DNA from: Candidatus Proelusimicrobium volucris | GTDB lineage: Bacteria; Elusimicrobiota; Elusimicrobia; Elusimicrobiales; Elusimicrobiaceae | Direction of reading: 5' to 3' | Length of the DNA: 64,000 nt | Assembly (NCBI GenBank): GCA_944324665.1 | Contig: CALUXD010000002.1 | Coordinates: 62,001-126,000, forward strand | Shown: positions 1 through 64,000 of the stretch, piece after piece | How positions within the stretch are numbered: the first letter of the stretch is position 1 | Layout: the number at the start of each line of letters is the position of its first letter | Translations under genes and position numbers: made by a program | Notes under the pieces: generated by a model | What the model was told of the DNA's origin: nothing | What the model saw: only the letters and a program-made list of their open reading frames with translations | The model's database searches: none

Positions 1-1
1 G

Positions 2-346
2 GTTGCTTTGGCAGATTCTACAGAGTTGCCCAACAGGATTACGATGATAAGGGCGCCTGCCAGATTTTCTTTAATATCTTCCGCGGCGGATTATAAAAAG
101 TACAAGGCCGAGAATAAAGGGGAATATCCTTCTGTTGATTTTAAGAAGGAACGAATAGTTTTCGTGGAATCGGACAGTATGCTTTCAAACGGGTTTTTTC
201 AAGTGGCGGATTACGAGGATACGCCCGATAAGATAATAGTACGATACCGCGTAAATATATTCGGGGCAGAGAAACGCGACGGCCGCGCACCGTACATTAT
301 AATACCCTTTGGCGATAAAAAAGTGGCGATAGAGCAGATAAAATAA
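2..346 (+). CDS. 3' end of a PrcB-like C-terminal domain protein (partial)
   Basis: The reading frame is already open at the window edge, so only the last 114 codons or so of a longer gene are visible, ending in TAA at 344-346. An in-frame TTG at position 8 could be read as a start, but it has no ribosome binding site and the frame continues upstream of it. The visible part is a series of short beta-strand-like segments (ERIVFVES, KIIVRYRVN, PYIIIPFG), which resembles the C-terminal domain named after the protease-complex subunit PrcB. That assignment rests on overall pattern only. No catalytic residues, signal peptide or membrane segment can be judged from this fragment. It is convergent with guaC and shares the hairpin at 409-445 with it. 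Confidence 0.55.
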   Translation, partial: VALADSTELPNRITMIRAPARFSLISSAADYKKYKAENKGEYPSVDFKKERIVFVESDSMLSNGFFQVADYEDTPDKIIVRYRVNIFGAEKRDGRAPYIIIPFGDKKVAIEQIK

Positions 347-408
347 TTATAATTTGCAGTTATCCTGTTTTTTCTAGATAGCAGGCAATTTATTTAAGAT
401 AAAGATAA

Positions 409-445
409 ACAGCCCGCGGCTCTAAATGCCGCAGGGCTGTTTTTA
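409..445. terminator. Bidirectional intrinsic terminator between partial gene and guaC
   Basis: The arms at 409-420 and 428-440 pair over 12 positions with one bulged base, around a 7-base loop. The plus side is followed by a run of T. The hairpin sits between two convergent genes, so it probably ends both transcripts. Confidence 0.75.
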
Positions 446-459
446 TGGGATTTTATCGG

Positions 460-1563
460 TTATTCCGCGCCAAAGATATTATTAAGCTGTCTGTTGACGC
501 GGTAGAAGGTGGCGCATTTGGGCATATCTTTGATGCGTTTTGCGCCGATATAAGTCATGGCGCTTCTTATGCCGCCGAGTATGGCCAGTATGGTATGTTC
601 GATATCTCCGCGGAAAGGGATTTCCACTACTTTGCCTTCGCTGGCGCGGTAGTTCTTCATCCCGCCGTAGAACTTTTCCTGAGCGTAATCGGAGCTCATA
701 CCATAGAATTTTTTGAACAATTTTTCCTGTACTATACGGGAAATTTCGCCGTTATCCTTAGCGGCAAGTTCGTTTGTCTCATATAGTTTTTTGGATATTT
801 CTCCTCCGCTTTCCTCATGGCCGGCCAGCATTCCGCCCAGCATAACGAAATCCGCCCCCGCGCACAGGCTTTTGCAAACGTCGCCGGGCACGGTGCATCC
901 GCCGTCGGCGCAGATCATTCCGCCGACACCGTGTGCCGCGTCGGCACATTCTATTACGGTGGAAAACTGCGGCCTTCCCACGCCGGTAAGTTTGCGCGTG
1001 GTGCATACCGATCCCGGCCCTATGCCGACTTTAACGATATCCACTCCGTTAAGGATAAGATCTTCGGTCATGTCGCCCGTAACGACATTGCCCGCCATTA
1101 TCAGAGCTTTTGGGAATTGCTTTCTTACTTTCTGAACATATTGGATCAAATAGGGCGAATAGCCGTTCGCCACATCTATACAGATATTATTTACGAGTTT
1201 AGAAGCCATAACGTCGGCAAGTTTATCGTAGTCGTTTTGCCCTACGCCGCTGCTGATGAAAATAAGGTCATTGTTTTTGAATTGTTTTTGATTTTCTTTC
1301 AAAAAAACGACAAGTTCTTTAGCGTCATAGTGTTTATGAAGTGCGCAGAACAGATTATGCTTCTCAAGGGCTTTAGCCATCTCGAAAGTTCCCGTGGTGG
1401 CCATATTGGCGGCGATAATTCCGGTGCCTTTTATGGCGGAGGACGCCCATTTGAAATTATATTCTCTAATAATGTCCACTTGCGAGCGCGAAGCCAAAGT
1501 AGAACGTTTTGGTCTAAGCAAAACGTCTTGATAATCCAGTTGGATATCGTCGTAAATTCTCAT
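460..1563 (-). CDS. guaC: GMP reductase
   Basis: This enzyme reduces GMP to IMP with NADPH, releasing ammonia, and returns guanine nucleotides to the common purine pool in the cytoplasm. The 367-residue protein has the TIM-barrel IMPDH/GMPR fold. The phosphate-binding and catalytic loop GIGPGSVCTTR carries the active-site cysteine at residue 187, followed by TGVGRPQ. The later segments ADGGCTVPGDVCK and MLGGMLAGHEES are also typical of GMP reductase, and there are no CBS domains, which argues against IMP dehydrogenase. The ATG at 1563 is preceded by a GGAG-type ribosome binding site. The gene appears monocistronic, divergent from the Bat operon, with the shared terminator at 409-445. Length is close to the usual 345-350 residues of the bacterial family. 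Confidence 0.95.
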   Translation of the reverse strand: MRIYDDIQLDYQDVLLRPKRSTLASRSQVDIIREYNFKWASSAIKGTGIIAANMATTGTFEMAKALEKHNLFCALHKHYDAKELVVFLKENQKQFKNNDLIFISSGVGQNDYDKLADVMASKLVNNICIDVANGYSPYLIQYVQKVRKQFPKALIMAGNVVTGDMTEDLILNGVDIVKVGIGPGSVCTTRKLTGVGRPQFSTVIECADAAHGVGGMICADGGCTVPGDVCKSLCAGADFVMLGGMLAGHEESGGEISKKLYETNELAAKDNGEISRIVQEKLFKKFYGMSSDYAQEKFYGGMKNYRASEGKVVEIPFRGDIEHTILAILGGIRSAMTYIGAKRIKDMPKCATFYRVNRQLNNIFGAE

Positions 1564-1611
1564 AAAAGCTCCGTTAAATAAAGAAAGTGGGTAAAATCAA
1601 CCCTTTGATAT

Positions 1612-1640
1612 GATATAAAATTTTTGGGATTGAAGCGCAA
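1612..1640 (-). promoter_or_regulatory. Candidate sigma70 promoter for guaC
   Basis: On the minus strand TTGCGC (1635-1640) is followed after 17 bases by TATATC (1612-1617), about 50 bases upstream of the guaC start. The hexamers are imperfect, so this is only a candidate. Confidence 0.4.
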
Positions 1641-1644
1641 CCGC

Positions 1645-1672
1645 TTGAAAATAAGCCAATATCGTTTATAAT
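1645..1672 (+). promoter_or_regulatory. Sigma70-type promoter of the Bat operon
   Basis: TTGAAA (1645-1650) and a perfect TATAAT (1667-1672) are separated by 16 bases. Transcription would begin near 1679, about 60 bases before the first gene of the operon. No comparable signal was seen in the tiny gaps between the following genes, so this may drive most of the run to the terminator at 15572. Confidence 0.7.
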
Positions 1673-1738
1673 TTAAACGGATATTGGTAGTGGACATAAA
1701 CGGCAAAATTCTATAAGATATACGAAACGGAGGATTAC

Positions 1739-2452
1739 ATGAAACAGATTATAGTTTTATTACTGATTATAGGCGGCGGATATTATTTATACAATAACGG
1801 TTTGTCTGATGTCCTTAGGAAAGCCAATTTAGACCCGAAAGATTTTGTAGAGGAAGTAAAAGAGGCCACCGGCGGCACTGTCGGCGGAGTTTCAAAGGCG
1901 GCCGAACTGCCTGAAATAGCGCCGGAACGCGCCAGCGGGCTAAAGATGAACGCCGCGAATATGAGATTGGTGGAAACTACGGTTTTTAACACTTACGATA
2001 CCGACGTATGCTTTGCGTATACGGAGATGATTTACGCTTCCGGTTCGGCTTCAGCGCCGAAGGTTATAAACAAATACCTTGCCACTTTTACCTTGCCCGA
2101 GGATAAAAATAAAATTCTTCCTTTGGTAACGAAATATAAGGATAAACAAAGCCTTAAGATATTGGAAGACTTTTTAAATAGGGGCGTATTTTCCAGGAGT
2201 ATGCTTCTTAAAAAGATATCGGAATACCGCAACAAAGAGGCTTTGGCGGTTATAAAGAGCGTGGCGGATACGCCGTCTTCGCCGGTGCGCGATGAAGCTC
2301 AGAATATTTATTCCGAGATGATAACGCAGTCTTGGTATACGGGCGTACAGTCTGCGGCCAGCCAAATTGGCACGGGCGATAAGCAACTTGCGTCTCACAG
2401 AATAGCGGCTTTAATGAATAATCCTAATCAAAGCAATAAGGGGGATTTGTAA
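1739..2452 (+). CDS. Membrane-anchored protein of unknown function, first gene of the Bat operon
   Basis: The 237-residue product begins with one hydrophobic segment (IIVLLLIIGGGYYLY, residues 4-18), which is an uncleaved anchor or a signal peptide. The rest is soluble and mostly helical. Residues around 130-195 (LKILEDFLNRG, LLKKISEYRN, ALAVIKSVADT) look like short HEAT-like helical pairs, but I do not recognise a named family. An ATG at 1739 with GGAGG just upstream fixes the start. The stop is two bases before the GTG of moxR, so the two are almost certainly co-transcribed. This suggests an envelope role alongside the MoxR/Bat proteins, which is inference from position only. Confidence 0.75.
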   Translation: MKQIIVLLLIIGGGYYLYNNGLSDVLRKANLDPKDFVEEVKEATGGTVGGVSKAAELPEIAPERASGLKMNAANMRLVETTVFNTYDTDVCFAYTEMIYASGSASAPKVINKYLATFTLPEDKNKILPLVTKYKDKQSLKILEDFLNRGVFSRSMLLKKISEYRNKEALAVIKSVADTPSSPVRDEAQNIYSEMITQSWYTGVQSAASQIGTGDKQLASHRIAALMNNPNQSNKGDL

Positions 2453-2453
2453 G

Positions 2454-3437
2454 GTGAATATAAGCGAAATAAACAAGAAGGTGCAGGACGAGAGTCTTTT
2501 CCTTCAGGATTTGCGTCACGAAATATCCAAAGTAATAGTCGGGCAGGAAGATCTTATAGAAAAAATGCTCGTCGCTTTAATAGCCGACGGCCATATTTTG
2601 ATAGAGGGCGTGCCGGGTTTAGCCAAGACCTTGACTGTAAAGACCTTGGCCCAAGCGTTAAGCGCCAGTTTTCAGCGCATACAATTTACTCCGGATTTAT
2701 TGCCGGCCGATATTACGGGTACATTGATATTTAACCCCAAAGAGGGTACTTTTACTCCGCGTCAAGGCCCGGTATTTGCGAACTTGGTATTGGCCGATGA
2801 AATTAACCGTTCGCCCGCCAAAGTGCAAAGCGCGCTTTTGGAAGCGATGCAGGAACGGCAGGTGACGATAGGTGCGGAAACCTATAAACTGCCCGATCCG
2901 TTTATGGTATTGGCGACGCAGAACCCCGTGGAACAGGAAGGCACTTATCCTCTGCCCGAGGCGCAGGTGGACAGGTTTATGCTGAAGCTGAAAGTAGACT
3001 ATCCGAGCAAAGAGGAAGAGAAGATAATCCTTGAGCGTATGAGCTTAGCGCACAAACCTGTTGTAAACTCAAGCGTGAAGGTGGAGCAAATACTCAAGGC
3101 GCGCGAAGCGGCCGATTCGATATACGTAGACGACAAGGTAAAGAATTATATAGTGGATTTGGTTTTCGCTACCAGGCGCCCGCAGGAATACAAACTTGAG
3201 GATTTATCCTCTTACATAATGTACGGGGCGAGCCCTAGGGCGTCGATATATTTGACGCAGGCGGTAAAAGCGTATGCGTTCTTGGACGGACGCGGCTATG
3301 TAACGCCGGAAGACGTAAAAGAAATGGGGCCAGATGTGCTGCGCCACAGGATCCTGCTGACTTACGAGGCGGAAGCGGAAAACGTAAGCACGGAAGATAT
3401 AATAAAGAAAATTTTTGCTACGGTTGAAGTACCATAA
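2454..3437 (+). CDS. MoxR-family AAA+ ATPase
   Basis: MoxR ATPases act as chaperone-like motors that work with von Willebrand factor A (vWA) proteins encoded beside them. The 327-residue protein has a Walker A motif GVPGLAKT (residues 52-59), a Walker B segment VLADEIN and the segment SPAKVQSALLEAMQERQV that follows it in MoxR proteins. A C-terminal lid region follows. The start is a GTG at 2454 with AAGGGGG upstream. The stop overlaps the next start by one base (TAATG). The downstream DUF58 and vWA genes match the classic moxR-bat arrangement, so this is the ATPase partner of BatA/BatB. Confidence 0.93.
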   Translation: MNISEINKKVQDESLFLQDLRHEISKVIVGQEDLIEKMLVALIADGHILIEGVPGLAKTLTVKTLAQALSASFQRIQFTPDLLPADITGTLIFNPKEGTFTPRQGPVFANLVLADEINRSPAKVQSALLEAMQERQVTIGAETYKLPDPFMVLATQNPVEQEGTYPLPEAQVDRFMLKLKVDYPSKEEEKIILERMSLAHKPVVNSSVKVEQILKAREAADSIYVDDKVKNYIVDLVFATRRPQEYKLEDLSSYIMYGASPRASIYLTQAVKAYAFLDGRGYVTPEDVKEMGPDVLRHRILLTYEAEAENVSTEDIIKKIFATVEVP

Positions 3438-4318
3438 TGCAGACCTCTGACATATTGAAACGTGTTCGCCGGATAGAAATCGAAACCGGCAAGTTGGTCA
3501 GCGAAACTTTCGCCGGCGAATACTTAAGCGTTTTCAAGGGGCAGGGTATAGAATTTGCGGAAGTCAGGCAATATATACCCGGCGACGACGTGCGTTCGAT
3601 AGATTGGAACGTTTCGGCCAGGACAGGCGGTACTTTCGTCAAGAAGTTTAACGAAGAGCGCGAACTGAGCTTGATAATAGCGTGCGACGTGTCGGGCTCG
3701 CAGTACTTTGGCTCCACGGGCAAGTTTAAGAGCGACGTGGTGGCGGAATTGGGGGCGATATTCGCTTTTTCCGCAATAAAAAATAATGACAAAGTGGGGC
3801 TGTTGCTCTTTTCCGATCAAATAGAGCTGTATATCCCGCCCAAAAAGGGCAAACGGCATGTTCTTAGGATAATAAGGGAGCTTTTGGCGTTTAAACCCAA
3901 GAGCAAAGGCACTAACATATCCTTGTGTTTGGACAGTTTAAACCGAATGATAAAACGCAAGGGTATATTATTGTTGCTATCCGATTTTTTTGCTTCCGAC
4001 TACGAAAAATCTTTTAAATTGGCGGCGCGCAAATTCGATTTAATACCGGTAGTGGTGCGAGATAGGCTTGAGGACGAATTCCCGTCCTTGCCCGGCTTTA
4101 TAGAGCTGGAGGCTTTGGAAAACGGGAGCAGGGCGATGGTTCAGTTATCCTCTAGGCAGGCGGGCTATATAACCGCGGACAAACAGTATAAGAACGACGC
4201 CGCGCTGAGATTGTTTTATCTTACGGGGTGCCAGTATATACAGGTCGAAGCGGAAGGCGACGTGATAGAACCGGTAATCAAGTTTTTCAAACAGCGCGCA
4301 AAGAAGTTGAGGCGATAA
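3437..4318 (+). CDS. DUF58 domain protein of the MoxR/Bat cluster
   Basis: The 293-residue protein carries the DUF58 signature, with YIPGDDVRSIDWNVSAR near residues 45-62. It continues into a vWA-like fold with CDVSGS at about residues 80-85, a candidate metal-ion-dependent adhesion site. There is no signal peptide, so it should be cytoplasmic or peripherally bound to the inner membrane. DUF58 genes follow moxR in most bat operons and their products are thought to be MoxR clients. The molecular function is not established. The start overlaps the moxR stop by one base and the stop overlaps the next start in the same way, so translation is likely coupled. Confidence 0.92.
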   Translation: MQTSDILKRVRRIEIETGKLVSETFAGEYLSVFKGQGIEFAEVRQYIPGDDVRSIDWNVSARTGGTFVKKFNEERELSLIIACDVSGSQYFGSTGKFKSDVVAELGAIFAFSAIKNNDKVGLLLFSDQIELYIPPKKGKRHVLRIIRELLAFKPKSKGTNISLCLDSLNRMIKRKGILLLLSDFFASDYEKSFKLAARKFDLIPVVVRDRLEDEFPSLPGFIELEALENGSRAMVQLSSRQAGYITADKQYKNDAALRLFYLTGCQYIQVEAEGDVIEPVIKFFKQRAKKLRR

Positions 4319-5379
4319 TGACGAAAATATTTAAGACGGCGGCAGTCATATTGTTAATGGGTGCGGTTCCTCTTTTCGCGCAGGAGATTGGGGGGGAAGT
4401 TGCTAATGGCGCGGAAATGGGAAGCGAGGTCGCTTCCGTTTCGGAAAAGACGGAGGAGAACGGAGCCGTTGAAAGCGAAGGCGGCAAAAAAAACCTGGCC
4501 GAGGCTGGCGGGGAAACTTCGGACGATATTCCCGAGGAGGAAGTGGAATTTACTTCTTTTCCCAAGGAACTTTCGCTTGCGGGCGATTTCTCGGCTTATA
4601 TCACATTGCCGCAGCGCGCGGTTCTTGATAAAGATTCTTACAGCCAAAAAGATTTTGAGATACTTTCGGCCACGCCCGACGAGAGCGGGCTCAATATAGA
4701 AATAAAGGCCGTTCCGTTTTCTTTGGGCATATCAACTTTTACGGCGCTTACTTTTACGGGGCAAGACGGGACGCGTTATGTCAGCAAAGCGGTGAATGCG
4801 GAAGTCAAAGCGGTGGACACTGGAATAAAGGAAAAGAAACTGTTGGATATCCGTTCGCCGTATCGTCCGTTTAACTATTGGAATGTTTTTTGGCTGTTGG
4901 CGATAGCCGCGATTATTATCGGCGGTTATATGGCTTACAGACGCCGCCGCCCTTACGATAGGGCCGCGCTTTTAAAAGCCTTCGAAGAGGACAAAAGACC
5001 GCTGGACATAATCGCTTTGGACAGGCTGGACCATCTTCTTGCGGGCAACTTGTGGAATGACGGAGAATACAAAATTTTTTACGTTAATATGATAGACATT
5101 CTGCGCGATTATTTGACTCTCAGGTTTAACATACAGGCGCATAACTATACCAGCAGGGATTTGCTTAGGATATTAAAGAAGACGCCCGAGTTTAAAGGCG
5201 ACGTCAGGCAGCTTGGCGATTTGCAGCGTTCGGCCGATTACGTAAAATTCGCGAAGGTAGAGCCGACCCAAGCGCAGCGCGACGCCGATATAAATAATAT
5301 GCGCAGCATAATAATAGATACCCGTCCGCCACGATTGGAAAGCGAGTCTAAGGAAGAAAAAAAAGAGGTTGAACTTTAA
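4318..5379 (+). CDS. DUF4381-like membrane protein of the Bat operon
   Basis: I chose the ATG at 4318, which overlaps the previous stop, rather than an in-frame start 30 codons upstream inside the DUF58 gene. The 353-residue product then begins with a clean signal peptide ending near PLFAQE. It continues with an acidic, Glu-rich low-complexity stretch, a beta-rich periplasmic domain and one membrane segment (YWNVFWLLAIAAIIIGGYM). The cytoplasmic tail is helical and resembles DUF4381 proteins (DILRDYLTLRFN, YTSRDLLRIL, YVKFAKVEP). Proteins of this layout lie between the DUF58 and vWA genes of many bat operons. The periplasmic part may contact BatD. Function is inferred from context. Confidence 0.8.
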   Translation: MTKIFKTAAVILLMGAVPLFAQEIGGEVANGAEMGSEVASVSEKTEENGAVESEGGKKNLAEAGGETSDDIPEEEVEFTSFPKELSLAGDFSAYITLPQRAVLDKDSYSQKDFEILSATPDESGLNIEIKAVPFSLGISTFTALTFTGQDGTRYVSKAVNAEVKAVDTGIKEKKLLDIRSPYRPFNYWNVFWLLAIAAIIIGGYMAYRRRRPYDRAALLKAFEEDKRPLDIIALDRLDHLLAGNLWNDGEYKIFYVNMIDILRDYLTLRFNIQAHNYTSRDLLRILKKTPEFKGDVRQLGDLQRSADYVKFAKVEPTQAQRDADINNMRSIIIDTRPPRLESESKEEKKEVEL

Positions 5380-5381
5380 TT

Positions 5382-6488
5382 ATGCGCAAGGATAATTTGA
5401 TACCGATACTTTATAATGTGCTGGCCGCGATAGGCGGCGTGGTGGCGCTGTTTTTGTTGGCGTTGATATTCATAGGGGGGAGAAGTTTGGGCAGTCCGTA
5501 TTTTATGCTTTTGATGGCGGTACTGCTTTGCGCGGGGATATCGGCGGTATTAGTGCGGAAATTCTTTGCGCCTGCGGTAAAATATCCGTTGGGTAAGGGC
5601 GTCAAATTTGAAGATTCGACATTGGTAAAATTGGCCAAATGGCTGCCTTTGGGTTTATGTATAACGGCATTATTTTTGAGCGTTTTGGCTTTAAGCCGCC
5701 CCCGCAAAGAGGGCAAGAGCGTTCTTCCGCCCGCCAAAGGCGTGGATATAATGCTAACCATAGACACTTCCGGGAGTATGGCTGCGCTGGATTTCAAACC
5801 CGACAGAATGACCGCTGCCAAGAGTACGGCATCGGATTTCGTCGACAAGAGGGCGACGGACCGTATCGGGGTGGTGGTATTTGCAGGGTCGGCGATGCTT
5901 CAATGTCCGCTGACATTGGATTATTTCGCGGTTAAGGAGTATATAGATTTAATCAATATTGATATGCTTTCCGGTCAGCTTGGTACCGCGATAGGCGACG
6001 CCATAGCGGTATCTGCCAAGCATTTAAAAGACAGCATAGCCAAGAGCAAAACGATAATATTGCTTACCGACGGGGAAAATAATACGGGAATGGTTGACCC
6101 GATAGCGGCGGCCAAAGCGGCGGCGGCGTACGGCATAAAGATATACACGATTTCGATAGCCAGCGGCGAACCGGCCGATATGAAGGTAAATACTCAGAGT
6201 ATATTCGGGCCGGTATCCGCAACTACGCAGCTTCCACCGCCATCGCCTGAATCCGAGGCAACTTTGATGCAGATAGCGAAGGAAACGGGCGGCGACTTTT
6301 TCAGAGCCAAGAACAATGCGGAATTGCAGAATATATATACTCGCATAAACGAATTGGAGAAGACGGAGTTTGACTCTTCCCTGCAGCTTAACTATACGGA
6401 TAATTACAAACCCGCTTTAATCACGGCTATCTTATTGTTGATGGCGGCTTTTATAGCGGATAAATTTATATTTATAAAGATACCTTGA
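5382..6488 (+). CDS. batA: BatA: vWA-domain inner-membrane protein
   Basis: The 368-residue protein has two N-terminal membrane segments (residues about 10-32 and 38-58), a third near residue 90-105, a vWA domain and a C-terminal membrane helix (residues 345-365). The metal-ion-dependent adhesion site is intact: DTSGSM at 128-133, with later conserved segments VVFAGSAMLQ and LTDGENN. BatA proteins form a membrane complex with BatB and with TPR proteins; in Bacteroides the locus was linked to aerotolerance and in other bacteria to envelope stress. The start lies two bases after the preceding stop. The name follows operon position, since BatA and BatB are paralogues that are hard to separate by sequence alone. 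Confidence 0.9.
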   Translation: MRKDNLIPILYNVLAAIGGVVALFLLALIFIGGRSLGSPYFMLLMAVLLCAGISAVLVRKFFAPAVKYPLGKGVKFEDSTLVKLAKWLPLGLCITALFLSVLALSRPRKEGKSVLPPAKGVDIMLTIDTSGSMAALDFKPDRMTAAKSTASDFVDKRATDRIGVVVFAGSAMLQCPLTLDYFAVKEYIDLINIDMLSGQLGTAIGDAIAVSAKHLKDSIAKSKTIILLTDGENNTGMVDPIAAAKAAAAYGIKIYTISIASGEPADMKVNTQSIFGPVSATTQLPPPSPESEATLMQIAKETGGDFFRAKNNAELQNIYTRINELEKTEFDSSLQLNYTDNYKPALITAILLLMAAFIADKFIFIKIP

Positions 6489-6492
6489 TAAT

Positions 6493-7494
6493 ATGGAACT
6501 GTTTAATAGTCCTTCAATATTTATTTATATGATATTTACGGCGGCGCTGTTGGGCGCGCTGTGGTATTTGGGTGCGGCGCGCGGCGAGAAGATAAAACGC
6601 GCGCTTTTCAGCGCGGAGAATTACGCCAAACTTGTGCCGCAGGAACTTAAATTCCGCAGAAGGCTTAAAGACATACTGTTTTTGAGCGGCTTGTTTTTCT
6701 TTTTTCTCGCTTTGGCCGGGCCGCAATGGGGGCGCCAAAAAATAGATGTGGAGGCCAGCTATTCGCAAGCGGTAATAGCGGTGGACGTATCGCTTTCCAT
6801 GCTGGCCGAAGATGTAAAGCCCAACAGAATGGACGGCGCGAAGACAATGCTTTCCATGTTAATAGACAATTTAGCCAGGGAACGTGTCGGGATAGTGGCG
6901 TTTACGTCCAAGGCTTTTATGCAAAGCCCGGTTACCAGCGACGTCGGCGCGTTAAAAACTTTGGCGCAGGGTTTGAGCGTCAATATGCTTCCCATGCCCG
7001 GCACCGAACTTGCGCCCGCAGTTAATTTGGCGGCGAAGATGCTGGCCCCGTATCCCGGCAGCAAGGCGCTGGTGCTTGTAACCGACGGGGAAGACCATAA
7101 CCCCCAAGATTTGCAGGCGGCCCTAAAGACGGCGCGCGACAATGACATAAAAATAATAGCGGTGGGGATAGGGAGCGTCGACGGGGAGCTTATCCCGATA
7201 AAGGAAAACGGGGTTAAAAGCTACAAAAAAGACAAAAACGGCAAGACCGTCCTTACCAAATTAGATGAGAAGAGTTTGATAAATTTAGCCTCCTCCACCG
7301 GTGGGGCGTATATAAAGTTTATCGGGCCCCAGCAAACGGCGGAAGAAGTTTACCGCCAAATGCTGATGCTGGACAAAAGCTCTTCTTTGGTAAACGGGAG
7401 CATACTATACAAGAATAGGTATCAGATCCCGCTTTTTATAGGTTTTGTATTGGTATTGAGCTCTATACTTATTGCTTTAAGAAAGGTAAAATAA
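6493..7494 (+). CDS. batB: BatB: vWA-domain inner-membrane protein
   Basis: This 333-residue protein has the same plan as BatA: N-terminal membrane segments (about residues 8-28 and 58-76), a vWA domain and a C-terminal membrane helix (residues 312-328). Its metal site reads DVSLSM (98-103) instead of DTSGSM, which keeps the Asp and both Ser residues. The segments VAFTSKAFMQSPVT and LVTDGEDHNPQ match the rest of the site. It starts four bases after batA and the next gene follows six bases after its stop. BatA and BatB probably present their vWA domains to the periplasm as a complex. Confidence 0.9.
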   Translation: MELFNSPSIFIYMIFTAALLGALWYLGAARGEKIKRALFSAENYAKLVPQELKFRRRLKDILFLSGLFFFFLALAGPQWGRQKIDVEASYSQAVIAVDVSLSMLAEDVKPNRMDGAKTMLSMLIDNLARERVGIVAFTSKAFMQSPVTSDVGALKTLAQGLSVNMLPMPGTELAPAVNLAAKMLAPYPGSKALVLVTDGEDHNPQDLQAALKTARDNDIKIIAVGIGSVDGELIPIKENGVKSYKKDKNGKTVLTKLDEKSLINLASSTGGAYIKFIGPQQTAEEVYRQMLMLDKSSSLVNGSILYKNRYQIPLFIGFVLVLSSILIALRKVK

Positions 7495-7500
7495 GGGTAT

Positions 7501-8169
7501 ATGCGTAAATTGTTTGTTTTAATGTTTTTGCTGACAGTAGCGGCAGCCGCCAATGCGGGCGGCGGCGGCGATTTGCGCAAAGGCAATAAAGCCTACGACA
7601 AAGAGAAATACGGCGAAGCGTTTGAGTATTATAACAAAGCGGTGGAAAACGGCGAGCCGGAGAAGGGTTTTTATAATTCCGGCGCGGCGCTTTACCGCCT
7701 GCAGGATTATGACGGCGCTTTACAGGCTTATGACGCGCTGAAAGACAGTTCGGAATTTAAGCAGGACGCCTATTACAATGCGGCCAATGCCTATTATAAC
7801 CGCGGCGACAGTGAAGCGGCGGTGAAAAGTTTGAGGTCGGCTTTGCTTCTCAACAGGGAAGACAAGGAGGCTTTGCACAATTTGCAGTTTATTTTGCAGG
7901 AACAGCAAAATCAAAAGAACCAGCAGGACAAAAACAACAATCAAGGCGACAATAAACAACAGCAGGATAAACAGGATAATTCCGATAATCAGGACAAAAG
8001 CGGCAACAAGGAACAAGAAAAACAAAATCAAAGTGGGGAAAACGATTCCGAACGTAAGTTGTCGCCTTCGGAGGCTGATAATATTCTTCAAATGAGCAAA
8101 GAACACGTAAATCAAGAGAAGAGGAATATATCCGCTGCGGGCGCGAGCGAAGTGGAGAAGGATTGGTAG
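7501..8169 (+). CDS. batC: BatC: TPR-repeat periplasmic protein
   Basis: The 222-residue product begins with a signal peptide (LFVLMFLLTVAAAANAGGG). Three TPR-like helical repeats at about residues 25-125 follow (KAYDKEKYGEAFEYYNKAVE, AALYRLQDYDGALQAYDAL, ANAYYNRGDSEAAVKSLRSA). The following 60 residues are extremely rich in Gln, Asn, Lys and Asp and should be disordered. TPR proteins with such tails are standard BatC members and probably bind the vWA proteins. It is tightly packed between batB and batD, with a one-base gap to batD. Confidence 0.88.
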   Translation: MRKLFVLMFLLTVAAAANAGGGGDLRKGNKAYDKEKYGEAFEYYNKAVENGEPEKGFYNSGAALYRLQDYDGALQAYDALKDSSEFKQDAYYNAANAYYNRGDSEAAVKSLRSALLLNREDKEALHNLQFILQEQQNQKNQQDKNNNQGDNKQQQDKQDNSDNQDKSGNKEQEKQNQSGENDSERKLSPSEADNILQMSKEHVNQEKRNISAAGASEVEKDW

Positions 8170-8170
8170 C

Positions 8171-9964
8171 ATGCTAAAAAGATTTTTTATAATATGTGCT
8201 TTTCTTTTTGCGGCGATGGCGGGGTTCTGCCAGGTGGATATCGACGTGTACGCCGATAAGACTAATATAGACCTCTCGGAGGAGATCCAGCTTACGATAA
8301 CGGTGAAATCTTCTTCCACCGAGGTGGAAGTTTCGCAAATGCCGTCTTTGCCGAATTTTAATATATATTCTTCCGGCCAGAGCCGCAATATCAGCATGAT
8401 AAACGGTAAAATAAACGCCACGCAGCAGTTCAACTATATATTGATACCGCGCTTTGCGGGTAAATCGGAAATAGACGCTTTCACCGTAACTGTTGACGGC
8501 AAAAACTACCAAACAGAACCTATAACGGTGGAGGTATCCCGCACGCAAACGGGCAACGCCGAAGCCTCTTTGATGAAGAGGAATAACTCCTCCAAGAGTA
8601 CCAAAGAAATAAAATTAAAGCCCAGTTCGCCAGCCTCAAAGGACGATAAGCCGGCGTTTTTTATGACTGCCTCGGTAGATAAAGACACCGCCTATATAAA
8701 CGAGCAGATAAACCTTAAAGTGCGTTTTTACCAATCCCAAAGCACTACCGGCAGCCCGATGTACGATAGGCCTAAGATGGAAGGCTTGGTTTTTGAAGAT
8801 TTGGGATCCAAACAGGAGTTTGAAGTTATCAACGGCAGGCAATACGTCTACACGCAATTTGATTTGGCGGTATTCGGGATATTGCCCGGCAATGCGACGA
8901 TAGGCTCTGCCACGGTGGAATATAGGACGGTAGGCGATATATTTGATCCGTTCTATTCCTTCTTTTCGGCTTCCAAAACGGATGTGAAGAAGGTAAGCAG
9001 CAAACCGATAGCCATCAATATTTTGCCTTTGCCAAAGGAGGGGCGTCCGAAGTCGTTTTACAATGCGGTCGGACGCGATTTCGCCATAAAGGCATCTTTG
9101 GATAATCAAACGCCGCAGGCCGGCGAGCCCATAACTCTCACGATAACGGTAAAGGGCCAGGGTAATATGCGTGCGGTGGGGGACGTCCCCGTGCCTGATT
9201 TGGGCAAGAGTTTCAGGGTTTATGATACTACTTCTTCCTTTACCAGCAAAGCCACCGGCAATATATTGGGCGGAAGCAAAGTATATAAAACTGTGATAGT
9301 ACCCCGCGCCTCTGGCGTGTTTACGATACCTCCGATAGAATTTAGTTATTTTGACGTAAAGGATAAAACCTACAAGACGATAAAATCAAATGCCATTGAC
9401 TTGGAAGTGAGCCCTTCGGCAAATACGTCCGCGGCGCCGCTGTCGTTTTCCAGCGCTTCGGCGCAGGGTGTCAACGGCGGGGTGGAACAGATACTCCAGG
9501 ATATAAGATACATAAAAGAGGGCGATATATCGCTTTTCAGCGGGTTGGCGAGCGGTTTTGGTTCTTTGGGGAAATGGCATTATTTGATTTTTGTATTATT
9601 GGCCTTCGGCGGGATTGTTTACGTTTTGCTGAACAGCGAGATACCGGTATTTTCCAAAAAGAAAGCGTTTTTGACGGCGAAGAAAGCCTTGCAGAAAGCC
9701 AAGACGGTGGCGGAAGTATCGCAGATTTTAACAAAATATATAGAAATGAAATTGGGCAAGCCGATAGGGATAAGGTCGATATCGGAATGCGCAAAGCAGC
9801 TTAATTTGGAAAGCCAGACGGCGTATTCTTTGGAGACGCTTTGGCAGGAATTTGAGATGTTGAAATACGCTCCTTCCAGTTCGCTCAACAGCACGGTAGC
9901 CGCGGAAGAGGCCGCCGGCAAAACTTTGAGCGTGATACAGGAAATGGAAAAGGAGGTAAAATAA
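8171..9964 (+). CDS. batD: BatD: large periplasmic oxygen-tolerance family protein
   Basis: The 597-residue protein has a signal peptide (residues 1-20), a long periplasmic part made of immunoglobulin-like beta domains and one membrane helix near residues 470-490 (YLIFVLLAFGGIVYVLL). A short helical cytoplasmic tail follows. The opening VDIDVYADKTNIDLSEEIQL and the later SVDKDTAYINEQINLKVRFY and ASLDNQTPQAGEPITLTI are repeats typical of the BatD family. The start is one base after the batC stop, and the stop overlaps the batE ATG by one base. It is likely to form an envelope complex with BatA, BatB, BatC and BatE. Confidence 0.9.
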   Translation: MLKRFFIICAFLFAAMAGFCQVDIDVYADKTNIDLSEEIQLTITVKSSSTEVEVSQMPSLPNFNIYSSGQSRNISMINGKINATQQFNYILIPRFAGKSEIDAFTVTVDGKNYQTEPITVEVSRTQTGNAEASLMKRNNSSKSTKEIKLKPSSPASKDDKPAFFMTASVDKDTAYINEQINLKVRFYQSQSTTGSPMYDRPKMEGLVFEDLGSKQEFEVINGRQYVYTQFDLAVFGILPGNATIGSATVEYRTVGDIFDPFYSFFSASKTDVKKVSSKPIAINILPLPKEGRPKSFYNAVGRDFAIKASLDNQTPQAGEPITLTITVKGQGNMRAVGDVPVPDLGKSFRVYDTTSSFTSKATGNILGGSKVYKTVIVPRASGVFTIPPIEFSYFDVKDKTYKTIKSNAIDLEVSPSANTSAAPLSFSSASAQGVNGGVEQILQDIRYIKEGDISLFSGLASGFGSLGKWHYLIFVLLAFGGIVYVLLNSEIPVFSKKKAFLTAKKALQKAKTVAEVSQILTKYIEMKLGKPIGIRSISECAKQLNLESQTAYSLETLWQEFEMLKYAPSSSLNSTVAAEEAAGKTLSVIQEMEKEVK

Positions 9965-10695
9965 TGCGCGGATTTATAATGGCGGCATTGTTATTCTTGG
10001 CGCTGCCGCTTTGCGCGGAAGAAAAAGCCGCCGAGCAGAGCGCGGCGGATAAATACAATTCCGGTGATTATTTGGGTGCGGTTGAACTTTATCAGAGGGA
10101 GGCACAAGCCGATCCCGCCAATCCGTATGTGCTTTACAATTTGGCCAACAGTTATTTTAAATCCGGCGACGGCGACAAAGCGTTGGTATACTATTTCCGC
10201 GCTTTTAAGGTATTGCCGCGCGACGCTGACATCAGGCACAATTTGGCTTTTGCTTTGCAGTCTACGGGGCAGAAACTTGTACCTGACGGCATACCGGATA
10301 TGGTGTTCAATTTGTACCATTACTATTCTTTGCCGGAATTGAAGGGCTTATGCGCTTTGTTTGCGTGGCTGAGCGCGATATTGCTTATGATATACCTTTT
10401 TGGCGGCAAAAACGGCAAGGTTAAAGGCGCGGTTTTGATATGCGGAGGAATATTTATTTTGTCGGGGATATGGCTTTTGGCGAGGTATCCGTCCGATACG
10501 CAAAGGGTTGCGGTGGTAACCGTTCCGCGGGCGGAGCTTAGAAGCGGCCCAGGAGATAATTTCCCCGTCAGCGTTACCGTTCCGCGGGCGCACCTGCTTT
10601 TGATAGAAGACGGCAAAGGCGAATGGGATAAGGTAAGTATAAAAGACACCAATTCTTCGGGTTGGGTGTTGAATAAGTCGATAGAGGAGATTTGA
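9964..10695 (+). CDS. batE: BatE: TPR protein with membrane anchor and SH3-like domain
   Basis: The 243-residue protein has a signal peptide (residues 1-19) and TPR repeats (YNSGDYLGAVELYQREAQ, ANSYFKSGDGDKALVYYFRA). Two membrane helices lie near residues 125-145 and 150-168, followed by a C-terminal bacterial SH3-like domain (RAELRSGPGDNFPVSVTV, GWVLNKSI). This is the usual order for BatE proteins. SH3b domains often bind peptidoglycan or protein ligands. The start overlaps the batD stop and gmhA follows three bases after its stop, so the sugar-isomerase genes ride on the same transcript. Confidence 0.88.
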   Translation: MRGFIMAALLFLALPLCAEEKAAEQSAADKYNSGDYLGAVELYQREAQADPANPYVLYNLANSYFKSGDGDKALVYYFRAFKVLPRDADIRHNLAFALQSTGQKLVPDGIPDMVFNLYHYYSLPELKGLCALFAWLSAILLMIYLFGGKNGKVKGAVLICGGIFILSGIWLLARYPSDTQRVAVVTVPRAELRSGPGDNFPVSVTVPRAHLLLIEDGKGEWDKVSIKDTNSSGWVLNKSIEEI

Positions 10696-10698
10696 TTT

Positions 10699-11256
10699 AT
10701 GTTCACCAAGAACGAGAGTAACGAACTGATAGAAGTATTGAGATATGTAGGCGACAACTTGGGCCCGCAGATAAACGAGTTGGCGCTCAAGATAGTGGAA
10801 AGTTTCCGCAACGGCGGCAAAGTGATATTAATGGGCAACGGCGGAAGCGCGGGCGACGCCCAGCATATAGCGGCGGAGTTTGTGGGGCGCTATAAAAAAG
10901 AGAGGCGCTCTTATCCCGCTTTGGCTTTGAACACCAATACTTCTACGATTACGGCGATAGGCAACGATTACGGCTATGACGTAACGTTTTCTCGTCAAGT
11001 TGAGGGCTTTGCCAAGAAGGAAGACGTCGTTATAGGCATATCCACTTCCGGCAACAGCGAGAATGTACATAAAGCCTTGGAAATTGCGAAGCTAAAGGGC
11101 TGTTATACGGCGGCTTTTTTGGGCAAGGACGGCGGGACTATCAAGAATGTCGTAGATTTGCCTATTATAGTAAAGAGCAACAATACTCCGCGCATACAGG
11201 AGTGCCATATCTTTATCGGGCATACCTTATGCGAATTAGTGGAAAAGGAAATATAG
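10699..11256 (+). CDS. gmhA: Sedoheptulose 7-phosphate isomerase
   Basis: GmhA converts D-sedoheptulose 7-phosphate to D-glycero-D-manno-heptose 7-phosphate, the first step to ADP-heptose for the lipopolysaccharide core. The 185-residue protein is a single SIS domain with MGNGGSAGDAQHIAAEFVGR (residues 45-64) and ISTSGNSENV (residues 114-123). A C-terminal histidine in GHTLCELVE matches the catalytic histidine of the family. Length is typical. It is followed four bases later by rpiB, so the two pentose/heptose isomerases are co-transcribed. The presence of gmhA implies a heptose-containing surface glycan, although the other heptose genes are not in this window. Confidence 0.92.
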   Translation: MFTKNESNELIEVLRYVGDNLGPQINELALKIVESFRNGGKVILMGNGGSAGDAQHIAAEFVGRYKKERRSYPALALNTNTSTITAIGNDYGYDVTFSRQVEGFAKKEDVVIGISTSGNSENVHKALEIAKLKGCYTAAFLGKDGGTIKNVVDLPIIVKSNNTPRIQECHIFIGHTLCELVEKEI

Positions 11257-11259
11257 TTT

Positions 11260-11724
11260 ATGATAGTGGCAATAGGTTGCGATCACGCTGGTTTTGAGAT
11301 AAAAGATTTAGTGCTTGGAACTTTAAAGAGTTTGGGGCACGAGGTATTGGACGAAGGCACATTTTCGTCGGAGAGTACGGACTATCCCGATTATGCGAGG
11401 AAGGTCGCTTTGGATATAGAACAAGGCAAAGCGCAAAGAGGCATACTTATTTGCGGCAGCGGTATAGGTATATGCATAGCGGCGAGCAAATTTAAAGGTA
11501 TAAGGGCGTCCATCGCGCATGACGTATACAGCGCGGCGCAGGGCGTAGAGCACGACGATATGAACGTGTTATGCCTTGGCGCGCGGGTTTTGGGCGCGGG
11601 CGCAAAAGAGCTTGTGCCGCAGTTGGTAAAGGCTTTTGTCGGGGCGCATTTTTGCAAGGGCGAGCAGCGCCACGAACGGCGTATCGGCAAAGTGCGGGCG
11701 TTTGAAACGGAAAATTTTAAATAA
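11260..11724 (+). CDS. rpiB: Ribose-5-phosphate isomerase B
   Basis: RpiB interconverts ribose 5-phosphate and ribulose 5-phosphate in the pentose phosphate pathway. The 154-residue protein opens with AIGCDHAGFEIK, whose Asp8-His9 pair binds substrate. The active-site cysteine at residue 65 is in LICGSGIGI, and the family segments SIAHDVYSA and NVLCLGARVLG follow. The C-terminal HERRIGKV tail is also family-typical. The gene supplies the pentoses that feed sedoheptulose 7-phosphate to GmhA, consistent with their pairing. The next gene follows after 21 bases with a GAGGG ribosome binding site. Confidence 0.94.
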   Translation: MIVAIGCDHAGFEIKDLVLGTLKSLGHEVLDEGTFSSESTDYPDYARKVALDIEQGKAQRGILICGSGIGICIAASKFKGIRASIAHDVYSAAQGVEHDDMNVLCLGARVLGAGAKELVPQLVKAFVGAHFCKGEQRHERRIGKVRAFETENFK

Positions 11725-11745
11725 ATTATTTTAAAGAGGGAAAAT

Positions 11746-13395
11746 ATGAAAGTCAGTTACAATAAATCGGCTGAGGAAATAATAAATAAAGGTTTAGCTA
11801 AATTGGAAAGCGTGGATTTCACGGCGCGTTTATACAGGCACGACGCTTCTTTGTGGAAAAGCGAAGAAGCTCACACCAAGATAATAAACAATTCTCTCGG
11901 CTGGACGGAAGTTTACGATTGGACTTTGCAAAGACTTCCCGAAATAAAGAATTTCGCCGAAGGGGCAAAAAAGGAATTTGACCACGTTGTTTTAATGGGT
12001 ATGGGCGGCAGCAGCTTGGCGCCTGAAGTGTTAAGAGTAATTTTCGGCAAGAGCGAGGGCTGGCCCGAACTTTTGGTGTTGGACAGCACCAACCCCGACT
12101 GGGTATCGTCCGTAAGAAGCAAAATTGATCCCGCCAAGACTTTGTTCATATTCGCCAGCAAATCCGGCGGTACGGTTGAGCCTTCTTCCCAATTTGCGTA
12201 TTTCTATGACGAAGTAAGCAAAGTAAAACAGGATGCGGGCGATAATTTTATCGCTATAACCGATCCCGGTACGGGGCTTGAAACCTTGGCGACGGAAAAG
12301 AAATTCAGAAAAATATTCACCAATAAAGCCGACATCGGCGGCAGATTTTCTGCCTTGTCGTTTTTTGGTATGGTTCCGGCGGCTTTAAGCGGTATTGACG
12401 TGGAGAAAATTTTGCTCTCGGCCAAAGAAGCCGGCGAAGAATTTAAAAGCGATAAGGCGAGTGCGGCCGTTAAGTTGGGCGCATTGATGGGCGGCGCTTA
12501 TGCCGAGGGGAAGGATAAACTTACTTTGGTAATGCCCACCTCGATAGAAGTATTCGGCTTGTGGGTGGAACAGCTTGTCGCGGAATCCACGGGCAAGGAA
12601 GATAAGGGCGTAGTGCCGGTGGCGGGCGAGAAGCTTCATAAAGGTTTTGATTATAAATCCGACAGGATATTTGCGGGCATATCGTGCGATTGTGCTTGCT
12701 CAAAGGCGATAGCGGAAGAAAAGGAAGCTATTAAGCAATCCGCGCATCCGTTCTTTGAAGCGGAAATGAAGGACAAATACGCCATAGGTTCAATGTTCCT
12801 TCTGTGGGAAGTTGCGACAGCGGCGTGCGGCGCGCTTATGGGGATTGACCCTTTTGACCAGCCCAATGTCCAGGCCGCAAAGACGATAGCCAAGAATTTG
12901 CTTAACGATTTGGCCGCGGGCAAGACTTCCGAGGAAACTTATTTGGACATAATTGTATCGGATAATTTGAAAGGTAAAGTTAATTTGGCGACTTTGGGCG
13001 CAGACATAAAAAAAGTTTTAAGCGGCAATGATTATCTGGCTATACTGCCTTATGTACACAACAGCAAGGCGGCGGACGAACTTTTCTCCGCGATAAGGGA
13101 CGGCTTTTTGACAGCCACCAAGCACGCGGTATTGTTTGGATATGGCCCTAGGTATTTACATTCTACGGGCCAACTGCACAAAGGCGACGGCAATAACGGG
13201 GTGTTTTTGATAATCTCGGCCGACGCCGATAACGACGTAAAGATACCCGGCGCGGCATACGGTTTTAAGGATTTGGTAAACGCGCAGGCGTTGGGCGATT
13301 TCAAAGCGCTCGCGGAGAAGGGTAGAAGAGTGATAAAGGTACACGTGAAGAAACCCGTACTCGCGGGGCTGGAGAAGTTAAAAGAAGTGTTGTAA
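11746..13395 (+). CDS. pgi: Glucose-6-phosphate isomerase, SIS-domain type
   Basis: The 549-residue protein is a two-SIS-domain isomerase that interconverts glucose 6-phosphate and fructose 6-phosphate. The first SIS domain shows VLMGMGGSSLAPEV, the phosphate-binding SKSGGTVEP and KADIGGRFSALSFFGMVP. The second has LPTSIE-like VMPTSIEVFGLWVEQLVAES and KHAVLFGYGPRYLHSTGQLH. These features match the form found alone or fused to transaldolase in many bacteria rather than the classic E. coli Pgi. No transaldolase domain is present here. It is in line with gmhA and rpiB, making a three-gene sugar-phosphate isomerase block at the tail of the Bat operon. Confidence 0.88.
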   Translation: MKVSYNKSAEEIINKGLAKLESVDFTARLYRHDASLWKSEEAHTKIINNSLGWTEVYDWTLQRLPEIKNFAEGAKKEFDHVVLMGMGGSSLAPEVLRVIFGKSEGWPELLVLDSTNPDWVSSVRSKIDPAKTLFIFASKSGGTVEPSSQFAYFYDEVSKVKQDAGDNFIAITDPGTGLETLATEKKFRKIFTNKADIGGRFSALSFFGMVPAALSGIDVEKILLSAKEAGEEFKSDKASAAVKLGALMGGAYAEGKDKLTLVMPTSIEVFGLWVEQLVAESTGKEDKGVVPVAGEKLHKGFDYKSDRIFAGISCDCACSKAIAEEKEAIKQSAHPFFEAEMKDKYAIGSMFLLWEVATAACGALMGIDPFDQPNVQAAKTIAKNLLNDLAAGKTSEETYLDIIVSDNLKGKVNLATLGADIKKVLSGNDYLAILPYVHNSKAADELFSAIRDGFLTATKHAVLFGYGPRYLHSTGQLHKGDGNNGVFLIISADADNDVKIPGAAYGFKDLVNAQALGDFKALAEKGRRVIKVHVKKPVLAGLEKLKEVL

Positions 13396-13405
13396 GGGGA
13401 GTAAG

Positions 13406-13834
13406 ATGGTAATGGCAAAGACGAAGAAGATAATAAAAGAGACTATCGGCAAGGGTAAAACTCTTCTGAAAAAGAAAACGACAAGTATAAGCAAGAAGAG
13501 CTGTTCGAGCGATAAGTCTAAATCGACCAAAGCGGTAAAAGCGGCGGCCGAAGAAAAAGTAAAGACAAGCAAGGATATTTGCATAGATTATCCTATGAAC
13601 AATGATACCGTATTTTGCGGTCATTATTGCTTTAGGCTTGGCAGTTTAAGAGATGTGCCTTATATGCGCATATCGATAAACGGAGGCCCGTGGCAGGAAT
13701 GCAGAAGGGCCAACGGTTATTGGTGGTTCGACTGGTGGAATTTCCAGACGGGCAGTTTTACGGCGGAGGCCTGCTCCGAAATAGACGGCAAAACCGTAAA
13801 GACTGCTAAGCGGAAATTCAAAGTTACTTTATAG
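13406..13834 (+). CDS. Lys-rich protein with aromatic beta C-terminal half, unknown
   Basis: The 142-residue product has two distinct halves. Residues 1-55 are Lys/Ser/Ala-rich, basic and probably disordered (KGKTLLKKKTTSISKK), like histone H1 or nucleoid-associated tails. Residues 58-142 form a compact beta-rich unit with cysteines and many aromatics (SINGGPWQECRRANGYWWFD, WWNFQTGSFTAEA). I do not recognise a family. There are two in-frame ATGs at 13406 and 13412; the AAGGGGAG just upstream suits either. It sits eleven bases after pgi and nine before miaB, so it is co-transcribed. Carbohydrate or nucleic-acid binding are both possible. Confidence 0.75.
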   Translation: MVMAKTKKIIKETIGKGKTLLKKKTTSISKKSCSSDKSKSTKAVKAAAEEKVKTSKDICIDYPMNNDTVFCGHYCFRLGSLRDVPYMRISINGGPWQECRRANGYWWFDWWNFQTGSFTAEACSEIDGKTVKTAKRKFKVTL

Positions 13835-13842
13835 GACATAAC

Positions 13843-15069
13843 TTGAAACTCGTATACATACAAACCTTTGGCTGCCAGATGAATACGGCCGACTCCGAAG
13901 AGATGATGCTGGCTCTGGCGGCCAGAGGTTGTTTTATTTGTGAAGATTTGAATAAGGCCGATATAGTCCTTATAAACACATGCACTATAAGGGAGCATGC
14001 GGAGCATAAGGCATTATCTTTGCTGGGGCGGCTTCGCAAATGGAAGGAAGAAAAAGCGGGGCGGATAATAATTTTCGCCGGATGTGCGGCCCAGCGTTTG
14101 GGCGCGGGCGTAAGAGGGAAATTCCCTCACGTGGATATAGTATGCGGCGCAAAGAGCATTGACGATTTTGACAAAATTTTGGATAAATCTGGGCTTTTCG
14201 GCTCGGATAAGAGTGCGGGCAAGTCGGCGGCTTTAAATTCCCCGATAGCTTTGGTAAACATAATGCGGGGCTGCAGCTGTAAATGTTCTTACTGTATAGT
14301 GCCGTATGTGAGGGGGGAGGCGTTCTCTTTGGATTTTGACGCCGTACTTAAAGAAATAGAGACTAAACTTTCCTTAGGGACAAAAGAAATAGTTTTGCTG
14401 GGCCAGACGGTAAACGCTTATAATTACAAGGGCAAGACCTTTGCCGATTTGTTAAGAGCGGCATTAAAGCTGGAAGGTTTGGACAGGCTGCGATATTTAA
14501 GCCCGCACCCTCTTTTTATAACGGAGGAAGTGTCGGAAATAATGGCCTCGGAGCCGAAGATGTCCAAGCATTTGCATTTGCCTGTGCAAAGCGGGAGCGA
14601 CAAGGTATTAAAAGATATGAAGCGCGGATACAGCAGCGGCGAGTTCTTGGAAAAGATAGCTCTTTTAAGGCGCGGCGGCATTAACGTAACTACGGATATA
14701 ATAGTAGGCTATCCGACCGAAACGGAGGAGGATTTTAAACAGACTTTGAGCCTCGTAGACGAATGTAAATTCGGCGGGGCTTATTGTTTTAAATTTTCGC
14801 CAAGGTTCGGTACGCCGGCCTTTTCGCTTAAGGAACTGCCTAAAGAGGAAGTGGAAAAACGGCTTGATATTTTGTTAAATAAGATAAAGGAAAACGCCAA
14901 AGCCGCCTATAAAGCGCAGGAAGGGCGGGCTGAACGGGTTCTTATGGAAGATCCGCATAACGGGCGTACTTTAAGCAATTTTTGGGTTAAGACGGAAGCC
15001 TCGTATAAAGCGGGCGAAGTGGTAACCTTAACTATAAAAAAAGCGCAGGAAAGCATATTATTGGCGTAA
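13843..15069 (+). CDS. miaB: tRNA-2-methylthio-N6-dimethylallyladenosine synthase
   Basis: MiaB adds a methylthio group to i6A37 of tRNAs reading UNN codons, using two iron-sulfur clusters and SAM. The 408-residue protein shows the N-terminal methylthiotransferase cysteines (Cys11 in TFGCQMN, Cys47, Cys81), the radical-SAM motif CSCKCSYC (Cys144, 148, 151) and a short C-terminal TRAM-like domain. The start is a TTG at 13843, needed to include the conserved TFGCQMN opening. The substrate-making enzyme MiaA is encoded just downstream (15620), so the two successive steps of ms2i6A synthesis are neighbours. Confidence 0.93.
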   Translation: MKLVYIQTFGCQMNTADSEEMMLALAARGCFICEDLNKADIVLINTCTIREHAEHKALSLLGRLRKWKEEKAGRIIIFAGCAAQRLGAGVRGKFPHVDIVCGAKSIDDFDKILDKSGLFGSDKSAGKSAALNSPIALVNIMRGCSCKCSYCIVPYVRGEAFSLDFDAVLKEIETKLSLGTKEIVLLGQTVNAYNYKGKTFADLLRAALKLEGLDRLRYLSPHPLFITEEVSEIMASEPKMSKHLHLPVQSGSDKVLKDMKRGYSSGEFLEKIALLRRGGINVTTDIIVGYPTETEEDFKQTLSLVDECKFGGAYCFKFSPRFGTPAFSLKELPKEEVEKRLDILLNKIKENAKAAYKAQEGRAERVLMEDPHNGRTLSNFWVKTEASYKAGEVVTLTIKKAQESILLA

Positions 15070-15078
15070 GGGGGCGCT

Positions 15079-15546
15079 ATGGCAGAAGAAAAGAAATTTG
15101 TGGAACGCAGGAAACACCAGAGGGTTCCCGTAATCAACAATATAGTGGAACCGATAGATTTGATATATACCGACGACGCTACTGGCGAGAAGGTGGAGGT
15201 CGCTGCGGTATTGGCGGATTTATCTTCAAGCGGTATGAGGATAGTTTCATTTTTAAAGGCACCGGTATCGGGCGATATGCAAATAAGAATGCAGCTGCCG
15301 TTCATCGGGAAGTTTGAGGTTGAAGCCAAGACTAGCTGGATTAGGCAGAAAGGGCCCGTATATACCATAGGCATACAATTTATAAAGATAGCGCCAGCGG
15401 TTGCGGCCAAGATAGAAGCTATGGCAAACGATTATGCCGACTGCAATACCAGAATATTGCTTAAGCTGCCCGAGGTCTGCGTGCCGAATTGCAAGTGCGC
15501 GCCCGTATGCAGCAAACTGCATAAGGATCTCACATTGCACAAATAG
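15079..15546 (+). CDS. PilZ-domain protein with C-terminal cysteine cluster
   Basis: PilZ domains usually bind cyclic di-GMP. The 155-residue protein has the arginine motif ERRKHQR (residues 9-15) and the second-strand motif DLSSSGM (D/NxSxxG), both required for ligand binding. The rest of the beta barrel ends near WIRQKGPVYTIGIQF. Residues 125-155 add an unusual tail with cysteines spaced CVPNCKCAPVC, which could bind a metal. The gene closes the long operon, with the terminator at 15572-15603 just after it. The partner or pathway controlled is not visible. Confidence 0.85.
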   Translation: MAEEKKFVERRKHQRVPVINNIVEPIDLIYTDDATGEKVEVAAVLADLSSSGMRIVSFLKAPVSGDMQIRMQLPFIGKFEVEAKTSWIRQKGPVYTIGIQFIKIAPAVAAKIEAMANDYADCNTRILLKLPEVCVPNCKCAPVCSKLHKDLTLHK

Positions 15547-15571
15547 CTTTTAAAACGCGGAAACATATTTG

Positions 15572-15603
15572 CAAAACACCGTTTTAATAACGGTGTTTTG
15601 TTT
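15572..15603 (+). terminator. Intrinsic terminator of the Bat-to-PilZ operon
   Basis: A perfect 12-bp stem (15572-15583 with 15589-15600) around a 5-base loop is followed by TTT and lies between the PilZ gene and miaA. Confidence 0.82.
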
Positions 15604-15619
15604 GATAAGGTAATATTTT

Positions 15620-16564
15620 ATGAACAAAGAAAATCTGCCGATAATAATAGCTGGCCCTACGGCCAGCGGTAAGACTGGCGCGGCTTTGGCGCTTGCGAAA
15701 ATAAGCGGCGGGGAGATAATCTCGGTAGATTCGCGGCAGGTGTATAAATTTATAAACGCGGGCACCGCCGCGCCTAAAGGCGAATGGCAGGGCGGCTTTT
15801 ATAAAGTCGACGGTATAAAATATCATTTGGTTGATTTTTTGGATTTAAACGAGGTTTTTGACGTCTCCCGTTTTTGTCGCGCCTCCGAAGATATTACGTC
15901 GGGCAGAACGGGGACGCAATTTATTTTCGCGGGCGGGACGGGAATGTATATGCAGGGCTATTTTTCGGGTATGGACAAACTGCCCGAAGCTGATCCCGCC
16001 ATAAGGGCGGAGCTTGCCGCATTGGCCGAGGAGAAGGGGCGGGGATATCTGCATAAAATGCTGGCCGCTTTTGATGAAGCGAGTGCCGCGGCCATACCCG
16101 CGGGCAATATACATCGCGTGATAAGAGCAATAGAACTTTACAGGCTTACGGGCAAACCTGCCTCCGTTTTGAGAACCGGCAAATATAAGGCGGAATTCCC
16201 TAAAGAAAAAGTTTTGGCTTTCTATATGGATTGGGACAGGGATGAACTGGAAAAACGCATTATAAGCAGAACCGAGGCTATTTTTGAGCCTATGGCGGAG
16301 GAAGCGCAAGCGGTTTTAAAGATGGGATATAAACGTGATTGTCCCGGCCTTAAAAGTTTAGGATATCGGGAAGCTTTGGAATATATAGATGGCAAAATAG
16401 GAAAACGGGAAGCTTTGGAGAAAATAATTATCCTTACCAGACAATACGCCAAACGCCAGCGCACCTGGTTTAGGCGCTATGACGATATTATAAGTATAAA
16501 ATGTTCTTCTGATAAGAGCGATGAGGATATCGCCAAAGAGATTTTATTATGGAAAGAGCGTTAA
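15620..16564 (+). CDS. miaA: tRNA dimethylallyltransferase
   Basis: MiaA transfers dimethylallyl from DMAPP to A37 of UNN-reading tRNAs, making the i6A that MiaB then methylthiolates. The 314-residue protein has the P-loop GPTASGKT (residues 12-19), DSRQVYKFINAGTAAP, the DFLDLNEVFDVSRF segment and FAGGTGMYMQ. The C-terminal RQYAKRQRTWFRR motif contacts tRNA. The ATG at 15620 is preceded by an AAGG-like ribosome site. The 3' end overlaps hflX by 16 bases, the same miaA-hflX coupling seen in many proteobacteria. Confidence 0.95.
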   Translation: MNKENLPIIIAGPTASGKTGAALALAKISGGEIISVDSRQVYKFINAGTAAPKGEWQGGFYKVDGIKYHLVDFLDLNEVFDVSRFCRASEDITSGRTGTQFIFAGGTGMYMQGYFSGMDKLPEADPAIRAELAALAEEKGRGYLHKMLAAFDEASAAAIPAGNIHRVIRAIELYRLTGKPASVLRTGKYKAEFPKEKVLAFYMDWDRDELEKRIISRTEAIFEPMAEEAQAVLKMGYKRDCPGLKSLGYREALEYIDGKIGKREALEKIIILTRQYAKRQRTWFRRYDDIISIKCSSDKSDEDIAKEILLWKER

Positions 16565-17790
16565 CCGTAAGCGTAAGATTAAAGAACGATTTTGATAAAG
16601 ACAGCTCTGTAGAGGAGCTGATAAGGCTTTGCGATACCGCGGGGTGCGAAGTAGTGGAATGTTTTAATGTCCGTATGGAAAACTATAATCCCGCTATGTA
16701 CATAGGCAGCGGCAAAGCCGAAGAGATAGGGCGCTACGTGGCTGAAAACGGGATAGATGCCGTAGTCTTTAACGAAGATATAACCCCCGCCCAGCAGAAG
16801 AATTTGGAAGAAGCCATACCGTGTAAAATAATAGACAGGACCCGCCTTATTTTGGATATATTTGCCCAGCGCGCCCGTACGAAAGAGGGGCGTTTGCAGG
16901 TGGAGTTGGCTCAACTTAATTACCTATTGCCGCGCCTAAGCGGGCGCGGCGCGGCTATGATGCAGCAAAAAGGCGGCATAGGTATGCGCGGGCCGGGCGA
17001 AAGGAAGTTGGAATATGACCGCCGCAAAATCCGCAAGAGAATAGCGAAATTGGAACAGGATATAGAATCAGTCCAACGTGAACGAAGCGTAAGGCGGGGT
17101 CAAAGAACTGCCGTACCGGTTCCTCAAGTCGCATTGGCGGGTTATACCAATGCGGGCAAAAGCACTTTGCTTAACGCTCTTACGGGACGGGAATCAGCCT
17201 ATGCCGACGATAAGCTCTTCGCCACTTTGGATCCTACAAGCCGTAAAGTGCACTTCCCCAGCGGGATAAATATGGTGTTTACCGATACCGTCGGTTTTAT
17301 ACAGAAGCTGCCGCACGGTTTGGTGTCGGCATTTAGGGCGACTTTGGAGGAAACTAAATTCGCGGATTTGGTGCTGCACGTAGCGGACGCTTCCTCCGAT
17401 GAGATTGAGGAGCAATCCTCCACTGTAATGAGTATTTTAAACGAAATCAACCCCGAAGGAGGGGAAATCTTGCGCGTTTTTAATAAATGCGACGAATTGG
17501 GGCCGCTTAAATTGAACGCTTTGAAGAAACGCTTTGAAGGCGCGGTGTTTATATCGGCCAAGACAGGAGAGGGCTTTGACGAACTGTTTAAAAGGGTGGA
17601 GGAGATAATCGCCCGCAAATGGAAAAGACGCCTCTTAAAAATCCCTTATGCCAAAAACTATCTGATAAAGGAAATATATTCCCGCGGGTTGGTGCTTTCC
17701 CGCAAAGATACTCCCGAAGGTACAGACCTTTGTTTTATGGCGACGGAAGGCAATTGGCAATCGGTAAAAAAGAAGTTACTTCTTTCCTAA
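16549..17790 (+). CDS. hflX: Ribosome-associated GTPase HflX
   Basis: HflX splits or rescues ribosomes under stress using GTP. The 413-residue protein has the N-terminal HflX domain (residues 1-180, with YIGSGKAEEIG and RLQVELAQLNYLLPRL) and the glycine-rich GGIGMRGPGERKLEYDRR linker. The Obg-type GTPase domain has G1 GYTNAGKST, G3 DTVGFIQKLPH and G4 FNKCDE. Its start lies inside miaA, so translation is coupled. Its 3' end overlaps by 15 bases the 3' end of the convergent protease gene. Confidence 0.94.
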   Translation: MERALTVSVRLKNDFDKDSSVEELIRLCDTAGCEVVECFNVRMENYNPAMYIGSGKAEEIGRYVAENGIDAVVFNEDITPAQQKNLEEAIPCKIIDRTRLILDIFAQRARTKEGRLQVELAQLNYLLPRLSGRGAAMMQQKGGIGMRGPGERKLEYDRRKIRKRIAKLEQDIESVQRERSVRRGQRTAVPVPQVALAGYTNAGKSTLLNALTGRESAYADDKLFATLDPTSRKVHFPSGINMVFTDTVGFIQKLPHGLVSAFRATLEETKFADLVLHVADASSDEIEEQSSTVMSILNEINPEGGEILRVFNKCDELGPLKLNALKKRFEGAVFISAKTGEGFDELFKRVEEIIARKWKRRLLKIPYAKNYLIKEIYSRGLVLSRKDTPEGTDLCFMATEGNWQSVKKKLLLS

Positions 17791-18741
17791 ATTGACTGTA
17801 TCCAATAGATTAAGCAATTCTTTTTGCTTTGCGTTTAGATTGCCCCAATATTCGGGGGTTGCTTCTATATAGCCGAAGCTGCCCACATGCTCGTGTATAA
17901 AATCAACTACTTCCTGATCAAAAGCGCTTAAATAAACTATGCTGAGAGGATCGTACTTTTTCGTCTTTTTGTTGTATATCCCAACGGACCCGATCGCCGA
18001 TACTATTGCCACGAGTTCGCCGGTATTAGTCATTACGCCCGATCCCGATATCCCTTTTATTATGCCGAAATTTTTTGTAAAGAAAAGTTTCTGTTGGGGA
18101 GAGTAGACCAAGGGATCTTTTGCGTCAAGTACTTCGCGCTTTCCGTCCCATATCGAAATTGCCGATATACTTCTGTTCAACTCCTTACCCTCTTTTTCGT
18201 TTACGATGAGCAGATTGGGGATATTTGTTCCTTTTACAGCTTTGTAATAAAGAGATTCATTGGGTATTCTCTGTAAGAATTGCTCTTCGGTAAGAGCCCT
18301 CCTTATGGACATATCTTTGTAGACGACTTTTGTTTCCGAGGGCTTAAAATAGAGCAGAGCCAAGTCGTAAGAAGAAGAGCGCTTGTCCAATTTCGCCTTT
18401 TCGTGTTTGAATATTTTGGGTGACTGCGGCGTATGTGTTACCGTCATATCGGCTTCATAATTAGGGCCGACGATAAGGCGCGCTTGGAAGCTGCAATTGT
18501 CCCGACAGGCGTTTTCCACGCAATGCGCGGCGGTAAGGAACCAGTATTCGTCCAAACGCACCGCTTGGCACTTGTTGATGTTCTTTTCGCCGTGGCGGTT
18601 AAAGTTGATTTCATAGGTATTGCTGAAGTCTTCGACTTCATTGTAGGAAGACTCATCGCTGACGGTAATAAAACTTACTTCTGCCGACGCCTGATGAGAG
18701 AGCAAAAACAAAGATATAAAAAAGAGTAAAAACCGCTTCAT
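17776..18741 (-). CDS. Secreted trypsin-like serine protease (copy 1)
   Basis: The 321-residue protein has a signal peptide (residues 1-20) and a chymotrypsin-fold protease domain. His73 lies in FLTAAHCVENAC, Asp126 in SYDLALLYF, and the catalytic Ser232 is expected in GISGSGV, which resembles the GxSGS form of glutamyl-endopeptidase-like enzymes rather than GDSGGP. Extra cysteines around His73 could form disulfides in the periplasm. Its start overlaps the stop of the upstream paralogue by four bases, so they are one transcription unit. The substrate is unknown. The convergent overlap with hflX leaves no room for a separate terminator. Confidence 0.82.
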   Translation of the reverse strand: MKRFLLFFISLFLLSHQASAEVSFITVSDESSYNEVEDFSNTYEINFNRHGEKNINKCQAVRLDEYWFLTAAHCVENACRDNCSFQARLIVGPNYEADMTVTHTPQSPKIFKHEKAKLDKRSSSYDLALLYFKPSETKVVYKDMSIRRALTEEQFLQRIPNESLYYKAVKGTNIPNLLIVNEKEGKELNRSISAISIWDGKREVLDAKDPLVYSPQQKLFFTKNFGIIKGISGSGVMTNTGELVAIVSAIGSVGIYNKKTKKYDPLSIVYLSAFDQEVVDFIHEHVGSFGYIEATPEYWGNLNAKQKELLNLLDTVNLGKK

Positions 18742-19679
18742 AACTCCATTTCCTCCATATTCCGGGTTAAAGCTCTGTACTCGTCGGGTACTACGGCGAA
18801 ATAATTAAAGCCCGCTTGCTTTATCTTTAAACCCGGTACATGGCTTTTTAAGAAAGACAGCACAGAACTGTCAAAGGTGGAAAACATCGAAAAATCTATA
18901 TCTTTTATTTTGGCGCCGCTGCCATCGGTCAAAGTTCTTTGTGTATGAGCCACGGCGGAAACTATTGCCACCAGTTCGCCGCTGCTCGTTATTACGCCCG
19001 AGCCGGATATTCCTTGCCTTATGCCAAAGTTGGAAGTATATAGAAAATTGTGCTTAGGCGAGAAGAAAACATAATCTTCCGAGCTTAAAATTTCTTTGTC
19101 GTAGTCCCATACCGAAGCCACCGCCAAAGCTCTGTTAAGCAGTTTTGGCGTTTGCGTTTTCAGCGCCAATATTACGGGGAAATTTACGCCCTCTATCGCC
19201 TGGTTGAATTCAGATTTTTGAGAAGCGTTTAACTTTTTAAACAAGTCGTCTTTTGCTATAAGGCGCATATTTTTCTTGTCTTTAAATATGTAGGAAGTGC
19301 TTGCGGGATTAAAGCGTATCAGCGCTATGTCGTAAGAAACTTGATCTTCTTTTGATTTACCGTGAAGATAAGCCGCTTTAGAGAGACCGTTGTGTGTGGT
19401 GGTCATTTCCATTTCATATTCGTCCGTATTGGCCAACTTCGCTTTTATCGTACATTCCGAATCGCATACCGGCACAAGGCAGTGTGCTGCGGTGATAAAC
19501 CATTCCTTATTTAGCCTTACCGCTTGGCATTTGGATTCTTGTTTGTCTCCGGGCCTATGTACGTTTATTTCATATGTGTTATTGTACTGGCGTACGTCCA
19601 TATACTTCTGCGCTTTAGCCGGTGCAGCCGCGCAGATAAATATAAATAAAAATAGAAATATGTTTAAGTGTATCCTCAT
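18738..19679 (-). CDS. Secreted trypsin-like serine protease (copy 2)
   Basis: This 313-residue protein is a clear paralogue of its downstream neighbour. It has a signal peptide (residues 1-23), the same NTYEINxxRxG opening and CQAVRL block, His66 in FITAAHC, Asp117 in SYDIALIRF and the expected Ser225 in GISGSGV. The second half of the domain also matches (GELVAIVSA). Tandem duplication is the simplest origin. The four-base ATGA overlap with the second copy suggests coupled translation. Both keep the full triad, so both are likely active, exported enzymes with related targets. Confidence 0.82.
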   Translation of the reverse strand: MRIHLNIFLFLFIFICAAAPAKAQKYMDVRQYNNTYEINVHRPGDKQESKCQAVRLNKEWFITAAHCLVPVCDSECTIKAKLANTDEYEMEMTTTHNGLSKAAYLHGKSKEDQVSYDIALIRFNPASTSYIFKDKKNMRLIAKDDLFKKLNASQKSEFNQAIEGVNFPVILALKTQTPKLLNRALAVASVWDYDKEILSSEDYVFFSPKHNFLYTSNFGIRQGISGSGVITSSGELVAIVSAVAHTQRTLTDGSGAKIKDIDFSMFSTFDSSVLSFLKSHVPGLKIKQAGFNYFAVVPDEYRALTRNMEEMEL

Positions 19680-20078
19680 AAAAATATGATAACAAAAAGA
19701 ATCCGTTTTTAGAAGGGCGCCTTATTCCTTTTTAGATAGGTCTTCGTCCGGGAATGTTTCCCGCTTGATTAAGTATTCTTTTTCTTGGGCTTAACTATGT
19801 TACTCAGCATAGAAATATTATAGCCGGTAAATATGTTAAGGGATTGTTTAATAAATTTTCAAGTGAATATAAAATCTTCACGCATTCGCATAAAGTTTGG
19901 ATATATTCTTAATTTTTTGAAACATTAATTCTTGCCCAATGCGGAAAGAAAAGCTGAAATTATTTAAAAATATTTTTGCTTTGTAGGGCAAAGGCCAGAT
20001 ATTTATTCCCCCATAAATAAAGCGCTTTGTGTTTAGATACAAATTAGGGACCTCAAATCCTGATGATTCTTTGGAAAG
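19680..20078. other. Gene-free AT-rich interval
   Basis: About 400 bases lie between the start of the protease pair and the terminator of the next lipoprotein gene. It should hold the promoter of the protease operon, but I see no hexamer pair good enough to name, no convincing small ORF and no strong hairpin. Confidence 0.6.
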
Positions 20079-20110
20079 AAAAAAGCCGCTTATCTGAAAG
20101 CGGCTTTTTT
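20079..20110 (-). terminator. Intrinsic terminator of the lipoprotein gene
   Basis: A 12-bp perfect stem (20079-20090 with 20099-20110) includes an A-run on one side and a T-run on the other, so it can act on either strand. It lies 28 bases beyond the stop of the minus-strand lipoprotein gene. Confidence 0.82.
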
Positions 20111-20137
20111 ATTGCTTTTGTAAATTATATATTGGCT

Positions 20138-20812
20138 TTAATTGGCGTCTTCCCAATCATCTACGCTGGGGTCAAATGTTATTATTTCCAATCCCAAAGC
20201 TTCAGCCAATGCGGTTTCCATTCTCCTGGATTGTACCTGAGGATCTTCTGTTAAGTTCCAAGAATAGACTTTTTTTGTTTTTGCAATATTATGCGTATCT
20301 ACCACGTAAATACTTGCCGTTGAAGGTTTTGCGCCCAGCGGGAGAAACACATCTTGACAGGCATTATCAGAACATACGGTAACGGCATTCATAAAGAAAT
20401 TTACATTGTACAGGCCGGTTAACCAAGGTATATTTTTGTTTGGAGAATCTTGATAAATATCCAAGAATACCGGTACATAATTCATACCGTGAGCTTTAGG
20501 GACAATACGCGTTGCCATTTCATTAAGATATGGCGCCATTAACTTGGATTTTTCACAATCTGTTTCAAGCAATACGACTACCAAAAAGTCTTGATTATAG
20601 TTGGGCGTTAGAATATTGAGGCTGTTCTCGTCTTGAGAATTGCGGCTGATAACCAAATTCTCGCTTCCGGTAAGGTTTTTAAATGTAATTTCTTTCCATT
20701 CGTCATACATCTGAGTATTTGTTTCGGAAAGTTCAGGGAAGTTGTCTTCAATTATGACGCATCCCGTTAAAGGCAATAAAAAACACAACAGCAAAAGAAA
20801 CAGTTTTTTCAT
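20138..20812 (-). CDS. Lipoprotein with possible thioredoxin-like fold
   Basis: The 224-residue product has a lipoprotein signal ending in LTGC, with acylated Cys18, so it should be membrane-anchored outside the cytoplasm. The segment FLVVVLLETDCEKSKLMAPY is placed like the first strand and active-site helix of a thioredoxin fold. It has a single cysteine followed by EKSK rather than a CxxC pair, so redox activity is doubtful. A second cysteine pair occurs at VCSDNACQDVF. No family is recognised. The start has an AGGAGA ribosome site. It stands alone with its own terminator. Confidence 0.72.
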   Translation of the reverse strand: MKKLFLLLLCFLLPLTGCVIIEDNFPELSETNTQMYDEWKEITFKNLTGSENLVISRNSQDENSLNILTPNYNQDFLVVVLLETDCEKSKLMAPYLNEMATRIVPKAHGMNYVPVFLDIYQDSPNKNIPWLTGLYNVNFFMNAVTVCSDNACQDVFLPLGAKPSTASIYVVDTHNIAKTKKVYSWNLTEDPQVQSRRMETALAEALGLEIITFDPSVDDWEDAN

Positions 20813-21057
20813 AGAAGTCTCCTGGATAGAATGTTAACATAATCTACTGCTTTAATAATATGAAATTTATCCGCCAAAGTCTATGTATGTGATAATGGGC
20901 TTATAAAGCTAAAATAGGGGAAATGCTTTACCAGCTGTTTAATATAATAGATGCTAAAAATAGTTAAAAAGTATTTTTTAGGGTGTATAAAAAAACAGAT
21001 ATATTTTATAATTTGATATCTCATTATTATCAAAGTAATTATCGCTGATAAGGCAAT

Positions 21058-21084
21058 AAAAAAGACACTTCTTAAGAAGTGCCT
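21058..21084 (-). terminator. Intrinsic terminator after tRNA-Pro genes
   Basis: The near-palindromic stem at 63-71/76-84 of this block (21063-21084) is followed on the minus strand by six T. It lies just downstream of the CCA end of tRNA-Pro(CGG). Confidence 0.8.
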
Positions 21085-21091
21085 ATCTAAA

Positions 21092-21167
21092 TGGTCGGGG
21101 CGGCGGGATTTGAACCCACGACCTCACGGTCCCGAACCGTGCGCGCTACCAGCTGCGCTACGCCCCG
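21092..21167 (-). tRNA. tRNA-Pro (anticodon CGG), CCA encoded
   Basis: On the minus strand the sequence folds as a cloverleaf. The acceptor CGGGGCG pairs with CGCCCCG, the anticodon stem CACGG/CCGTG has loop TTCGGGA (anticodon CGG, reading CCG), and the T-arm loop is TTCAAAT. The discriminator A and an encoded CCA complete the 76-base gene. Confidence 0.95.
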
Positions 21168-21195
21168 TTTATTCTTTGTATGTAAATATTTTAAA

Positions 21196-21270
21196 TGGTC
21201 GGGGAGCCGAGAATCGAACTCGGGACCTCTCGCACCCCAAGCGAGCGCTATACCACTAAGCCACTCCCCG
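21196..21270 (-). tRNA. tRNA-Pro (anticodon GGG), CCA encoded
   Basis: On the minus strand the acceptor CGGGGAG pairs with CTCCCCG, and the anticodon stem CTCGC/GCGAG has loop TTGGGGT (anticodon GGG, reading CCC and CCU). The T-loop is TTCGATT, and the discriminator A and CCA are encoded. It lies 28 bases upstream of tRNA-Pro(CGG) and probably shares its transcript. Confidence 0.95.
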
Positions 21271-21284
21271 ATTAGTTTCCTGCT

Positions 21285-21310
21285 GGTAAAAACCGGTGCC
21301 TGTTTTTACC
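21285..21310 (-). terminator. Weak hairpin downstream of the MerR-like gene
   Basis: A 9-bp perfect stem (21285-21293 with 21302-21310) lies between the MerR-like gene and the tRNA pair. It has no good T-run after it on the minus strand, so it may be a partial terminator or a processing site. Confidence 0.35.
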
Positions 21311-21326
21311 TTACCCTTATATTTTA

Positions 21327-21680
21327 TCATTCTTTAATGATTTGTGAAAGGGTTTCTTTTATTTCTTTTAAAAACTTTACATCTTTTACCGTGTAAGAAC
21401 TCCTATTTTCTTTCGGCCTGGCGCCCAACGCCATATACTTGCTAAGATGCTTTTTTGCGCCTTCCAAAGTCATTTTATGGCGCTGTGTAAGTTCTTTTAT
21501 CTTTGATATGGTGTTTATGTCGCTTTTGGTATAACGGCGATGTCTGCTCTCTTTGCGTATCGGCCTTATCAGGTTAAAGTTCTTTTCCCAATATCTTATG
21601 GTATATTCGGGGATACCGCAAAGTTTGGATACTTCGCCTATGGTAAAATATTCTTTGTTTTGCAGTTCCTCGATATTCAT
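21327..21680 (-). CDS. MerR-family DNA-binding regulator
   Basis: The 117-residue protein has an N-terminal winged helix-turn-helix of the MerR type (YFTIGEVSKLCGIPEYTIRY, then RRYTKSDINTISKIKELT). A short C-terminal helix of about 35 residues follows instead of a long coiled coil or a cysteine-bearing effector domain. That size fits the small MerR-like proteins often encoded next to integration host factor genes. It starts three bases after the HU/IHF stop, so both are co-transcribed. The target genes are not evident. Confidence 0.85.
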   Translation of the reverse strand: MNIEELQNKEYFTIGEVSKLCGIPEYTIRYWEKNFNLIRPIRKESRHRRYTKSDINTISKIKELTQRHKMTLEGAKKHLSKYMALGARPKENRSSYTVKDVKFLKEIKETLSQIIKE

Positions 21681-21683
21681 ATT

Positions 21684-21944
21684 TTACTTTAAGATATTTT
21701 CCGACGCTTTAAATCTTATGCGCGTCTTGGCCGGTACGGGTATTTCTTTGCCAGTTTTGGGGTTTTTTAAACTTATGGGACGGCTTTCCTTCGTCTTGAA
21801 AGTCCCAAAATTAGATAAAACCACTTTGTCGCCTTTTTTTAAGGCGTCCTTCATTATTTTGATGGTATTTTCCACAGCCGCTTTGGCCTGCTTCTTATCA
21901 AAAAGGTGTTTGGAGAGTTCCTGTATTATATCTTCCTTATTCAT
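21684..21944 (-). CDS. HU/IHF-family nucleoid DNA-binding protein
   Basis: The 86-residue protein bends DNA as a dimer in the nucleoid. The conserved features are visible: an N-terminal helical body (MNKEDIIQELSKHLFDKKQA), the GDKVVLSNFGTFKTKE strand and the NPKTGKEIPVPAKTRIRFKA beta arm containing the Pro that intercalates at the DNA kink. Whether it is HU or IHF cannot be decided by eye. A GGAGGAAAC ribosome site precedes the ATG. Its pairing with a MerR-like gene suggests one regulatory operon. Confidence 0.93.
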   Translation of the reverse strand: MNKEDIIQELSKHLFDKKQAKAAVENTIKIMKDALKKGDKVVLSNFGTFKTKESRPISLKNPKTGKEIPVPAKTRIRFKASENILK

Positions 21945-21974
21945 GTGAGTTTCCTCCGTGTCTGTAAAATTCTT

Positions 21975-22961
21975 TTAAAAACCCAACGCGTGTATCAGTA
22001 CCGACGGCTTTTCTCCTTTTATTACAATTTTCCAAATAGCCGTTATTACCGGACAGTTGAGTTTGTTTTTTTGTATTAAATCGTATACGCTTTGGACGGA
22101 ATTGGCCCCTTCCGCTATCGTCCCGACCTGTTCTTTGGCCTGTTCCAAAGTTAAGCCTTGGCCCAGCTTCTCGCCGAGTCTTCTGTTCCTTGATATGGCT
22201 GACATACCGGTCAGTACCGCGTCACCCAGTCCGCATAAACCGTAAACCGCTTCGGTGGTGCAGCCTTGGCTTAACATTATGGCGTTAAGTTCCTGCATAG
22301 CCTGTGTAAGAAGGGCGGATTTTGTATTGGCACCATCGCCTATACCGTCTAATAAGCCGCAGCCTATCGCCACTACGTTTTTTATGGCGCCGCCGTATTC
22401 CGCGCCGCGTCTGTCGAAAGATGTTTCAAGTATTACTGGTGGAGCGCTTAACTTTTCTTTAAGTTCGCTCATAAGTACGCCGTTATGGCCCGCCAAGATT
22501 ATTTTGGTGGGGATATTCCTTGCCACTTCCAAAGCGAAACTGGGGCCGCTGAAGGCAAAAACATAATCTTTAAGCTGGGGCAGTTCTTCCTCTATGATTT
22601 CGCACATCGTCTTGAAGGTTTTATCTTCCAAGCCTTTTGACGCGCTTATTACGGGGATAACCCGCCCGTTTAAAATCGGTTTGATTTTGGCGCAGAAAGC
22701 TCTTATCGCTTTAGACGATATCACAAACACCAGCATATCGCTGTCTTTTACGGCATCTTCCTCGCTGCCGGTAAGAGTGATATTATCGTGAAATTTAAAA
22801 TCCGGTATATGGGGGTGACGGCCGTCACTGTCTTTTATTTTTGCCAGCAACTCCTTCGAATATTCCCATACCGTAACTTTATAGCCGATCTTGGCTATAT
22901 GCTGGGCTATAACGCTGCCCCATACGCCCGCACCTAAAACCGTTATTTTATTTATTTGCAT
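21975..22961 (-). CDS. gpsA: Glycerol-3-phosphate dehydrogenase [NAD(P)+]
   Basis: GpsA reduces dihydroxyacetone phosphate to sn-glycerol 3-phosphate, the backbone for phospholipid synthesis. From the ATG at 22961 the protein has 328 residues. The Rossmann motif GAGVWGS opens the chain, and SASKGLE, FSGPSFALE, GGAIKNVVAIGCG and the C-terminal NRRLGEKLGQG segment are all conserved. A TTG seven codons upstream is also open, but the ATG gives the usual distance to the GxGxxG motif. The start lies inside the end of plsY, whose product uses the G3P made here, so the two steps are coupled genetically. Confidence 0.94.
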   Translation of the reverse strand: MQINKITVLGAGVWGSVIAQHIAKIGYKVTVWEYSKELLAKIKDSDGRHPHIPDFKFHDNITLTGSEEDAVKDSDMLVFVISSKAIRAFCAKIKPILNGRVIPVISASKGLEDKTFKTMCEIIEEELPQLKDYVFAFSGPSFALEVARNIPTKIILAGHNGVLMSELKEKLSAPPVILETSFDRRGAEYGGAIKNVVAIGCGLLDGIGDGANTKSALLTQAMQELNAIMLSQGCTTEAVYGLCGLGDAVLTGMSAISRNRRLGEKLGQGLTLEQAKEQVGTIAEGANSVQSVYDLIQKNKLNCPVITAIWKIVIKGEKPSVLIHALGF

Positions 22962-23562
22962 TTTTTTTGGCCCCGTCTTCAAAAGCGAGTTCGCTTTTGT
23001 TAAGCATACGCTTAATGTTGGGTATATGTTTGTAGATTACTATTATACCGACTACTGTACATACTAAGCTGTAGCCTAAAGGGTAATCCCCTATAAGAAA
23101 GCTGGCAATCGGCAGTACTATCGCCGCCAATATGGAGCCGGGCGAAATTCTGCCGGTTTTCCATACCACTATGACGAAAGAGGCAAACGCTATTGCCGTA
23201 GGTATCGGCAACAAAGCGCCGAATACGCCTGCAGAAGTCGCTACGCCTTTGCCGCCGCGGAATTTGAGATATATCGTCCACATATGTCCGCATATCGCCA
23301 CAAAGCCGCATATTAAGGGCATATATTCAGATGAAGGGGCGAAATACTTCGCCATTTCAACCGCGAGCGCGCCTTTAAAAGCGTCGCATAAAAACGTGCT
23401 TATACCGGCCCATTTCCCCACTGTTCGGTACACGTTTGCCGCGCCCGGGTTGCCGGAGCCGTAATTCCTGATGTCAAACCCTTTAAGTTTTTTTGTTATC
23501 AAATAACCTGAGGGTATGCCACCTATCAAATAGCTTGCAAGCAAGAGTATTAAATTCGTCAT
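22948..23562 (-). CDS. plsY: Acyl-phosphate glycerol-3-phosphate acyltransferase
   Basis: PlsY transfers an acyl group from acyl phosphate to G3P, the first committed acylation in phospholipid synthesis. The 204-residue protein has about five membrane helices and the three PlsY motifs: GIPSGYLI with GSGNPGAANVYR, KFRGGKGVATSAGVF, and YKHIPNIKRML near the C-terminus. It overlaps gpsA by 14 bases. The order plsY-gpsA is a common pairing, and PlsX is not in this window. Confidence 0.94.
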   Translation of the reverse strand: MTNLILLLASYLIGGIPSGYLITKKLKGFDIRNYGSGNPGAANVYRTVGKWAGISTFLCDAFKGALAVEMAKYFAPSSEYMPLICGFVAICGHMWTIYLKFRGGKGVATSAGVFGALLPIPTAIAFASFVIVVWKTGRISPGSILAAIVLPIASFLIGDYPLGYSLVCTVVGIIVIYKHIPNIKRMLNKSELAFEDGAKKNANK

Positions 23563-23797
23563 ATTCTTATTATATTAAATTTTACCTTCTTGCAATATCT
23601 TATTTGCGCGAGTATATTATCAATTTCCAGGGGTATGTATATAGGCTTTAATTTTTTAACTTTAAAGTTCGGGAAGCTCTGCTTATTGAAAAGAATGGGA
23701 AGTATTTCTAAGCGCATTTTCGCTTTTGGCGCAGGGCGATTATTCCCGTTCAAGTCGCGGTAAAATAAAAATTCCCGGCAGGTCTGTTGCGCAGTAA

Positions 23798-23830
23798 ACA
23801 AAAACCGCCCGTAAAGATTACGGGCGGTTT
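23798..23830 (-). terminator. Intrinsic terminator of the alpha-2-macroglobulin operon
   Basis: A perfect 13-bp stem (23802-23814 with 23818-23830) with a 3-base loop lies just beyond the minus-strand stop, followed by T-rich sequence on that strand. The remaining 230 bases to plsY hold no convincing gene. Confidence 0.85.
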
Positions 23831-23846
23831 CGTCGAATTTATAAGA

Positions 23847-26800
23847 CTATTTTACTTTAACTTTAAACCCTGCGCTGTGGGCCGTTATTTCCGGCATATA
23901 CATACTTTGCAGCTGGGCCGCGCCGGAAGTGAAAGTTCCCGCGTCGGTCGGGCGCATAGTATATTTAAGCTCATAAGTGCCTTTGGGCAGATTTTGCAGG
24001 AAGAAGTTGGTTACATTGTCTTTTAACTCTTCATATCTGCTAAGCTGGCCGTCATATTTCCAACCCGACAAAAGCGTGTCGGTTTCGAAGGCGGCGGGTT
24101 TAGGGTCGCTTAAGACCACAAAGTCGAAGGCGGATTCGCTCTTGACCGTAAGGCGCACCTCAACCTCATCGCCTTGCTGGAGTTCGTCGCCTTCCTTGAG
24201 TTTGGAAGCCTTGCCGTCCCTTATCAGATAATAGTCTTTCTGTACCGTTATCAAACCGCCTTGAGAAGCCTGCGTGGGCGCGGAGGTCGTAAACAGCGCG
24301 CTTATAGTAGCATAATCGTCGTAATCTTCTACGGGTTTTTCCATCGTGAGGACGGCTTTGTTTATCGCCGCTTTAAAGACGTCGGGCGTTACTTCGTCGC
24401 CGTATACACTTATCGTCAAGGAAGAAGAATCCAAGTCATAAGGTTCTACGGTAATCTTTTTGGTCTTGCCGTTCCATTCGGTGGTGAATATCTTGGTTTG
24501 GTCGAGCACATTCCCTTTGAGCATTATGCCCATAAGCGCGTAAACGGCTTTAGCGGCGCTTTGCGGGCTGCCCCAGGCTTGCGCTTTCTCATTGAAGATA
24601 AGCCACTTTACAAGGCCGTCTACTCTTGCGTCTTCTGGCGCGACTTCGTTTAAAGCCTGTATGGCGGCCGCATGCAGGGTTATACCGTCTTCAAACCACT
24701 GCCAAGTGCGCTCTTCCATCGTCCAGGATATCCCCGTAACGTCTGAGGCGTTTGAAGTGTCAAACAATCTCTCTATTTGCAGCTTCGCCTTATCCATGTC
24801 GCCCAAGCGTTTGTATATTGAGGCGGCATAAGCATAAGAAAGCGGAGTTTGAAGAGGATTCTTCTCGAACTCGGTCATCGCTTTTGAAGCCAAAACATAG
24901 CTTTTCGCGTTCCACTCTTTGGGGAAGGCCGTCAAAATATAAGCGGTATATACGCCTACATTTATATCCTTGTCGGAATAATTCTTCACCAGGTAGTTCA
25001 GTGCTTTTTTGGCTGTTGTTTCGTCTATTTTTACGCCGTGGGCATAGGCTTGGGCGAAGTCGTTAAGGACGCTGAGCGTTATGAACATATTGCTCACTCC
25101 GCCTTTTACCCAAGGATAGCCGCCGTCCGGATTTTGGAATTTGGCCAAGTCTTGTTCCGCTTGCTGTTTTTGTTTTTCTACCAGTTTTGCGTCAAACAGG
25201 TCTATAACCGCCTGTTGCTGATTGTACCCTTTTGAAAGTAAATACCACGGGCTTTGGGCGACATCATTTAAGAGTAATTCTTCATTTGCGCTCCAAGCGG
25301 GTGATACGCTGCTTCTTTGGGGCAGTTTTGCCGCGGCTTCCTTTAATTGCGGATAATCGTTATAAAGTTTGTTGAATATCGACAATGTAAAGTAAGCGTT
25401 TGCCGCGGCGGTAGCCGAAGTCCTGCTCGTTTTGGTAAGCAAGGGCATGGCATTTAGTACCGGCATTAACAAAGAGGGGGAAATCGTGATGTGGGCCGCC
25501 TGTATTTTGGCGTCTTTGTCGACTCCTCCCAAGAAAAGCTTGTTTGTGCCTTTTTTCAATACTACCGTCCTGCTGGAACTTAACTGCTGTTCGCTTGGAA
25601 GTAGAGGAACGGTCTTTATTTCGCCGTCGCTTAAGGCTGCGTTCTTGGCCGAGGCCGAGAACATTACCTCACTGCCTTCCTGCGGGGCTTTAAAGCTCCA
25701 GGTAACTAAGTTTTGACCTTTTGCGCCTATCAATATGTGTTTGGTATCATATTCCAGCGTTTGACAGCTGTCAAGCTCCTGCTCACAGCTGTGATTTACG
25801 GTTAAATTCACCTCGGCCGGCATAGCTTCGTTGGTGGTATTGCTTACCATAGCCTGAAGCTGTATTTCGTCGCCGTTTCTCAGGAAGCGGGGGGCCTCCA
25901 AATTTATCATAAGGTCTTTCCTGGTGATAAAGTTGAAATCCGTTTTGCCCGTTTTTACGTCTTTGGTAAACGCCGCGGCGAGGACTTTCCATTCGCCCGC
26001 GCTTTGAGGCAATTTGAACGTAAATTCCGAAAATCCATTCTTCACGTTCAAGTCCGGCAGCCACAAGGCATTTGTCGCGAAGTCCGTTCTAAAACTTACG
26101 CTGTCGCTTCCTCCTTGGGCTTGCTCTGCCTCGGCTACTGTGTCCGCGCTGAAAGCGGCTCCCTCTGCGGATTTAAGGGCGCCGGCGCTTCGCATGGCAG
26201 TCATCGCCATTTTTGGCATGGCGGAATTGTAGAGTATTGGCATTGGATCCGGCATTGAAAAATCTAAGGAAGATTCAAAACCGTTGTATGCGTTTTTTGA
26301 GTCCTTTGCATAAGGCGCCAAAGTGCTAAAGGAGTGTTGACGGTAATAATCCAATGCTTTATTGTATACCGTCACCAATGCCCTGGCGTTTACTTTGGAT
26401 TTATTTTCGTCCAAAACCGTCAGGCTGATGGTCTTATTGCCGCCCGGCAGAGAAAATTCCGTGCCCGAAAGTTCCAAACTCAGTTTGGAGTTTACATAGG
26501 GTACTTTTATCATTGCACTGCCGGAGTAGATATTATAATCGTATACGGAGAACCATCTTATCGTAAATCCGCCCTGATAATCTTTACTTATCGGCAGCTT
26601 TAATAAAGCAGTCCCTTTCTGCGTCAAAGTTTTGGAGCTGAGCAGGAAAGAGTCTTTATAAACCTCCACATATTTATTGCTCTGCGCTTTGGGCGAAGCT
26701 AAAAGTATATAAGCCGTCTCGCCCGGATAATAAGTATCGTTTTCCGGCAGGATAGTGTTTTCTGGCAGAGATATGCCGGGTTTATCAATATTGACTACCA

Positions 26801-29489
26801 AAAACGGCAAAGTGTCGTTTTCCGATACGCTGTCCTCACTGCCTTGCGGAGTAAATTCAATGATGTAGAACCCTTCCTTTAAAGGAGGGACCATATATTG
26901 TATCGGATTGCCGTCTTTGAATTCGACTTTGTCTATTTTGATGATTTCGCCTTTTTTAATTTGTTTTTTCAAGTCGGTCGAATATTTATCCCATTTTTCC
27001 GGGGCTTGCGCTTCAAACAGCCTTGCGGTCGCGGTTCCTTTCAGAGGCTCGCCGTTTATATTTGTCATTTTTACCGTTAGAGGATTCTGCGTAGCGCTGC
27101 GCAGAAAGTTTTTGTTTAATTCGATATCGAAGAATTTTTCTTTCGCGCTGGCTATGTATGATTTTTCGCTGTGTATCGTATTGCCAGCTTTATCGGTTAC
27201 GTATACGCTTACCGTATATTTTACCGGTATTGATTGGTTCAAAGCTACGGCATCGTCTTTCTGCGGAGTAAAGGTTATTTTGAATTCTCCGTTTTTGCCG
27301 GTAGTAGTTGCGCCTTCCTTTATTATTTCGGTGGGGCTGAACGGTTTTGCGGCGCGCCAAAATATCGGGAAGAAATTTTCTTTGGTTACGGTGTAGGATA
27401 CTTTAGCGTCTGCCGTATAGAGGCCGTAATAATATATGGCATTGCCTTTTACTTCAAAAGGATTGCCGAATTTTACGGCTTCTTTATTGTCCAGCAAGTT
27501 TACTTCAAAGGTAGGTGTTTTAAAGGCTTCCACGCTGACATTGGCATAGGCGTAATTATTATCGATTTTCGCCTGAATATTATAATTGCCAAGCATGGCG
27601 TCTTTGGGCAGGCGGTAGGTATAAGAGGCCGATCCCATATCGTCCAGCTTCAAGGTTTTTTCTTCCAAAATATTGTAATTGGGGCCTCTTAAAGATATCT
27701 TTACGTTTTTGCCTTCCGCCAAAAGATAACCTGCCGCGCCCTTAAGTTCGGCCGCGGTTACTTGGGCCTTAATGGTGTCGCCCGCTTTGTATATGGACAT
27801 ACTGGTATTTAAGGCCAAATAATTTTTCTGGACTTGCGGCTTTTCAAACCATAAGCCATCCAATATCGCGTAATTGCCGCTTTTGCTGGCAAAGATTGAC
27901 AAAGGATTATAACCTTTTAAGTTTTTGTTTTGGGCAAAGGCTTTTACACCGTCTTTGCCGGTATATACCGTCTTGCCGGTATTGGGCTCCAGCTTAACGC
28001 CTTGTTTGGGCAAGCCCGTTTTCGCGTCTAAAGCGTAAATATTGTAGAAGTTGCCTAAGCTAGTTTGCGCCGTAATGTTTTTAGCTTTGGCGTAACTTGT
28101 GCTTGCAAGGGCCAAATCTGTGTAATTTACAAAGATAAAATCTTCTACATTTGCCTTCTTTCCAGATTTGTCGTAAGAATACTCCTTTTGCTGGCTAAGG
28201 GCTATTGCGTAAAAGCCGGCGCTTTCTTTAGGAAGCATAATATCGCTGGTATGGGTGGCATATTTTTTATCGTATGACACCGATATACCCAGCGTACGCA
28301 AAGGTTTGTTTAACGACAATTCGTTAAGAACATTTTGCCTGATAGAAACATTTTTCTTGCCACGTATCAGCTTTTTTATGTTATTGGAATTTACTTTAAA
28401 TATGTGTATGTAGAATTTTTCCAAATTCCTTGTATAGACTTGGAGGGGATATTCCTGATTGGGGGCCGCATTGGTTTTGTTCTCCCCAAAATCTAAGCGC
28501 GGGCCTGTTATTTCCTTTTTAAGGTTTTTACATGCGTCGGTAATGATATTAAGCTCCAAGCCCGTGCAATAATCCAAGGTTTTTACAGCGTCCTCGTACA
28601 TTTCCAAATTGTTAAAGGCTTGCGCCGCTAAATAGGCTGCCCTGGCTTTGGGCAAAGTTTCCTTCGCTTGGAAAATATACTTCTTTACGCCGTAAGCGTC
28701 GGTATAGGTTTTTGTCATACCGGATATATATTGCATCCAGTTGGCTTTTAAAGTGATAAAGTCACTTGTGTCGATGGGTATCATTTCCACGCGTTCCAAG
28801 TGCCACAACTCCGCGGCGGTTGAGCGGTCTTTACCTTTTATTTTGTAAGCTTCCTCATAGATTTCCTCGGTGGGTTTTGTTGCATATTGTTCCCATACCT
28901 TTACCATATAGTCAAACAGAGTCGGATACATCGCTGCCGGCGGGATATCTTCGTAAGCGTAATAAGAGTGGGAGTTTAAGATATAGTCTTTGCTCAGGTC
29001 ATAAGACATATCCGCTAGTTTCTTGCGCATATCCCACAGTTTGGAAAGAATTTCTTTCTTTTCGGCGTTTTTCTGCGCCAAAGTGAACTTTGTTGGGTCG
29101 GTAACGGTTTCCTGATTTTCCGGCGCTTCATATATGTTGTTCTTAAGCAGCGCGAGTTTTACCAAATAATATCTGGCCTTCCAGAGATTGCTAGCCGGCA
29201 CTTTATAGGAATATATTTGCCTAAGCGCCGTATCGTATTTATTTTGGTAATTATAGGCTATTGCAGTCTTTAATTCGGCCTCGTATTTAAGGTCCTTGTC
29301 TTTAGACTGCAAGAACGGCTTATAAGCCTCGACCGCTTTGGAATACAAACGATCTTCGAAGTATTTATTGGCTGTTTCTATCCCCTTCGGTTCCTCTTCC
29401 TGAGCTTGCGCCCTTAAAGAAGGAGCCGCTGCGAAAACAGCCAAAACCGCCATTATCAGGGCGGTAAAAAGAATTAGATGTTTTCTCAT
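23847..29489 (-). CDS. Bacterial alpha-2-macroglobulin family protein without thioester
   Basis: From the ATG at 29489 (AGGAGAG ribosome site 6 bases upstream) the protein has 1880 residues. It begins with a signal peptide (HLILFTALIMAVLAVFAAAP), then a TPR-like N-terminal region of about 200 residues. A string of macroglobulin-like beta domains follows, then the A2M core (ATNALWLPDLNVKNGFSEFT, KLPQSAGEWKVLAAAF) and an alpha/alpha-toroid complement-like domain (QNPDGGYPWVKGGVSNMF). The CxEQ thioester motif expected at the start of the toroid is absent; the corresponding stretch is LPLLTKTSRTSATAAANAY-like. It thus resembles thioester-less YfaS-type proteins that act as periplasmic protease traps or envelope defence factors. 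No pbpC lies beside it. An in-frame start ten codons upstream has no ribosome site. Confidence 0.88.
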   Translation of the reverse strand: MRKHLILFTALIMAVLAVFAAAPSLRAQAQEEEPKGIETANKYFEDRLYSKAVEAYKPFLQSKDKDLKYEAELKTAIAYNYQNKYDTALRQIYSYKVPASNLWKARYYLVKLALLKNNIYEAPENQETVTDPTKFTLAQKNAEKKEILSKLWDMRKKLADMSYDLSKDYILNSHSYYAYEDIPPAAMYPTLFDYMVKVWEQYATKPTEEIYEEAYKIKGKDRSTAAELWHLERVEMIPIDTSDFITLKANWMQYISGMTKTYTDAYGVKKYIFQAKETLPKARAAYLAAQAFNNLEMYEDAVKTLDYCTGLELNIITDACKNLKKEITGPRLDFGENKTNAAPNQEYPLQVYTRNLEKFYIHIFKVNSNNIKKLIRGKKNVSIRQNVLNELSLNKPLRTLGISVSYDKKYATHTSDIMLPKESAGFYAIALSQQKEYSYDKSGKKANVEDFIFVNYTDLALASTSYAKAKNITAQTSLGNFYNIYALDAKTGLPKQGVKLEPNTGKTVYTGKDGVKAFAQNKNLKGYNPLSIFASKSGNYAILDGLWFEKPQVQKNYLALNTSMSIYKAGDTIKAQVTAAELKGAAGYLLAEGKNVKISLRGPNYNILEEKTLKLDDMGSASYTYRLPKDAMLGNYNIQAKIDNNYAYANVSVEAFKTPTFEVNLLDNKEAVKFGNPFEVKGNAIYYYGLYTADAKVSYTVTKENFFPIFWRAAKPFSPTEIIKEGATTTGKNGEFKITFTPQKDDAVALNQSIPVKYTVSVYVTDKAGNTIHSEKSYIASAKEKFFDIELNKNFLRSATQNPLTVKMTNINGEPLKGTATARLFEAQAPEKWDKYSTDLKKQIKKGEIIKIDKVEFKDGNPIQYMVPPLKEGFYIIEFTPQGSEDSVSENDTLPFLVVNIDKPGISLPENTILPENDTYYPGETAYILLASPKAQSNKYVEVYKDSFLLSSKTLTQKGTALLKLPISKDYQGGFTIRWFSVYDYNIYSGSAMIKVPYVNSKLSLELSGTEFSLPGGNKTISLTVLDENKSKVNARALVTVYNKALDYYRQHSFSTLAPYAKDSKNAYNGFESSLDFSMPDPMPILYNSAMPKMAMTAMRSAGALKSAEGAAFSADTVAEAEQAQGGSDSVSFRTDFATNALWLPDLNVKNGFSEFTFKLPQSAGEWKVLAAAFTKDVKTGKTDFNFITRKDLMINLEAPRFLRNGDEIQLQAMVSNTTNEAMPAEVNLTVNHSCEQELDSCQTLEYDTKHILIGAKGQNLVTWSFKAPQEGSEVMFSASAKNAALSDGEIKTVPLLPSEQQLSSSRTVVLKKGTNKLFLGGVDKDAKIQAAHITISPSLLMPVLNAMPLLTKTSRTSATAAANAYFTLSIFNKLYNDYPQLKEAAAKLPQRSSVSPAWSANEELLLNDVAQSPWYLLSKGYNQQQAVIDLFDAKLVEKQKQQAEQDLAKFQNPDGGYPWVKGGVSNMFITLSVLNDFAQAYAHGVKIDETTAKKALNYLVKNYSDKDINVGVYTAYILTAFPKEWNAKSYVLASKAMTEFEKNPLQTPLSYAYAASIYKRLGDMDKAKLQIERLFDTSNASDVTGISWTMEERTWQWFEDGITLHAAAIQALNEVAPEDARVDGLVKWLIFNEKAQAWGSPQSAAKAVYALMGIMLKGNVLDQTKIFTTEWNGKTKKITVEPYDLDSSSLTISVYGDEVTPDVFKAAINKAVLTMEKPVEDYDDYATISALFTTSAPTQASQGGLITVQKDYYLIRDGKASKLKEGDELQQGDEVEVRLTVKSESAFDFVVLSDPKPAAFETDTLLSGWKYDGQLSRYEELKDNVTNFFLQNLPKGTYELKYTMRPTDAGTFTSGAAQLQSMYMPEITAHSAGFKVKVK

Positions 29490-29554
29490 TATCTCTCCTA
29501 TAATTTTAAACACTAACAAAACACTTGCAAATTAAATGCTTATCGGCTGCGCTT

Positions 29555-31150
29555 TTACATGTGTTCCGGCGCGCTTACCCCGATAAGTTCAAGCCCTTTG
29601 GCAATCCGTTCCTGTACCAGTTGGCAGGTAAACAGACGCGAACGAGTGGTTTTTTCGTCCGCTTCGTCTATCACTCTGCTAGAATCATAGAACGCGTGGA
29701 ACAGAGATGCCAGTTCAGTCAGATAAGAAGTAAGATGATGCGGGCTTAAATCTTTTACGCAGGTTTCCAAGGTCTTTTTAAACCACAGCATTTTGCTTAA
29801 GAGAGCTCTCTCCTGTTTGGATATATTGCCCGGCTCGGTCATCGCAAGAGGCTCAAAGCCTTTCTCTTTGGCCGTATTGAATATGGAACATATCCTCGCG
29901 TGTACGTATTGTACGTAAAACACCGGGTTTTCATTGCTGCGTTTTTTTGCGATATTCAAATCAAAGTTAAGGTGCGCGTTTGGGGTTCTGCCCGCGAAGA
30001 AGAATCGGCAAGCGTCGCGCCCCACGTCCTGAGTCAAATCCCTTAAAGTAATGAAGGTGCCGGCCCTTTTGGACATTTTTACCTTTTCGCCGTTTTCTAT
30101 CAGGTGTACCAGTTGATGTATTATCGCTTTAAAAGAGTGTGGTTCTTTACCCAAGGCTTTTACCGCCGCTTCCATTCTGGGTACGTAACCGTGATGGTCC
30201 GCGCCCAAGATGTCTATCAGTTTAGTGTAGCCTCTGTCATATTTGTTTTTGTGATAGGCTATATCGGCCAAGAAATAAGTCGGCCTGCCGTCTGCGCGCA
30301 CCAAGACTCTGTCTTTATCGTCGTGGTCGGCGCTGGTGCCGAGCCATACGGCACCGTCTTTTTCGTAGACTTTATTTTGTTTCTTAAGCAAATCCAAAAT
30401 TTTGTCGAGCGCTTTTTCTTTGTGCAGTTCGCTCTCTCTAAACCAGCGGGTAAATTCAACGTCGAAGGCTTTCATGTCTTCCTGCTGGGTTTTGATAATT
30501 TCTTCCATCGCGAAGCGCCCGTATTCGCTTTCCGGCAGGCCTTCGGGTATTCTCTTCGCCAAATCTATAAGATATTCGCCGTGGTATCCGTTTTCCGGCG
30601 GCTCTTTGCCCTGGGCTCTGGCTTTTAAAGATTCCCCGAGCAGCTGTGCCTGATTGCCGGCGTCATTGATGTAATATTCCGCGTCGCAGGCTATGCCTAA
30701 GGCCCGGTGTATTTTTACCAAGCTGTCGCCCAAGCTCGCGCCGCGCCCGCTGGCCACATGCAGCGGCCCGGTGGGATTGGCCGAAACAAATTCTATAAGT
30801 ATCTTTTCCTTGCTTTGCGTACCCGCAGTTTCCCTGTTTTTAAGGCGTCTGTCGCGAGCGGCTTCCACCAGGAAAGTGTCGTCCAGTTTTATGTTGATAA
30901 ATCCCGGCGCCAAAAAATCGCACTGCGCCACTTCGTCTAGCTGTTCGATTACTTTTGCCGCTTTCTTTGCTATATCCAAAGGGTTTTTCCTCAGCGCTTT
31001 TGCGCAGGCCATCGCCCACACCAAAGAGATGTCGGCGTCTATATGGCTTGGCGGGGGGGCGAATTCCACTTGCGGCAGAATATCAAACTCCGCGAAGTAT
31101 GGATCTTTTGTTAATCTGTCTTGTATTTTGTTTCTTAAATTGCTGAGCAT
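29555..31150 (-). CDS. argS: Arginyl-tRNA synthetase
   Basis: ArgS charges tRNA-Arg with arginine. The 531-residue class I synthetase has the N-terminal ArgRS domain, the ANPTGPLHVASGRGASLGD segment (the HIGH equivalent is HVAS), FLADIAYHKNKYDRG and a KMSKR signature in EKVKMSKRAGTF. The C-terminal DALR anticodon-binding domain follows. The first helices are slightly shorter than in E. coli ArgS (577 residues). It follows rsfS after 12 bases and is followed by the A2M gene. It may belong to the long minus-strand run that begins with the WecA-like gene. Confidence 0.95.
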   Translation of the reverse strand: MLSNLRNKIQDRLTKDPYFAEFDILPQVEFAPPPSHIDADISLVWAMACAKALRKNPLDIAKKAAKVIEQLDEVAQCDFLAPGFINIKLDDTFLVEAARDRRLKNRETAGTQSKEKILIEFVSANPTGPLHVASGRGASLGDSLVKIHRALGIACDAEYYINDAGNQAQLLGESLKARAQGKEPPENGYHGEYLIDLAKRIPEGLPESEYGRFAMEEIIKTQQEDMKAFDVEFTRWFRESELHKEKALDKILDLLKKQNKVYEKDGAVWLGTSADHDDKDRVLVRADGRPTYFLADIAYHKNKYDRGYTKLIDILGADHHGYVPRMEAAVKALGKEPHSFKAIIHQLVHLIENGEKVKMSKRAGTFITLRDLTQDVGRDACRFFFAGRTPNAHLNFDLNIAKKRSNENPVFYVQYVHARICSIFNTAKEKGFEPLAMTEPGNISKQERALLSKMLWFKKTLETCVKDLSPHHLTSYLTELASLFHAFYDSSRVIDEADEKTTRSRLFTCQLVQERIAKGLELIGVSAPEHM

Positions 31151-31162
31151 TCTCTTTCCCTT

Positions 31163-31714
31163 CTATTTAGTGGATTTTTTAGCTGTCTTCTTTGCCGTTT
31201 TCTTTGCCGCGGTTTTTACTGATTTATTTACGGCTTTTGCGGCCGCTTTTTTTAAGGTTTTTTTATCTGTCTTTTTCGCCGCAGCCTTTACGGTTTTCTT
31301 GACGGCCTTTTTAACGGTTTTTACCGCCGTTTTCTTGACTGTTTTGGCGGCCGTTTTTTTAGGCTTTTGCCATTTCACTTCTTTGCCGAAGCTGAAAATC
31401 TTGTCCAGAGCGTAAAATTCTCTTGCCGCCTGGGTCATAATGTGCATCATAAAATAGCCGTAATCCGATACACGCCAAGTAGTGGTTTGGCCGCCGTCGC
31501 GGTTGTTCTTGTAGAGTCCGTCTTTTTTAAGTTCGGTGCCGGCGTCCATATCCAAAGCGTCCAAATGCGGCGTAGACGTAGCCGTACCTATAACTATATA
31601 ATCGCACAGGCTTGAAAGCCCACATAAATCGTATACTTTTACTTCTTCCGCTTTTTTATCGTCTATAAATCGTGCGGTTTTTATTACCAGTTCTTTGGCT
31701 TGTTTTTTATCCAT
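31163..31714 (-). CDS. rsfS: Ribosomal silencing factor RsfS with histone-H1-like tail
   Basis: RsfS binds ribosomal protein uL14 and blocks subunit joining when nutrients are scarce. Residues 1-112 are a standard RsfS domain (VYDLCGLSSLCDYIVIGTAT, TTTWRVSDYGYFMMHI, EFYALDKIF). Residues 115-183 are an added tail of almost only Lys, Ala, Thr and Val in short repeats (KKTAAKTVKKTAVKTVKKA-like), similar to histone H1 or AlgP tails. Usual RsfS proteins are 105-130 residues, so the tail is an extension. It sits between nadD-yqeK/lytR_C and argS, in the conserved nadD-yqeK-rsfS neighbourhood. Confidence 0.9.
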   Translation of the reverse strand: MDKKQAKELVIKTARFIDDKKAEEVKVYDLCGLSSLCDYIVIGTATSTPHLDALDMDAGTELKKDGLYKNNRDGGQTTTWRVSDYGYFMMHIMTQAAREFYALDKIFSFGKEVKWQKPKKTAAKTVKKTAVKTVKKAVKKTVKAAAKKTDKKTLKKAAAKAVNKSVKTAAKKTAKKTAKKSTK

Positions 31715-31760
31715 ACTCGCTTTCCTCTTAGTTTATAACACACACCATAGAGTTTATCAT

Positions 31761-32666
31761 TTATTTATACCGTTTTGGCAATACAAAATCTTTACCTAAT
31801 ACTATTTTAACATCGGATATCGCGTTTTTGTCGCGATGTGTAAAAATTTCGTGGTCTTCCAGCCCCAGCTGATAGGCCGTTTGCTGTATATCCAAAAGGC
31901 GGGAGCTGTTATCCAAAATTTGGCTTCTTTCCAAAAGCTCGGGGTAATTGCCGTAGCTTATTACGTCTACGTTTAATATCCCGCTGTTATTTCTTTCTCT
32001 TAGAAATTTGGTAACTTCGCCCGCCAGTCCGTTCTTGCCCGAAGCATTTAACACTTCCACTATCAACGGGCCTTTCGCCGTTTGGTTGGGTTTAATGTCG
32101 GTTGTGATGCTTATGGCGGATTCCTGCTGTTTGCGGCCTTTTATTATTTTGTCTACCAAGGGATTTTGCACGGCAAAGTCCGAAGGCTGCAAAGTTGAAA
32201 GTTCCGTACTGATTAAAATAAAATCGCCGAAGGACAAATCCGTCTTTCCCTCGCATTTCAGCTTTATATAAGCGTAAAGGTATTGGAATATTATATAGGG
32301 CTTCTTCTGCCAAGACTGCAGATTGTTTTTAAACTTCTCCCAAAATTCGATCCTTTTTTGTCCGCGGATGTCTATTATGATAACTTTGTCTTGTTCTATT
32401 TTCGCCTTTTGCAGGATTTCCTGTGCGCTTAACGCTTTTTTTGTGTTGGGCAAATTGTTTACCACGGCTTTTTTAAATTCCGGGTTATAGGCTATAAATA
32501 TCGGGGGTGAAGACAAAAGCAATACTTTTACCGGTTCGTCGCTTCTTTTTATAAGCCCGTGCACCGAAGTGTTAAACTGCGCCGCCGCGCCATATAGCAA
32601 GATGGCCAGCGCGCAGTATACTATCATCCTTAACTTTAGTTGCTTTTTGAGATAATCCCGTTCCAT
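31761..32666 (-). CDS. Membrane-anchored LytR_C (CpsA-associated) domain protein
   Basis: The 301-residue protein has one N-terminal membrane helix (MIVYCALAILLYGAAAQF). A middle domain of about 170 residues is without clear family, though it resembles the start of LytR-CpsA-Psr proteins in size (VLLLSSPPIFIAYNPEFKK). The LytR_C domain (GPLIVEVLNASGKNGLAGEV, LGLEDHEIFTHRD, DVKIVLGKD) covers residues 200-300. The catalytic LCP arginines are not seen, so I do not call it a glycopolymer ligase. Its start overlaps the nadD-yqeK gene by 31 bases. LytR_C genes often lie between nadD/yqeK and rsfS. Confidence 0.82.
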   Translation of the reverse strand: MERDYLKKQLKLRMIVYCALAILLYGAAAQFNTSVHGLIKRSDEPVKVLLLSSPPIFIAYNPEFKKAVVNNLPNTKKALSAQEILQKAKIEQDKVIIIDIRGQKRIEFWEKFKNNLQSWQKKPYIIFQYLYAYIKLKCEGKTDLSFGDFILISTELSTLQPSDFAVQNPLVDKIIKGRKQQESAISITTDIKPNQTAKGPLIVEVLNASGKNGLAGEVTKFLRERNNSGILNVDVISYGNYPELLERSQILDNSSRLLDIQQTAYQLGLEDHEIFTHRDKNAISDVKIVLGKDFVLPKRYK

Positions 32667-33766
32667 AATTTAATACCCGCACCCGCAAGCCATTTATCGG
32701 TTTGTATAGTAAAAAGCAGTTTAACCCGCAAAGCCTCTTTGAGGCCCTCATCCAAAGATTTTTGCGCTTCCTGATAGACTTTCCTCGCTTCGGCGTATCT
32801 TCTGTCCTTGCTGGACATATCGGCAATAAACAATATTTTTTCTTCCAAGGTCATATTAAGGCGCCCCAAAGTATGGTATTTTATCGCGTTTAGCACTTCG
32901 GCCTTCTTGATTTTGAATATTTTCTTTGCCAAATCGGCGGAAACGTCGGCATGCAGCAAAGCGGGGCTGTATTTGATGATGTCTTTAAGCCCATCAACCT
33001 TAAGTCTGTTTTTAAGGGCATACTCGGCCAGTTCCTGATTGCTCATGCATTTTGCCGAATCGTGCAATATCGCCGCCAGCGCCATATCCTCGGGTTTTGC
33101 ACCGTATATCTTGGCGAGTTCCACCGCGCCTTGCGCCACCATCTTTACGTGTAAATATCTGTTGGGGCGCAGATTATCCTGCAGCCACTTGTGTATTTTT
33201 AGGCCGTATAAGTTTTGTTCTTCTATCGCTTTGGCCGTTTGCGGCAATAGATTGTTGGGCAAAAGCCCGTTGCAAAGTATCGCTATTCTTATCTGCGTGG
33301 AGGAAACCAGCGGGAAAGTGCCTTCTAAAAGTATATAGTCGAAGTCCTTTGTATTAAATTGTACGCCTTTGCGCTTGCCGGCGGCTATTATGGCATTGTC
33401 GAAAATATAGGGGCTGTTCTTCCAGTTATGCAAATCGTTTAGGCAGTCCGTGCCGACAAGCAGATAAACCTGCGCGTTGGGATAGAGTTCTTTTACCCGT
33501 TTTATCGTTTCCCAAGTATAGGTTACCCGTCCGTTTTTATTTTCGAAATCGTCGAAAATTATATTTTTGTCCAATCCGCCCAAAGCCTCGCGCGCCATCT
33601 TCGTCCTGAGCTTGAAGGGCAGCGCGGGCGCCGCCTTGAACGGGGATTGATATGCCGTAAAGATATGCGTCTTATCGGGCCGTATCTGTTTGATGGCCGC
33701 TTTTAAAATCGCGTAATGCCCTTTGTGGACGGGGTCGAAACTGCCGCCGTATATAAGAATTTTCAT
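32636..33766 (-). CDS. nadD-yqeK: Fusion of nicotinate-nucleotide adenylyltransferase (NadD) and YqeK-type HD hydrolase
   Basis: Residues 1-185 are NadD, which joins ATP and nicotinate mononucleotide to make deamido-NAD. Seen are GGSFDPVHKGH with the HxGH pair (His14, His17) and VSSTQIR (residues 154-160). Residues 190-376 are a YqeK-like HD phosphohydrolase, with conserved His206, LHDSAK (His235-Asp236), LLHADVSADLA and YHTLGRLNMTLEEKILFIAD. YqeK enzymes split Ap4A symmetrically. In most bacteria these are two adjacent genes; here they are one 376-residue reading frame. The start overlaps the upstream FAD-protein gene by four bases. Confidence 0.92.
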   Translation of the reverse strand: MKILIYGGSFDPVHKGHYAILKAAIKQIRPDKTHIFTAYQSPFKAAPALPFKLRTKMAREALGGLDKNIIFDDFENKNGRVTYTWETIKRVKELYPNAQVYLLVGTDCLNDLHNWKNSPYIFDNAIIAAGKRKGVQFNTKDFDYILLEGTFPLVSSTQIRIAILCNGLLPNNLLPQTAKAIEEQNLYGLKIHKWLQDNLRPNRYLHVKMVAQGAVELAKIYGAKPEDMALAAILHDSAKCMSNQELAEYALKNRLKVDGLKDIIKYSPALLHADVSADLAKKIFKIKKAEVLNAIKYHTLGRLNMTLEEKILFIADMSSKDRRYAEARKVYQEAQKSLDEGLKEALRVKLLFTIQTDKWLAGAGIKLWNGIISKSN

Positions 33767-35064
33767 TTGGATACCTTCGCTATCGTTTTGGCTAAGGCGG
33801 CGGCGTCAAGCAGGGATTTTTCCATAAACGAATACTCCCAAGCGCCGTACCTGCCAAGTAAGTATATATCTTGTTTAGCCAGATAATCAAGGATAAGGCC
33901 CCTGGCCTTGGCGTATCGGCCGTCGTATATCGGATAACCGTATCTAATATGGTGCCATTTTTCCGTAACAATTTCACTCTTTTCGTCTATAAAACCCAAG
34001 TCTTTCAAGGCCGAAATGGCTTTTTGTTTAAGTTTGTTCAAATCGGCCTTGCAGTTTTGCCTTAGGGCAAACTCTATGTAAAGGCTGAAAGTCCCTTTCG
34101 GCGCCGAGCTTTTGGAAAAGGAGGATTGTACGCCTACCCTGTAAAACGGATATTTGTCTTCGGGGAAGTAGAACCAATGGCCTTTAGGCGCTTTGCCTTT
34201 AAAAGCGATATTAAGCACGTAAAGGCTGTTGTGTTTAAGCTCCTTGAAAGCCGTTTTTATATCGGCGGGCAGGCCTTTAAGCGCTTTGCCCAAAGCGGGC
34301 AGTGGCATTGTGCTTACGAGTTTGTCGTAGCTTACGGTTTTGCCGCCCGCCTTGAAAGTTTTATTCTTAAAATCTATCGCGGTTACCGCGGAGTTTAAAT
34401 TGATATTATCCAAGCCTTGCGCCAAGGCCGAACATATCGCTCCGCAGCCGCCGCTTTTGGGATAGTAAAAGGTGCTGTTGTAGCCCGTCTTTTTGTTCCT
34501 TTTAAGATAGGCGCCTTTGATAATATCCTCAAGCGTATAGGCGGGTATAAATTTGCCGCACCATTGGGGCGTTAGTTTTTCCAGGGGGAAGTTCCACAGT
34601 TTTGAGTTGTAGGGAAACATAAAATATTCGCATATCCCTTTGCCGTATAAAGCCAAAGCCCAGTTTTTGAAAGAATCTTTTTTATCCGATTGCGCACCGT
34701 AAGCTTTTATCGCCTCGCTTACGCAATAGGAAATATCTTTTTTATCCAAGCGAAAGAGATTGTTTTGGAACGGAAATTCCACTTTTTTGCCCTTGAAAAA
34801 GACGAAAGCTTCCCTCTTTATTTGTGTTTGGTTCCGCCCGAGCAGTTTGCGCGCCAAAGCTTTGCCGCTTCTTGTAGAAAGGTGCAGCAGATGGCCGCTG
34901 TAATCGAACGTGAAGCCTTTCTCTTGATAAGAGCCGCAAAGCCCGCCTATTTTGTCTTCGGCCTCGTATAAGGAGGTTTCGGCTTTGGCGCGGTATTTTT
35001 TCAAGTGGTAAGCGCAGGCAAGCCCGCTGATGCCCGCCCCGATAATCTTTATTTTAAGAGGCAT
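33763..35064 (-). CDS. FAD-dependent NAD(P)-binding protein, UDP-galactopyranose mutase / amine oxidase type
   Basis: The 433-residue protein has the FAD dinucleotide-binding motif GAGISG (residues 9-14) followed by YEAEDKIGGLCGSYQ and FTFDYSGHLLH. This opening is shared by UDP-galactopyranose mutase, protoporphyrinogen-oxidase-like and phytoene-desaturase-like enzymes. The PYNSKLWNFPLEKLTPQWCG segment and the C-terminal LLGRYGAWEYSFMEKSLLDA fit the UGM-like branch involved in surface sugar pathways. The exact substrate cannot be stated. The gene is between a WecA-like transferase and nadD-yqeK, overlapping both by 4-11 bases, which supports a role in lipid-linked glycan synthesis. Confidence 0.8.
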   Translation of the reverse strand: MPLKIKIIGAGISGLACAYHLKKYRAKAETSLYEAEDKIGGLCGSYQEKGFTFDYSGHLLHLSTRSGKALARKLLGRNQTQIKREAFVFFKGKKVEFPFQNNLFRLDKKDISYCVSEAIKAYGAQSDKKDSFKNWALALYGKGICEYFMFPYNSKLWNFPLEKLTPQWCGKFIPAYTLEDIIKGAYLKRNKKTGYNSTFYYPKSGGCGAICSALAQGLDNINLNSAVTAIDFKNKTFKAGGKTVSYDKLVSTMPLPALGKALKGLPADIKTAFKELKHNSLYVLNIAFKGKAPKGHWFYFPEDKYPFYRVGVQSSFSKSSAPKGTFSLYIEFALRQNCKADLNKLKQKAISALKDLGFIDEKSEIVTEKWHHIRYGYPIYDGRYAKARGLILDYLAKQDIYLLGRYGAWEYSFMEKSLLDAAALAKTIAKVSK

Positions 35065-36079
35065 TTTTTATCCTCGCCAAAAATATTGCCGCGCCCGTCA
35101 GCATAAGTGCCGCCGCCGCGTATATCGTTAAAGATATTTGCGTCCCGCTTTTGGTTATATATAGGGCGGCGGCGTCCAATAACAGTGCCGCGCCCGCCGA
35201 TATTAAAAGTATTGTTTCGCCGCTTAGGCCGACGCTTTTTAAGCGCAGGGGGAAATGGTCCGGCGTAGCGCTTAGCGGGTTTATCCCTTTTGATATTCTT
35301 ATTACGGAAACAAAGCCCGTATTAAAGACCGGTACGGCCAGTATCAAGAGGGGGGCGTAAACGGCAAGCGGGTTTTGGGCGGAGTAGCTTGTTCCCAAGG
35401 AAAGTGCGGCCAGCAAAAAGCCAAGCAAAGTGCTGCCGCTATCGCCCAAAAAAGTTTTTAGCCGCTTTGAGTGATTATACGGCCAAAACGCCGCCGCCGC
35501 TCCAAGCAAAGCGCAAGCCGCGAAGTTTACGTAAATATATTCCGACGGCAAGGAAATTACCGTAAAAGCCAAAGCCGCCAATAAGGCTTGGCTTATCGCA
35601 AGGCCGTCCATAATGTCGATAAGGTTAAAAGCGTTGGTTACCCCGACCACCCAGAAAACCGTCAGAATATATCCCAAAGGCTGGGCGGTAAATTGTACCG
35701 ATATGCCGTAATATATAAGTGCGGCGGCCGCGAGGCCCTGTATAACCAGGCGGATATACGGGCTTAAGCCGAGCGGCTTTTTGATGTCGTCTATTAGTCC
35801 AAGCAGATAAATTATCGCGCCGCCTATAAATATACCCCTTAAATTGCGTAAGGTTCCGCTTGGAAAATCGGTAGTGAACCTTACCGCCGCCAAAGCGGAG
35901 AAAAATCCCAAAGCCAAGGCTGTGCCGCCGGCCGTGGATATTACGCCCTTATGCGTTTTTATCTCCGTGGGTTTATCTTTGAGATATTTGGCGGTAAGCT
36001 TCCTTAAAAACGGCAAAGAAAACGCCGTTATCAAGGCGGCGCATATAAAATCTAACAAATACGGCTTTAAACTTTGCAT
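35054..36079 (-). CDS. WecA/TagO/MraY-family undecaprenyl-phosphate sugar-phosphate transferase
   Basis: The protein starts lipid-linked glycan synthesis by moving a sugar phosphate to undecaprenyl phosphate in the inner membrane. The 341-residue chain has about ten membrane helices and the family motifs: the Mg-binding LIDD (Asp97-Asp98), NAFNLIDIMDGLA and LGDSGSTLLG. The early KTHKGVISTAGGTALALG block is also typical. I favour the ATG at 36079; an upstream TTG nine codons earlier is open, but neither has a clear ribosome site. A HIHH-type C-terminal motif is reduced (DHFPLRLKSVGLS), so the sugar acceptor specificity is open. Divergent from the lipoprotein gene at 36113. Confidence 0.87.
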   Translation of the reverse strand: MQSLKPYLLDFICAALITAFSLPFLRKLTAKYLKDKPTEIKTHKGVISTAGGTALALGFFSALAAVRFTTDFPSGTLRNLRGIFIGGAIIYLLGLIDDIKKPLGLSPYIRLVIQGLAAAALIYYGISVQFTAQPLGYILTVFWVVGVTNAFNLIDIMDGLAISQALLAALAFTVISLPSEYIYVNFAACALLGAAAAFWPYNHSKRLKTFLGDSGSTLLGFLLAALSLGTSYSAQNPLAVYAPLLILAVPVFNTGFVSVIRISKGINPLSATPDHFPLRLKSVGLSGETILLISAGAALLLDAAALYITKSGTQISLTIYAAAALMLTGAAIFLARIKNAS

Positions 36080-36112
36080 AATAATATAATATAAAATAAG
36101 GAACAAAAAAAT

Positions 36113-36739
36113 ATGAGCAAAATAAAATTTCTGATTTTACCCTTTCTGTTTTTTCTTTGCGCGTGCGCAGTAAAGCCGGTTTTGAATAAAGGCGAAGAAC
36201 CCGTACGCAGCTACCCCGTTTTTCTTACGGGCTGGGAAACTTCCGCCGTATTTAAGGCCGAGTTTAAAGCGGGCGATTATCAAAGCAGTTTCCTGCTTGT
36301 CGTCAATAAACGCAAGTATGCGGACTTCCAAATAAAAATATTGGGGGATTATTCCTCCGTACTGCTAAACGCGGATTATGTTAAAGACAATTTCAGCTAT
36401 AACTATGTGCTAAAAGAGTTTTTTAATAAAACCTCCAAAGCCGTTTTTGAGGATATTATAAGAATACTCTTGATGAAACCATCGGATTATCAGGGATATA
36501 CTTCCGATGGCGAAGCGGGCGTAATTGTTTTTAAAAGCGGATCGTTTTTTAATTCCTACTATTTTAAGCGCGGGTTAAGCTATCCTTACGCGATGAAGCA
36601 GAGCAAAGGCCGCATAAACAAAACGGTGGAGTTTAAAGATTACAGAGTCTTCGGCGAGAGGCCGCTTCCTTACCAAGTGGTTTTTAAGGACCAAAAGGAA
36701 CGAGCCGAAATCGTTTTGACTTTGCTCAGCGTCAAATAA
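36113..36739 (+). CDS. Putative lipoprotein, unknown function
   Basis: The 208-residue product has a short signal with lipobox LCAC (acylated Cys18). The mature part is mixed alpha/beta with many Lys and Tyr residues (NKRKYADFQIKILGDYSSVL, YPYAMKQSKGRINKTVEFKD). The overall size and the strand-rich pattern vaguely recall LolB-like outer-membrane lipoproteins, but no diagnostic motif is visible. The ATG at 36113 follows an AAGGA ribosome site. It is a lone plus-strand gene between two minus-strand runs. Confidence 0.72.
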   Translation: MSKIKFLILPFLFFLCACAVKPVLNKGEEPVRSYPVFLTGWETSAVFKAEFKAGDYQSSFLLVVNKRKYADFQIKILGDYSSVLLNADYVKDNFSYNYVLKEFFNKTSKAVFEDIIRILLMKPSDYQGYTSDGEAGVIVFKSGSFFNSYYFKRGLSYPYAMKQSKGRINKTVEFKDYRVFGERPLPYQVVFKDQKERAEIVLTLLSVK

Positions 36740-36794
36740 ATTATCTTTATTACAGATGTAAGGTCGCGCCTTTTCCGCGGATTCTTTCGCTTGC

Positions 36795-38234
36795 TTAGTT
36801 TTGGGCGGAGAGTTCTTTTCTCGTTTTGACTTTTAATATTATCAACAGCGCCAAAACTGGATATATACACAGCATTATAATTCTTAAAATCAAGGCGTGT
36901 ATCGGCGGCATTTGCCCCGCGAACATATTGCCCATAAGCACCAGCAAGGCGGCGCAGGCCATCAGGCTGAGTTTTTTGTAGTGATAATTGACGGGATAAT
37001 TCCTCTGCAAAAATATAAACAACGCCAAGGCCATAACTACATAGCTTACGAATATCGCCCAGCCCGCGCCCACTATCCCGATAACCGGCACTAGGATTAT
37101 ATTGGTTATCACACTCGCCGCAGCGCCCGCCAAAGTGATGAACATCAGTACCTTTGTCTTTTTGGTAAGTACGGGCGCGACCATAAAATTGATGTAAAAC
37201 CCATAAAATAAATAGCCCGCCAGCACAAGCGGAATTATGTTAAGGCCGGACCAATAACTTTCGTGTATCAGATTAAAACCGAGGAATTTTGTTTGTATTA
37301 TCGTAGGGATAAGCAGTGCAAGCCCTAGAAACAGCCAGCTGGCCGCGGCGGCGAAATAGGTAAAAATCTCGGCGAAAAGTTCCTTGCAGTCGGGTTTTGC
37401 CGAGGCCTGTATGAAAAACGGCCGCCAAGCTTGATCGAACATAGATACCGCCAACATCATAAATACGCCGATTTTGAAATTGGCTTGGTATATGCCAACT
37501 TCGCTTAAACCCGCCAAATGAGAGAGCAGCGGCTTATCTATCACGTTTACCATAATGCTCGCCATGCCAGCAGGTATAAACGGCCAGGAAAAGGCGAACA
37601 TCGCCTTAAAGAGTTTTGTGTCAAAGGCAAGTTTGAAATCTTCCTTTATCACGGGCAGCAATAATATCAGCGAGGCCAAAGACGCCGCTATCCCCGCCAT
37701 AAAAATCCCGTCCACGCCCGCCTTGAAGCAGGCCAAAGCCAAAAGATTGCCCGCCACGTTCACCATTATGGAAACCGTTCTTACGATTACAAAATGCCAA
37801 GCCCTGTGTTCAAAGCGCAGTTTGGCGAATGGGATAATATTTAAAGCGTCCAAAGCCAGAATAAAACAGCAGTATTTTATAAGGTAGGCGTTTTCTCGGC
37901 CTATGCCCAAAGCCGCCGCTATATATGGGCTGAGCGTGTATATAATCAGCGAAAGGGCAACAGATGTCATCAGTACGGCGTTAAACGGGGTTGAAAATAC
38001 ATTTTTGTCCTTATGGTCCTGCGCGAAGCGCAGATAAGCCTGGTCCATTCCGTACTGATATACGATATTAAACAGCGCCATAAACGCGAAGACCGTCGCT
38101 ATTACGCCGTATTGCGAAGTCGCCAAATAATAAGTGTATACGGGTACCAAAAAAAAGTTAAAAAGCCGGGCGACTATGGTTGAGGTGCCATAGATTAAAG
38201 TCTCTTTGCCCAGCCTTTTAACTTTATCAATCAT
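36795..38234 (-). CDS. Polysaccharide flippase (Wzx/MATE-like)
   Basis: The 479-residue membrane protein has about 14 hydrophobic segments and starts with VKRLGKETLIYGTSTIVARL, the usual opening of O-antigen/teichoic-acid flippases of the MOP superfamily. Conserved features include YYLATSQYGVIATVFAFMAL and DQAWRPFF near the middle. It would move lipid-linked oligosaccharides across the inner membrane. Context supports that: a WecA-like initiating transferase and a UGM-like enzyme lie 1-3 kb away. It begins 13 bases after punA in the same direction. Confidence 0.85.
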   Translation of the reverse strand: MIDKVKRLGKETLIYGTSTIVARLFNFFLVPVYTYYLATSQYGVIATVFAFMALFNIVYQYGMDQAYLRFAQDHKDKNVFSTPFNAVLMTSVALSLIIYTLSPYIAAALGIGRENAYLIKYCCFILALDALNIIPFAKLRFEHRAWHFVIVRTVSIMVNVAGNLLALACFKAGVDGIFMAGIAASLASLILLLPVIKEDFKLAFDTKLFKAMFAFSWPFIPAGMASIMVNVIDKPLLSHLAGLSEVGIYQANFKIGVFMMLAVSMFDQAWRPFFIQASAKPDCKELFAEIFTYFAAAASWLFLGLALLIPTIIQTKFLGFNLIHESYWSGLNIIPLVLAGYLFYGFYINFMVAPVLTKKTKVLMFITLAGAAASVITNIILVPVIGIVGAGWAIFVSYVVMALALFIFLQRNYPVNYHYKKLSLMACAALLVLMGNMFAGQMPPIHALILRIIMLCIYPVLALLIILKVKTRKELSAQN

Positions 38235-38246
38235 TTTTGCCGTTAA

Positions 38247-39068
38247 TTATATTTTTGCAAGCAAATCCTGCAATATCTTCGCGAATTTGCCTTCAATCTT
38301 TTTAGTTTCTTCCAAGGTTTCTTTATGGCTGAGCGGCGTTTTTGAGATTCCGCTGGCCAAGTTGGTTACCCAGCTAAGACCGCATATTTTTAACCCCAGC
38401 TGCCTTGCCGTAATGACTTCCGGCACGGTAGACATACCGACGACATCCGCCCCCAATTTTTTAAAGGCCTGTATTTCGGCCGGCGTTTCGAAATTGGGGC
38501 CCGTAACCGCCAGATATACGCCGGGCAAAGCGTTAATTTTATGCTTCTTGGCTATGGCGAGGGTTTTTTTGGCTATGTCTTTGTCGTAGGTGTCGGTCAT
38601 ATCGCAGAACATTGGGCCGAAGGCGGGATCGTAATTGCCGATAAGCGGATTATTGGCCATAAGGTTGATATGGTCTTTAAGCACGCAGAGGCTGCCCGGT
38701 TTAAGTTTTGCGTTGATTGATCCCACCGCCGCCGATACCAATAAAGTTTTTACGCCCAGCATCCATAAGGTGCGTATGGCGATGGCGATATCCTTCATCG
38801 GGTGGCCTTCGTAATAGTGGAAGCGCCCCTGCATTACGGCTATCTTCCTGCCTTTATATTCGCCGAAAATCAAATTGCCGCTGTGGCCTGCGACGGTGCT
38901 CCTTAAAAATCCCGGTATTTGGGCATAGGGGATAACGATCTTTTTATCCAGCGGCGGCACGGAATTGGCCAGCCCGCTGCCCGTAATTAAAGCGATTTCG
39001 GGTTTGAAATTTTTGGTTTTTTTGTTGATATATGCTGCGGCTTTCTTTACAGTTTGAAGTTGTGTCAT
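38247..39068 (-). CDS. punA: Purine nucleoside phosphorylase (trimeric type)
   Basis: This enzyme splits inosine and guanosine with phosphate for purine salvage. The 273-residue protein matches the low-molecular-mass trimeric PNP family: LITGSGLANSV with the phosphate-binding serine, VAGHSGNLIFGEYKG, VMQGRFHYYEGH, VSAAVGSIN, DHINLMANNPLIG and VGMSTVPEVI. A conserved asparagine near WVTNLASG fits purine 6-oxo specificity. It lies between yraN and the flippase, 10 bases after yraN. It complements guaC at the start of the window in guanine/inosine interconversion. Confidence 0.93.
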   Translation of the reverse strand: MTQLQTVKKAAAYINKKTKNFKPEIALITGSGLANSVPPLDKKIVIPYAQIPGFLRSTVAGHSGNLIFGEYKGRKIAVMQGRFHYYEGHPMKDIAIAIRTLWMLGVKTLLVSAAVGSINAKLKPGSLCVLKDHINLMANNPLIGNYDPAFGPMFCDMTDTYDKDIAKKTLAIAKKHKINALPGVYLAVTGPNFETPAEIQAFKKLGADVVGMSTVPEVITARQLGLKICGLSWVTNLASGISKTPLSHKETLEETKKIEGKFAKILQDLLAKI

Positions 39069-39078
39069 GGCTTTCTCC

Positions 39079-39444
39079 TTATAAAAACAATCCGCTTGGC
39101 GTAAAAGCGTTTTTTATATGTTCGAGCCTGTCGCCCGTTATGGCTATTATATCAAACAAAAGCGCGTTGTAAGACGGATTTTCTTGTTTAAGATAAGCTA
39201 CTGCCGCCTTTGCGATTTTTTGCTGTTTGCTTTTGGTAACCGCGGCGACAGCACCGCCGAAAGCATCCGAGGAGCGTTGTTTTACCTCTACAAATACAAG
39301 CGCGCCCTCTTTTTGCGCTATTATGTCCACTTCGCCCAAAGGGCAGAGGTAATTCCTTTTTATAATTTTATAGCCGTTGTCTTGAAGATATTTCGCGGCG
39401 CGTTCTTCCGCTTTGTCGCCCTGCCTGCGCAGAAAACTAAACAT
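39079..39444 (-). CDS. yraN: YraN/UPF0102 family nuclease-like protein
   Basis: The 121-residue protein (from the ATG at 39444) has the PD-(D/E)xK-like core of UPF0102: GDKAEERAAKYLQDNGYKI, then LCPLGEVDIIAQKEGALVFV and EVKQRSS. The Glu, Asp and Glu-x-Lys residues are all in place. A longer frame starting 16 codons upstream lies inside rnhB and has no ribosome site. YraN genes commonly follow rnhB, as here, with an 8-base overlap. The function is unknown but likely involves DNA. Confidence 0.9.
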   Translation of the reverse strand: MFSFLRRQGDKAEERAAKYLQDNGYKIIKRNYLCPLGEVDIIAQKEGALVFVEVKQRSSDAFGGAVAAVTKSKQQKIAKAAVAYLKQENPSYNALLFDIIAITGDRLEHIKNAFTPSGLFL

Positions 39445-40087
39445 TTTTGTTCTCCGCAAACAACCCGCCGTACATCGATAGCAAAGGCTCAAAAGTCATC
39501 CTGTGCTGAAGGCAGGGACCGTACTCTTTTATGGAAGCTATATGGCTTTTTGTGCCGTAGCCTTTATGCCCCGCAAAATCGTAGAGGGGGAACTTTTCGT
39601 CCAAAATATCCATAAATCTGTCGCGCGATACTTTCGCTATTATGCTGGCCGCCGCCACACAGAGAGATTTGCCGTCGCCGCCTATAACGTTTTTTTGTTG
39701 ATGGTGAACAAAGGGAACAAGCCTATTTCCGTCTACCAAAACGACGGCGTTTTCCTTTTCGAAAAAGGCCAGGGCGCGGCGCATGGCGATAAAAGTTGCC
39801 TGGAGAATATTGTGTTTGTCTATTTCCGCGGCTGAAGCGTAGCCCGTACGCCATAATATAGGCAGTGTGAGAAGTTCCTCAAAAATTTTCTCGCGCTTGG
39901 CGGGGGAAAGTTTTTTGCTGTCGTTTATTTTCGCCATTACGGGGTGGCCGTAAAGCTCCGGCGGAATATAACACGCCGCCGCGGTAACGGGGCCCGCCAA
40001 AGGGCCTCGTCCGGCTTCGTCTACGCCGATTATTTTTGAGAATGGAAACTCTTGAGATATTTGAATGTCAAATTCGCTCAAACTCAT
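39437..40087 (-). CDS. rnhB: Ribonuclease HII
   Basis: RNase HII removes ribonucleotides and RNA primers from DNA-RNA hybrids. The 216-residue protein has the signature GVDEAGRGPLAGPVTAAA with the catalytic Asp-Glu pair, NDSKKLSPAKREKI, VLVDGNRL and AAASIIAKVSRDR. The C-terminal GYGTKSH segment is conserved too. It heads the rnhB-yraN-punA-flippase run on the minus strand. Confidence 0.95.
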   Translation of the reverse strand: MSLSEFDIQISQEFPFSKIIGVDEAGRGPLAGPVTAAACYIPPELYGHPVMAKINDSKKLSPAKREKIFEELLTLPILWRTGYASAAEIDKHNILQATFIAMRRALAFFEKENAVVLVDGNRLVPFVHHQQKNVIGGDGKSLCVAAASIIAKVSRDRFMDILDEKFPLYDFAGHKGYGTKSHIASIKEYGPCLQHRMTFEPLLSMYGGLFAENKNV

Positions 40088-40285
40088 TAAATAATTCTAC
40101 TAAATAAAATCCCCGCGGCATAATAACGTTTGTCTTCAATCTGTGCAAAGTAAAGAAAAATATTGCCGCTAAATGCCGTTATTATGGATATTTTTTATAA
40201 AATAAAAATAATCTATTTTATTTATAGTATAATTAAAAAAGATTATAAACATTTTTTTAAAAGGTTAGATATAAATTTTATAAAT

Positions 40286-40420
40286 ATGCCAAATGATAAA
40301 CAAAGAGGTCTTAAACGGAAGAAAGACAATTTGACGCCCGCCTTCAAAGCTCTTTTGGACGATTTGGAAGAGGAGGAATGGCAAATCGTCACTTTTGAGC
40401 TATACGATGAGAACGAATAA
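40286..40420 (+). CDS. Possible small acidic protein
   Basis: A 44-residue frame from the ATG at 40286 has a basic start and an acidic end (LLDDLEEEEWQIVTFELYDE), which looks more like protein than noise. The frame remains open upstream to 40163, but that part is AT-driven and low in information. There is no clear ribosome site. TATAAT at 40228-40233 could be a -10 box. Weak evidence only. Confidence 0.35.
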   Translation: MPNDKQRGLKRKKDNLTPAFKALLDDLEEEEWQIVTFELYDENE

Positions 40421-40460
40421 ATTTGGGGTAAGGGCAGGACCGCGGCTTTTATCTGCCGCG

Positions 40461-40543
40461 TGAGAAATTGGCTTTTGTGTATCGGGCGATTCTCGGCTTG
40501 AGGGCAGCGGCGGAGATAGCGCGAAACGCAAAAGCCAATCTCA
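40461..40543. repeat. Long imperfect inverted repeat (80-base hairpin)
   Basis: The two halves of this 83-base block are near complements over about 35 positions with a 2-base bulge and scattered mismatches; the outer 15 bases are nearly perfect. It precedes the lipoprotein gene at 40627 by about 80 bases. It could be a mobile palindromic repeat, a structured leader or an sRNA. Confidence 0.6.
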
Positions 40544-40626
40544 TTATAAAAGGAATGGAACTAAATCCCCTTGATTTTTTGCTTTATGTTATATTAGATA
40601 TTAGAATACTTAGGGAGGAAAGAAAA

Positions 40627-40983
40627 ATGAAAAGGGACCTGATCTTTATAAGTATGATTTTGGGCTGTATGATAATTGTGGGGGGCTGCGCTTCTTCCGG
40701 CGAGAAAAAGGCCGAGGAACTTGCCAGCCTTACTTTGGATAATGAAGAAATTTACAAATGTTCGTCCGATTCCGATTGCGTATCGGTGTTGAAGGATTGC
40801 TGTTTATGCGATGGGAAGGTAGCGATAAACAAAAAATACGCCAAAGCGTTTAATCAGTCCAAGGGTGAGCGCTGCGCTTTTGTGCCCTGCACTTTGCAGA
40901 TGTGCTATGTGGATATAACTCCCAAGTGTGTGGAGGGAAAATGCACCGGGGAACCGATTGATCCGCCTTCGGTGTTGCCTTAG
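40627..40983 (+). CDS. Small cysteine-rich lipoprotein
   Basis: The ATG at 40627 follows a strong GGGAGGAA ribosome site, so I reject the longer open frame that begins at 40468. The 118-residue product has a lipoprotein signal with lipobox VGGC (Cys21). The mature part has ten cysteines in a compact arrangement (YKCSSDSDCVSVLKDCCLCD, RCAFVPCTLQMCYVD, KCVEGKCTGEP), which suggests a disulfide-stabilised fold outside the cytoplasm. This pattern occurs in small lipoproteins of several gut and environmental bacteria, but the function is unknown. It has its own terminator. Confidence 0.8.
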   Translation: MKRDLIFISMILGCMIIVGGCASSGEKKAEELASLTLDNEEIYKCSSDSDCVSVLKDCCLCDGKVAINKKYAKAFNQSKGERCAFVPCTLQMCYVDITPKCVEGKCTGEPIDPPSVLP

Positions 40984-41023
40984 TCGGAGGATAAATAGCT
41001 TTTGGTAAAACAATTTAAAAAAT

Positions 41024-41058
41024 TAACGCGGAGTCCTATAAGCTCCGCGTTATTTGTT
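41024..41058 (+). terminator. Intrinsic terminator of the cysteine-rich lipoprotein gene
   Basis: A perfect 10-bp stem (41024-41033 with 41043-41052) is followed by a T-rich stretch, 40 bases after the stop. Confidence 0.8.
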
Positions 41059-41110
41059 TATTTGTTTGTTTCCGAGTGTTTGTTTTTTTGCTTTTCAAGA
41101 TTTTTGCCGC

Positions 41111-41422
41111 CTAGGCGCGTATCAGTGCCGTATCCATTATTTTATTTCTTATTTTAGTATTGGCGCCATATCCGATTAAAGTTCTTTTGATTTCGGGATT
41201 GGGATTAAAGATAGCAAGCATCAACGGCGTCCAGCCAAAAGAGTTCTTGGCGTTAACTTCGGCGCCGTTTTTGATTAGTCTTTGTATTTCGGCTACGGTA
41301 ACGTTTTTCCAATTTACGGAATTGAAATTAGCTTGTTCTTTAGCTTCACCCGCGAAACATGAAGCCGTAGTAAATAAAGAAAAGAATAAAATAAATATGG
41401 CTAAAAGCAGACTGTCTTTCAT
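41111..41422 (-). CDS. Small secreted ankyrin-repeat protein
   Basis: From the ATG at 41422, preceded by an AGAGGAG ribosome site, the protein has 103 residues. It has a signal peptide ending near CFAGEA and about two ankyrin repeats (IQRLIKNGAEVNAKNSFGWT, PLMLAIFNPNPEIKRTLIGY). Ankyrin repeats bind proteins, and export suggests a periplasmic or extracellular partner. The longer frame upstream of 41422 has no ribosome site. The last repeat ends abruptly (MDTALIRA), so the gene may be a truncated form of a longer ankyrin protein. Confidence 0.75.
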   Translation of the reverse strand: MKDSLLLAIFILFFSLFTTASCFAGEAKEQANFNSVNWKNVTVAEIQRLIKNGAEVNAKNSFGWTPLMLAIFNPNPEIKRTLIGYGANTKIRNKIMDTALIRA

Positions 41423-41670
41423 TTTGCAGCTCCTCTTTATGCCTTGTGTTTGTAGATTAGTTGCTGTATATTGGCCATTTAAGAAATAGCGCCGTAAATA
41501 GTTTAGCAAAGAAGTTTTGCAAAAACAATAAGAAGAATAAGTCGAGAAAAAGTGGGGGGCAAGGCTAGTGCAATGGGGCATATTTTGGCTTTAGTAGACA
41601 ACCGCAACGCCAAAATAGGAGTTATATAATAGCTGTTGAAAAGATAATAACTGATAATTTCTTAAAATAA

Positions 41671-42378
41671 TTAAATATGCAAGAGTTTCATTATTTTTCC
41701 GGTAGCGGAATCAAACAGGATAATCCGTTTAAACGTTGAATTTTTTATAGTAGGAAGTTTAGTAGTATCATAAGCGAAATTTTCTTGGAAAGAATTTATT
41801 TCTATGATAAGCCAGTATTCGTCACATTTTGAAAATGAAAGGGAACATTTTTCTTTTCTAGTTATAGCTTCTTTCAAATTTTCTTCTATGGGAACATAGT
41901 TGGCTTGTCCAAAGTAACCAACACAAGTATGTCCTGTGCGTTTTTGTAAAATAATTTCTGAGAAAGGGTTAGATGGTGGCAATGGTATCTTTTTTAGTTG
42001 ATTTATATGAAGGAATTTTAAATTCCCTTTAACTAAATTTATAATTTCATCTTCAATATATTCATAAGAATTATTCCTTTTATTTAAATATGGGGGAGTA
42101 TAAATCGGTTGAAAAGGAGTGTTGAGTATAACTATAAAATCTTTCTCTTCTTGTGAGAGTTGTTTTCTGATGTTTTGCGTAATTTTGTTCATATCAGCAC
42201 TAAAACTGATAGAATGCTTTCCCTTTTTGCCACATTTTGTATGTTCTATACCTATAGTCTTATTGTTAATAAAAGTTATAAAATCAGGACTTTCTTGAGA
42301 TTCTAACTCACATTTAATTTTGTAGTGTTTTAATACTTTTATAACAATTTGTTTCTCTATATCTTTTTGTCTGTACAT
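41671..42378 (-). CDS. Unknown AT-rich gene, possible PD-(D/E)xK-like nuclease
   Basis: The 235-residue protein (from the ATG at 42378; a TTG ten codons upstream is also open) has no signal peptide. Residues 25-50 (CELESQESPDFITFINNKTI, then GIEHTK) fit the strand-turn-strand layout of a PD-(D/E)xK nuclease, where a Pro-Asp is followed after a short loop by Glu-x-Thr/Lys. The canonical Glu-x-Lys is here Glu-His-Thr-Lys, so activity is uncertain. Composition is much more AT-rich than the housekeeping genes to the left, a sign of transfer. It is a lone minus-strand gene at the edge of the accessory region. Confidence 0.6.
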   Translation of the reverse strand: MYRQKDIEKQIVIKVLKHYKIKCELESQESPDFITFINNKTIGIEHTKCGKKGKHSISFSADMNKITQNIRKQLSQEEKDFIVILNTPFQPIYTPPYLNKRNNSYEYIEDEIINLVKGNLKFLHINQLKKIPLPPSNPFSEIILQKRTGHTCVGYFGQANYVPIEENLKEAITRKEKCSLSFSKCDEYWLIIEINSFQENFAYDTTKLPTIKNSTFKRIILFDSATGKIMKLLHI

Positions 42379-42550
42379 ATTATTTACTTGTGCGTCTTTA
42401 ATCTTCAAACAGTGATTAGAAAACGAAAGTCAAATGAGTATATGAGATTAAAAGAACAAGGGAATCAGCCTAAGAAAAAACTTCTATAAATGTTTGTTAA
42501 TGAGTTTAGCCTGTATATTGCAAGGAAGGTTTTAGATATCTTAAAAAAAG

Positions 42551-42596
42551 TGCGCCCAACAGGAATCGAACTTGTATCCCCAGCTCCGCAGGCTGA
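42551..42596 (-). other. 3' half of a tRNA-Arg gene, probable attachment-site copy
   Basis: On the minus strand this reads as an anticodon arm (5-bp stem, loop CTGCGGA with GCG at the anticodon position), a 4-base variable region, a T-arm with loop TTCGATT and one stem mismatch, an acceptor half TGGGCGC and a discriminator A. CTT follows instead of CCA, then a T-run. The 5' acceptor strand (GCGCCCA expected) and D-arm are missing. Such 3' halves are left when a tyrosine recombinase inserts an element into a tRNA gene. Confidence 0.6.
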
Positions 42597-42666
42597 CGAC
42601 AATTTTTTACTCAGGCAGCCGTTCCTCGTCGTAAAACATCTTTTCAAAATTCGCCTGCCAGGGCTA

Positions 42667-42685
42667 AGTGTCCAAAAAGTGTCCA
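42667..42685. repeat. Two 8-base direct repeats, possible recombinase arm sites
   Basis: AGTGTCCA occurs at 42667-42674 and again at 42678-42685, an 11-base period, about 75 bases from the tRNA remnant. Spacing by one helical turn is what arm-type integrase binding sites often show. Confidence 0.4.
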
Positions 42686-42694
42686 TTTTTTCTA

Positions 42695-42714
42695 AAAGGC
42701 CCATTTTGGGGCTT
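42695..42714 (-). terminator. Weak terminator after hipA
   Basis: A short stem (42697-42702 with 42709-42714, one wobble pair) is followed by TTTT on the minus strand, directly after the hipA stop. Confidence 0.45.
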
Positions 42715-42722
42715 CTTTACCC

Positions 42723-43799
42723 TTATTCAAAGGCACTTTTTACCTGTTCAATAATTTGCACGGCGTGCTTACGGTCTAAACCCGTTTTTTGAGCCAGTTC
42801 CAGCATATCTGCTTCGGTCGGCAGCCCCTGGCCCAGTACCGTGGTGGTATGCTGGCCGTTAAACCCTTCAGACGGCACTAAATCGTACGCCGGAGACACT
42901 TGCCAACGGTTATTTTCATATACAAATGAGAAATTTTTGGCGTGGTCGTCTTTATTCTGGCCAATTACATTAAATGCCATCAGGCGGAACATCTTTTCCG
43001 CTTCCTGCACATCTCGTGTTAAAAACAGGGTCGTTTCAATCAAGGTTTTATAGTCCAGTGACGGAATGCGGAAATCCGCCTGGAGCAGGCCGGCCGCTGT
43101 ATGCATATGGATACGCTTGTTTCCCTGCCTGTCAAAGCGTTTTACCCCAAAATACTTGCCGTCAAATAAGCGTGTTTCTGGCATAATAAGCCCCGCTTTA
43201 CGAGCCAGTTGCGAGTATTTGTATTCTATTTCGCCTATATTGGCCGGATCTTGGGTATTACGGAATTTAATCAGCCATTCTTCCCCGTCAATAGTAAGCA
43301 AAACCTTGGGCCGGGCCCCGCCGGAACTGCCACCCTTGGCTGCAAGTAAAGATAGGTCTTTAGTGGGTTCATCGTGCAATACTTTTTGGGTTTCCTGCTC
43401 CAGGTAAGCAAGCGTTTTATCTTGGTCGTCTTGCCCGATGGGGTGCGTGGGTTGGTAGGTAAGAGCTCCCATTGTTTTAGGTCCCACGATACAAAGCCAA
43501 TCTAAGGGGGATAAAGTGGCCGGATGAACCCCCTGCTGGCGCATGAGCCTGTCTATTAGCAGGCGTCCCCAGCCGTCCGGTAAACTGTCATTAAACACCC
43601 CAAATAAACCGTCAAAAGGGTCCCATTTGCTGGTAAAAACACCCGGCTTGAGCGGAAGTATCAGGGGAGAAATAGAAAATCCTTCTTCCAGCCACTGGGC
43701 ACTATATTCAAAAGCGCATAAGTTATCCCGGCGCAAGGCTAATGTGCCGACTAATTGCTCATTATAAAATACCTGTAAAGATTGAACGGGTTTAATCAT
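42723..43799 (-). CDS. hipA: HipA-like serine/threonine kinase toxin
   Basis: HipA kinases phosphorylate glutamyl-tRNA synthetase or similar targets and stop growth, with HipB as antitoxin and repressor. From the ATG at 43799 (AAAGGGGG upstream) the protein has 358 residues. It shows an N-terminal HipA domain, the serine-bearing loop GGSSGGARPK (156-165), the catalytic NKDDHAKN (282-289) and the metal-binding YDLVPS (305-310). All active-site elements are intact. It is shorter than E. coli HipA (440), lacking part of the C-terminal region, as in many mobile HipA proteins. The start overlaps the hipB stop by 8 bases. Confidence 0.9.
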   Translation of the reverse strand: MIKPVQSLQVFYNEQLVGTLALRRDNLCAFEYSAQWLEEGFSISPLILPLKPGVFTSKWDPFDGLFGVFNDSLPDGWGRLLIDRLMRQQGVHPATLSPLDWLCIVGPKTMGALTYQPTHPIGQDDQDKTLAYLEQETQKVLHDEPTKDLSLLAAKGGSSGGARPKVLLTIDGEEWLIKFRNTQDPANIGEIEYKYSQLARKAGLIMPETRLFDGKYFGVKRFDRQGNKRIHMHTAAGLLQADFRIPSLDYKTLIETTLFLTRDVQEAEKMFRLMAFNVIGQNKDDHAKNFSFVYENNRWQVSPAYDLVPSEGFNGQHTTTVLGQGLPTEADMLELAQKTGLDRKHAVQIIEQVKSAFE

Positions 43800-44139
43800 T
43801 TTTGCGCCCCCTTTGGCGGGTTTTGTGTTGTTGGCTGTCAATTACTTCGTCAATGTGTTGATAATTAACCACGCTAAACAACTGCTTAAATTCAGCCGTA
43901 GCATTCAGCGCTACTGCCAGTTTCAAAAGTGATTTAAGGGATATTTCCGCTTGGTTTTCAAAGCGTTGTAAAGAACCCAAACTGACCCCGGAGCGCTTGG
44001 CAAGAGCCTGTTGCGTAAGGTTTAGTTCCAGCCGTCTGGCCCGTACGCGCTTAGCAATCCCTTCTGCTAAGGCCTGAGGATTAAAATCTTCTATTAAATT
44101 AGAAACTAATATATTATTTGTTAAATTGTTATTAGCCAT
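43792..44139 (-). CDS. hipB: HipB-like XRE antitoxin and repressor
   Basis: The 115-residue protein carries a Cro/CI-type helix-turn-helix at about residues 40-65 (LTQQALAKRSGVSLGSLQRF). An Asn-rich N-terminal extension of about 25 residues precedes it, and a basic C-terminal tail follows. It is upstream of and overlaps hipA, the standard antitoxin-toxin order. It should repress its own promoter by binding the AT-rich palindrome just upstream (44147-44158) and neutralise HipA by binding. Confidence 0.9.
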   Translation of the reverse strand: MANNNLTNNILVSNLIEDFNPQALAEGIAKRVRARRLELNLTQQALAKRSGVSLGSLQRFENQAEISLKSLLKLAVALNATAEFKQLFSVVNYQHIDEVIDSQQHKTRQRGRKND

Positions 44140-44142
44140 ATA

Positions 44143-44169
44143 ACATATAATATATTATGTATTAATAAT
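44143..44169. promoter_or_regulatory. AT-rich palindrome, candidate HipB operator
   Basis: A perfect 12-bp palindrome (44147-44158) lies 8 bases before the hipB start, inside a larger imperfect one (44143-44160). It is followed by TATTAATAAT (44160-44169). The same ten bases recur at 46121-46130, upstream of the nuclease-like gene. Confidence 0.45.
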
Positions 44170-44204
44170 TTTCAAGACCTAATATCTCCAATAGGAAGAC
44201 CATT

Positions 44205-44465
44205 TTAATATCTCTTTTTATTTTTTCCTATCAATTTAACAATACCTAGCCCAAGACCAACACCAATAGCCCCAGTAATTATAGGAATTGCAGACATAAC
44301 TCCTACTCCAAACGCCATTCCACCACCTACTACAGAACCTGCTGTGGCTAAAGCAGATGAAGTTGCTGCAGCTGTTCCACTGGACATAGAAATAACTCCT
44401 GCTATTCCACTAGCAACCCCGATGCCTCCGCCTGTAATAGCACCTATTTTATTCTTTTTTTTCAT
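44205..44465 (-). CDS. Small Gly-rich hydrophobic protein, bacteriocin-like or membrane-active
   Basis: The 86-residue product has a basic start (MKKKNKIG), then about 70 residues of Gly, Ala, Ser, Ile and Val with repeated GxxxG spacing (ITGGGIGVASGIAGVISMSS, VVGGGMAFGVGVMSAIPIIT), and a basic end (GKNKKRY). Such glycine-zipper helices are seen in membrane-active peptides, circular bacteriocins and small toxins. No leader peptidase site or immunity gene is obvious. AAGGAGAT eight bases before the ATG is a strong ribosome site, so it is probably expressed. It lies alone between hipB and the nuclease-like gene. Confidence 0.7.
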   Translation of the reverse strand: MKKKNKIGAITGGGIGVASGIAGVISMSSGTAAATSSALATAGSVVGGGMAFGVGVMSAIPIITGAIGVGLGLGIVKLIGKNKKRY

Positions 44466-44649
44466 TTTGATCTCCTTATTTAGGCTTAGGTATAACAGTA
44501 CGAAAATATATGTTATTACAAAAACACTAGATCTTTGCGACTCTGAAAAATATTGACAATATACTGTTTCTATACAATCAATAATATTTTCAAAGGATTT
44601 TGAAATATATTATAAGAACAAACAACAATGTGCATAAAGCATCCCTTTT

Positions 44650-46077
44650 TTATCGCAATTTACTAGCTGTTGGATAAATTGTGCCATCAATAATATACAA
44701 GTCAGGGCAAAGCAATCCCTGCCCTAACATTTCCTGTCTCTTTTTTTCTAGGCGTTTAATATTTCTTCCAGTCTTTGATACTTTTACAACCACATAAAAA
44801 CAATTTATTGTTTCTTCACATTCCGCATACTTTAAGAGTTGTTTAGCATACCCTTCTGGTAAAGCTGTGTTTTTGTCCAATTTTAATTCAACAAGGAATT
44901 TTTGATTAAAACCATTGCTCATTTTAAAGTCGACAGCACCACTTCCTTGATTCACCTCTGGGTTTAGATCTAAATTATTAGCTTTACAGTATGATTGTGC
45001 TGTTATAAAAAAAAGTTTCTGTATAAAATCTTCGTGTTGAGGCTTACCTTCTGATGTGTATAGATATTTATTAACTCCGTGATTCTCTATGTTGCGACGA
45101 AATTGAAAGATAATTTCAGATATTATATGTTTAATCTCATCATCAGTAGGTACAGACGGAAGCGTTAATTTTATCGGATATTGTTGAGAGAATTTCCTTC
45201 CAATATCTAACCACTTAGATTTCATCAATGGATCAGAACTAAAATCATATGGAGATGGAATATAATTTTTATATTCCATTAATAATGTTGTAATAAATTC
45301 TTTATTGCTCAATAAAATATTTTTAATATTTTTCTTAGATATATTCTTGAGGCTAGTACCCAAAATTCTATTCACCCTATTTCTAAGTAAGGAATTGTTA
45401 TCTATCATATCCCATATCGACTTATCAAAGGCAGGAAGAGGTCTCAAGAAAGATTTTGGAATTAAAAGAATGGGATTTGTAGGTGATAATGGATTTTGTG
45501 GAAGAAGATATTTTTCCCCACTATATGAGGTGAAAGAAAGCGTTTTAGAAAGAGCAAGGTTTTTTGTTACTCTCTGACTAAAAGCAAGAAGATCCTCATA
45601 AATAATATTAATAGACATGTCACTAATTCTATCCGCTCCAAAACCTTCTTCCAATATGCCCAAAATAGCAAAAATATCCGGATTATCAATTCCTAATTCC
45701 CAAACTTTTTCTGCAGACATAAGTAACTGTTCTGCTAGGCGTTTTCCAATGCCTTTTCCAGGAACGTGGTTTTGACTATATCCTAAAAAAGCCTCTTTTG
45801 GTTCTGGAAAAGTGCATTGTTTGACAGCAGTTTTCCACAGTTTTGAATGATAATCTTTTTGAGAAAGTTTTAATAATGTAAAAACTCTTTCATAATGTTG
45901 GGTAATTTTTTTGTATGCTCCCAAAAATTCTTTGATCTTTGTTCTTTTTAATAATGTTGGATCCAAGTAAAAACCAGAATCTATCCCAATAATTGCATTA
46001 AAAGCCCCTTCTCTGTTAAATTGAGTAGAAGAAACACCGAAATATTCAGATAATTTTAAAATCTCTCTATTTGGCAT
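44650..46077 (-). CDS. Putative nuclease with C-terminal PD-(D/E)xK-like core, unknown family
   Basis: The 475-residue protein has no signal or membrane segments. The last 110 residues hold a nuclease-like core: an acidic residue in NQGSGAVDFKMSNG (Asp near residue 395), then KFLVELKLDKN (Glu-x-Lys) and a helix GYAKQLLKYAECE. That order of D, ExK and Q/Y helix is typical of the PD-(D/E)xK superfamily. The N-terminal 340 residues are helical and not recognised. One GKGIGKRLAEQL segment resembles a nucleic-acid-contacting loop. The gene stands alone in the island near hipBA, suggesting a stand-alone defence or type IV-like restriction enzyme. This is inference. Confidence 0.65.
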   Translation of the reverse strand: MPNREILKLSEYFGVSSTQFNREGAFNAIIGIDSGFYLDPTLLKRTKIKEFLGAYKKITQHYERVFTLLKLSQKDYHSKLWKTAVKQCTFPEPKEAFLGYSQNHVPGKGIGKRLAEQLLMSAEKVWELGIDNPDIFAILGILEEGFGADRISDMSINIIYEDLLAFSQRVTKNLALSKTLSFTSYSGEKYLLPQNPLSPTNPILLIPKSFLRPLPAFDKSIWDMIDNNSLLRNRVNRILGTSLKNISKKNIKNILLSNKEFITTLLMEYKNYIPSPYDFSSDPLMKSKWLDIGRKFSQQYPIKLTLPSVPTDDEIKHIISEIIFQFRRNIENHGVNKYLYTSEGKPQHEDFIQKLFFITAQSYCKANNLDLNPEVNQGSGAVDFKMSNGFNQKFLVELKLDKNTALPEGYAKQLLKYAECEETINCFYVVVKVSKTGRNIKRLEKKRQEMLGQGLLCPDLYIIDGTIYPTASKLR

Positions 46078-46231
46078 ATATTTATTTCTCTAAGTTTTAT
46101 AGTATATAAAACATATTATATATTAATAATATCTATTTAATATTTATAATCGTTCAGTTAATCTTAAAAAGAGAATAATATTCACGAAGAAAAATAATCG
46201 GCTGGGTTTTATTTTACATACTACAATAATC

Positions 46232-46245
46232 TTCCCGATCGGGAA
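46232..46245. repeat. Perfect 14-bp palindrome
   Basis: TTCCCGATCGGGAA is its own reverse complement. It lies between the nuclease-like gene and the integrase terminator, in an otherwise AT-rich 290-base stretch without a gene, and may be a protein-binding site. Confidence 0.5.
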
Positions 46246-46281
46246 TAAAATAGATTTGATAGGGCTAAATATGGATAAAAT

Positions 46282-46314
46282 AAATCCCCACTGCATCTAT
46301 TTTAGTGGGGATTT
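46282..46314 (-). terminator. Intrinsic terminator of the integrase gene
   Basis: A perfect 11-bp stem (46282-46292 with 46304-46314) with T-rich sequence on the minus strand lies 55 bases after the integrase stop. Confidence 0.8.
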
Positions 46315-46368
46315 GCTTATGGGGTAGGTAATGTATTATTAAGACCTAGTTTCATTCTTTCTTCTCCT

Positions 46369-47364
46369 TTATGCAAATTGTGGCAGTAAATCATTCACAA
46401 TTTCTATGGATTTACGCAAATAAGTAGGGCTTAAATGCGCGTAGCGTTGGGTTAATTTTAAGTCGGAATGGCCCAAAATACGCTGTAAATCGGTAATAGA
46501 GCCGCCTTTCATCATAAAATGACTGGCAAAAGTGTGGCGCAGGTCGTGAAAGCGGATGTTTTGTATGCCCAGTTTTTTAAGCGTATGACGAAAGTCGTAC
46601 TCCACCATTTTTTCCGTCAGCGGGAATACTTTACCTGTTTTAAGCGGGTGCATACTCAGTAATACCTGACGTAAAGACGGCATAATGGGCACTTCCCGCT
46701 TATTGCCGGATTTGGAAATATAAATATGGATAATGTTATTCGTCCAATCAATGTCTTTCCAATCCAGGCGTAGAATTTCGCCCCGGCGCATACCCGTACA
46801 GATAGCAAAAGCTACCAAGTTACGGGAACGCTCTGGGATATGCAACAAAACTTCTTTAATCTCCTCTTGCGACAGGTAATTGGTGCGGGCAGGGTTTTCT
46901 TTTTGCTTTCCTACCCCTATACATGGATTTTCACCTTTATACAGTTTAAGTAAGATGACTTTATTAATAATAGCCCGCAGGACGCTAAAGTGCCTGTTAG
47001 CGGTGGACGGACTGGTTTCAGCCAGGCGTTGGTTATAAAATTCCTGTACATCGGCCGTAGTAATACTGGCTAGGGGCTTATTCCCAAAGTACTTTTTGAG
47101 AAATTCTATCGTATATTTCATCTTAAAAGCACTTTTTTTCTTACTCAGGTGAATGGCATAGTATTTATCCGCCGCTTCCCAAAAGGTAAGTTGTTGTTTC
47201 TTCCGGTCCGGGAAGAACTTCCTTTCGGCTATCTCGGACTTACGCTTGGCTAAGGTCTCTTTAGCCAGTGTTTTACTACCATAAATAGTTTCCCGGTGTC
47301 TCTTCTGGTATTCATCACGGTAGTCAATTGTAAAACTTTTATTTAAATTATCTTTTATTCCCAT
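46369..47364 (-). CDS. Tyrosine recombinase (phage-type integrase)
   Basis: The 331-residue protein has the layout of element integrases: a small N-terminal DNA-binding part (residues 10-55), a core-binding SAM-like domain (60-145) and the catalytic domain. The active site is complete: Arg193 in TGMRRGEI, a lysine in the KSGNKREVP turn, His273 and Arg276 in HDLRH, His299 in GHSDLK and the nucleophile Tyr308. It would integrate and excise the island at the tRNA-Arg site. The excisionase-like and replication genes lie upstream in the same direction. Confidence 0.93.
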   Translation of the reverse strand: MGIKDNLNKSFTIDYRDEYQKRHRETIYGSKTLAKETLAKRKSEIAERKFFPDRKKQQLTFWEAADKYYAIHLSKKKSAFKMKYTIEFLKKYFGNKPLASITTADVQEFYNQRLAETSPSTANRHFSVLRAIINKVILLKLYKGENPCIGVGKQKENPARTNYLSQEEIKEVLLHIPERSRNLVAFAICTGMRRGEILRLDWKDIDWTNNIIHIYISKSGNKREVPIMPSLRQVLLSMHPLKTGKVFPLTEKMVEYDFRHTLKKLGIQNIRFHDLRHTFASHFMMKGGSITDLQRILGHSDLKLTQRYAHLSPTYLRKSIEIVNDLLPQFA

Positions 47365-47458
47365 ATATTGTATTCCCTTTCTGCTGCCGTGCTGCAGAGC
47401 TTATCATCATTAGAGCGTTTTGTAAAGCAGCACACGGCTATATTTCTGCTTGTTTGGG

Positions 47459-47491
47459 CTTATTAAGGGCCTTTATGGGGCCCCTAATAAG
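47459..47491. repeat. Strong inverted repeat upstream of the integrase
   Basis: The arms 47459-47471 and 47479-47491 pair with one mismatch over 13 positions. It lies between the excisionase and integrase genes and lacks a T-run, so it may be a recombination or regulator site rather than a terminator. Confidence 0.5.
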
Positions 47492-47555
47492 ACAAAACGC
47501 CCCTGGAGTCGTTATATATACGCCTCTGTTATCATTGAAAAATTGTAGTGATTAT

Positions 47556-47777
47556 TTACGCCCGAATCTTGAAGATGGTACTTAAATCATCGTTACTACT
47601 TTTTGCTTCTTCCAACGACTTATCTACTTCCACCAGATCAAACCTTACCCCTCTTTTACCAAGTTTAATAATCCATTGGGGTGGAATTTTACCTTGGCTT
47701 TTGTAAGTATAGATACGTCCTTCCGTTGTCCCTAAATACTGGGCCAATTCTTTAGCATTTACTAAACGCGGTGTCAT
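47556..47777 (-). CDS. Excisionase-like small helix-turn-helix protein
   Basis: The 73-residue product is a compact winged helix of the AlpA/HTH_17 (MerR-like) type: LVNAKELAQYLGTTEGRIYT, then QWIIKLGKRGVRFDLVEVDK. Proteins of this kind act as excisionases or as activators of the integrase gene. The ATG at 47777 follows a perfect AGGAGGA and lies inside the 3' end of the replication-protein gene, so the two are translationally coupled. Position directly before the integrase supports the excisionase role. Confidence 0.82.
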   Translation of the reverse strand: MTPRLVNAKELAQYLGTTEGRIYTYKSQGKIPPQWIIKLGKRGVRFDLVEVDKSLEEAKSSNDDLSTIFKIRA

Positions 47778-48900
47778 CAAATCCTCCTGCCTGCAGGCCC
47801 ATATTTACTGTAGTATTACCCACACATTTAGGGGTTAATTTCCAGTTGGTTTCATATGAGAGTTTTTGATAATCTTCCCACTGAATAGGACTCATTTGCA
47901 ATACTGAAGATAGCAAAATTTCTTTGAATATCTTCTCCGTTTCAGAAGTAGATACATATCCCTCTTGCAACTCTTTCCAATAACGTAAGGCCGTCTTAGC
48001 ATCACTGTGTTTTTTTAACCAAGTGAAAGTAAGATCTGATCCCAGGTTCTGTAACATCAAAAGAAGCCAGCAACGCAAGGATACAGACTGTAAGCCGTGA
48101 ATCCCGTGCTTTTGACAAAATATTTCTCTCTCTTTTAGAAGCGTATTAAAATCAGATTCTACCAGTACAATGCCATCTAATATCTGAGAAAGCCTATTCG
48201 TCAATATAGTTCTGGCAATTTCAGGGTTAAAAGCATTAGCCAAGGTGTTTTCAAAGGCCAAGTGTTGGGTTCTAAATTCTCGTTCAATTTCAGCACTTTT
48301 TTTAATTTGATACTCAACATTGACCACAGAAAAAGAACCATCTTCCAAGATATTCCGTAAATCCAAGGGCAGATATTCTTGTTTTAATCCTTCTTGCCGT
48401 TTATCGTACAAGATTAACTTGCGGTGTTTAAGCATATTCACACAACAAAATCCATCTTCCGGGTAATAAGTCACGGCTTTATTAAACCGACTTATCTTTT
48501 TACTGCTCTCCATTAAGTGTTGGTAGAAGTCAGACCCCAGGGGAAGTAGTGCAATCTTATTCACATCCATTCTAAATAGCCTATGTTGCATCAATACTTC
48601 TGGTTCCACAAATACACCCGCATAAGCCAGTTGTTCTACACTTTTGTACACAAAAGTCTCTAAGTCCTTTGGACCGACTTCATACAAATTATGTCCAAAA
48701 ATGACTTTTGACGGGCAAGATTCCCAATAAATCCCATAGAAATCCCTACGTATAGTAGGAAAATATCCGGCTTCAAGGTGTTTATATCCTGATCCGTCCC
48801 TATGTGGGGCTAATAGGTATCTATGCCTACTATCAGCCCTATCGGGAGATATAACTTTAACCTCTCCCGGTAAAAGATAACAAGCCACTTTATCCAGCAT
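47752..48900 (-). CDS. Replication initiation protein, phage X / gene II-like
   Basis: From the ATG at 48900 (AAGGAG upstream) the protein has 382 residues. The middle carries the pattern of phage/plasmid replication proteins of the gene II/X family: FRMDVNKIALLPLG, KLILYDKRQEG and a following VVNVEYQIKKSAEIEREF strand-helix, in which Asp, Tyr and Glu sit at catalytic positions. These proteins nick single-stranded DNA to start rolling-circle replication. Here it would let the excised element replicate. A 71-residue gene overlaps its start. Family assignment is by pattern and needs a profile search. Confidence 0.62.
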   Translation of the reverse strand: MLDKVACYLLPGEVKVISPDRADSRHRYLLAPHRDGSGYKHLEAGYFPTIRRDFYGIYWESCPSKVIFGHNLYEVGPKDLETFVYKSVEQLAYAGVFVEPEVLMQHRLFRMDVNKIALLPLGSDFYQHLMESSKKISRFNKAVTYYPEDGFCCVNMLKHRKLILYDKRQEGLKQEYLPLDLRNILEDGSFSVVNVEYQIKKSAEIEREFRTQHLAFENTLANAFNPEIARTILTNRLSQILDGIVLVESDFNTLLKEREIFCQKHGIHGLQSVSLRCWLLLMLQNLGSDLTFTWLKKHSDAKTALRYWKELQEGYVSTSETEKIFKEILLSSVLQMSPIQWEDYQKLSYETNWKLTPKCVGNTTVNMGLQAGGFDDTAFSKC

Positions 48901-49105
48901 AATTATTACTCCTTTTATGTGCCATACGAGCCAGCATGGGATAAACAATATATCCCAGCCAACCCCAATATTTACTATTGGCGGTCAAGCCCATTAAATG
49001 GGCTACCCGAATGCGATTGCAAGCGGGGAAAATGAATTTTTTGTTATATGGTTCTATTCCCAGGGAAAGAGTCCCATCAATACAACTTTTTTTGAATATT
49101 TCCAT
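48890..49105 (-). CDS. Small unknown protein upstream of the replication gene
   Basis: The 71-residue product (ATG at 49105, AAGGAGAAAT upstream) is basic with a tryptophan-rich middle (MGLTANSKYWGWLGYIVYPM) and no recognised motif. Its stop overlaps the replication-protein start by 11 bases. Phage X-type modules often have a small gene in this place, for example a single-strand-DNA-binding protein, but no such fold is evident here. Confidence 0.65.
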   Translation of the reverse strand: MEIFKKSCIDGTLSLGIEPYNKKFIFPACNRIRVAHLMGLTANSKYWGWLGYIVYPMLARMAHKRSNNYAG

Positions 49106-49117
49106 TATTTCTCCTTT

Positions 49118-49138
49118 GTGATTATTTGTTCTAATCAC
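49118..49138. promoter_or_regulatory. Inverted repeat before the replication module
   Basis: GTGATTA and TAATCAC, separated by 7 bases, lie just before the ribosome site of the first gene of the replication-excision run. The position fits an operator or a 5' hairpin. Confidence 0.35.
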
Positions 49139-49249
49139 AGATTTATTTACTGTGCAGTATGTCTGAACACATATTATTTTAAGGGAAAAAATAATGTTTG
49201 AAAATTGGGGGCGGGTTCTAGGTGCCCGACGAGAAATTGCCTAGAAAAC

Positions 49250-49280
49250 AAAAAATCTACCTAGAAGAAAGGTAGATTTT
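49250..49280 (-). terminator. Intrinsic terminator of the 359-residue gene
   Basis: A 10-bp perfect stem (49252-49261 with 49271-49280) is followed on the minus strand by a T-rich run. It lies 40 bases after the stop of the unknown gene at 49320. Confidence 0.7.
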
Positions 49281-49319
49281 GTATAGGTAAACAATGAATT
49301 TAGATATAATCTAGGGGCC

Positions 49320-50399
49320 TTAGGGGGTGTTCTTTGTTTTTGGGTGTAAATAAAGGCCCGTTTTACCGACGGTAATATCAAAATCCAGTGAAAAATGATA
49401 TTGCTCAGATATTTTCCTAAATTTTTTGAGTGTTTCTATGCGGTAGCTTTCTAAACGCTTAATAATATTTCCAGACATAGGGCTGCGTTTTGGGGTGCTA
49501 AGCCCCCTTAACCACTGCTTTAATTCTTCTTGGAAAGTTTTTACAGATTTTACTTCCCCACGGTACATAACCAGGAATTGAAGGAAGAAAAATTGAACAG
49601 AATCAGTTTCAAAAGGAATCTGGTGCTCCTTGTAATAGACAATAAGCTTACTGTAATCAAAAGAGGATAAAGACTCTTCCGGACAGGTAATTTCAATTCC
49701 GCAATATTCTATTAGTGTAGCCGCTGTTTTGCGCAATGGTCGCAAAAGTTCAACGGTAAACCGGAAATGTGGATAATCCAAAATGGCTTCTACTTGGTTT
49801 TGAGACAGATTCTCCTGGTTATAATCCAGAAAACTGATTTCGGCTCTTTGTAGGGCTGGCTTTTCGCGGAGTAAAGCAAAAAGAACGCATTCTACCCACC
49901 GGGCAGAAGGATTTTTGAGGCTTTCTTCTCCACTCAGAAGCTGTGGCGTGATGGAAAAAGACGGGCCGAGTTTTTCTTTTTGGTTATTTAAAAAAGATAC
50001 AGTATTGCCCCAAGAATGTACAAAACTGAAATAATTAAAGGGATTTTGTGTAAATTTATGCTCTCTGTAAGCAGAAAGGTAATGAGCTAAAAACTTCTTG
50101 AAAGAATCTTTACTTTTTTTAACCAAACAATAGCCATTGATGGGAATATGGTACAGGGCCCTCTTTTTGTCATGGTCAGGCTTTTCGCTCCCAGCCGTAA
50201 CGGTAGGCAGTTCTGTAAGCAAATTTTTACCATATATCACTTCCAAAACGGGTAATTTTTTTAAGTTTTGCAGTTCTATTAGGTAAGATGGAATAACAAT
50301 AAATGGGTGGTGGTACAAATAGAGTAGCACCAGCGCTTCTGGGTAAGACAGTAATTGGGAAACGGGCATTGTATCTTCCATAATTGTTATTATAGCCAT
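49320..50399 (-). CDS. Unknown island protein
   Basis: The 359-residue protein has no signal peptide, membrane segment or motif I recognise. The N-terminal 60 residues (SYPEALVLLYLYHHPFIVIP) resemble a small winged-helix start, and a basic region (LSTPKRSPMSGNIIKRLESY) precedes a C-terminal KKFRKISEQYHF helix, which could suit DNA binding. The ATG at 50399 has no ribosome site; the in-frame ATG at 50369 with GGAAGA upstream is equally likely. It has its own terminator and lies next to the replication module, so a mobilisation or regulatory role is possible. Confidence 0.65.
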   Translation of the reverse strand: MAIITIMEDTMPVSQLLSYPEALVLLYLYHHPFIVIPSYLIELQNLKKLPVLEVIYGKNLLTELPTVTAGSEKPDHDKKRALYHIPINGYCLVKKSKDSFKKFLAHYLSAYREHKFTQNPFNYFSFVHSWGNTVSFLNNQKEKLGPSFSITPQLLSGEESLKNPSARWVECVLFALLREKPALQRAEISFLDYNQENLSQNQVEAILDYPHFRFTVELLRPLRKTAATLIEYCGIEITCPEESLSSFDYSKLIVYYKEHQIPFETDSVQFFFLQFLVMYRGEVKSVKTFQEELKQWLRGLSTPKRSPMSGNIIKRLESYRIETLKKFRKISEQYHFSLDFDITVGKTGLYLHPKTKNTP

Positions 50400-50600
50400 T
50401 TTTACATCTAATTGGGTAATCGGTTGGATTTTCTGTATAACTAACGAAATAGGCTGTATTTTGGCACATTTTAGAGATCCAGGCCAAACAAGGGATTTTG
50501 GTAGATTTAAGCATTTACTCTTCCATTATGCGCACTTTTTAGGGGGTAAATATGTTATGTTATATAGAAGCACGTCGGATTCTTTAACTTGGAGAATATT

Positions 50601-51005
50601 ATGAAGAAAATTCTTTGTATTGCTTTTAGTCTATGTATAGTAGCAGGGTGTGCTACCTCATATAAAGCCGCTAAAAAGCCAACGGCTAATGGCTATTTTT
50701 CGGTGCAATTACAAGAAGGTTTATTTAATGTGTCTTTCAAAGGCAACGAAGACACAAGCGTAAAGGTGGTAAAAGACTATGCTTTATTAAGAAGTGCTGA
50801 AATTTGTTTAGAAAATGGTTATAAATCTTTCTCTATTGTGGAGTCACGGGATGTGTCTAATATCCACGAAAGCATTTGGGATGGAACTCCAACAACCCAA
50901 CCTCATATAGATTTAACTATTCAATGCTCCCCAGATACCAATTTATTATATCAGGCGGAACTCATTCGTAAGAATTTGCGTCATATATATCATATGGATA
51001 AATGA
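50601..51005 (+). CDS. CC0125/CC1285-type small lipoprotein
   Basis: The 134-residue product (ATG at 50601, GGAGA upstream) has a lipobox VAGC (Cys17). The mature part shows GYFSVQLQEGLFNVSFKGNE followed by KDYALLRSAEICLENGYKSF, a pattern I associate with the CC0125/CC1285 family of small lipoproteins, in which an aromatic Gly-Tyr strand is followed by DYALLRAAE. The role of the family is unknown. It precedes the acetyltransferase gene by 44 bases in the same direction, so they may be co-transcribed. Confidence 0.72.
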   Translation: MKKILCIAFSLCIVAGCATSYKAAKKPTANGYFSVQLQEGLFNVSFKGNEDTSVKVVKDYALLRSAEICLENGYKSFSIVESRDVSNIHESIWDGTPTTQPHIDLTIQCSPDTNLLYQAELIRKNLRHIYHMDK

Positions 51006-51049
51006 ATATTACGGAATGAATTATCCATTCATAATACAATAGGATTTTT

Positions 51050-51697
51050 ATGAAAAAGAACAAAACCCTACCCAACCCCAACACAATACACCCCGTTCCT
51101 GGATATAAGAAGGAAATTTATGTAAAACCTACGATTAAAAATCATAATATTATTGTGGGCGATTTTACTTACATTGCTGAACCGGAATTTGAGAGCCATG
51201 TCACTCACCATTATGACTTTATTGGTGACAAGCTCATTATCGGTAAATTTTGTCAAATTGCGACAGGGGTAGAATTTGTAATGAATGGAGCAAATCATCA
51301 AATGAACGCTGTCTCCACCTTTCCATTTTATACACTGGAGGGTTGGGACATGAAAGCTCCAGCAAGAGAAGATATGCCTTTTAAGGGGGATACTATCATC
51401 GGCAATGATGTATGGATTGGACAAAATGCGGTTATTATGCCTGGAGTTAATATAGGAGATGGCGCTATTATTGGGGCTAATAGCGTTGTAAGAAAGGATG
51501 TTTCCCCTTATACGATTGTGATTGGAAATCCAGCGCAAATACAAAGACAAAGATTTGACGATGAATTAATTAAATTGATGCTGAAATTGAAATGGTGGGA
51601 TAAGTCGATAGAGGAAATTAACGCACTTATTCCAATCTTAACTAGTGGAGATTTAAGCAAAGTGAAAAGAAAAATTAAGCAAATGTTCCAATATTAA
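51050..51697 (+). CDS. Vat/XAT-family acetyltransferase, possible streptogramin A resistance
   Basis: The 215-residue protein is a left-handed beta-helix (hexapeptide-repeat) acetyltransferase of the xenobiotic (XAT) class. The N-terminal block (PNPNTIHPVPGYKKEIYVKP) and KLIIGKFCQIATGVEFVMNG lead to ANHQMNAV, whose His is the expected catalytic base. The helix repeats GDTIIGNDVWIGQNAVIMPG, VNIGDGAIIGANSVV and the end NPAQIQRQRF with KLKWWD follow. These match Vat enzymes, which acetylate streptogramin A. Chloramphenicol-type XATs or unrelated sugar acetyltransferases remain possible. It lies in a mobile island, which favours an acquired function. Activity is inferred. Confidence 0.82.
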   Translation: MKKNKTLPNPNTIHPVPGYKKEIYVKPTIKNHNIIVGDFTYIAEPEFESHVTHHYDFIGDKLIIGKFCQIATGVEFVMNGANHQMNAVSTFPFYTLEGWDMKAPAREDMPFKGDTIIGNDVWIGQNAVIMPGVNIGDGAIIGANSVVRKDVSPYTIVIGNPAQIQRQRFDDELIKLMLKLKWWDKSIEEINALIPILTSGDLSKVKRKIKQMFQY

Positions 51698-51719
51698 CAA
51701 GCGTCTAGAACTTAGCATT

Positions 51720-51920
51720 CTATTTATTATCAACTACACATTTAATTTGTTTAAGATTAAAAGGGTGACGCATATTAATTAAAGGACTTTTCTTCCTAAA
51801 AGGATAAAATCCCGTATTAAAAGCCTTAAATGTATTACCTATAACTACTAAAGCTCTGATATTAAATTTTGTAGTATTTCCTAAAATTTTCCAGAAAATT
51901 TTTTGACCGGACTTTTTAAT
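51720..51920 (-). pseudogene. 3' fragment of a broken gene
   Basis: An open frame of 66 codons without a start ends at 51720-51722 and looks protein-like (LKKSGQKIFWKI, then NIRALVVIGNTFKAFNTGFY and PLINMRHPFNLKQI). Upstream the frame is broken by a stop at 51921-51923, and a likely continuation lies in another frame. The RHP segment faintly recalls uracil-DNA glycosylase-like proteins. The rest of this 400-base stretch to the next gene shows no intact ORF. Confidence 0.4.
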
Positions 51921-52047
51921 TCAAAATCCCAAAATTTATTTTTGTGATGTTATCTTCCGCTCTTAGTCGTTTCCGTCCGCCGTCCTTATTTTTGGCAAGC
52001 GAAAAATAGCGGACATTTTAGTACGTATAGAATATCCCTTAATACAA

Positions 52048-52080
52048 CAGCCCTAGACATAAGCCTAGGGCTGAAGTTTT
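52048..52080. terminator. Terminator between the acetyltransferase and lipoprotein genes
   Basis: A perfect 9-bp GC-rich stem (52048-52056 with 52065-52073) lies between convergent transcripts. T-rich sequence is better on the plus side, so it may serve the acetyltransferase unit as well as the lipoprotein gene. Confidence 0.65.
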
Positions 52081-52102
52081 TTCTATTTTAATAGCTCTAT
52101 TT

Positions 52103-53212
52103 TTAACGCATCTGTTCATTAAGCCATAAACTACAGTTAAAGTGCTGCCATTGCAACAAAACTCTTGTTTTTGTGATAGGATCTAGAGTATATTGACCAC
52201 CTTTAGCATACAAAATGTTATACAAGCTCGGGCACTTTTCCAAACCACCTTTCAGTTTGCTCACTTCAACTTCTACTTTACGGAATTCCCCATCAATCCA
52301 CTGATTACAATCAAATTGATCCCAGTCTTTTATGATTTTGGCCTTAGTAATAGGGTCTAAGGTGTACTGTCCTCCCGTAACATAGAAAATGTCATACAAT
52401 TTAGGACAATATTTACGCGTATTAGCGGCGGCACGTTGTTGGCGCAGTTTTTCCTCTCTTTCTTTCCTTTGTTTTTCCTTACGTGCTTGTGCTTCTTCTT
52501 TTAACATTTTTGCAATTTCTTTTGTATCCACTTTGTATATTTTTTCAATCTTAACTTTATCGATCATCCTTGAATTTTCATCCACCAAAGAACATTGTTT
52601 AGAGTCGCAATTCAAGTTTATTTTGCTTGGGGTGAGTTTATAAGATACAGAGATCCCTCTAGTCGTATAAGGCTGAAAAGACACGGTAGCATTACTAAAT
52701 AAAGGAATAATTTTAGCCTGCCTTACACATACAAACAAATCAAAGGGAACAAATAATAGGGGGAAGAAGGCATAGATTGGGCTTCCTAATACATCGACAA
52801 CTGCCCCTGTACAACCTGTTCCTCGGGCATCTTTTTTGCTGTATTCTAAAACTATCTCCAAAGTTGTGGGGCGTAATTCACATGTAAGCCCTTCAGAAGG
52901 TTGCATAGTACATTGATTTTTCCATAATCGTCGATTATCTTGTAAAGATTCAGGTAATTTAGGAAGATCTTTTTTGTTATCGGAAAATTCCATAGGGATT
53001 CTCAACTGAGACTCAATAGACGAGTATTGGTAAGAACGAAATAACGAAAGCTCCGAGCGTTTTTTATCTCCTTCACGCTCTGTTATCCTGTGCTTTATGG
53101 TTTGAGTCTGGGCAGTAGATGTAGGTGGCTGGCTTATTGTATGTACTCGTCCCGTTGTACAAGCATTAAACAAAATAGAACACGCAATAAGTATAGATAA
53201 ATGCTTTTTCAT
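52103..53212 (-). CDS. Lipoprotein with two C-terminal tandem repeats, unknown
   Basis: The 369-residue product has a lipobox FNAC (Cys18), a Ser/Thr/Gln-rich linker and a beta-rich middle domain with several cysteines. A hydrophobic stretch (SPIYAFFPLLFVPFDLFV) is followed by a charged helix (KMLKEEAQARKEKQRKEREE) and two copies of a roughly 45-residue module. The first has CPKLYDIFYVTGGQYTLDPI with a final FDCNQWIDGE; the second has CPSLYNILYAKGGQYTLDPI with FNCSLWLNEQ. Each has two cysteines. I do not recognise the family. The gene begins 121 bases after the structured RNA candidate and may be controlled by it. Confidence 0.75.
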   Translation of the reverse strand: MKKHLSILIACSILFNACTTGRVHTISQPPTSTAQTQTIKHRITEREGDKKRSELSLFRSYQYSSIESQLRIPMEFSDNKKDLPKLPESLQDNRRLWKNQCTMQPSEGLTCELRPTTLEIVLEYSKKDARGTGCTGAVVDVLGSPIYAFFPLLFVPFDLFVCVRQAKIIPLFSNATVSFQPYTTRGISVSYKLTPSKINLNCDSKQCSLVDENSRMIDKVKIEKIYKVDTKEIAKMLKEEAQARKEKQRKEREEKLRQQRAAANTRKYCPKLYDIFYVTGGQYTLDPITKAKIIKDWDQFDCNQWIDGEFRKVEVEVSKLKGGLEKCPSLYNILYAKGGQYTLDPITKTRVLLQWQHFNCSLWLNEQMR

Positions 53213-53332
53213 ATTCTCTCCTGAGTTTATTTAATTGTTTGTTAGCAACTTTATGTCCAATAGAGTAACTAGTAAGTTGCTAGTGTTTATTTGTACATCC
53301 TAGAGTTCAGGTAAAATAAGAAAATAGGCAAG

Positions 53333-53512
53333 AAAAAAGCGACGATATTACCTGAGCTATTGCAGTAACCCGTGTAATAATCGCCGCCTACCTGCCTCAG
53401 TACAGAGGCAGGTATAAAAGCAGACGATTATTTGGTGGACTGCAATATGCCTTGTGGATAAACTATCCACCCAGCTTAGCGTAGGCTCTCCCTACGCTTC
53501 CAACAAATAATC
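53333..53512 (-). ncRNA. Structured RNA candidate with attenuator-like alternative stems
   Basis: Read on the minus strand, the order is segment A (53512-53504), hairpin 1 (53498-53478, 8 bp), hairpin 2 (53470-53454, 7 bp), segment B (53434-53425), hairpin 3 (53414-53389, 10 bp perfect), segment C (53387-53374), segment D (53351-53339) and six T (53338-53333). A pairs with B over 9 bases, enclosing hairpins 1 and 2. B also pairs with C over 8 bases. C pairs with D over 13 bases with one bulge and one G-U, forming a terminator before the T-run. A further 9-bp pairing joins 53439-53447 with 53358-53366. TATACT at 53537-53542 (minus strand) could be its -10 box. It could be an attenuator for the lipoprotein gene or a free small RNA. 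Confidence 0.65.
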
Positions 53513-53582
53513 TTTAGTTTAGTTAATATTTTTTAAAGTATAGTAAAAATTGTTATATGAATAAAGCTTACTATTTTAGAAA

Positions 53583-55682
53583 TTAAGCTTCTTCGTCCTC
53601 TTCTTCCTCGTCAGCATCTTCCTCTTCCGCTAAAATATTGATTGAAAAAGAATCTTGCTCTATCTGATAGGGCTCTAATAAGGCTTTAATGAACCTTAAA
53701 ATATCTCTAGAAGAAAGATTAATTTCTACAAAAATGCCTGGTTTAATTTCATAAGACTTAGTTAATTCTTGAGGATTAGTTGTTATATGCGGATGTCCTG
53801 TTCTAATACCTTTAAATTGAAATTTTTCTTGGGCCAACTGTTCCAAAGTTCCAGGTTTTTGCTCATCAAGTAGTTTGAGCATATCAAACAGCATTGAAAT
53901 ATATGTGTCTTGGGTATATCTTCTCCCTTGAAAATCAAACGAAACCAGTTTCTTACCCGTAATCTCATCTATTTGGGCTAGAGTAATAGAAGAAAGATAT
54001 TCAAATTCTATACCTGAATCTTGAACCTGTTGAATGGCAAAGTAATTGATTAATATTTCTGCTAGTCTTTTCCCGCGTGTATGAATAGCCTCTACATTCC
54101 AAACAGATTGATTGAGAACATCTTTATTCAAAATTACTGCCTTGGAATACTCCCGAATAATGTCCTTTTTTTCTTCGAAGCTTTTATTGGAAAGCTCCCC
54201 ATTATATCCCGTTACGGACAAATTCCCAAGAACATGCAAATTCGCTTCATGTTCTTCATTGGAAATATGTTTCCAGTCCGCATTAAGTTTTTGGGGCATA
54301 ATATGTTCCACCGTTAAATTATCTGCTGATAAAATTTCCTTTCCATGGCCATTTTCGATAGACATCAACAATAAGCGACAGAGAGGCAAATTCCGATAGA
54401 TATCAGCTATTTGCAACTGTTGGATAAATTCACTATCCGTAGGAATGCGATCCTTATTCGTGCGTGAAAATAAAAATTTATTAATAGAAGCATAATATTT
54501 AGCTTTATTTTCTTGTATTTTAAACACACGATGGTACAACGAAGTAAATAAGTTTCTTAAGGAGTTAGAAGGAACCCCGCACACCAGACGGCGGACTAAA
54601 TATGCGACAATAAGGCGAAGTGTTTCCAATAAAGTTTGCTCTGTTATTACGTGTTGTTCGAAATCATTAAAAACATGAAGCAAAAAAGGATAACAAGTAG
54701 TCTGTTTTAATAACCGCAAATTTTGCAGTTCTTTTTGAATAGGATCCGAATAGCGGGAATTATCATATATAAATGCCTGAAATATAGAAGCGTAATATTT
54801 TAATTCTTGCAAAATGGTATCAGGAGTAAAATTCCCTTCTTTATATAAATGCACAAAACTATCATATAAAAAACGTTTATCTACTTTTGATGCAGTTTTG
54901 TAGATAATATACTGCATAAAGAACAATTCTAGGTTTTTATAGTCCGTACCTGGTTTTAACATCTTTTCTAATGGAAGCCAATATGTTTCAAATAATTCTT
55001 CTTGGTTTTTTGCATCCATAAGTAAAAAGTTACGTATTAAATCGGCATTGGACAAGTCTAATCCCGTAGAATTAATACTTTCAAAAATAATTTGCGGGTC
55101 ATCTTCTCCCTTGGTTAGGGCAATCTCTACAACTTCCAACTTAGACAATGCTTCTAAAATCTGCTTAGGTTGAACCCCTTGCTTTACCCAACTTTCCATC
55201 CTTTCCTTGCAAACTTGGTAATTTTTGTAAATATGACTAGAACGATCCATTTCTTCTAGTTTGCCATTAAGAAGGAGTTGAAATTGCTTCTTATCTGTTT
55301 TGATAGGTTTTAATTTGATTTTTAGTTCTTCCACACTCTCTTGGTTGTGTATATATTCTGTATCAATGCGTTGAGCAGTGTCGGGGTCCTTTTCGCGGGA
55401 AATATTTTCCAATGCCTTCAGTAATAACATCATAGTAGTAAGACGCTGTTGTCCATCAATGATAATATGTTCCCGCAAAGAAAAGCTGCTCGCCTCCGCT
55501 AAATGTACAATAGCACCAAAAAAATGTTTTTCTCCTGTCTGTATAATCTGTTCAATATCCCACAGCAAGCGGTTACAATGTTTTTCCGCCCAATCATAAT
55601 TACGCTGATAAACAGGAATTTTAAACAATACTCTCTCTGCTTTAATAAAACTATCCAATAGCCATAATTCATGTGCTCTCAT
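53583..55682 (-). CDS. DUF262/DUF1524 (GmrSD-like) protein linked to a type I restriction operon
   Basis: The 699-residue protein has the DUF262 signature IPVYQRNYDW (22-31) and IDGQQRLTT (75-83), a ParB-like nucleotide-binding fold. In the middle lies the DUF1524 His-Me/HNH-type nuclease core VEHIMPQ (458-464), with GNLSVTGYNGELSNKSF (486-502). The fused GmrSD enzyme restricts glucosyl-hydroxymethylcytosine DNA and related proteins guard against phage. The last 15 residues are almost all Glu and Asp. The gene follows hsdM by 56 bases in the same direction, so it is probably part of the same defence operon. Confidence 0.87.
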   Translation of the reverse strand: MRAHELWLLDSFIKAERVLFKIPVYQRNYDWAEKHCNRLLWDIEQIIQTGEKHFFGAIVHLAEASSFSLREHIIIDGQQRLTTMMLLLKALENISREKDPDTAQRIDTEYIHNQESVEELKIKLKPIKTDKKQFQLLLNGKLEEMDRSSHIYKNYQVCKERMESWVKQGVQPKQILEALSKLEVVEIALTKGEDDPQIIFESINSTGLDLSNADLIRNFLLMDAKNQEELFETYWLPLEKMLKPGTDYKNLELFFMQYIIYKTASKVDKRFLYDSFVHLYKEGNFTPDTILQELKYYASIFQAFIYDNSRYSDPIQKELQNLRLLKQTTCYPFLLHVFNDFEQHVITEQTLLETLRLIVAYLVRRLVCGVPSNSLRNLFTSLYHRVFKIQENKAKYYASINKFLFSRTNKDRIPTDSEFIQQLQIADIYRNLPLCRLLLMSIENGHGKEILSADNLTVEHIMPQKLNADWKHISNEEHEANLHVLGNLSVTGYNGELSNKSFEEKKDIIREYSKAVILNKDVLNQSVWNVEAIHTRGKRLAEILINYFAIQQVQDSGIEFEYLSSITLAQIDEITGKKLVSFDFQGRRYTQDTYISMLFDMLKLLDEQKPGTLEQLAQEKFQFKGIRTGHPHITTNPQELTKSYEIKPGIFVEINLSSRDILRFIKALLEPYQIEQDSFSINILAEEEDADEEEEDEEA

Positions 55683-55738
55683 AAAAATACCTTTAACCTA
55701 CTTTGGTTATGTCTGAAGATATGTTTTTAACAACTTTT

Positions 55739-57529
55739 CTACGGGAGTTGCTTTAGCCCTAATTCCTTTAAGAATTCATTATGTTTTGTTTTGGCTTTAT
55801 TGATATCTTTGTCAATTTTTTCAAGTTCTTGCCATACTTCTTGAATATCAATAATTTCTTCTTCCGGGGCAGTGCTCACATAGCGCGAAATATTTAAGTT
55901 ATACCCGTTTTCCTCTATTTCTTTAACAGAAACCCGGCGGGAAAATTTTTTATCGTCCTCTTTACGGTATTGATAAGCATCTACAATCTTGTCAATATGT
56001 TCAGGTAAAAGGCTATTTTGGCGCTTGCCCTTTTCAAAGTATTCACTGGCATTAATAATTAATACATCGTCATATTTTTTACACTTTTTAAGCACCACAA
56101 TACACACCGGAATACCAGTGGAGAAAAATAAATTTTCCGGCAGGCCAATAATAGCGTCTATGTTATTGTCTTTGATAAGTTTTGTTCTAATCCTTTCTTC
56201 GCCTCCCCCACGGAATAATACACCATGGGGCAAAATAATAGCCATGGTACCATCATCACTTAAAAAATGAAATCCATGCAATAAAAATGCAAAATCCGCG
56301 GCAGATTTAGGAGCAAGACCATAGTTTTTAAATCTAAAATCTTCCGCCATATCTTCTTTCGGTTCCCAGCGGTAACTAAAAGGAGGGTTTGCCACCACTG
56401 CCTCAAACTGCATCTTTTTAGCGGGGTTCATTTCGTTTAGCAAACTCCAATCATTTAGCAAAGAATCCCCATGATAAATTTGGAATTCAGAATCTTTTAC
56501 CCCATGAAGCAACATATTCATACGGGCCAAGTTGTAAGTGGTGATATTTTTCTCCTGCCCGTATATTTGCCCAATAGCATTGGGCCCAAATTGCTTGCGT
56601 ACATTGATTAACAACGAGCCGGACCCGCAAGCAAAGTCCAATACATTTCGTAAATGACTCTTTTTACCTGTGCTAGGGTCTTGGCTATCTAGCGCAACAA
56701 TACGGGAAAGGATAGTGGATACCTGTTGCGGGGTATAAAATTCTCCCGCTTTTTTGCCAGATCCTGCCGCAAACTTGCTGATTAAATACTCATACGCATC
56801 CCCTAAAATGTCCGTATCATTGGGAAAGCTGGACAAGCCTTCTGCAATTTCTGTTATGATAGAACACAACAGGGCATTACGGGCGCTATAATTTTTACCA
56901 AGTTTGTCTGAATCCAAATTAATTTCCGAAAACAACCCCCGGAAACTGCTTTCAAAAGATTCATTTTCAATATATTTAAATCCGCTTTGTAAGGTTTTAA
57001 GCAATTGTTCATTCTGGGTGCGGGCTAGTTCGTAAATATTACTCCATAAATAAGCGGGTTTTATTACATAGTGGATTTTACGGCGCATTTGCTTTTCCAG
57101 CGTTTCCACTTGATCCAAATTATGGATATACCACACCGCCAACGCAATTACATTGCGGCTATAGAGCATTTTATTGTTATTTTCTATAAAAATACTTCTG
57201 GCCTTGGTGAGGGCTTCGTCTGTGGCTTCATTGTCATTTAAGCCCAATTTAGCGGGGGAAAGGGTCTTGCTGTAGGTTTCAATACGCTCCTTTAAGCCCG
57301 TAATATAGGCATCTAACCCTTGGCTATTGGCCTGTATTTCCTGCTCACACTGGGCATAATCTGGCCCCAGTTCTTTTTTTACTGCATCTTCATAATTATC
57401 AGAAAGATACCGTAAAAAGAGGAAAGATAACATATAGTCTCTAAAATCATCTGCGCTCATTGCCCCGCGTAATTTATCGGCTATGGCCCATAAAGTGGCA
57501 CCTAATTGTTTTTGTTGATTTTCGGTCAT
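55739..57529 (-). CDS. hsdM: Type I restriction-modification methyltransferase subunit
   Basis: HsdM methylates adenine at sites chosen by HsdS. The 596-residue protein has the N-terminal helical HsdM_N domain (residues 8-170, with LGATLWAIADKLRGAMSADD), SAM motif I DFACGSGSLL (298-307) and the catalytic NPPF (381-384) of N6-adenine enzymes. The GEFYTPQQV segment (262-270) is typical for type I. A C-terminal coiled coil for HsdS contact ends the chain. Its start overlaps prrC by four bases (ATGA). Length exceeds the common 480-530 because of an insert at residues 60-230. Confidence 0.95.
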   Translation of the reverse strand: MTENQQKQLGATLWAIADKLRGAMSADDFRDYMLSFLFLRYLSDNYEDAVKKELGPDYAQCEQEIQANSQGLDAYITGLKERIETYSKTLSPAKLGLNDNEATDEALTKARSIFIENNNKMLYSRNVIALAVWYIHNLDQVETLEKQMRRKIHYVIKPAYLWSNIYELARTQNEQLLKTLQSGFKYIENESFESSFRGLFSEINLDSDKLGKNYSARNALLCSIITEIAEGLSSFPNDTDILGDAYEYLISKFAAGSGKKAGEFYTPQQVSTILSRIVALDSQDPSTGKKSHLRNVLDFACGSGSLLINVRKQFGPNAIGQIYGQEKNITTYNLARMNMLLHGVKDSEFQIYHGDSLLNDWSLLNEMNPAKKMQFEAVVANPPFSYRWEPKEDMAEDFRFKNYGLAPKSAADFAFLLHGFHFLSDDGTMAIILPHGVLFRGGGEERIRTKLIKDNNIDAIIGLPENLFFSTGIPVCIVVLKKCKKYDDVLIINASEYFEKGKRQNSLLPEHIDKIVDAYQYRKEDDKKFSRRVSVKEIEENGYNLNISRYVSTAPEEEIIDIQEVWQELEKIDKDINKAKTKHNEFLKELGLKQLP

Positions 57530-58860
57530 TGCGCGTCTCCTTGTGAAGCTTCTGGTTCAAATAGTTTTGGGTTAAAAGGGTATTGTGTTAATAAGCCTTC
57601 TACTATTTCTCTAAAATATTTTTTGTTATCTTCAACCATTTCTTGAGGCTCAAAAATCGAGTAATTTCCATGGCTTAAAAGGTTGATAACTCTACTATAA
57701 ACAGCTTCGTCCTCTGGAAAAATTTTCTTAACACAGCTTGAAAAATTTTCATACCCCAAAAAAGAGGCTGTTTTCTCTAAAATATTTCTAAGAATATTAA
57801 AATGATATGTATAGGGCGTGCCAGAATCGGCTATGTCTTTCATTTCTTTTAGCAAGGCCACATGATGAAAAAAAGGGGTTTTAGCTGTGCCTTTTAAGAG
57901 ATATCGTTCTGTTTGAGGTGTCTTATGTAAAAACAGCTGAACCGACTTCTTGATTGTATTACACAATATATTAAAAAATAATGGGTGGTGAGTGGAAACA
58001 ACAACTTTTTTTGAGCTTTGTTTTAATAACTCGGCCAAATCTGTAGCTACGGCAATCACATTATTGTCATCTAGTGAAGAAATTGGGTCATCTATATAGA
58101 TGTATTTAACCCAGTCATATCCAGCATCCTGGTCAATAGCCATTTGTATAATTGCCAAAAAACAACTCCAAATAAAAATCCGCTCTTCCCCGCGGGATAT
58201 TTTAATATTATCCACTCTTTTCAAGTTGCCATCAATCATTACATCTCTATGAAATTTAATCTCCCCATGCTGAACTGTAAAATTAAAATCAGCATATCGA
58301 TGTAAGAAAGGGGTTACTTTTTCTTCTATCGCCATTGCATTTAACCCAGCAATAAAGCGAGAGGCCGTATTCATTTTTAAGGAGCGGGTAGTGTCGTGTG
58401 GCAGGTCATTATCCCAAGTAAACAGGTCCTCTGTAAATGCATTATAATACAAAGTATCGGCTGATTTTTCACCAGTGCTTTCATTTAACACCTGACCGAT
58501 CTTTTTAAACGCTCCAGACAAGCGTGTTTTACCAGTTCCATTGTAAGCGAACAAAACAATAAATTTAGAATCTTCTAAATATAGCCGCAAATAGTGGGCA
58601 ATATCCTCTATACTATTAAATACTTCTTTTTTCTCCAAACATCTAAAGAGATAATCTAATTTCCGCTTGGTTTCTTGATTGAGCCCATGTTGTAAGTGAT
58701 AGTCTTGCTCTCCACGTGCTTTTTTATAATTTGCGCTAAACAAAGCTTTATATTCCTTCACTCTGGAGGGCTCTTTGATTTGCACGCCTAAGCTGACTAA
58801 TTTATTCATCCATTTTTTATATGTTTGCGTAGCAAGTTTTCGGGGTATATTAACACTCAT
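57526..58860 (-). CDS. prrC: PrrC-like anticodon nuclease inside the hsd locus
   Basis: PrrC is a latent nuclease that cuts tRNA (tRNA-Lys in E. coli) in the anticodon loop when a phage inhibits the attached type I restriction enzyme. The 444-residue protein has an ABC-type ATPase half: Walker A AYNGTGKT (105-112), then the PrrC-specific LYYNAFTEDLFTWDNDL, the signature-like SRGEE (222-226), Walker B YIYIDDP (253-259) with SSLDDNN, and the switch THHPLFFN. The C-terminal half has RNILEKTASFLGY with Arg358 and Glu362 and His397 in LLSHGN, matching the known PrrC triad in order and spacing. Compared with E. coli PrrC the N-terminus is about 65 residues longer. It overlaps hsdS and hsdM by one and four bases. 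Confidence 0.9.
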   Translation of the reverse strand: MSVNIPRKLATQTYKKWMNKLVSLGVQIKEPSRVKEYKALFSANYKKARGEQDYHLQHGLNQETKRKLDYLFRCLEKKEVFNSIEDIAHYLRLYLEDSKFIVLFAYNGTGKTRLSGAFKKIGQVLNESTGEKSADTLYYNAFTEDLFTWDNDLPHDTTRSLKMNTASRFIAGLNAMAIEEKVTPFLHRYADFNFTVQHGEIKFHRDVMIDGNLKRVDNIKISRGEERIFIWSCFLAIIQMAIDQDAGYDWVKYIYIDDPISSLDDNNVIAVATDLAELLKQSSKKVVVSTHHPLFFNILCNTIKKSVQLFLHKTPQTERYLLKGTAKTPFFHHVALLKEMKDIADSGTPYTYHFNILRNILEKTASFLGYENFSSCVKKIFPEDEAVYSRVINLLSHGNYSIFEPQEMVEDNKKYFREIVEGLLTQYPFNPKLFEPEASQGDAQ

Positions 58861-60050
58861 TATTTAATATCCTCCAATGTAGGGAACAGGCCTTGCATAA
58901 GGGCTTTTTTGTGCATTTTTAAGGTTTCTAGTTTATGAGTCTGAACCTGGATAAGCTGATCCGCAGTGGAGAGGCACTCGGCTATTTTCTCTTGTTCTTG
59001 TTTGTTATCAGTTATCCAGATATGCAATTTTGAAAAATCTGTTTTGTTAATAATAGGAACCGTTGTGGTTTCCAAACTAGCTTTTATCAAAGGGGTTCTT
59101 TGTAATAATGAATAATAAAGGAACTCGCTCTCATAATAAGAATACGGGATAATAGAATTAATTTGTTGGTTTGTAATACAAGGATGTACAGATAGGGCCA
59201 TCTTACCGATAGAGGCAATACATGTAAACATTATTGTGTTTTTTGGTAAAATTCTCATTTTGGAAGTTTTTACCACAGACCTTTGAGTATTGTATTGATA
59301 CTTGTTTTCCTTGATGTCAGTTGGCGTTACAAATTGGATACTTCCATTCCATAATGAGGCATTTGTAGTCGAAGGAGTTTTACCAGTAACAATCGTTCCT
59401 ACTTCTCCAATTCCCGTCATTCTCCACGAGTTATCATTTTTAAATTGGGCAAAGCGCCAGGAGGGCATGGTTTTACCCCGGGCTGGGAATAGGTTTTGCA
59501 TAAGGGCTTGCTTATGTTTTTTTAGAGCATCTAATTTTTTATTTTCCGCGCTAATTAACTCATCCAACGAAGCTAAACAATCTGCTATTTTTTGTTGTTC
59601 CAGAAGAGTCTTTGGAATCAAAACCAAAAAATTTTGATATGTTGAAATATAATATCTTTTATGTTCTTTTGCTTCAAATTTAATGGTATTTATTAATTCA
59701 AAAATAAATTTAAGATTGTTCTCTCCTTTAGGTTTTAAAATCTTAATAGCTGAAGATTTAACTTTAAAGGCAAAGTCGACATATTTTTTTTCAGTTGTAA
59801 AATCATCAAAAATTATTACTGGAAATTCTGTATAAATATTATCTTGTTCATTAGTATATCCAAGCACAAAACTTTTATTTGCAGTTAGTACAGGGACACC
59901 ATTCTGTTGGTATTGTTCACTGCTAACAATATAATTTTCAGGGCGTTCATAATCCAATAGATTCCTTAACTCTGTAACTATCCAGTCAGAGGTAAATTCG
60001 GGAAATCTCAACTTAGGCGTTAGGCTCTTTTTATTATGATTCATAGGCAT
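58860..60050 (-). CDS. hsdS: Type I restriction specificity subunit
   Basis: HsdS gives the DNA sequence specificity of the complex. The 396-residue protein has two target recognition domains, beginning LRFPEFTSDW (about residue 14) and MPSWRFAQFK (about residue 200). Two conserved helical spacers follow them: QQKIADCLASLDELISAENK with LDALKKHKQALMQNLFP, and QEKIAECLSTADQLIQVQTH with LETLKMHKKALMQGLFP. The near-identity of the spacers reflects the usual internal duplication. No second hsdS or invertase gene is visible, so phase-variable shuffling is not indicated. The start overlaps the hsdR end by 17 bases. Confidence 0.93.
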   Translation of the reverse strand: MPMNHNKKSLTPKLRFPEFTSDWIVTELRNLLDYERPENYIVSSEQYQQNGVPVLTANKSFVLGYTNEQDNIYTEFPVIIFDDFTTEKKYVDFAFKVKSSAIKILKPKGENNLKFIFELINTIKFEAKEHKRYYISTYQNFLVLIPKTLLEQQKIADCLASLDELISAENKKLDALKKHKQALMQNLFPARGKTMPSWRFAQFKNDNSWRMTGIGEVGTIVTGKTPSTTNASLWNGSIQFVTPTDIKENKYQYNTQRSVVKTSKMRILPKNTIMFTCIASIGKMALSVHPCITNQQINSIIPYSYYESEFLYYSLLQRTPLIKASLETTTVPIINKTDFSKLHIWITDNKQEQEKIAECLSTADQLIQVQTHKLETLKMHKKALMQGLFPTLEDIK

Positions 60051-63042
60051 TTAATCCAATAATTTTATGGCCGTTGGCCAGTTTCTTAAGCAGGGGGATA
60101 AGGTCCGCCATGAAGGCCAGTTCTTTTTGGGTTCTTTCCCGCCAGGGCAGGCCCAGCGGGGCAAATAAATCACTCAGTTTTTCCCCGTCAAACACCATAC
60201 GGGCAAGGATTTCTTGAATAAATGTATGTAACGGCTGGGCTTCCAGGCCGTGCTTTTGGGCTAGGGCATTAATGGCTTGGTTGTCTTTTTGGGCCCTAAA
60301 TTGCTGATAGCCCTTTTTTATTTCTTCTTCCGCTAACGGTACACCTACCTGCAAAGAATTAATGTATTCCACAATATATTCCCGTTCGTCCAGCATGTTA
60401 GACGTGGAAGAAAGAAGCGCAATGAGTTGCTCTTTTTGCATTTTTTGCTTTTGGGGTTCCTCGTGCGTATATTTGGAAATAAGAGACATAATGTAGTCAT
60501 AATCTATAATGGCAGAGGAAAAAAGGACCAACTCAAAATCCACACTTTGCAAGGCCTGGCTGGATTCTTCTGGCGTTTGGGGTTGGTTCTCCTTTAAACG
60601 TTGGGCCACGTCTATATAAGCACCACGGAAAGCACGCAAGGTGTCTACCGGTAATAAAGAGTCTATTTTTTGGCTTGTTTCGGCGTCTATTTCTGTATAT
60701 TGGTCCAAACGGGTTTTTAAGCGCTGTACTTCTTTAAATTTATTAATAAATTCACAGCGGGCGGCGTCCCCTTTCAAATTATTTACTTCTTCAGGTTTGC
60801 ATGCCAAACCATGGGATTGCATAAATTTTTCCAACTCGGCAACGGCGTTGGCCAGTTTTTCCAGTACCTGGGAGGCAGGCTCCACCAACCAAATTTCTTT
60901 GGCGCGGGAGGAGTTCTTTTCCCCTGAAAAGAGGGCAATGGCGGCATCCACTTCCGCAGATTGGTTGCGAAAATCCAAAATATTCCCATAGGGTTTGGTA
61001 TCGTTTAAAACCCGGTTGGTACGGGAAAAGGCTTGAATTAAACCGTGGTATTTTAAGTTTTTATCTACATATAAAGTATTTAAATATTTAGAGTCAAACC
61101 CCGTAAGCAACATATCTACCACGATGGTAATGTCAATTTTATTCTTATGCGGATAGTCGGTGTTGGGGTATTTTTGGTCTTTAATCCTTTTTTGAACATC
61201 CTGATAATAGGCGTCAAAATTAGTAATATCCTGGTTGGTACTATATTGGAGATTATAGTCTGCTATGATTTCTTTTAAGGCCAGTTTCTTTTTATCTGGG
61301 TCTTTTTTATTGTCTTCTTTTTCCTGGGGAAGGTCTTCCTGGATTTGTTGCACGTCTTTATTCCCTTCCGCCGGAGGAGAGAACACACAAGCAATATGTA
61401 AAGGCGCGTATTCCCCGTGCGTTGCCTGGGAGAGACGGGATTGCTCCTCCTTGAACAGATGGTAATATTCAATAGCGTCATTAATAGACGCAGTAGCTAA
61501 AAGGGCGTTGTATCTTCTGTTATTGGTTAAGATATCATGCTTAGATAAAATAGCCTTAATAACGGCTTGTTTTTGCGCCTTACTGCTAACATTGGAAATA
61601 GAAACATCGTTTTGAGGCTTAAAATAATCAATATGAAAGCGCAATACGTTTCTATCATCAATAGCGTTGGTGATAGTATAGGCGTGGAGCTCCTTTTCAA
61701 ATACATCTTTGGTGGTGGCGTAAGAGCCCTCGGTTCCTTCTATTTGTTTGGAAACAGCATTTTCTTCAAAAATAGGCGTGCCTGTAAAACCGAATAGTTG
61801 CGCCTTGGGGAAGAATTTTTTTATTGCTTGGTGATTATCCCCAAATTGGGAGCGGTGACATTCGTCAAAAATGATGGCCAGGCGACTATCCCGCAAAGGG
61901 GCCAGGCGTTCTTTATAGGTTAGTTCCCCTTTCTTTCTTTTCTCTTTATTCTTTTTGCTGTCATCATCCAGAGCTAAACCTAACTTTTGAATGGTGGTTA
62001 CAATCACTTTATCCCGATAATCGGTTGAGGTTAAGCGTTGCACCAGGCTTTCTGTGTTCGTGTTTTCTTCTACACAGCCCTCTTGAAATTTATTGAATTC
62101 CTCTCTAGTTTGGCGGTCCAGGTCTTTTCTGTCTACCACAAACAGGCATTTGGCTATATTGCGGTTATCTTTCAACAACGTGGAGGCTTTAAAAGAAGTA
62201 AGGGTTTTACCACTGCCCGTGGTATGCCAAATGTATCCGTTCCCACGGTTTTGCTCTATACAGTCCATAATGGCTTTAACCGCATAAATTTGATAGGGGC
62301 GCATAATCATCATTTTTTGTTCACTAACGACCAGAACCATATATTTACTAATCAATTCCCCTAAAGTGCATTTACGTAAAAGCGTATCGGCAAATTCGTA
62401 CAAATGGGTAATTTTTTTATTATCTTTATCCGCCAACTGATATACGGGCAAAAATTGTTCGTCCGCATTAAAAGCAAAGTGAGTTTTGTTATTATTGGCA
62501 AAATAATAGGTATTACTTTCATTGCTTACAATGAAAAGTTGCATAAAACAAAGCAGAGTATTTGTAAAACCGTTGCCAGGGTCGTTTTTATATTCAACAA
62601 TCTGTTCAATAGCCCTTCTGGGCGTAATTTGGAGAGATTTTAACTCCACCTGAGCCACGGGAATGCCATTAATAAGAATAATTACGTCGTATCTATGATA
62701 ACTATTTTCCGTATTGATACGAAGTTGATTGATTACTTCATATTCATTTTTGCACCAATCCACAGTATTAACTAAAGTGTATTGAAGGGGAGTGTCATCA
62801 TCTCTTTTAAAAGTGTTTGTTTCACGTAAACGTTTGGCAGCAAGGAATACATCCGGGGTAATAATGCTTTCTTTTAATCTTGTAAATTCAGAATCGCTTA
62901 ATTTTACCCTGTTTAATTCTTCGAAATGCTTTCTAAAATTTTCTTCTAAAGAAGCCCGATCCTTGATATCTTCCCGATAGGTGTATTTTAATTCTTGAAG
63001 TTTTTTAATAAAATCGGTTTCAATTTGGCTCTCATTCTTCAT
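60034..63042 (-). CDS. hsdR: Type I restriction endonuclease subunit
   Basis: HsdR is the motor and nuclease that translocates and cleaves unmodified DNA. The 1002-residue protein has a PD-(D/E)xK nuclease domain (Asp119 in RYDVIILINGIP, Glu133-x-Lys135 in QVELKS) and the QxxxY-type helix after it. A superfamily 2 helicase motor follows, with Walker A HTTGSGKT (273-280) and DECHRSQ (393-399). A second RecA domain has VVDMLLTGFDSKYLNTLYVD and QAFSRTNRVL. All catalytic motifs are intact. It is the first gene of the operon on the minus strand, with a 400-base divergent intergenic region upstream. Confidence 0.95.
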   Translation of the reverse strand: MKNESQIETDFIKKLQELKYTYREDIKDRASLEENFRKHFEELNRVKLSDSEFTRLKESIITPDVFLAAKRLRETNTFKRDDDTPLQYTLVNTVDWCKNEYEVINQLRINTENSYHRYDVIILINGIPVAQVELKSLQITPRRAIEQIVEYKNDPGNGFTNTLLCFMQLFIVSNESNTYYFANNNKTHFAFNADEQFLPVYQLADKDNKKITHLYEFADTLLRKCTLGELISKYMVLVVSEQKMMIMRPYQIYAVKAIMDCIEQNRGNGYIWHTTGSGKTLTSFKASTLLKDNRNIAKCLFVVDRKDLDRQTREEFNKFQEGCVEENTNTESLVQRLTSTDYRDKVIVTTIQKLGLALDDDSKKNKEKRKKGELTYKERLAPLRDSRLAIIFDECHRSQFGDNHQAIKKFFPKAQLFGFTGTPIFEENAVSKQIEGTEGSYATTKDVFEKELHAYTITNAIDDRNVLRFHIDYFKPQNDVSISNVSSKAQKQAVIKAILSKHDILTNNRRYNALLATASINDAIEYYHLFKEEQSRLSQATHGEYAPLHIACVFSPPAEGNKDVQQIQEDLPQEKEDNKKDPDKKKLALKEIIADYNLQYSTNQDITNFDAYYQDVQKRIKDQKYPNTDYPHKNKIDITIVVDMLLTGFDSKYLNTLYVDKNLKYHGLIQAFSRTNRVLNDTKPYGNILDFRNQSAEVDAAIALFSGEKNSSRAKEIWLVEPASQVLEKLANAVAELEKFMQSHGLACKPEEVNNLKGDAARCEFINKFKEVQRLKTRLDQYTEIDAETSQKIDSLLPVDTLRAFRGAYIDVAQRLKENQPQTPEESSQALQSVDFELVLFSSAIIDYDYIMSLISKYTHEEPQKQKMQKEQLIALLSSTSNMLDEREYIVEYINSLQVGVPLAEEEIKKGYQQFRAQKDNQAINALAQKHGLEAQPLHTFIQEILARMVFDGEKLSDLFAPLGLPWRERTQKELAFMADLIPLLKKLANGHKIIGLNAYES

Positions 63043-63440
63043 ATATAAATACCTTGGTATGAAATTCTGATTTAATTGCCTTATATGTCAGAATACAACT
63101 CTACACAATAAAACAATATCATCTATACACCTATTATGTATTGACACATATACTTACTAACGGGAATATGTTTCTCTGATAAATAGTACCTGGAAGATAT
63201 GCCGTTAAGGCGCTAAAAACATATATTCGCTCAGTAAATATTGATATATTATATTATAGCTATTATCGTAATACTAGCAACTAACGTAATTCTATAAATT
63301 GCCAAAAATGCAAAACTTTGTAGCACATAGAAAGCACAACCTATCTTTAGAAGTACAATCTATTAAATTTATATATTGAAATAAAAAACATTAACTATAA
63401 TTTGTTAGTCTTATTGAGAAACTATGCTACGGGGAACAGA
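63043..63440. other. Divergent AT-rich intergenic region
   Basis: This stretch must hold the promoters of hsdR (minus) and the TIGR02391-like gene (plus). Seen are a 7-bp inverted repeat (63064-63070 with 63088-63094) 20 bases upstream of hsdR and a TATAAT at 63396-63401 upstream of the plus gene. No ORF longer than noise is present. Confidence 0.5.
63141..63169 (+). promoter_or_regulatory. Candidate promoter with perfect -35 box
   Basis: TTGACA (63141-63146) is followed after 17 bases by GAATAT (63164-63169). The -10 match is weak, and it would give a leader of about 270 bases to the gene at 63441. Confidence 0.3.
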
Positions 63441-64000
63441 ATGAGTAATATATCAACTGCAGATAAACAATATTTAGATACTGCTTTACGCCTGGCTTCT
63501 GGAGGTTGGATTATTCGTTTTTCTGAAGAAGAGTTTGTCAATTTCTTCCAGGAACAAGGGGTAAATATTAACGACGAGGCCTATATAGAATATGGAAAAA
63601 CACAAAACGATCGATTCCGTGCCTGGCTAGATAAAGCAGATAATAAAACTGTTGGGAGTGTGATCTTAGAAATAGCAGCTTTATTTAGAAATAAAGAACT
63701 AAATGTGCCTATGTTTGTTAAATTTTCATCAGGATTAGAAAAAATAGGTAAAAAACTGTTATCTAAGCCAGACCGAAGCCAAGCTTCAGTGGCGGGGAAT
63801 TGTATTCATATTACTATTAGGCCTGAAATCTATAACCATATACAACGCTATCTTGAAACAGAAGACTACTTTCACGCCGTGGATGAAGCGTATAAGATAG
63901 TAAGAGAAAAATTAAAATCTATTACGGGGAAAGAAAAGGCCACTGAAGTATTTGGAGATGCTGGTACAAAAGTGGGGGCTCTAGATGAATTATATGGAAC
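63441..64000 (+). CDS. TIGR02391 (Ymh)-like protein, cut by the window end
   Basis: An open frame of 186 codons runs from an ATG at 63441 (GGGGAA upstream) to the window end without a stop. The N-terminal 120 residues (LDTALRLASGGWIIRFSEEE, NDRFRAWLDK) are not recognised and look like a small helical domain. Residues 125-186 (IRPEIYNHIQRYLETEDYFH, HAVDEAYKIVREKLKSITGK) match the TIGR02391/Ymh-type C-terminal domain found in Abi-like and restriction-associated proteins. It is divergent from hsdR and probably part of the defence island. Confidence 0.7.
   Translation, partial: MSNISTADKQYLDTALRLASGGWIIRFSEEEFVNFFQEQGVNINDEAYIEYGKTQNDRFRAWLDKADNKTVGSVILEIAALFRNKELNVPMFVKFSSGLEKIGKKLLSKPDRSQASVAGNCIHITIRPEIYNHIQRYLETEDYFHAVDEAYKIVREKLKSITGKEKATEVFGDAGTKVGALDELYG

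Follow-up and report, generated by a model that had tools for sequence, protein, structure and literature searches.

The gene and the element that carries it

The window, i.e., the whole stretch of 64,000 nucleotides analysed here, encodes on its minus strand a 475-residue protein, designated P0001 (Table 1). The limits of this gene are exactly those of the stand-alone reading frame proposed by an earlier sequence-only reading, and the plus strand across the same interval contains many stops. Its G+C content is 31.6%, vs 42.3% for the window. That reading had suggested profile searches and structure prediction as checks. Regarding the former, no family match was obtained in Pfam or NCBIfam, but PHROG 30194, whose function is listed as unknown, matches residues 6-473 of the 475 with an E-value of 5e-85, and the candidate PDC-M36A from PADLOC-DB 2.0.0 matches the N-terminal part with an E-value of 1.4e-11. 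The label "unknown family" is thus not fully accurate, as the N-terminal domain is already a PADLOC candidate and the whole family corresponds to PHROG 30194, which, being the family itself, offers no contrast to P0001. Neither PDC-M36 nor PHROG 30194 is named in any text found by a literature search from which subscription journals were largely absent. Sequence searches of solved structures gave no credible row; in the best one (1.4e-4), 37 residues match a fimbrial subunit and no single stretch passes by itself.

Table 1. Features of the locus and of the mobile element, in window positions
Feature	Position	Strand	Evidence
Left end of element: 46-bp copy of tRNA-Arg(gcg) 3' end	42550-42595	minus	Repeat search
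HipA-like toxin, cargo neighbour	42723-43841	minus	PF07804 8.5e-48, PF13657 1.3e-21
HipB-like HTH antitoxin, cargo neighbour	43792-44139	minus	Weak PADLOC HTH-type matches; position before hipA
Glycine/alanine-rich hydrophobic protein (86 aa) between hipB and nuclease gene	44205-44465	minus	No Pfam match
Gene of the 475-aa nuclease (whole protein P0001)	44650-46077	minus	ORF calling, ATG start; PHROG 30194; 75 related loci
C-terminal PD-(D/E)XK nuclease domain (predicted), residues 310-475	44653-45150	minus	Invariance 64/64; BstYI and OkrAI structure alignments
Middle helical region, residues 218-309	45151-45426	minus	Least conserved; low-confidence model stretch 217-228
N-terminal domain, residues 1-217	45427-46077	minus	PDC-M36A match 8-217; model; residue invariance
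Tyrosine integrase	46369-47364	minus	PF00589 1.1e-29
G2P/phage_CRI-type (filamentous-phage) replication protein	47752-48948	minus	PF05144 3e-8, above cut-off
Type I HsdM	55739-57529	minus	PF02384 2.9e-106 at contig 117856-118818 = window 55856-56818
Right end of element: identical direct repeat	64467-64512 (window-equivalent)		Inside intact tRNA-Arg just beyond the window

Direct repeats, each a copy of the 3' end of tRNA-Arg(gcg), delimit the integrated element of ~22 kb in which the gene lies and which reaches window-equivalent position 64539. A repeat search confined to the window missed the ends of this element because the right copy is located beyond it. In the nearest relative (L103), where the left flank is 90% identical at the DNA level, some 0.5 kb, including a complete tRNA-Arg, separates the two flanks, and the element is missing. 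The placement beside hipBA in a defence-rich element, as previously described, is borne out by the hipA and HTH genes, the integrase, the G2P-like replication protein and HsdM; the hsdR- and hsdS-like genes adjoining the latter were named from reading their translations. The 86-residue protein encoded between hipB and the nuclease gene is possibly a small membrane protein.

Some further observations can be made on the element and its surroundings. The replication protein of filamentous-phage type and a tyrosine integrase stand side by side, and type I restriction is encoded in the same element. In three relatives (L103, L105 and L106), the segment that bears the tRNA has the opposite orientation. 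Just outside the left repeat, a 245-residue ORF (41671-42408, minus strand, 28.3% G+C) has no Pfam or PADLOC match and displays a P-D-F ... G-I-E stretch that appears nuclease-like by eye.

The C-terminal nuclease domain

The sequence-only reading had recognized in the C-terminal core the order Asp, Glu-x-Lys and Gln-Tyr of PD-(D/E)XK nucleases, and these residues (D383, E397-x-K399, Q413 and Y417) turn out to be invariant in all 64 sequences of the alignment referred to as A7. E349, Q353, C364, D370, E374, G378, G380, F384, S387 and G389 are likewise invariant in these 64 sequences, and an S-A-S tail at residues 470-472 is conserved within the family. A7 corresponds to a 67-row alignment, A6, minus three plasmid rows, and it omits 12 of the 70 genome loci: L033 (long extension), L049 (near-copy), L066, L077, L078, L080 and L085 (split genes), L081 (partial) and L073, L076, L083 and L084 (truncated at or close to contig ends). 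In A6, whose members are 26-40% identical to the window protein, the conservation of D383, E397 and Q413 falls to at least 90%. One of the nine proteins in a separate alignment, L008 from a Legionella plasmid, retains the Lys but has neither the Asp nor the Glu.

In the AlphaFold model of the full protein (pLDDT 87.2, pTM 0.86), D383 directly precedes a strand formed by residues 384-387, E397 and K399 are borne by strand 393-400, and Q413 and Y417 by helix 406-420. Such an order of residues, strands and helix is the one expected of the PD-(D/E)XK superfamily. Structure alignment with VIA-align over residues ~310-465 places the restriction endonucleases BstYI (Z 9.7, 135 residues, 3.6 Å) and OkrAI (Z 8.7, 144 residues, 3.7 Å) first, followed by EcoRV (Z up to 7.4). 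The fold of BstYI and OkrAI is thus like that of the C-terminal domain, although identity is only 11-13%. A Foldseek search with the full model returned no row with an E-value below 1e-3, and for this reason the fold assignment is based on the motif together with VIA-align. The CRISPR ancillary nucleases Cdn1 and Can2 are among the top Foldseek rows, with weak E-values. Since both the D...(D/E)xK signature on the core hairpin and the alpha-beta core fold of the superfamily were found in the alignment and the model, the C-terminal domain (residues ~310-475) is predicted to be a restriction-endonuclease-like nuclease of the PD-(D/E)XK type.

The N-terminal domain and its combination with different nuclease domains

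The N-terminal half had been described as unrecognised, which holds with respect to Pfam, NCBIfam and solved structures but not to PADLOC, given the PDC-M36A match. Modelled alone from 64 sequences, residues 1-217 give a pLDDT of 91.0 and a pTM of 0.88, so that the domain is predicted to fold separately and with confidence. The best Foldseek row against the PDB has an E-value of 0.93 and the best VIA-align score against 452 chains is a Z of 3.5; no modified-base reader fold was recognized by either method. In the model, the domain therefore has no recognized solved relative, it being understood that a new fold does not follow from a missing match. Six residues, namely E92, G99, G107, D149, S152 and D153, are invariant in all 38 N-terminal domains compared, which belong to several subtypes, and this suggests a ligand, DNA or catalytic site. 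Being acidic residues, serine and glycines, they could belong to a site of ligand binding or catalysis and not to a DNA reader.

PDC-M36 is a candidate two-gene system made up of M36A and M36B. According to their description, PDC systems are guilt-by-embedding predictions, most of them untested (PMC10855318; PMC12988326). The PDC-M36A model matches the N-terminal domain in 62 of the 64 family members, and conversely a profile of the window-type N-terminal domain finds all eight proteins of other subtypes, seven with E-values of 2e-18 to 1e-31 and the weakest with 1.6e-4, while none of 168 reversed or shuffled control copies was listed at E-values up to 10. The five type C/D proteins are all found (2e-18 to 3e-26). 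A profile of the window-type C-terminal domain behaves differently: of the same eight proteins, it finds the two of type B alone and none of the five of types C and D. Type B (L002/L142, L137 and L010) comprises full-length relatives with a longer middle region, whereas type C (L143, L144, L141 and L138) bears a different nuclease-like tail with, by eye, an E-C-K motif; in the two of these scanned, L003 (the same gene as L143) and L138, the PDC-M36A match extends nearly from end to end. The N-terminal domain can hence be regarded as a module shared with proteins that have another C-terminal domain, and the window protein as something other than the two-gene PDC-M36 system. The occurrence of one domain on different tails looks like the domain swapping typical of a sensor-plus-effector architecture.

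With regard to PDC-M36 proper, P0001 has the N-terminal domain in common with M36A but differs in its C-terminal domain and occurs without M36B. A single-sequence phmmer search with M36B retrieved only L140 among the 4,801 ORFs of the fetched loci, and a PADLOC scan of eight neighbours in the window did not reveal it either. Membership was therefore rejected, as the match ends at residue 217, the C-terminal domain is of another lineage and M36B is lacking. That the family consists of reduced PDC-M36 systems, the small partner having been lost or lying elsewhere, would be consistent with the near-general PDC-M36A match, but the almost complete lack of M36B and the dissimilar C-terminal domain make this highly improbable.

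Two loci call for separate mention. The ORF at L140 (3435-4181, minus strand, 248 residues) shows a match to positions 1-121 of PDC-M36A followed by one to PDC-M36B, and may represent a fusion or a rearranged PDC-M36 locus. In L139 (103-1554, minus strand), a tail resembling that of type C has, by eye, apparently lost its nuclease motif. As the motif also appears lost in L008 (8001-9809, plus strand), the sequences suggest that the N-terminal domain can be retained without a functional nuclease.

Distribution and genomic neighbourhood

Relatives are encoded at 75 loci, so that the ORF is no mere product of chance; five of these loci come from the 77 pattern matches obtained in viral contigs and the other 70 from the 239 obtained in genome contigs. 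A tblastn search detected relatives in 21 plasmid records and none in 50,697 phage records, and a scan of viral contigs with one protein as query was fruitless. Carriers among genome and viral contigs belong to Pseudomonadota, Bacillota, Bacteroidota, Nitrospirota, Planctomycetota and candidate-phyla bacteria, and include two further bins, one of Nanoarchaeota and one of Methanofastidiosum. A tree of 64 rows places the window protein, on a long branch, with a Collierbacteria protein (support 99/92) and next with a Bacteroidota protein (98/97). Only 1 of 90 genomes from the taxonomic family of the host has the gene, and 5 of 340 genomes from its phylum have a relative. Such a sporadic presence among scattered taxa is the pattern of horizontally moving cargo. 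A housekeeping role, which the sequence-only reading had itself named as speaking against its proposal, is set aside on the same counts. In five of the 70 genome loci (L066, L077, L078, L080 and L085), the coding sequence is broken into two ORFs, from which it follows that it is sometimes inactivated.

The earlier view of a single-gene system agrees with the neighbourhoods, since no partner recurs among 85 loci or 140 adjacent genes. The Pfam and PADLOC scans of the adjacent genes considered those of at least 110 residues, left out L001-L006 and L010, and gave counts among the 25 commonest families. The only neighbour clusters found at at least four of the 85 loci are those of an integrase (12), a serine recombinase (11) and a DUF3427-type protein (5), and a conserved partner gene was rejected on this ground. 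Among the 140 immediate neighbours, no Pfam family occurs more than four times and no PADLOC family more than twice. Neighbours include Dsr1, DrmD, SduA, an AspBHI-like enzyme, SoFic, TIR and type I and II methylases. For one type B relative (L002 3045-4478, minus strand), the distance to a HerA-like ATPase (9.4e-77) is 66 bases, an arrangement that recalls nuclease-HerA pairs.

The nuclease could conceivably serve the mobile element itself, in replication, integration control or competition between elements, instead of phage defence. An integrase adjoins the gene here, integrases and serine recombinases are the two commonest neighbour clusters, and relatives occur on plasmids and viral contigs. 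Yet Resolvase and Phage_integrase account for only four each of the 140 immediate neighbours, the rest being varied cargo, and such a service function is considered improbable.

A search for the N-terminal domain covered 43 of the 70 genome loci, and methylases were searched for in 38 of these 43 genomes plus that of the window (G000); G375, G378, G380, G381 and G382, in which the gene is cut, broken or unmatched, were omitted. A methylase of four families (PF00145, PF02086, PF02384 and PF01555) is found within 3 kb of the gene in 2 of these 39 carriers and within 10 kb in 6, the remaining 33 having none at that distance, although contig ends may hide some. On these counts, a classical type II restriction-modification system was rejected. 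BstYI and OkrAI thus differ from P0001 in that no methylase partner recurs at loci of its family. At the level of complete genomes, 36 of the 39 carriers have at least one such methylase (PF00145 in 19, PF02086 in 13, PF02384 in 19 and PF01555 in 29) and three (G340, G341 and G359) have none.

These figures bear on an orphan type II restriction enzyme whose site would be protected by a host methylase encoded elsewhere. While the best structural alignments are to type II enzymes and most carriers do own a methylase somewhere, the scarcity of methylases within 10 kb, the three genomes with none of the four families and the difficulty for an unprotected cutter to spread singly across phyla, as in the tree, leave only a slim chance for this explanation. 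PF00145 comprises C5-methylases, and several PF02086 matches are strong, full-length and from gammaproteobacteria, these proteins being presumably of the Dam type. Because carriers often own methylases, a reader of any 5-methylcytosine or methylated GATC would harm them, and common methyl marks are improbable as a general trigger. Generic reading of 5mC or Gm6ATC is thus unlikely, which leaves as candidate triggers a less common modification of phage DNA, some other DNA feature or a signal of infection.

Relation to known defence enzymes and proposed mode of action

Shedu enzymes have a PD-(D/E)XK core combined with varied sensor domains. According to PMC12948488, SduA acts in defence as a single protein, a nuclease by which the genome of the phage is degraded, and P0001 is likewise a single predicted nuclease. 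Membership in Shedu was nonetheless rejected, as no SduA model, at E-values up to 10, and no PF14082 (SduA_C / DUF4263) match was obtained with P0001. Type IV enzymes such as McrA, PvuRts1I, the MspJI family and the wH-fusion nucleases resemble P0001 in having a specificity-type domain and a nuclease domain, usually with no methylase nearby, according to their descriptions (PMC11037411; PMC3874153; PMC7145662). P0001 differs in that no modified-base reader fold was recognized in its N-terminal domain. In PMC11037411, 87% of the wH-fusion nucleases are reported to have no methylase within three genes on either side, and the lack of a nearby methylase is used to propose a type IV action; here, none of the four families was found within 10 kb in 33 of the 39 carriers.

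From the alignments and models, P0001 is a real, uncharacterised, single-gene protein of mobile defence islands, predicted to be a PD-(D/E)XK nuclease. As for its action, an even chance is given to a methylase-free, type IV-like and sensor-gated DNA nuclease of the restriction type, directed against phages or other mobile elements. The N-terminal domain would be a sensor or specificity module that restrains the nuclease until a feature of the invading DNA is met, most likely a DNA modification or other mark missing from the host, and the C-terminal domain would then cut both strands of the invader DNA. Overall, the protein would act like a stand-alone, modification-dependent restriction enzyme other than a general reader of 5-methylcytosine or methylated GATC. 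By analogy, the interpretation leans to type IV because of the stand-alone occurrence without methylases. In its favor are the invariant catalytic-type residues, the restriction endonuclease fold, the separate N-terminal domain and its occurrence on different tails, the varied defence neighbours, the lack of a recurring partner, the scattered distribution and the mobility of the element; against it are the failure to recognize a modified-base reader fold, the invariant N-terminal residues that could form a ligand or catalytic site and the frequent possession of methylases by carriers.

The same nuclease might instead act in abortive infection, the N-terminal domain sensing a phage protein, a nucleotide or a DNA end, after which host and phage DNA would both be attacked. 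The six invariant residues would suit a ligand site, the reading of common methyl marks is unlikely, and Cdn1 and Can2 appear among the weak Foldseek rows, but no cyclase or signal-making partner recurs beside the gene in neighbour clusters, Pfam or PADLOC. This possibility is judged unlikely, though less so than service to the element or an orphan type II enzyme.

Returning to the sensor-gated restriction enzyme, a broader proposal can be put forward tentatively, with the chances somewhat against it: the N-terminal domain may be a new sensor fold of prokaryotic immunity, detecting a phage-specific DNA mark or ligand of a kind not imitated by common methylation of the host. It would be exchanged among nuclease effectors of at least two distinct kinds, the BstYI-like domain and that of PDC-M36A, and would underlie a whole class of candidate defences from candidate-phyla bacteria to archaea. 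The present analysis names residues for mutation as well as trigger classes made unlikely (general 5mC and Gm6ATC). If the proposal is true, a defence family that is widespread but known so far by prediction only would gain an anatomy, namely a conserved sensor domain of no recognized structure combined with an exchangeable nuclease.

What the first reader, a model, noticed from the sequence alone, without database searches (positions are those of the whole stretch)
53333..53512. Unannotated structured RNA with mutually exclusive stems ending in a terminator
On the minus strand, segments A, B, C and D can pair as A:B plus C:D (terminator) or as B:C (antiterminator). Three perfect local hairpins and one more 9-bp long-range pairing add to this. 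Such a layout is what riboswitches and attenuators use. It follows the defence operon and precedes a repeat-containing lipoprotein, so it may sense something linked to infection or to the element. It could also be a free sRNA.
Basis: partly seen in the sequence, partly recalled or inferred. Interest (0 to 1): 0.8.

Follow-up and report, generated by a model that had tools for sequence, protein, structure and literature searches.

The report
Switch-like RNA leader of pilin genes
The 180-base RNA is real: it belongs to an apparently undescribed family of structured leaders that sit in front of pilin and other surface-protein genes across a poorly studied bacterial phylum, can fold into two competing shapes (one a transcription stop signal), and occur in about 125 copies in one small genome.

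Summary
On the minus strand at 53333-53512 there is an RNA of -82.6 kcal/mol (z = -7.9) whose segments pair as A:B + C:D (terminator) or B:C, plus a 9-bp J:L pairing. Rfam has no family for it. Covariance models found relatives throughout one bacterial family (at least 60 of 90 genomes) and beyond it (107 of 341 phylum genomes); named hits are uncultured Elusimicrobium / Elusimicrobiaceae. All pairings are kept by covariation, including B:C and J:L, which the models did not contain. J:L is the most variable part of the RNA yet nearly always matches itself. Copies mostly lie 20-120 nt upstream of a gene, very often a type IV pilin-like gene. One genome has about 127 copies, and 52 of its 74 listed pilin genes carry one. 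Other targets are glycosyltransferases, lipoproteins, outer-membrane proteins and DNA methylases. The upstream defence operon is incidental. Best reading: a cis-acting transcription attenuator or orphan riboswitch-like leader with an unusual self-coded antiterminator. What it senses is unknown. In the window it precedes a lipoprotein gene, with a longer spacer than usual. No transcript or ligand data exist.

The parts
53537..53542 (-). candidate -10 box (TATACT), 24 nt upstream of segment A
   Evidence: sequence; relatives have extended -10 boxes TG[TC]TA[TC]AAT in the same zone, 36 of 118 against 0.6 expected
53333..53512 (-). the structured leader RNA, whole
   Evidence: fold z -7.93; covariance model R1 178 bits, 4.8e-43 (the window is one of the model's own sequences)
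53500..53512 (-). segment A (GATTATTTGTTGG), 5' strand of P1; pairs with B
   Evidence: 98.2% of A:B cells paired in 15 homologues
53479..53497 (-). hairpin P2 (GCGTAGG-GAGAG-CCTACGC)
   Evidence: 95.6% paired, 5 of 6 pairs with compensatory changes
53449..53475 (-). hairpin P3 (GC..GTGGATA-GTT-TATCCAC..GC)
   Evidence: compensatory changes in all 5 outer pairs
53439..53447 (-). segment J (TATTGCAGT), pairs with L
   Evidence: 9 of 9 pairs with compensatory changes over 101 sequences; most variable segment, own pairing 8.29 of 9 against 4.75 crosswise
53423..53438 (-). segment B (CCACCAAATAATCGTC), pairs with A or with C
   Evidence: A:B 98%; B:C 91.5%; changes mostly wobble that keep both partners
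53390..53413 (-). hairpin P4 between B and C
   Evidence: 7 of 9 pairs with compensatory changes
53374..53387 (-). segment C (GCGGCGATTATTAC), pairs with D (terminator) or B (antiterminator)
53358..53366 (-). segment L (ACTGCAATA), between conserved GGGTTA and GCTC; partner of J
53339..53351 (-). segment D, 3' strand of the terminator stem
   Evidence: C:D 91.2% paired
53333..53338 (-). T-run of the intrinsic terminator
   Evidence: sequence; conserved T-run in homologues
52103..53212 (-). downstream gene, putative lipoprotein (369 aa), presumed target in this genome
   Evidence: ORF with ribosome-binding site GGAG 120 nt after the T-run; no Pfam family

Best explanation
This is a cis-acting transcription attenuator, a riboswitch-like 5' leader, of a new RNA family of the phylum Elusimicrobiota. 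RNA polymerase starts upstream of A. A pairs with B first. When C and L emerge, B switches to C and J pairs with L, giving a long antiterminator hairpin. D then competes for C; if D wins, A:B + C:D form and transcription stops at the T-run, otherwise the polymerase reads into the gene. The J:L helix, different in nearly every copy, holds the antiterminator. A still unknown factor (metabolite, second messenger or protein) probably acts on the conserved motifs GGAAG, GGGUUA and GCUC to bias the choice. Targets are mostly pilin-like and other surface genes; in the window it would control the lipoprotein gene. Shown by computation: the family, the pairings, their covariation, the position before genes, and near-equal energies. 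Inferred: the folding order in vivo, termination, the factor and the control of the gene.
For: Fold z -7.93. Covariation of all helices, with control shuffles at 0 of 500 for the main measures. Two subtypes in which A, B, C and D changed together so that A:B, B:C and C:D all survive. Upstream of genes: 57 of 104 hits precede a prepilin-motif ORF; in G072 52 of 127 RNAs have a listed pilin downstream on the same strand (51 of them at 31-69 nt) against 0 upstream and 0 on the opposite strand; in G014 14 of 38 against 0 and 0; 18 of the 20 weakest G072 hits precede a pilin. Spacers of mostly 20-60 nt before pilins leave little room for a promoter after the T-run; promoter boxes lie before the RNA. 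Two states nearly equal in energy (median difference 2.2 kcal/mol over 94 RNAs). Growing-chain folds go A:B (94 of 94), then B:C + J:L (81 and 88 of 94), then A:B + C:D (66 and 65 of 94). Shuffling J shifts full-length folds to the terminator (C:D 0.69 to 0.96).
Against: No transcript, termination or ligand data. Targets are diverse (pilins, GT8/GT61, LicD, DNA methylases, an HSDR_N protein), which does not point to one ligand. J:L could instead be a pseudoknot inside the terminator state; pair counts cannot tell the two apart. One copy (L016) has a broken J:L although its pilin gene is intact. In the window the spacer to the gene is 120 nt, so a separate promoter for that gene is not excluded. 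Energies ignore pseudoknots, proteins and polymerase speed.
Confidence: 0.75

Rival explanations
1. It is a free small RNA with its own promoter and terminator that acts in trans, and its place before pilin genes reflects joint duplication of a cassette.
For: Own promoter box and a full intrinsic terminator; in the window the next gene starts 120 nt after the T-run.
Against: In many copies the start codon with its ribosome-binding site lies 22-50 nt after the T-run, too close for a separate promoter. The relation is strictly directional across unrelated gene families. The conserved B:C alternative is not needed in an sRNA.
Confidence: 0.1
2. A variant of the best explanation: the terminated state contains a J:L pseudoknot. 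The RNA is a compact ligand-binding fold in which the loop of the terminator hairpin docks into the P1 junction, and ligand binding stabilises termination.
For: J:L is compatible with A:B + C:D because L is the apical loop of C:D and J lies in the P1 junction; conserved GGGTTA and GCTC flank L.
Against: J:L is equally compatible with the nested antiterminator, and in silico loss of J:L favours the terminator rather than weakening it, although that model ignores pseudoknots.
Confidence: 0.3
3. A translation-coupled attenuator like the trp leader: a ribosome on a minimal upstream ORF decides which stems form.
For: Many copies have a GGAG box about 40-55 nt upstream of A, and in the second family (f21) about half of 19 leaders have AUG-stop (ATGTAA or ATGTGA) behind it.
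Against: AUG-stop is not a regular feature in the main family, many leaders start too late to hold it (promoter 20-35 nt before A), and no conserved reading frame overlaps A.
Confidence: 0.1
4. A DNA-level element such as a recombination site or MITE that spreads pilin cassettes.
For: Very high copy number and hypervariable but self-complementary parts.
Against: Conserved T-run, fixed orientation and distance to start codons, promoter upstream, B:C alternative conserved, low sequence identity between copies.
Confidence: 0.04

Closest known systems
trp-type and other four-segment transcription attenuators
   Same: 1:2 + 3:4 terminator against 2:3 antiterminator; intrinsic terminator before the gene
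   Different: no conserved leader peptide in the main family; extra J:L helix of different sequence in nearly every copy; targets are surface genes, not one biosynthetic pathway
Riboswitches with terminator expression platforms, e.g. GEMM-I (c-di-GMP, cGAMP) before pilA in Geobacter
   Same: leader of pilin and other surface genes, terminator switch, several copies per genome (GEMM facts from general knowledge)
   Different: no match to any Rfam family; no separable aptamer evident; far more copies per genome
Rfam sub-threshold hits (HSUR, Bacteroid-trp)
   Same: none beyond chance
   Different: 23 and 22 bits against cut-offs of 50 and 49

Membership tests
Transcription attenuator (general) | Mutually exclusive terminator and antiterminator stems, both conserved | tested here: met
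   A:B, C:D and B:C, J:L all conserved with covariation
Transcription attenuator (general) | Lies between a promoter and a gene on the same strand | tested here: met
   (promoter by consensus only)
Transcription attenuator (general) | Terminates or reads through in response to a signal | not testable with these tools
   needs in vitro transcription or reporters
trp-type attenuator | Leader peptide whose translation chooses the stem | tested here: not met
   no conserved frame over A; AUG-stop regular only in family f21
Riboswitch | Specific binding of a small molecule | not testable with these tools
   GGDEF proteins are present in 89 of 90 genomes, so c-di-GMP is possible but not indicated
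Known Rfam families (GEMM, T-box and others) | Covariance-model match above the curated cut-off | tested here: not met

The most novel reading that the evidence does not exclude
Each leader carries a private J:L code so that dozens of co-existing, otherwise similar leaders fold only with themselves. Together they act as independent bistable switches over a giant pilin repertoire (about 125 leaders in a 1.7-Mb genome), allowing separate or mutually exclusive expression of pilin variants at the RNA level.
Probability: 0.2. Interest if true: 0.9.

Novelty: new variant of a known kind. Interest (0 to 1): 0.68.

Why it matters
It adds an apparently undescribed leader-RNA family spanning a phylum with few cultured members. 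The copy number is far higher than the roughly 30 per genome I recall for GEMM riboswitches (from memory). It links the unexplained pilin expansion in these gut bacteria to a dedicated RNA switch. The self-coded J:L helix gives a clean, testable design for many parallel switches in one cell.

Tried and rejected
Plasmid and phage collections by blastn: only chance-level matches. IMG/VR by pattern: none. Defence link: upstream genes not shared. Decision by c-di-GMP enzymes: GGDEF present almost everywhere, so uninformative. Leader peptide across A: frame not conserved (sequences). attC-like site: the GTTRRRY core is absent from the conserved GGGTTA box, and the elements are not in arrays (reasoning only). 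Literature: no paper found on such an RNA in Elusimicrobiota; the E. minutum genome paper is not held. Generic terminator scan did not flag the C:D stem because its loop is too long for that pattern.

Full report
What was checked. The minus-strand RNA at 53333-53512 folds at -82.6 kcal/mol, z -7.93 against dinucleotide shuffles. Rfam 15 has no match at cut-off and only chance matches below it. The window genome holds one close copy by sequence, but relatives hold diverged copies.

Family and structure. Fifteen homologues found by DNA similarity were aligned without structure. The structure A:B, P2, P3, P4, C:D and J:L is paired in 89% of cells, with 112 double changes against 40 in shuffles, and at most 49% paired when slid. 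B:C is also conserved. B varies mostly by A-to-G changes, which keep pairing with A and with C through wobble, as expected for a strand with two partners. A covariance model (R1) lacking B:C and J:L then found copies in 60 of 90 genomes of the family. On the resulting 101-sequence alignment the unmodelled helices J:L and B:C are each 91% paired; all nine J:L pairs show compensatory changes. Counts for A:B and C:D on that alignment would lean on the model, so I rely for them.

Two subtypes exist. Type A (window) has one hairpin between B and C. Type B has two, and its A, B, C and D have all changed together (CTGTTTTTGG, CCAAAAACAGTCGT, ACGGCTGTT, AACAGCCGT), so that A:B, B:C and C:D all persist.

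The J:L code. J and L are the most variable segments (1.50 bits per column; the conserved GGGTTA and GCTC next to L have 0.43 and 0.49). Yet each J pairs with its own L (8.29 of 9 positions) and not with others (4.75 of 9); there are 63 distinct J in 90 sequences. In the 20 weakest hits of G072 all 20 show a J:L-like complement of 9-13 nt by exact search, all different; one of these (L200) may instead be a B:C match.

Genomic place. Of 104 hits, 57 precede a prepilin-motif ORF (a few loci appear twice). Of 74 listed pilin genes 52 carry a copy upstream, against 0 in the two control arrangements. G014 has 108 pilin ORFs and 38 copies by model R2. Other targets are LicD, GT8 and GT61 enzymes, zinc-ribbon proteins, OMP barrels, lipoproteins, an HSDR_N protein and EcoRI-type methylases. 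The window genome has 18 pilin ORFs and 5 copies. Of the four copies examined none lies before a pilin; they precede a lipoprotein (window), a GT8 enzyme (L066), a zinc-ribbon protein (L085) and an HSDR_N protein (L092). The fifth was not examined.

Distribution. At phylum level 107 of 341 genomes match, with strong hits in a second family, f21, which I take to be Endomicrobia (inference). Named hits in the genome collection are all Elusimicrobium, Elusimicrobiaceae or Elusimicrobiales MAGs, several of them from rumen, but that pattern was narrow.

Mechanism. Promoter boxes TG[TC]TA[TC]AAT lie upstream (36 of 118 against 0.6 expected), and start codons mostly 20-60 nt downstream for pilins, so the RNA is the transcribed leader of the gene. 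The two states are close in energy. Folding the growing chain gives A:B, then B:C + J:L, then mostly A:B + C:D. Shuffling J removes most of the antiterminator in full-length folds. This supports an attenuator with a J:L-locked antiterminator; the signal is unknown. The models ignore pseudoknots, so J:L within the terminator state remains a serious alternative.

The window copy. It has a TATACT box 24 nt upstream of A (sequence), after the end of the GmrSD-type gene, and a 120-nt spacer to the lipoprotein gene that folds no better than chance (z -1.1). Control of that gene is inferred from the family and is less certain than for the pilin copies.

Limits. E-values from the models are rough. Most relatives are MAGs, where paralogous leaders may be misassembled (L016 with mismatched J and L may be such a case). 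Genome names behind G handles are not given. The confidence values of the best explanation and of the pseudoknot variant overlap, since the second is a variant of the first.

Noticed in passing
G072 and G014: Extreme pilin expansion: at least 150 N_methyl ORFs scored in a 1.7-Mb genome and 108 in a 1.4-Mb genome.
   Followed up: partly
L174, L175, L177, L178, L179, L180, L184, L187 upstream of the RNA: In family f21 a GGAG or similar purine box is followed 10-12 nt later by a minimal AUG-stop frame (ATGTAA or ATGTGA) at the foot of a small hairpin.
   Followed up: partly
L016:6406-6583 against L017:6934-7111: Orthologous leaders; in L016 the L segment no longer matches J and resembles that of another leader, suggesting recombination between leaders or a chimeric assembly.
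   Followed up: no
L063:2508-2929: Two leader RNAs in tandem before one gene, both with weak J:L.
   Followed up: no
window 53583-63042: Type I restriction operon (hsdR, hsdS, AAA_13, hsdM) with a GmrSD-type gene at its end; a phage-type integrase lies at 46369-47364.
   Followed up: partly
window 53213-53332: A 9-bp inverted repeat TAGCAACTT...AAGTTGCTA between the RNA and the lipoprotein start; overall fold no better than shuffles.
   Followed up: partly
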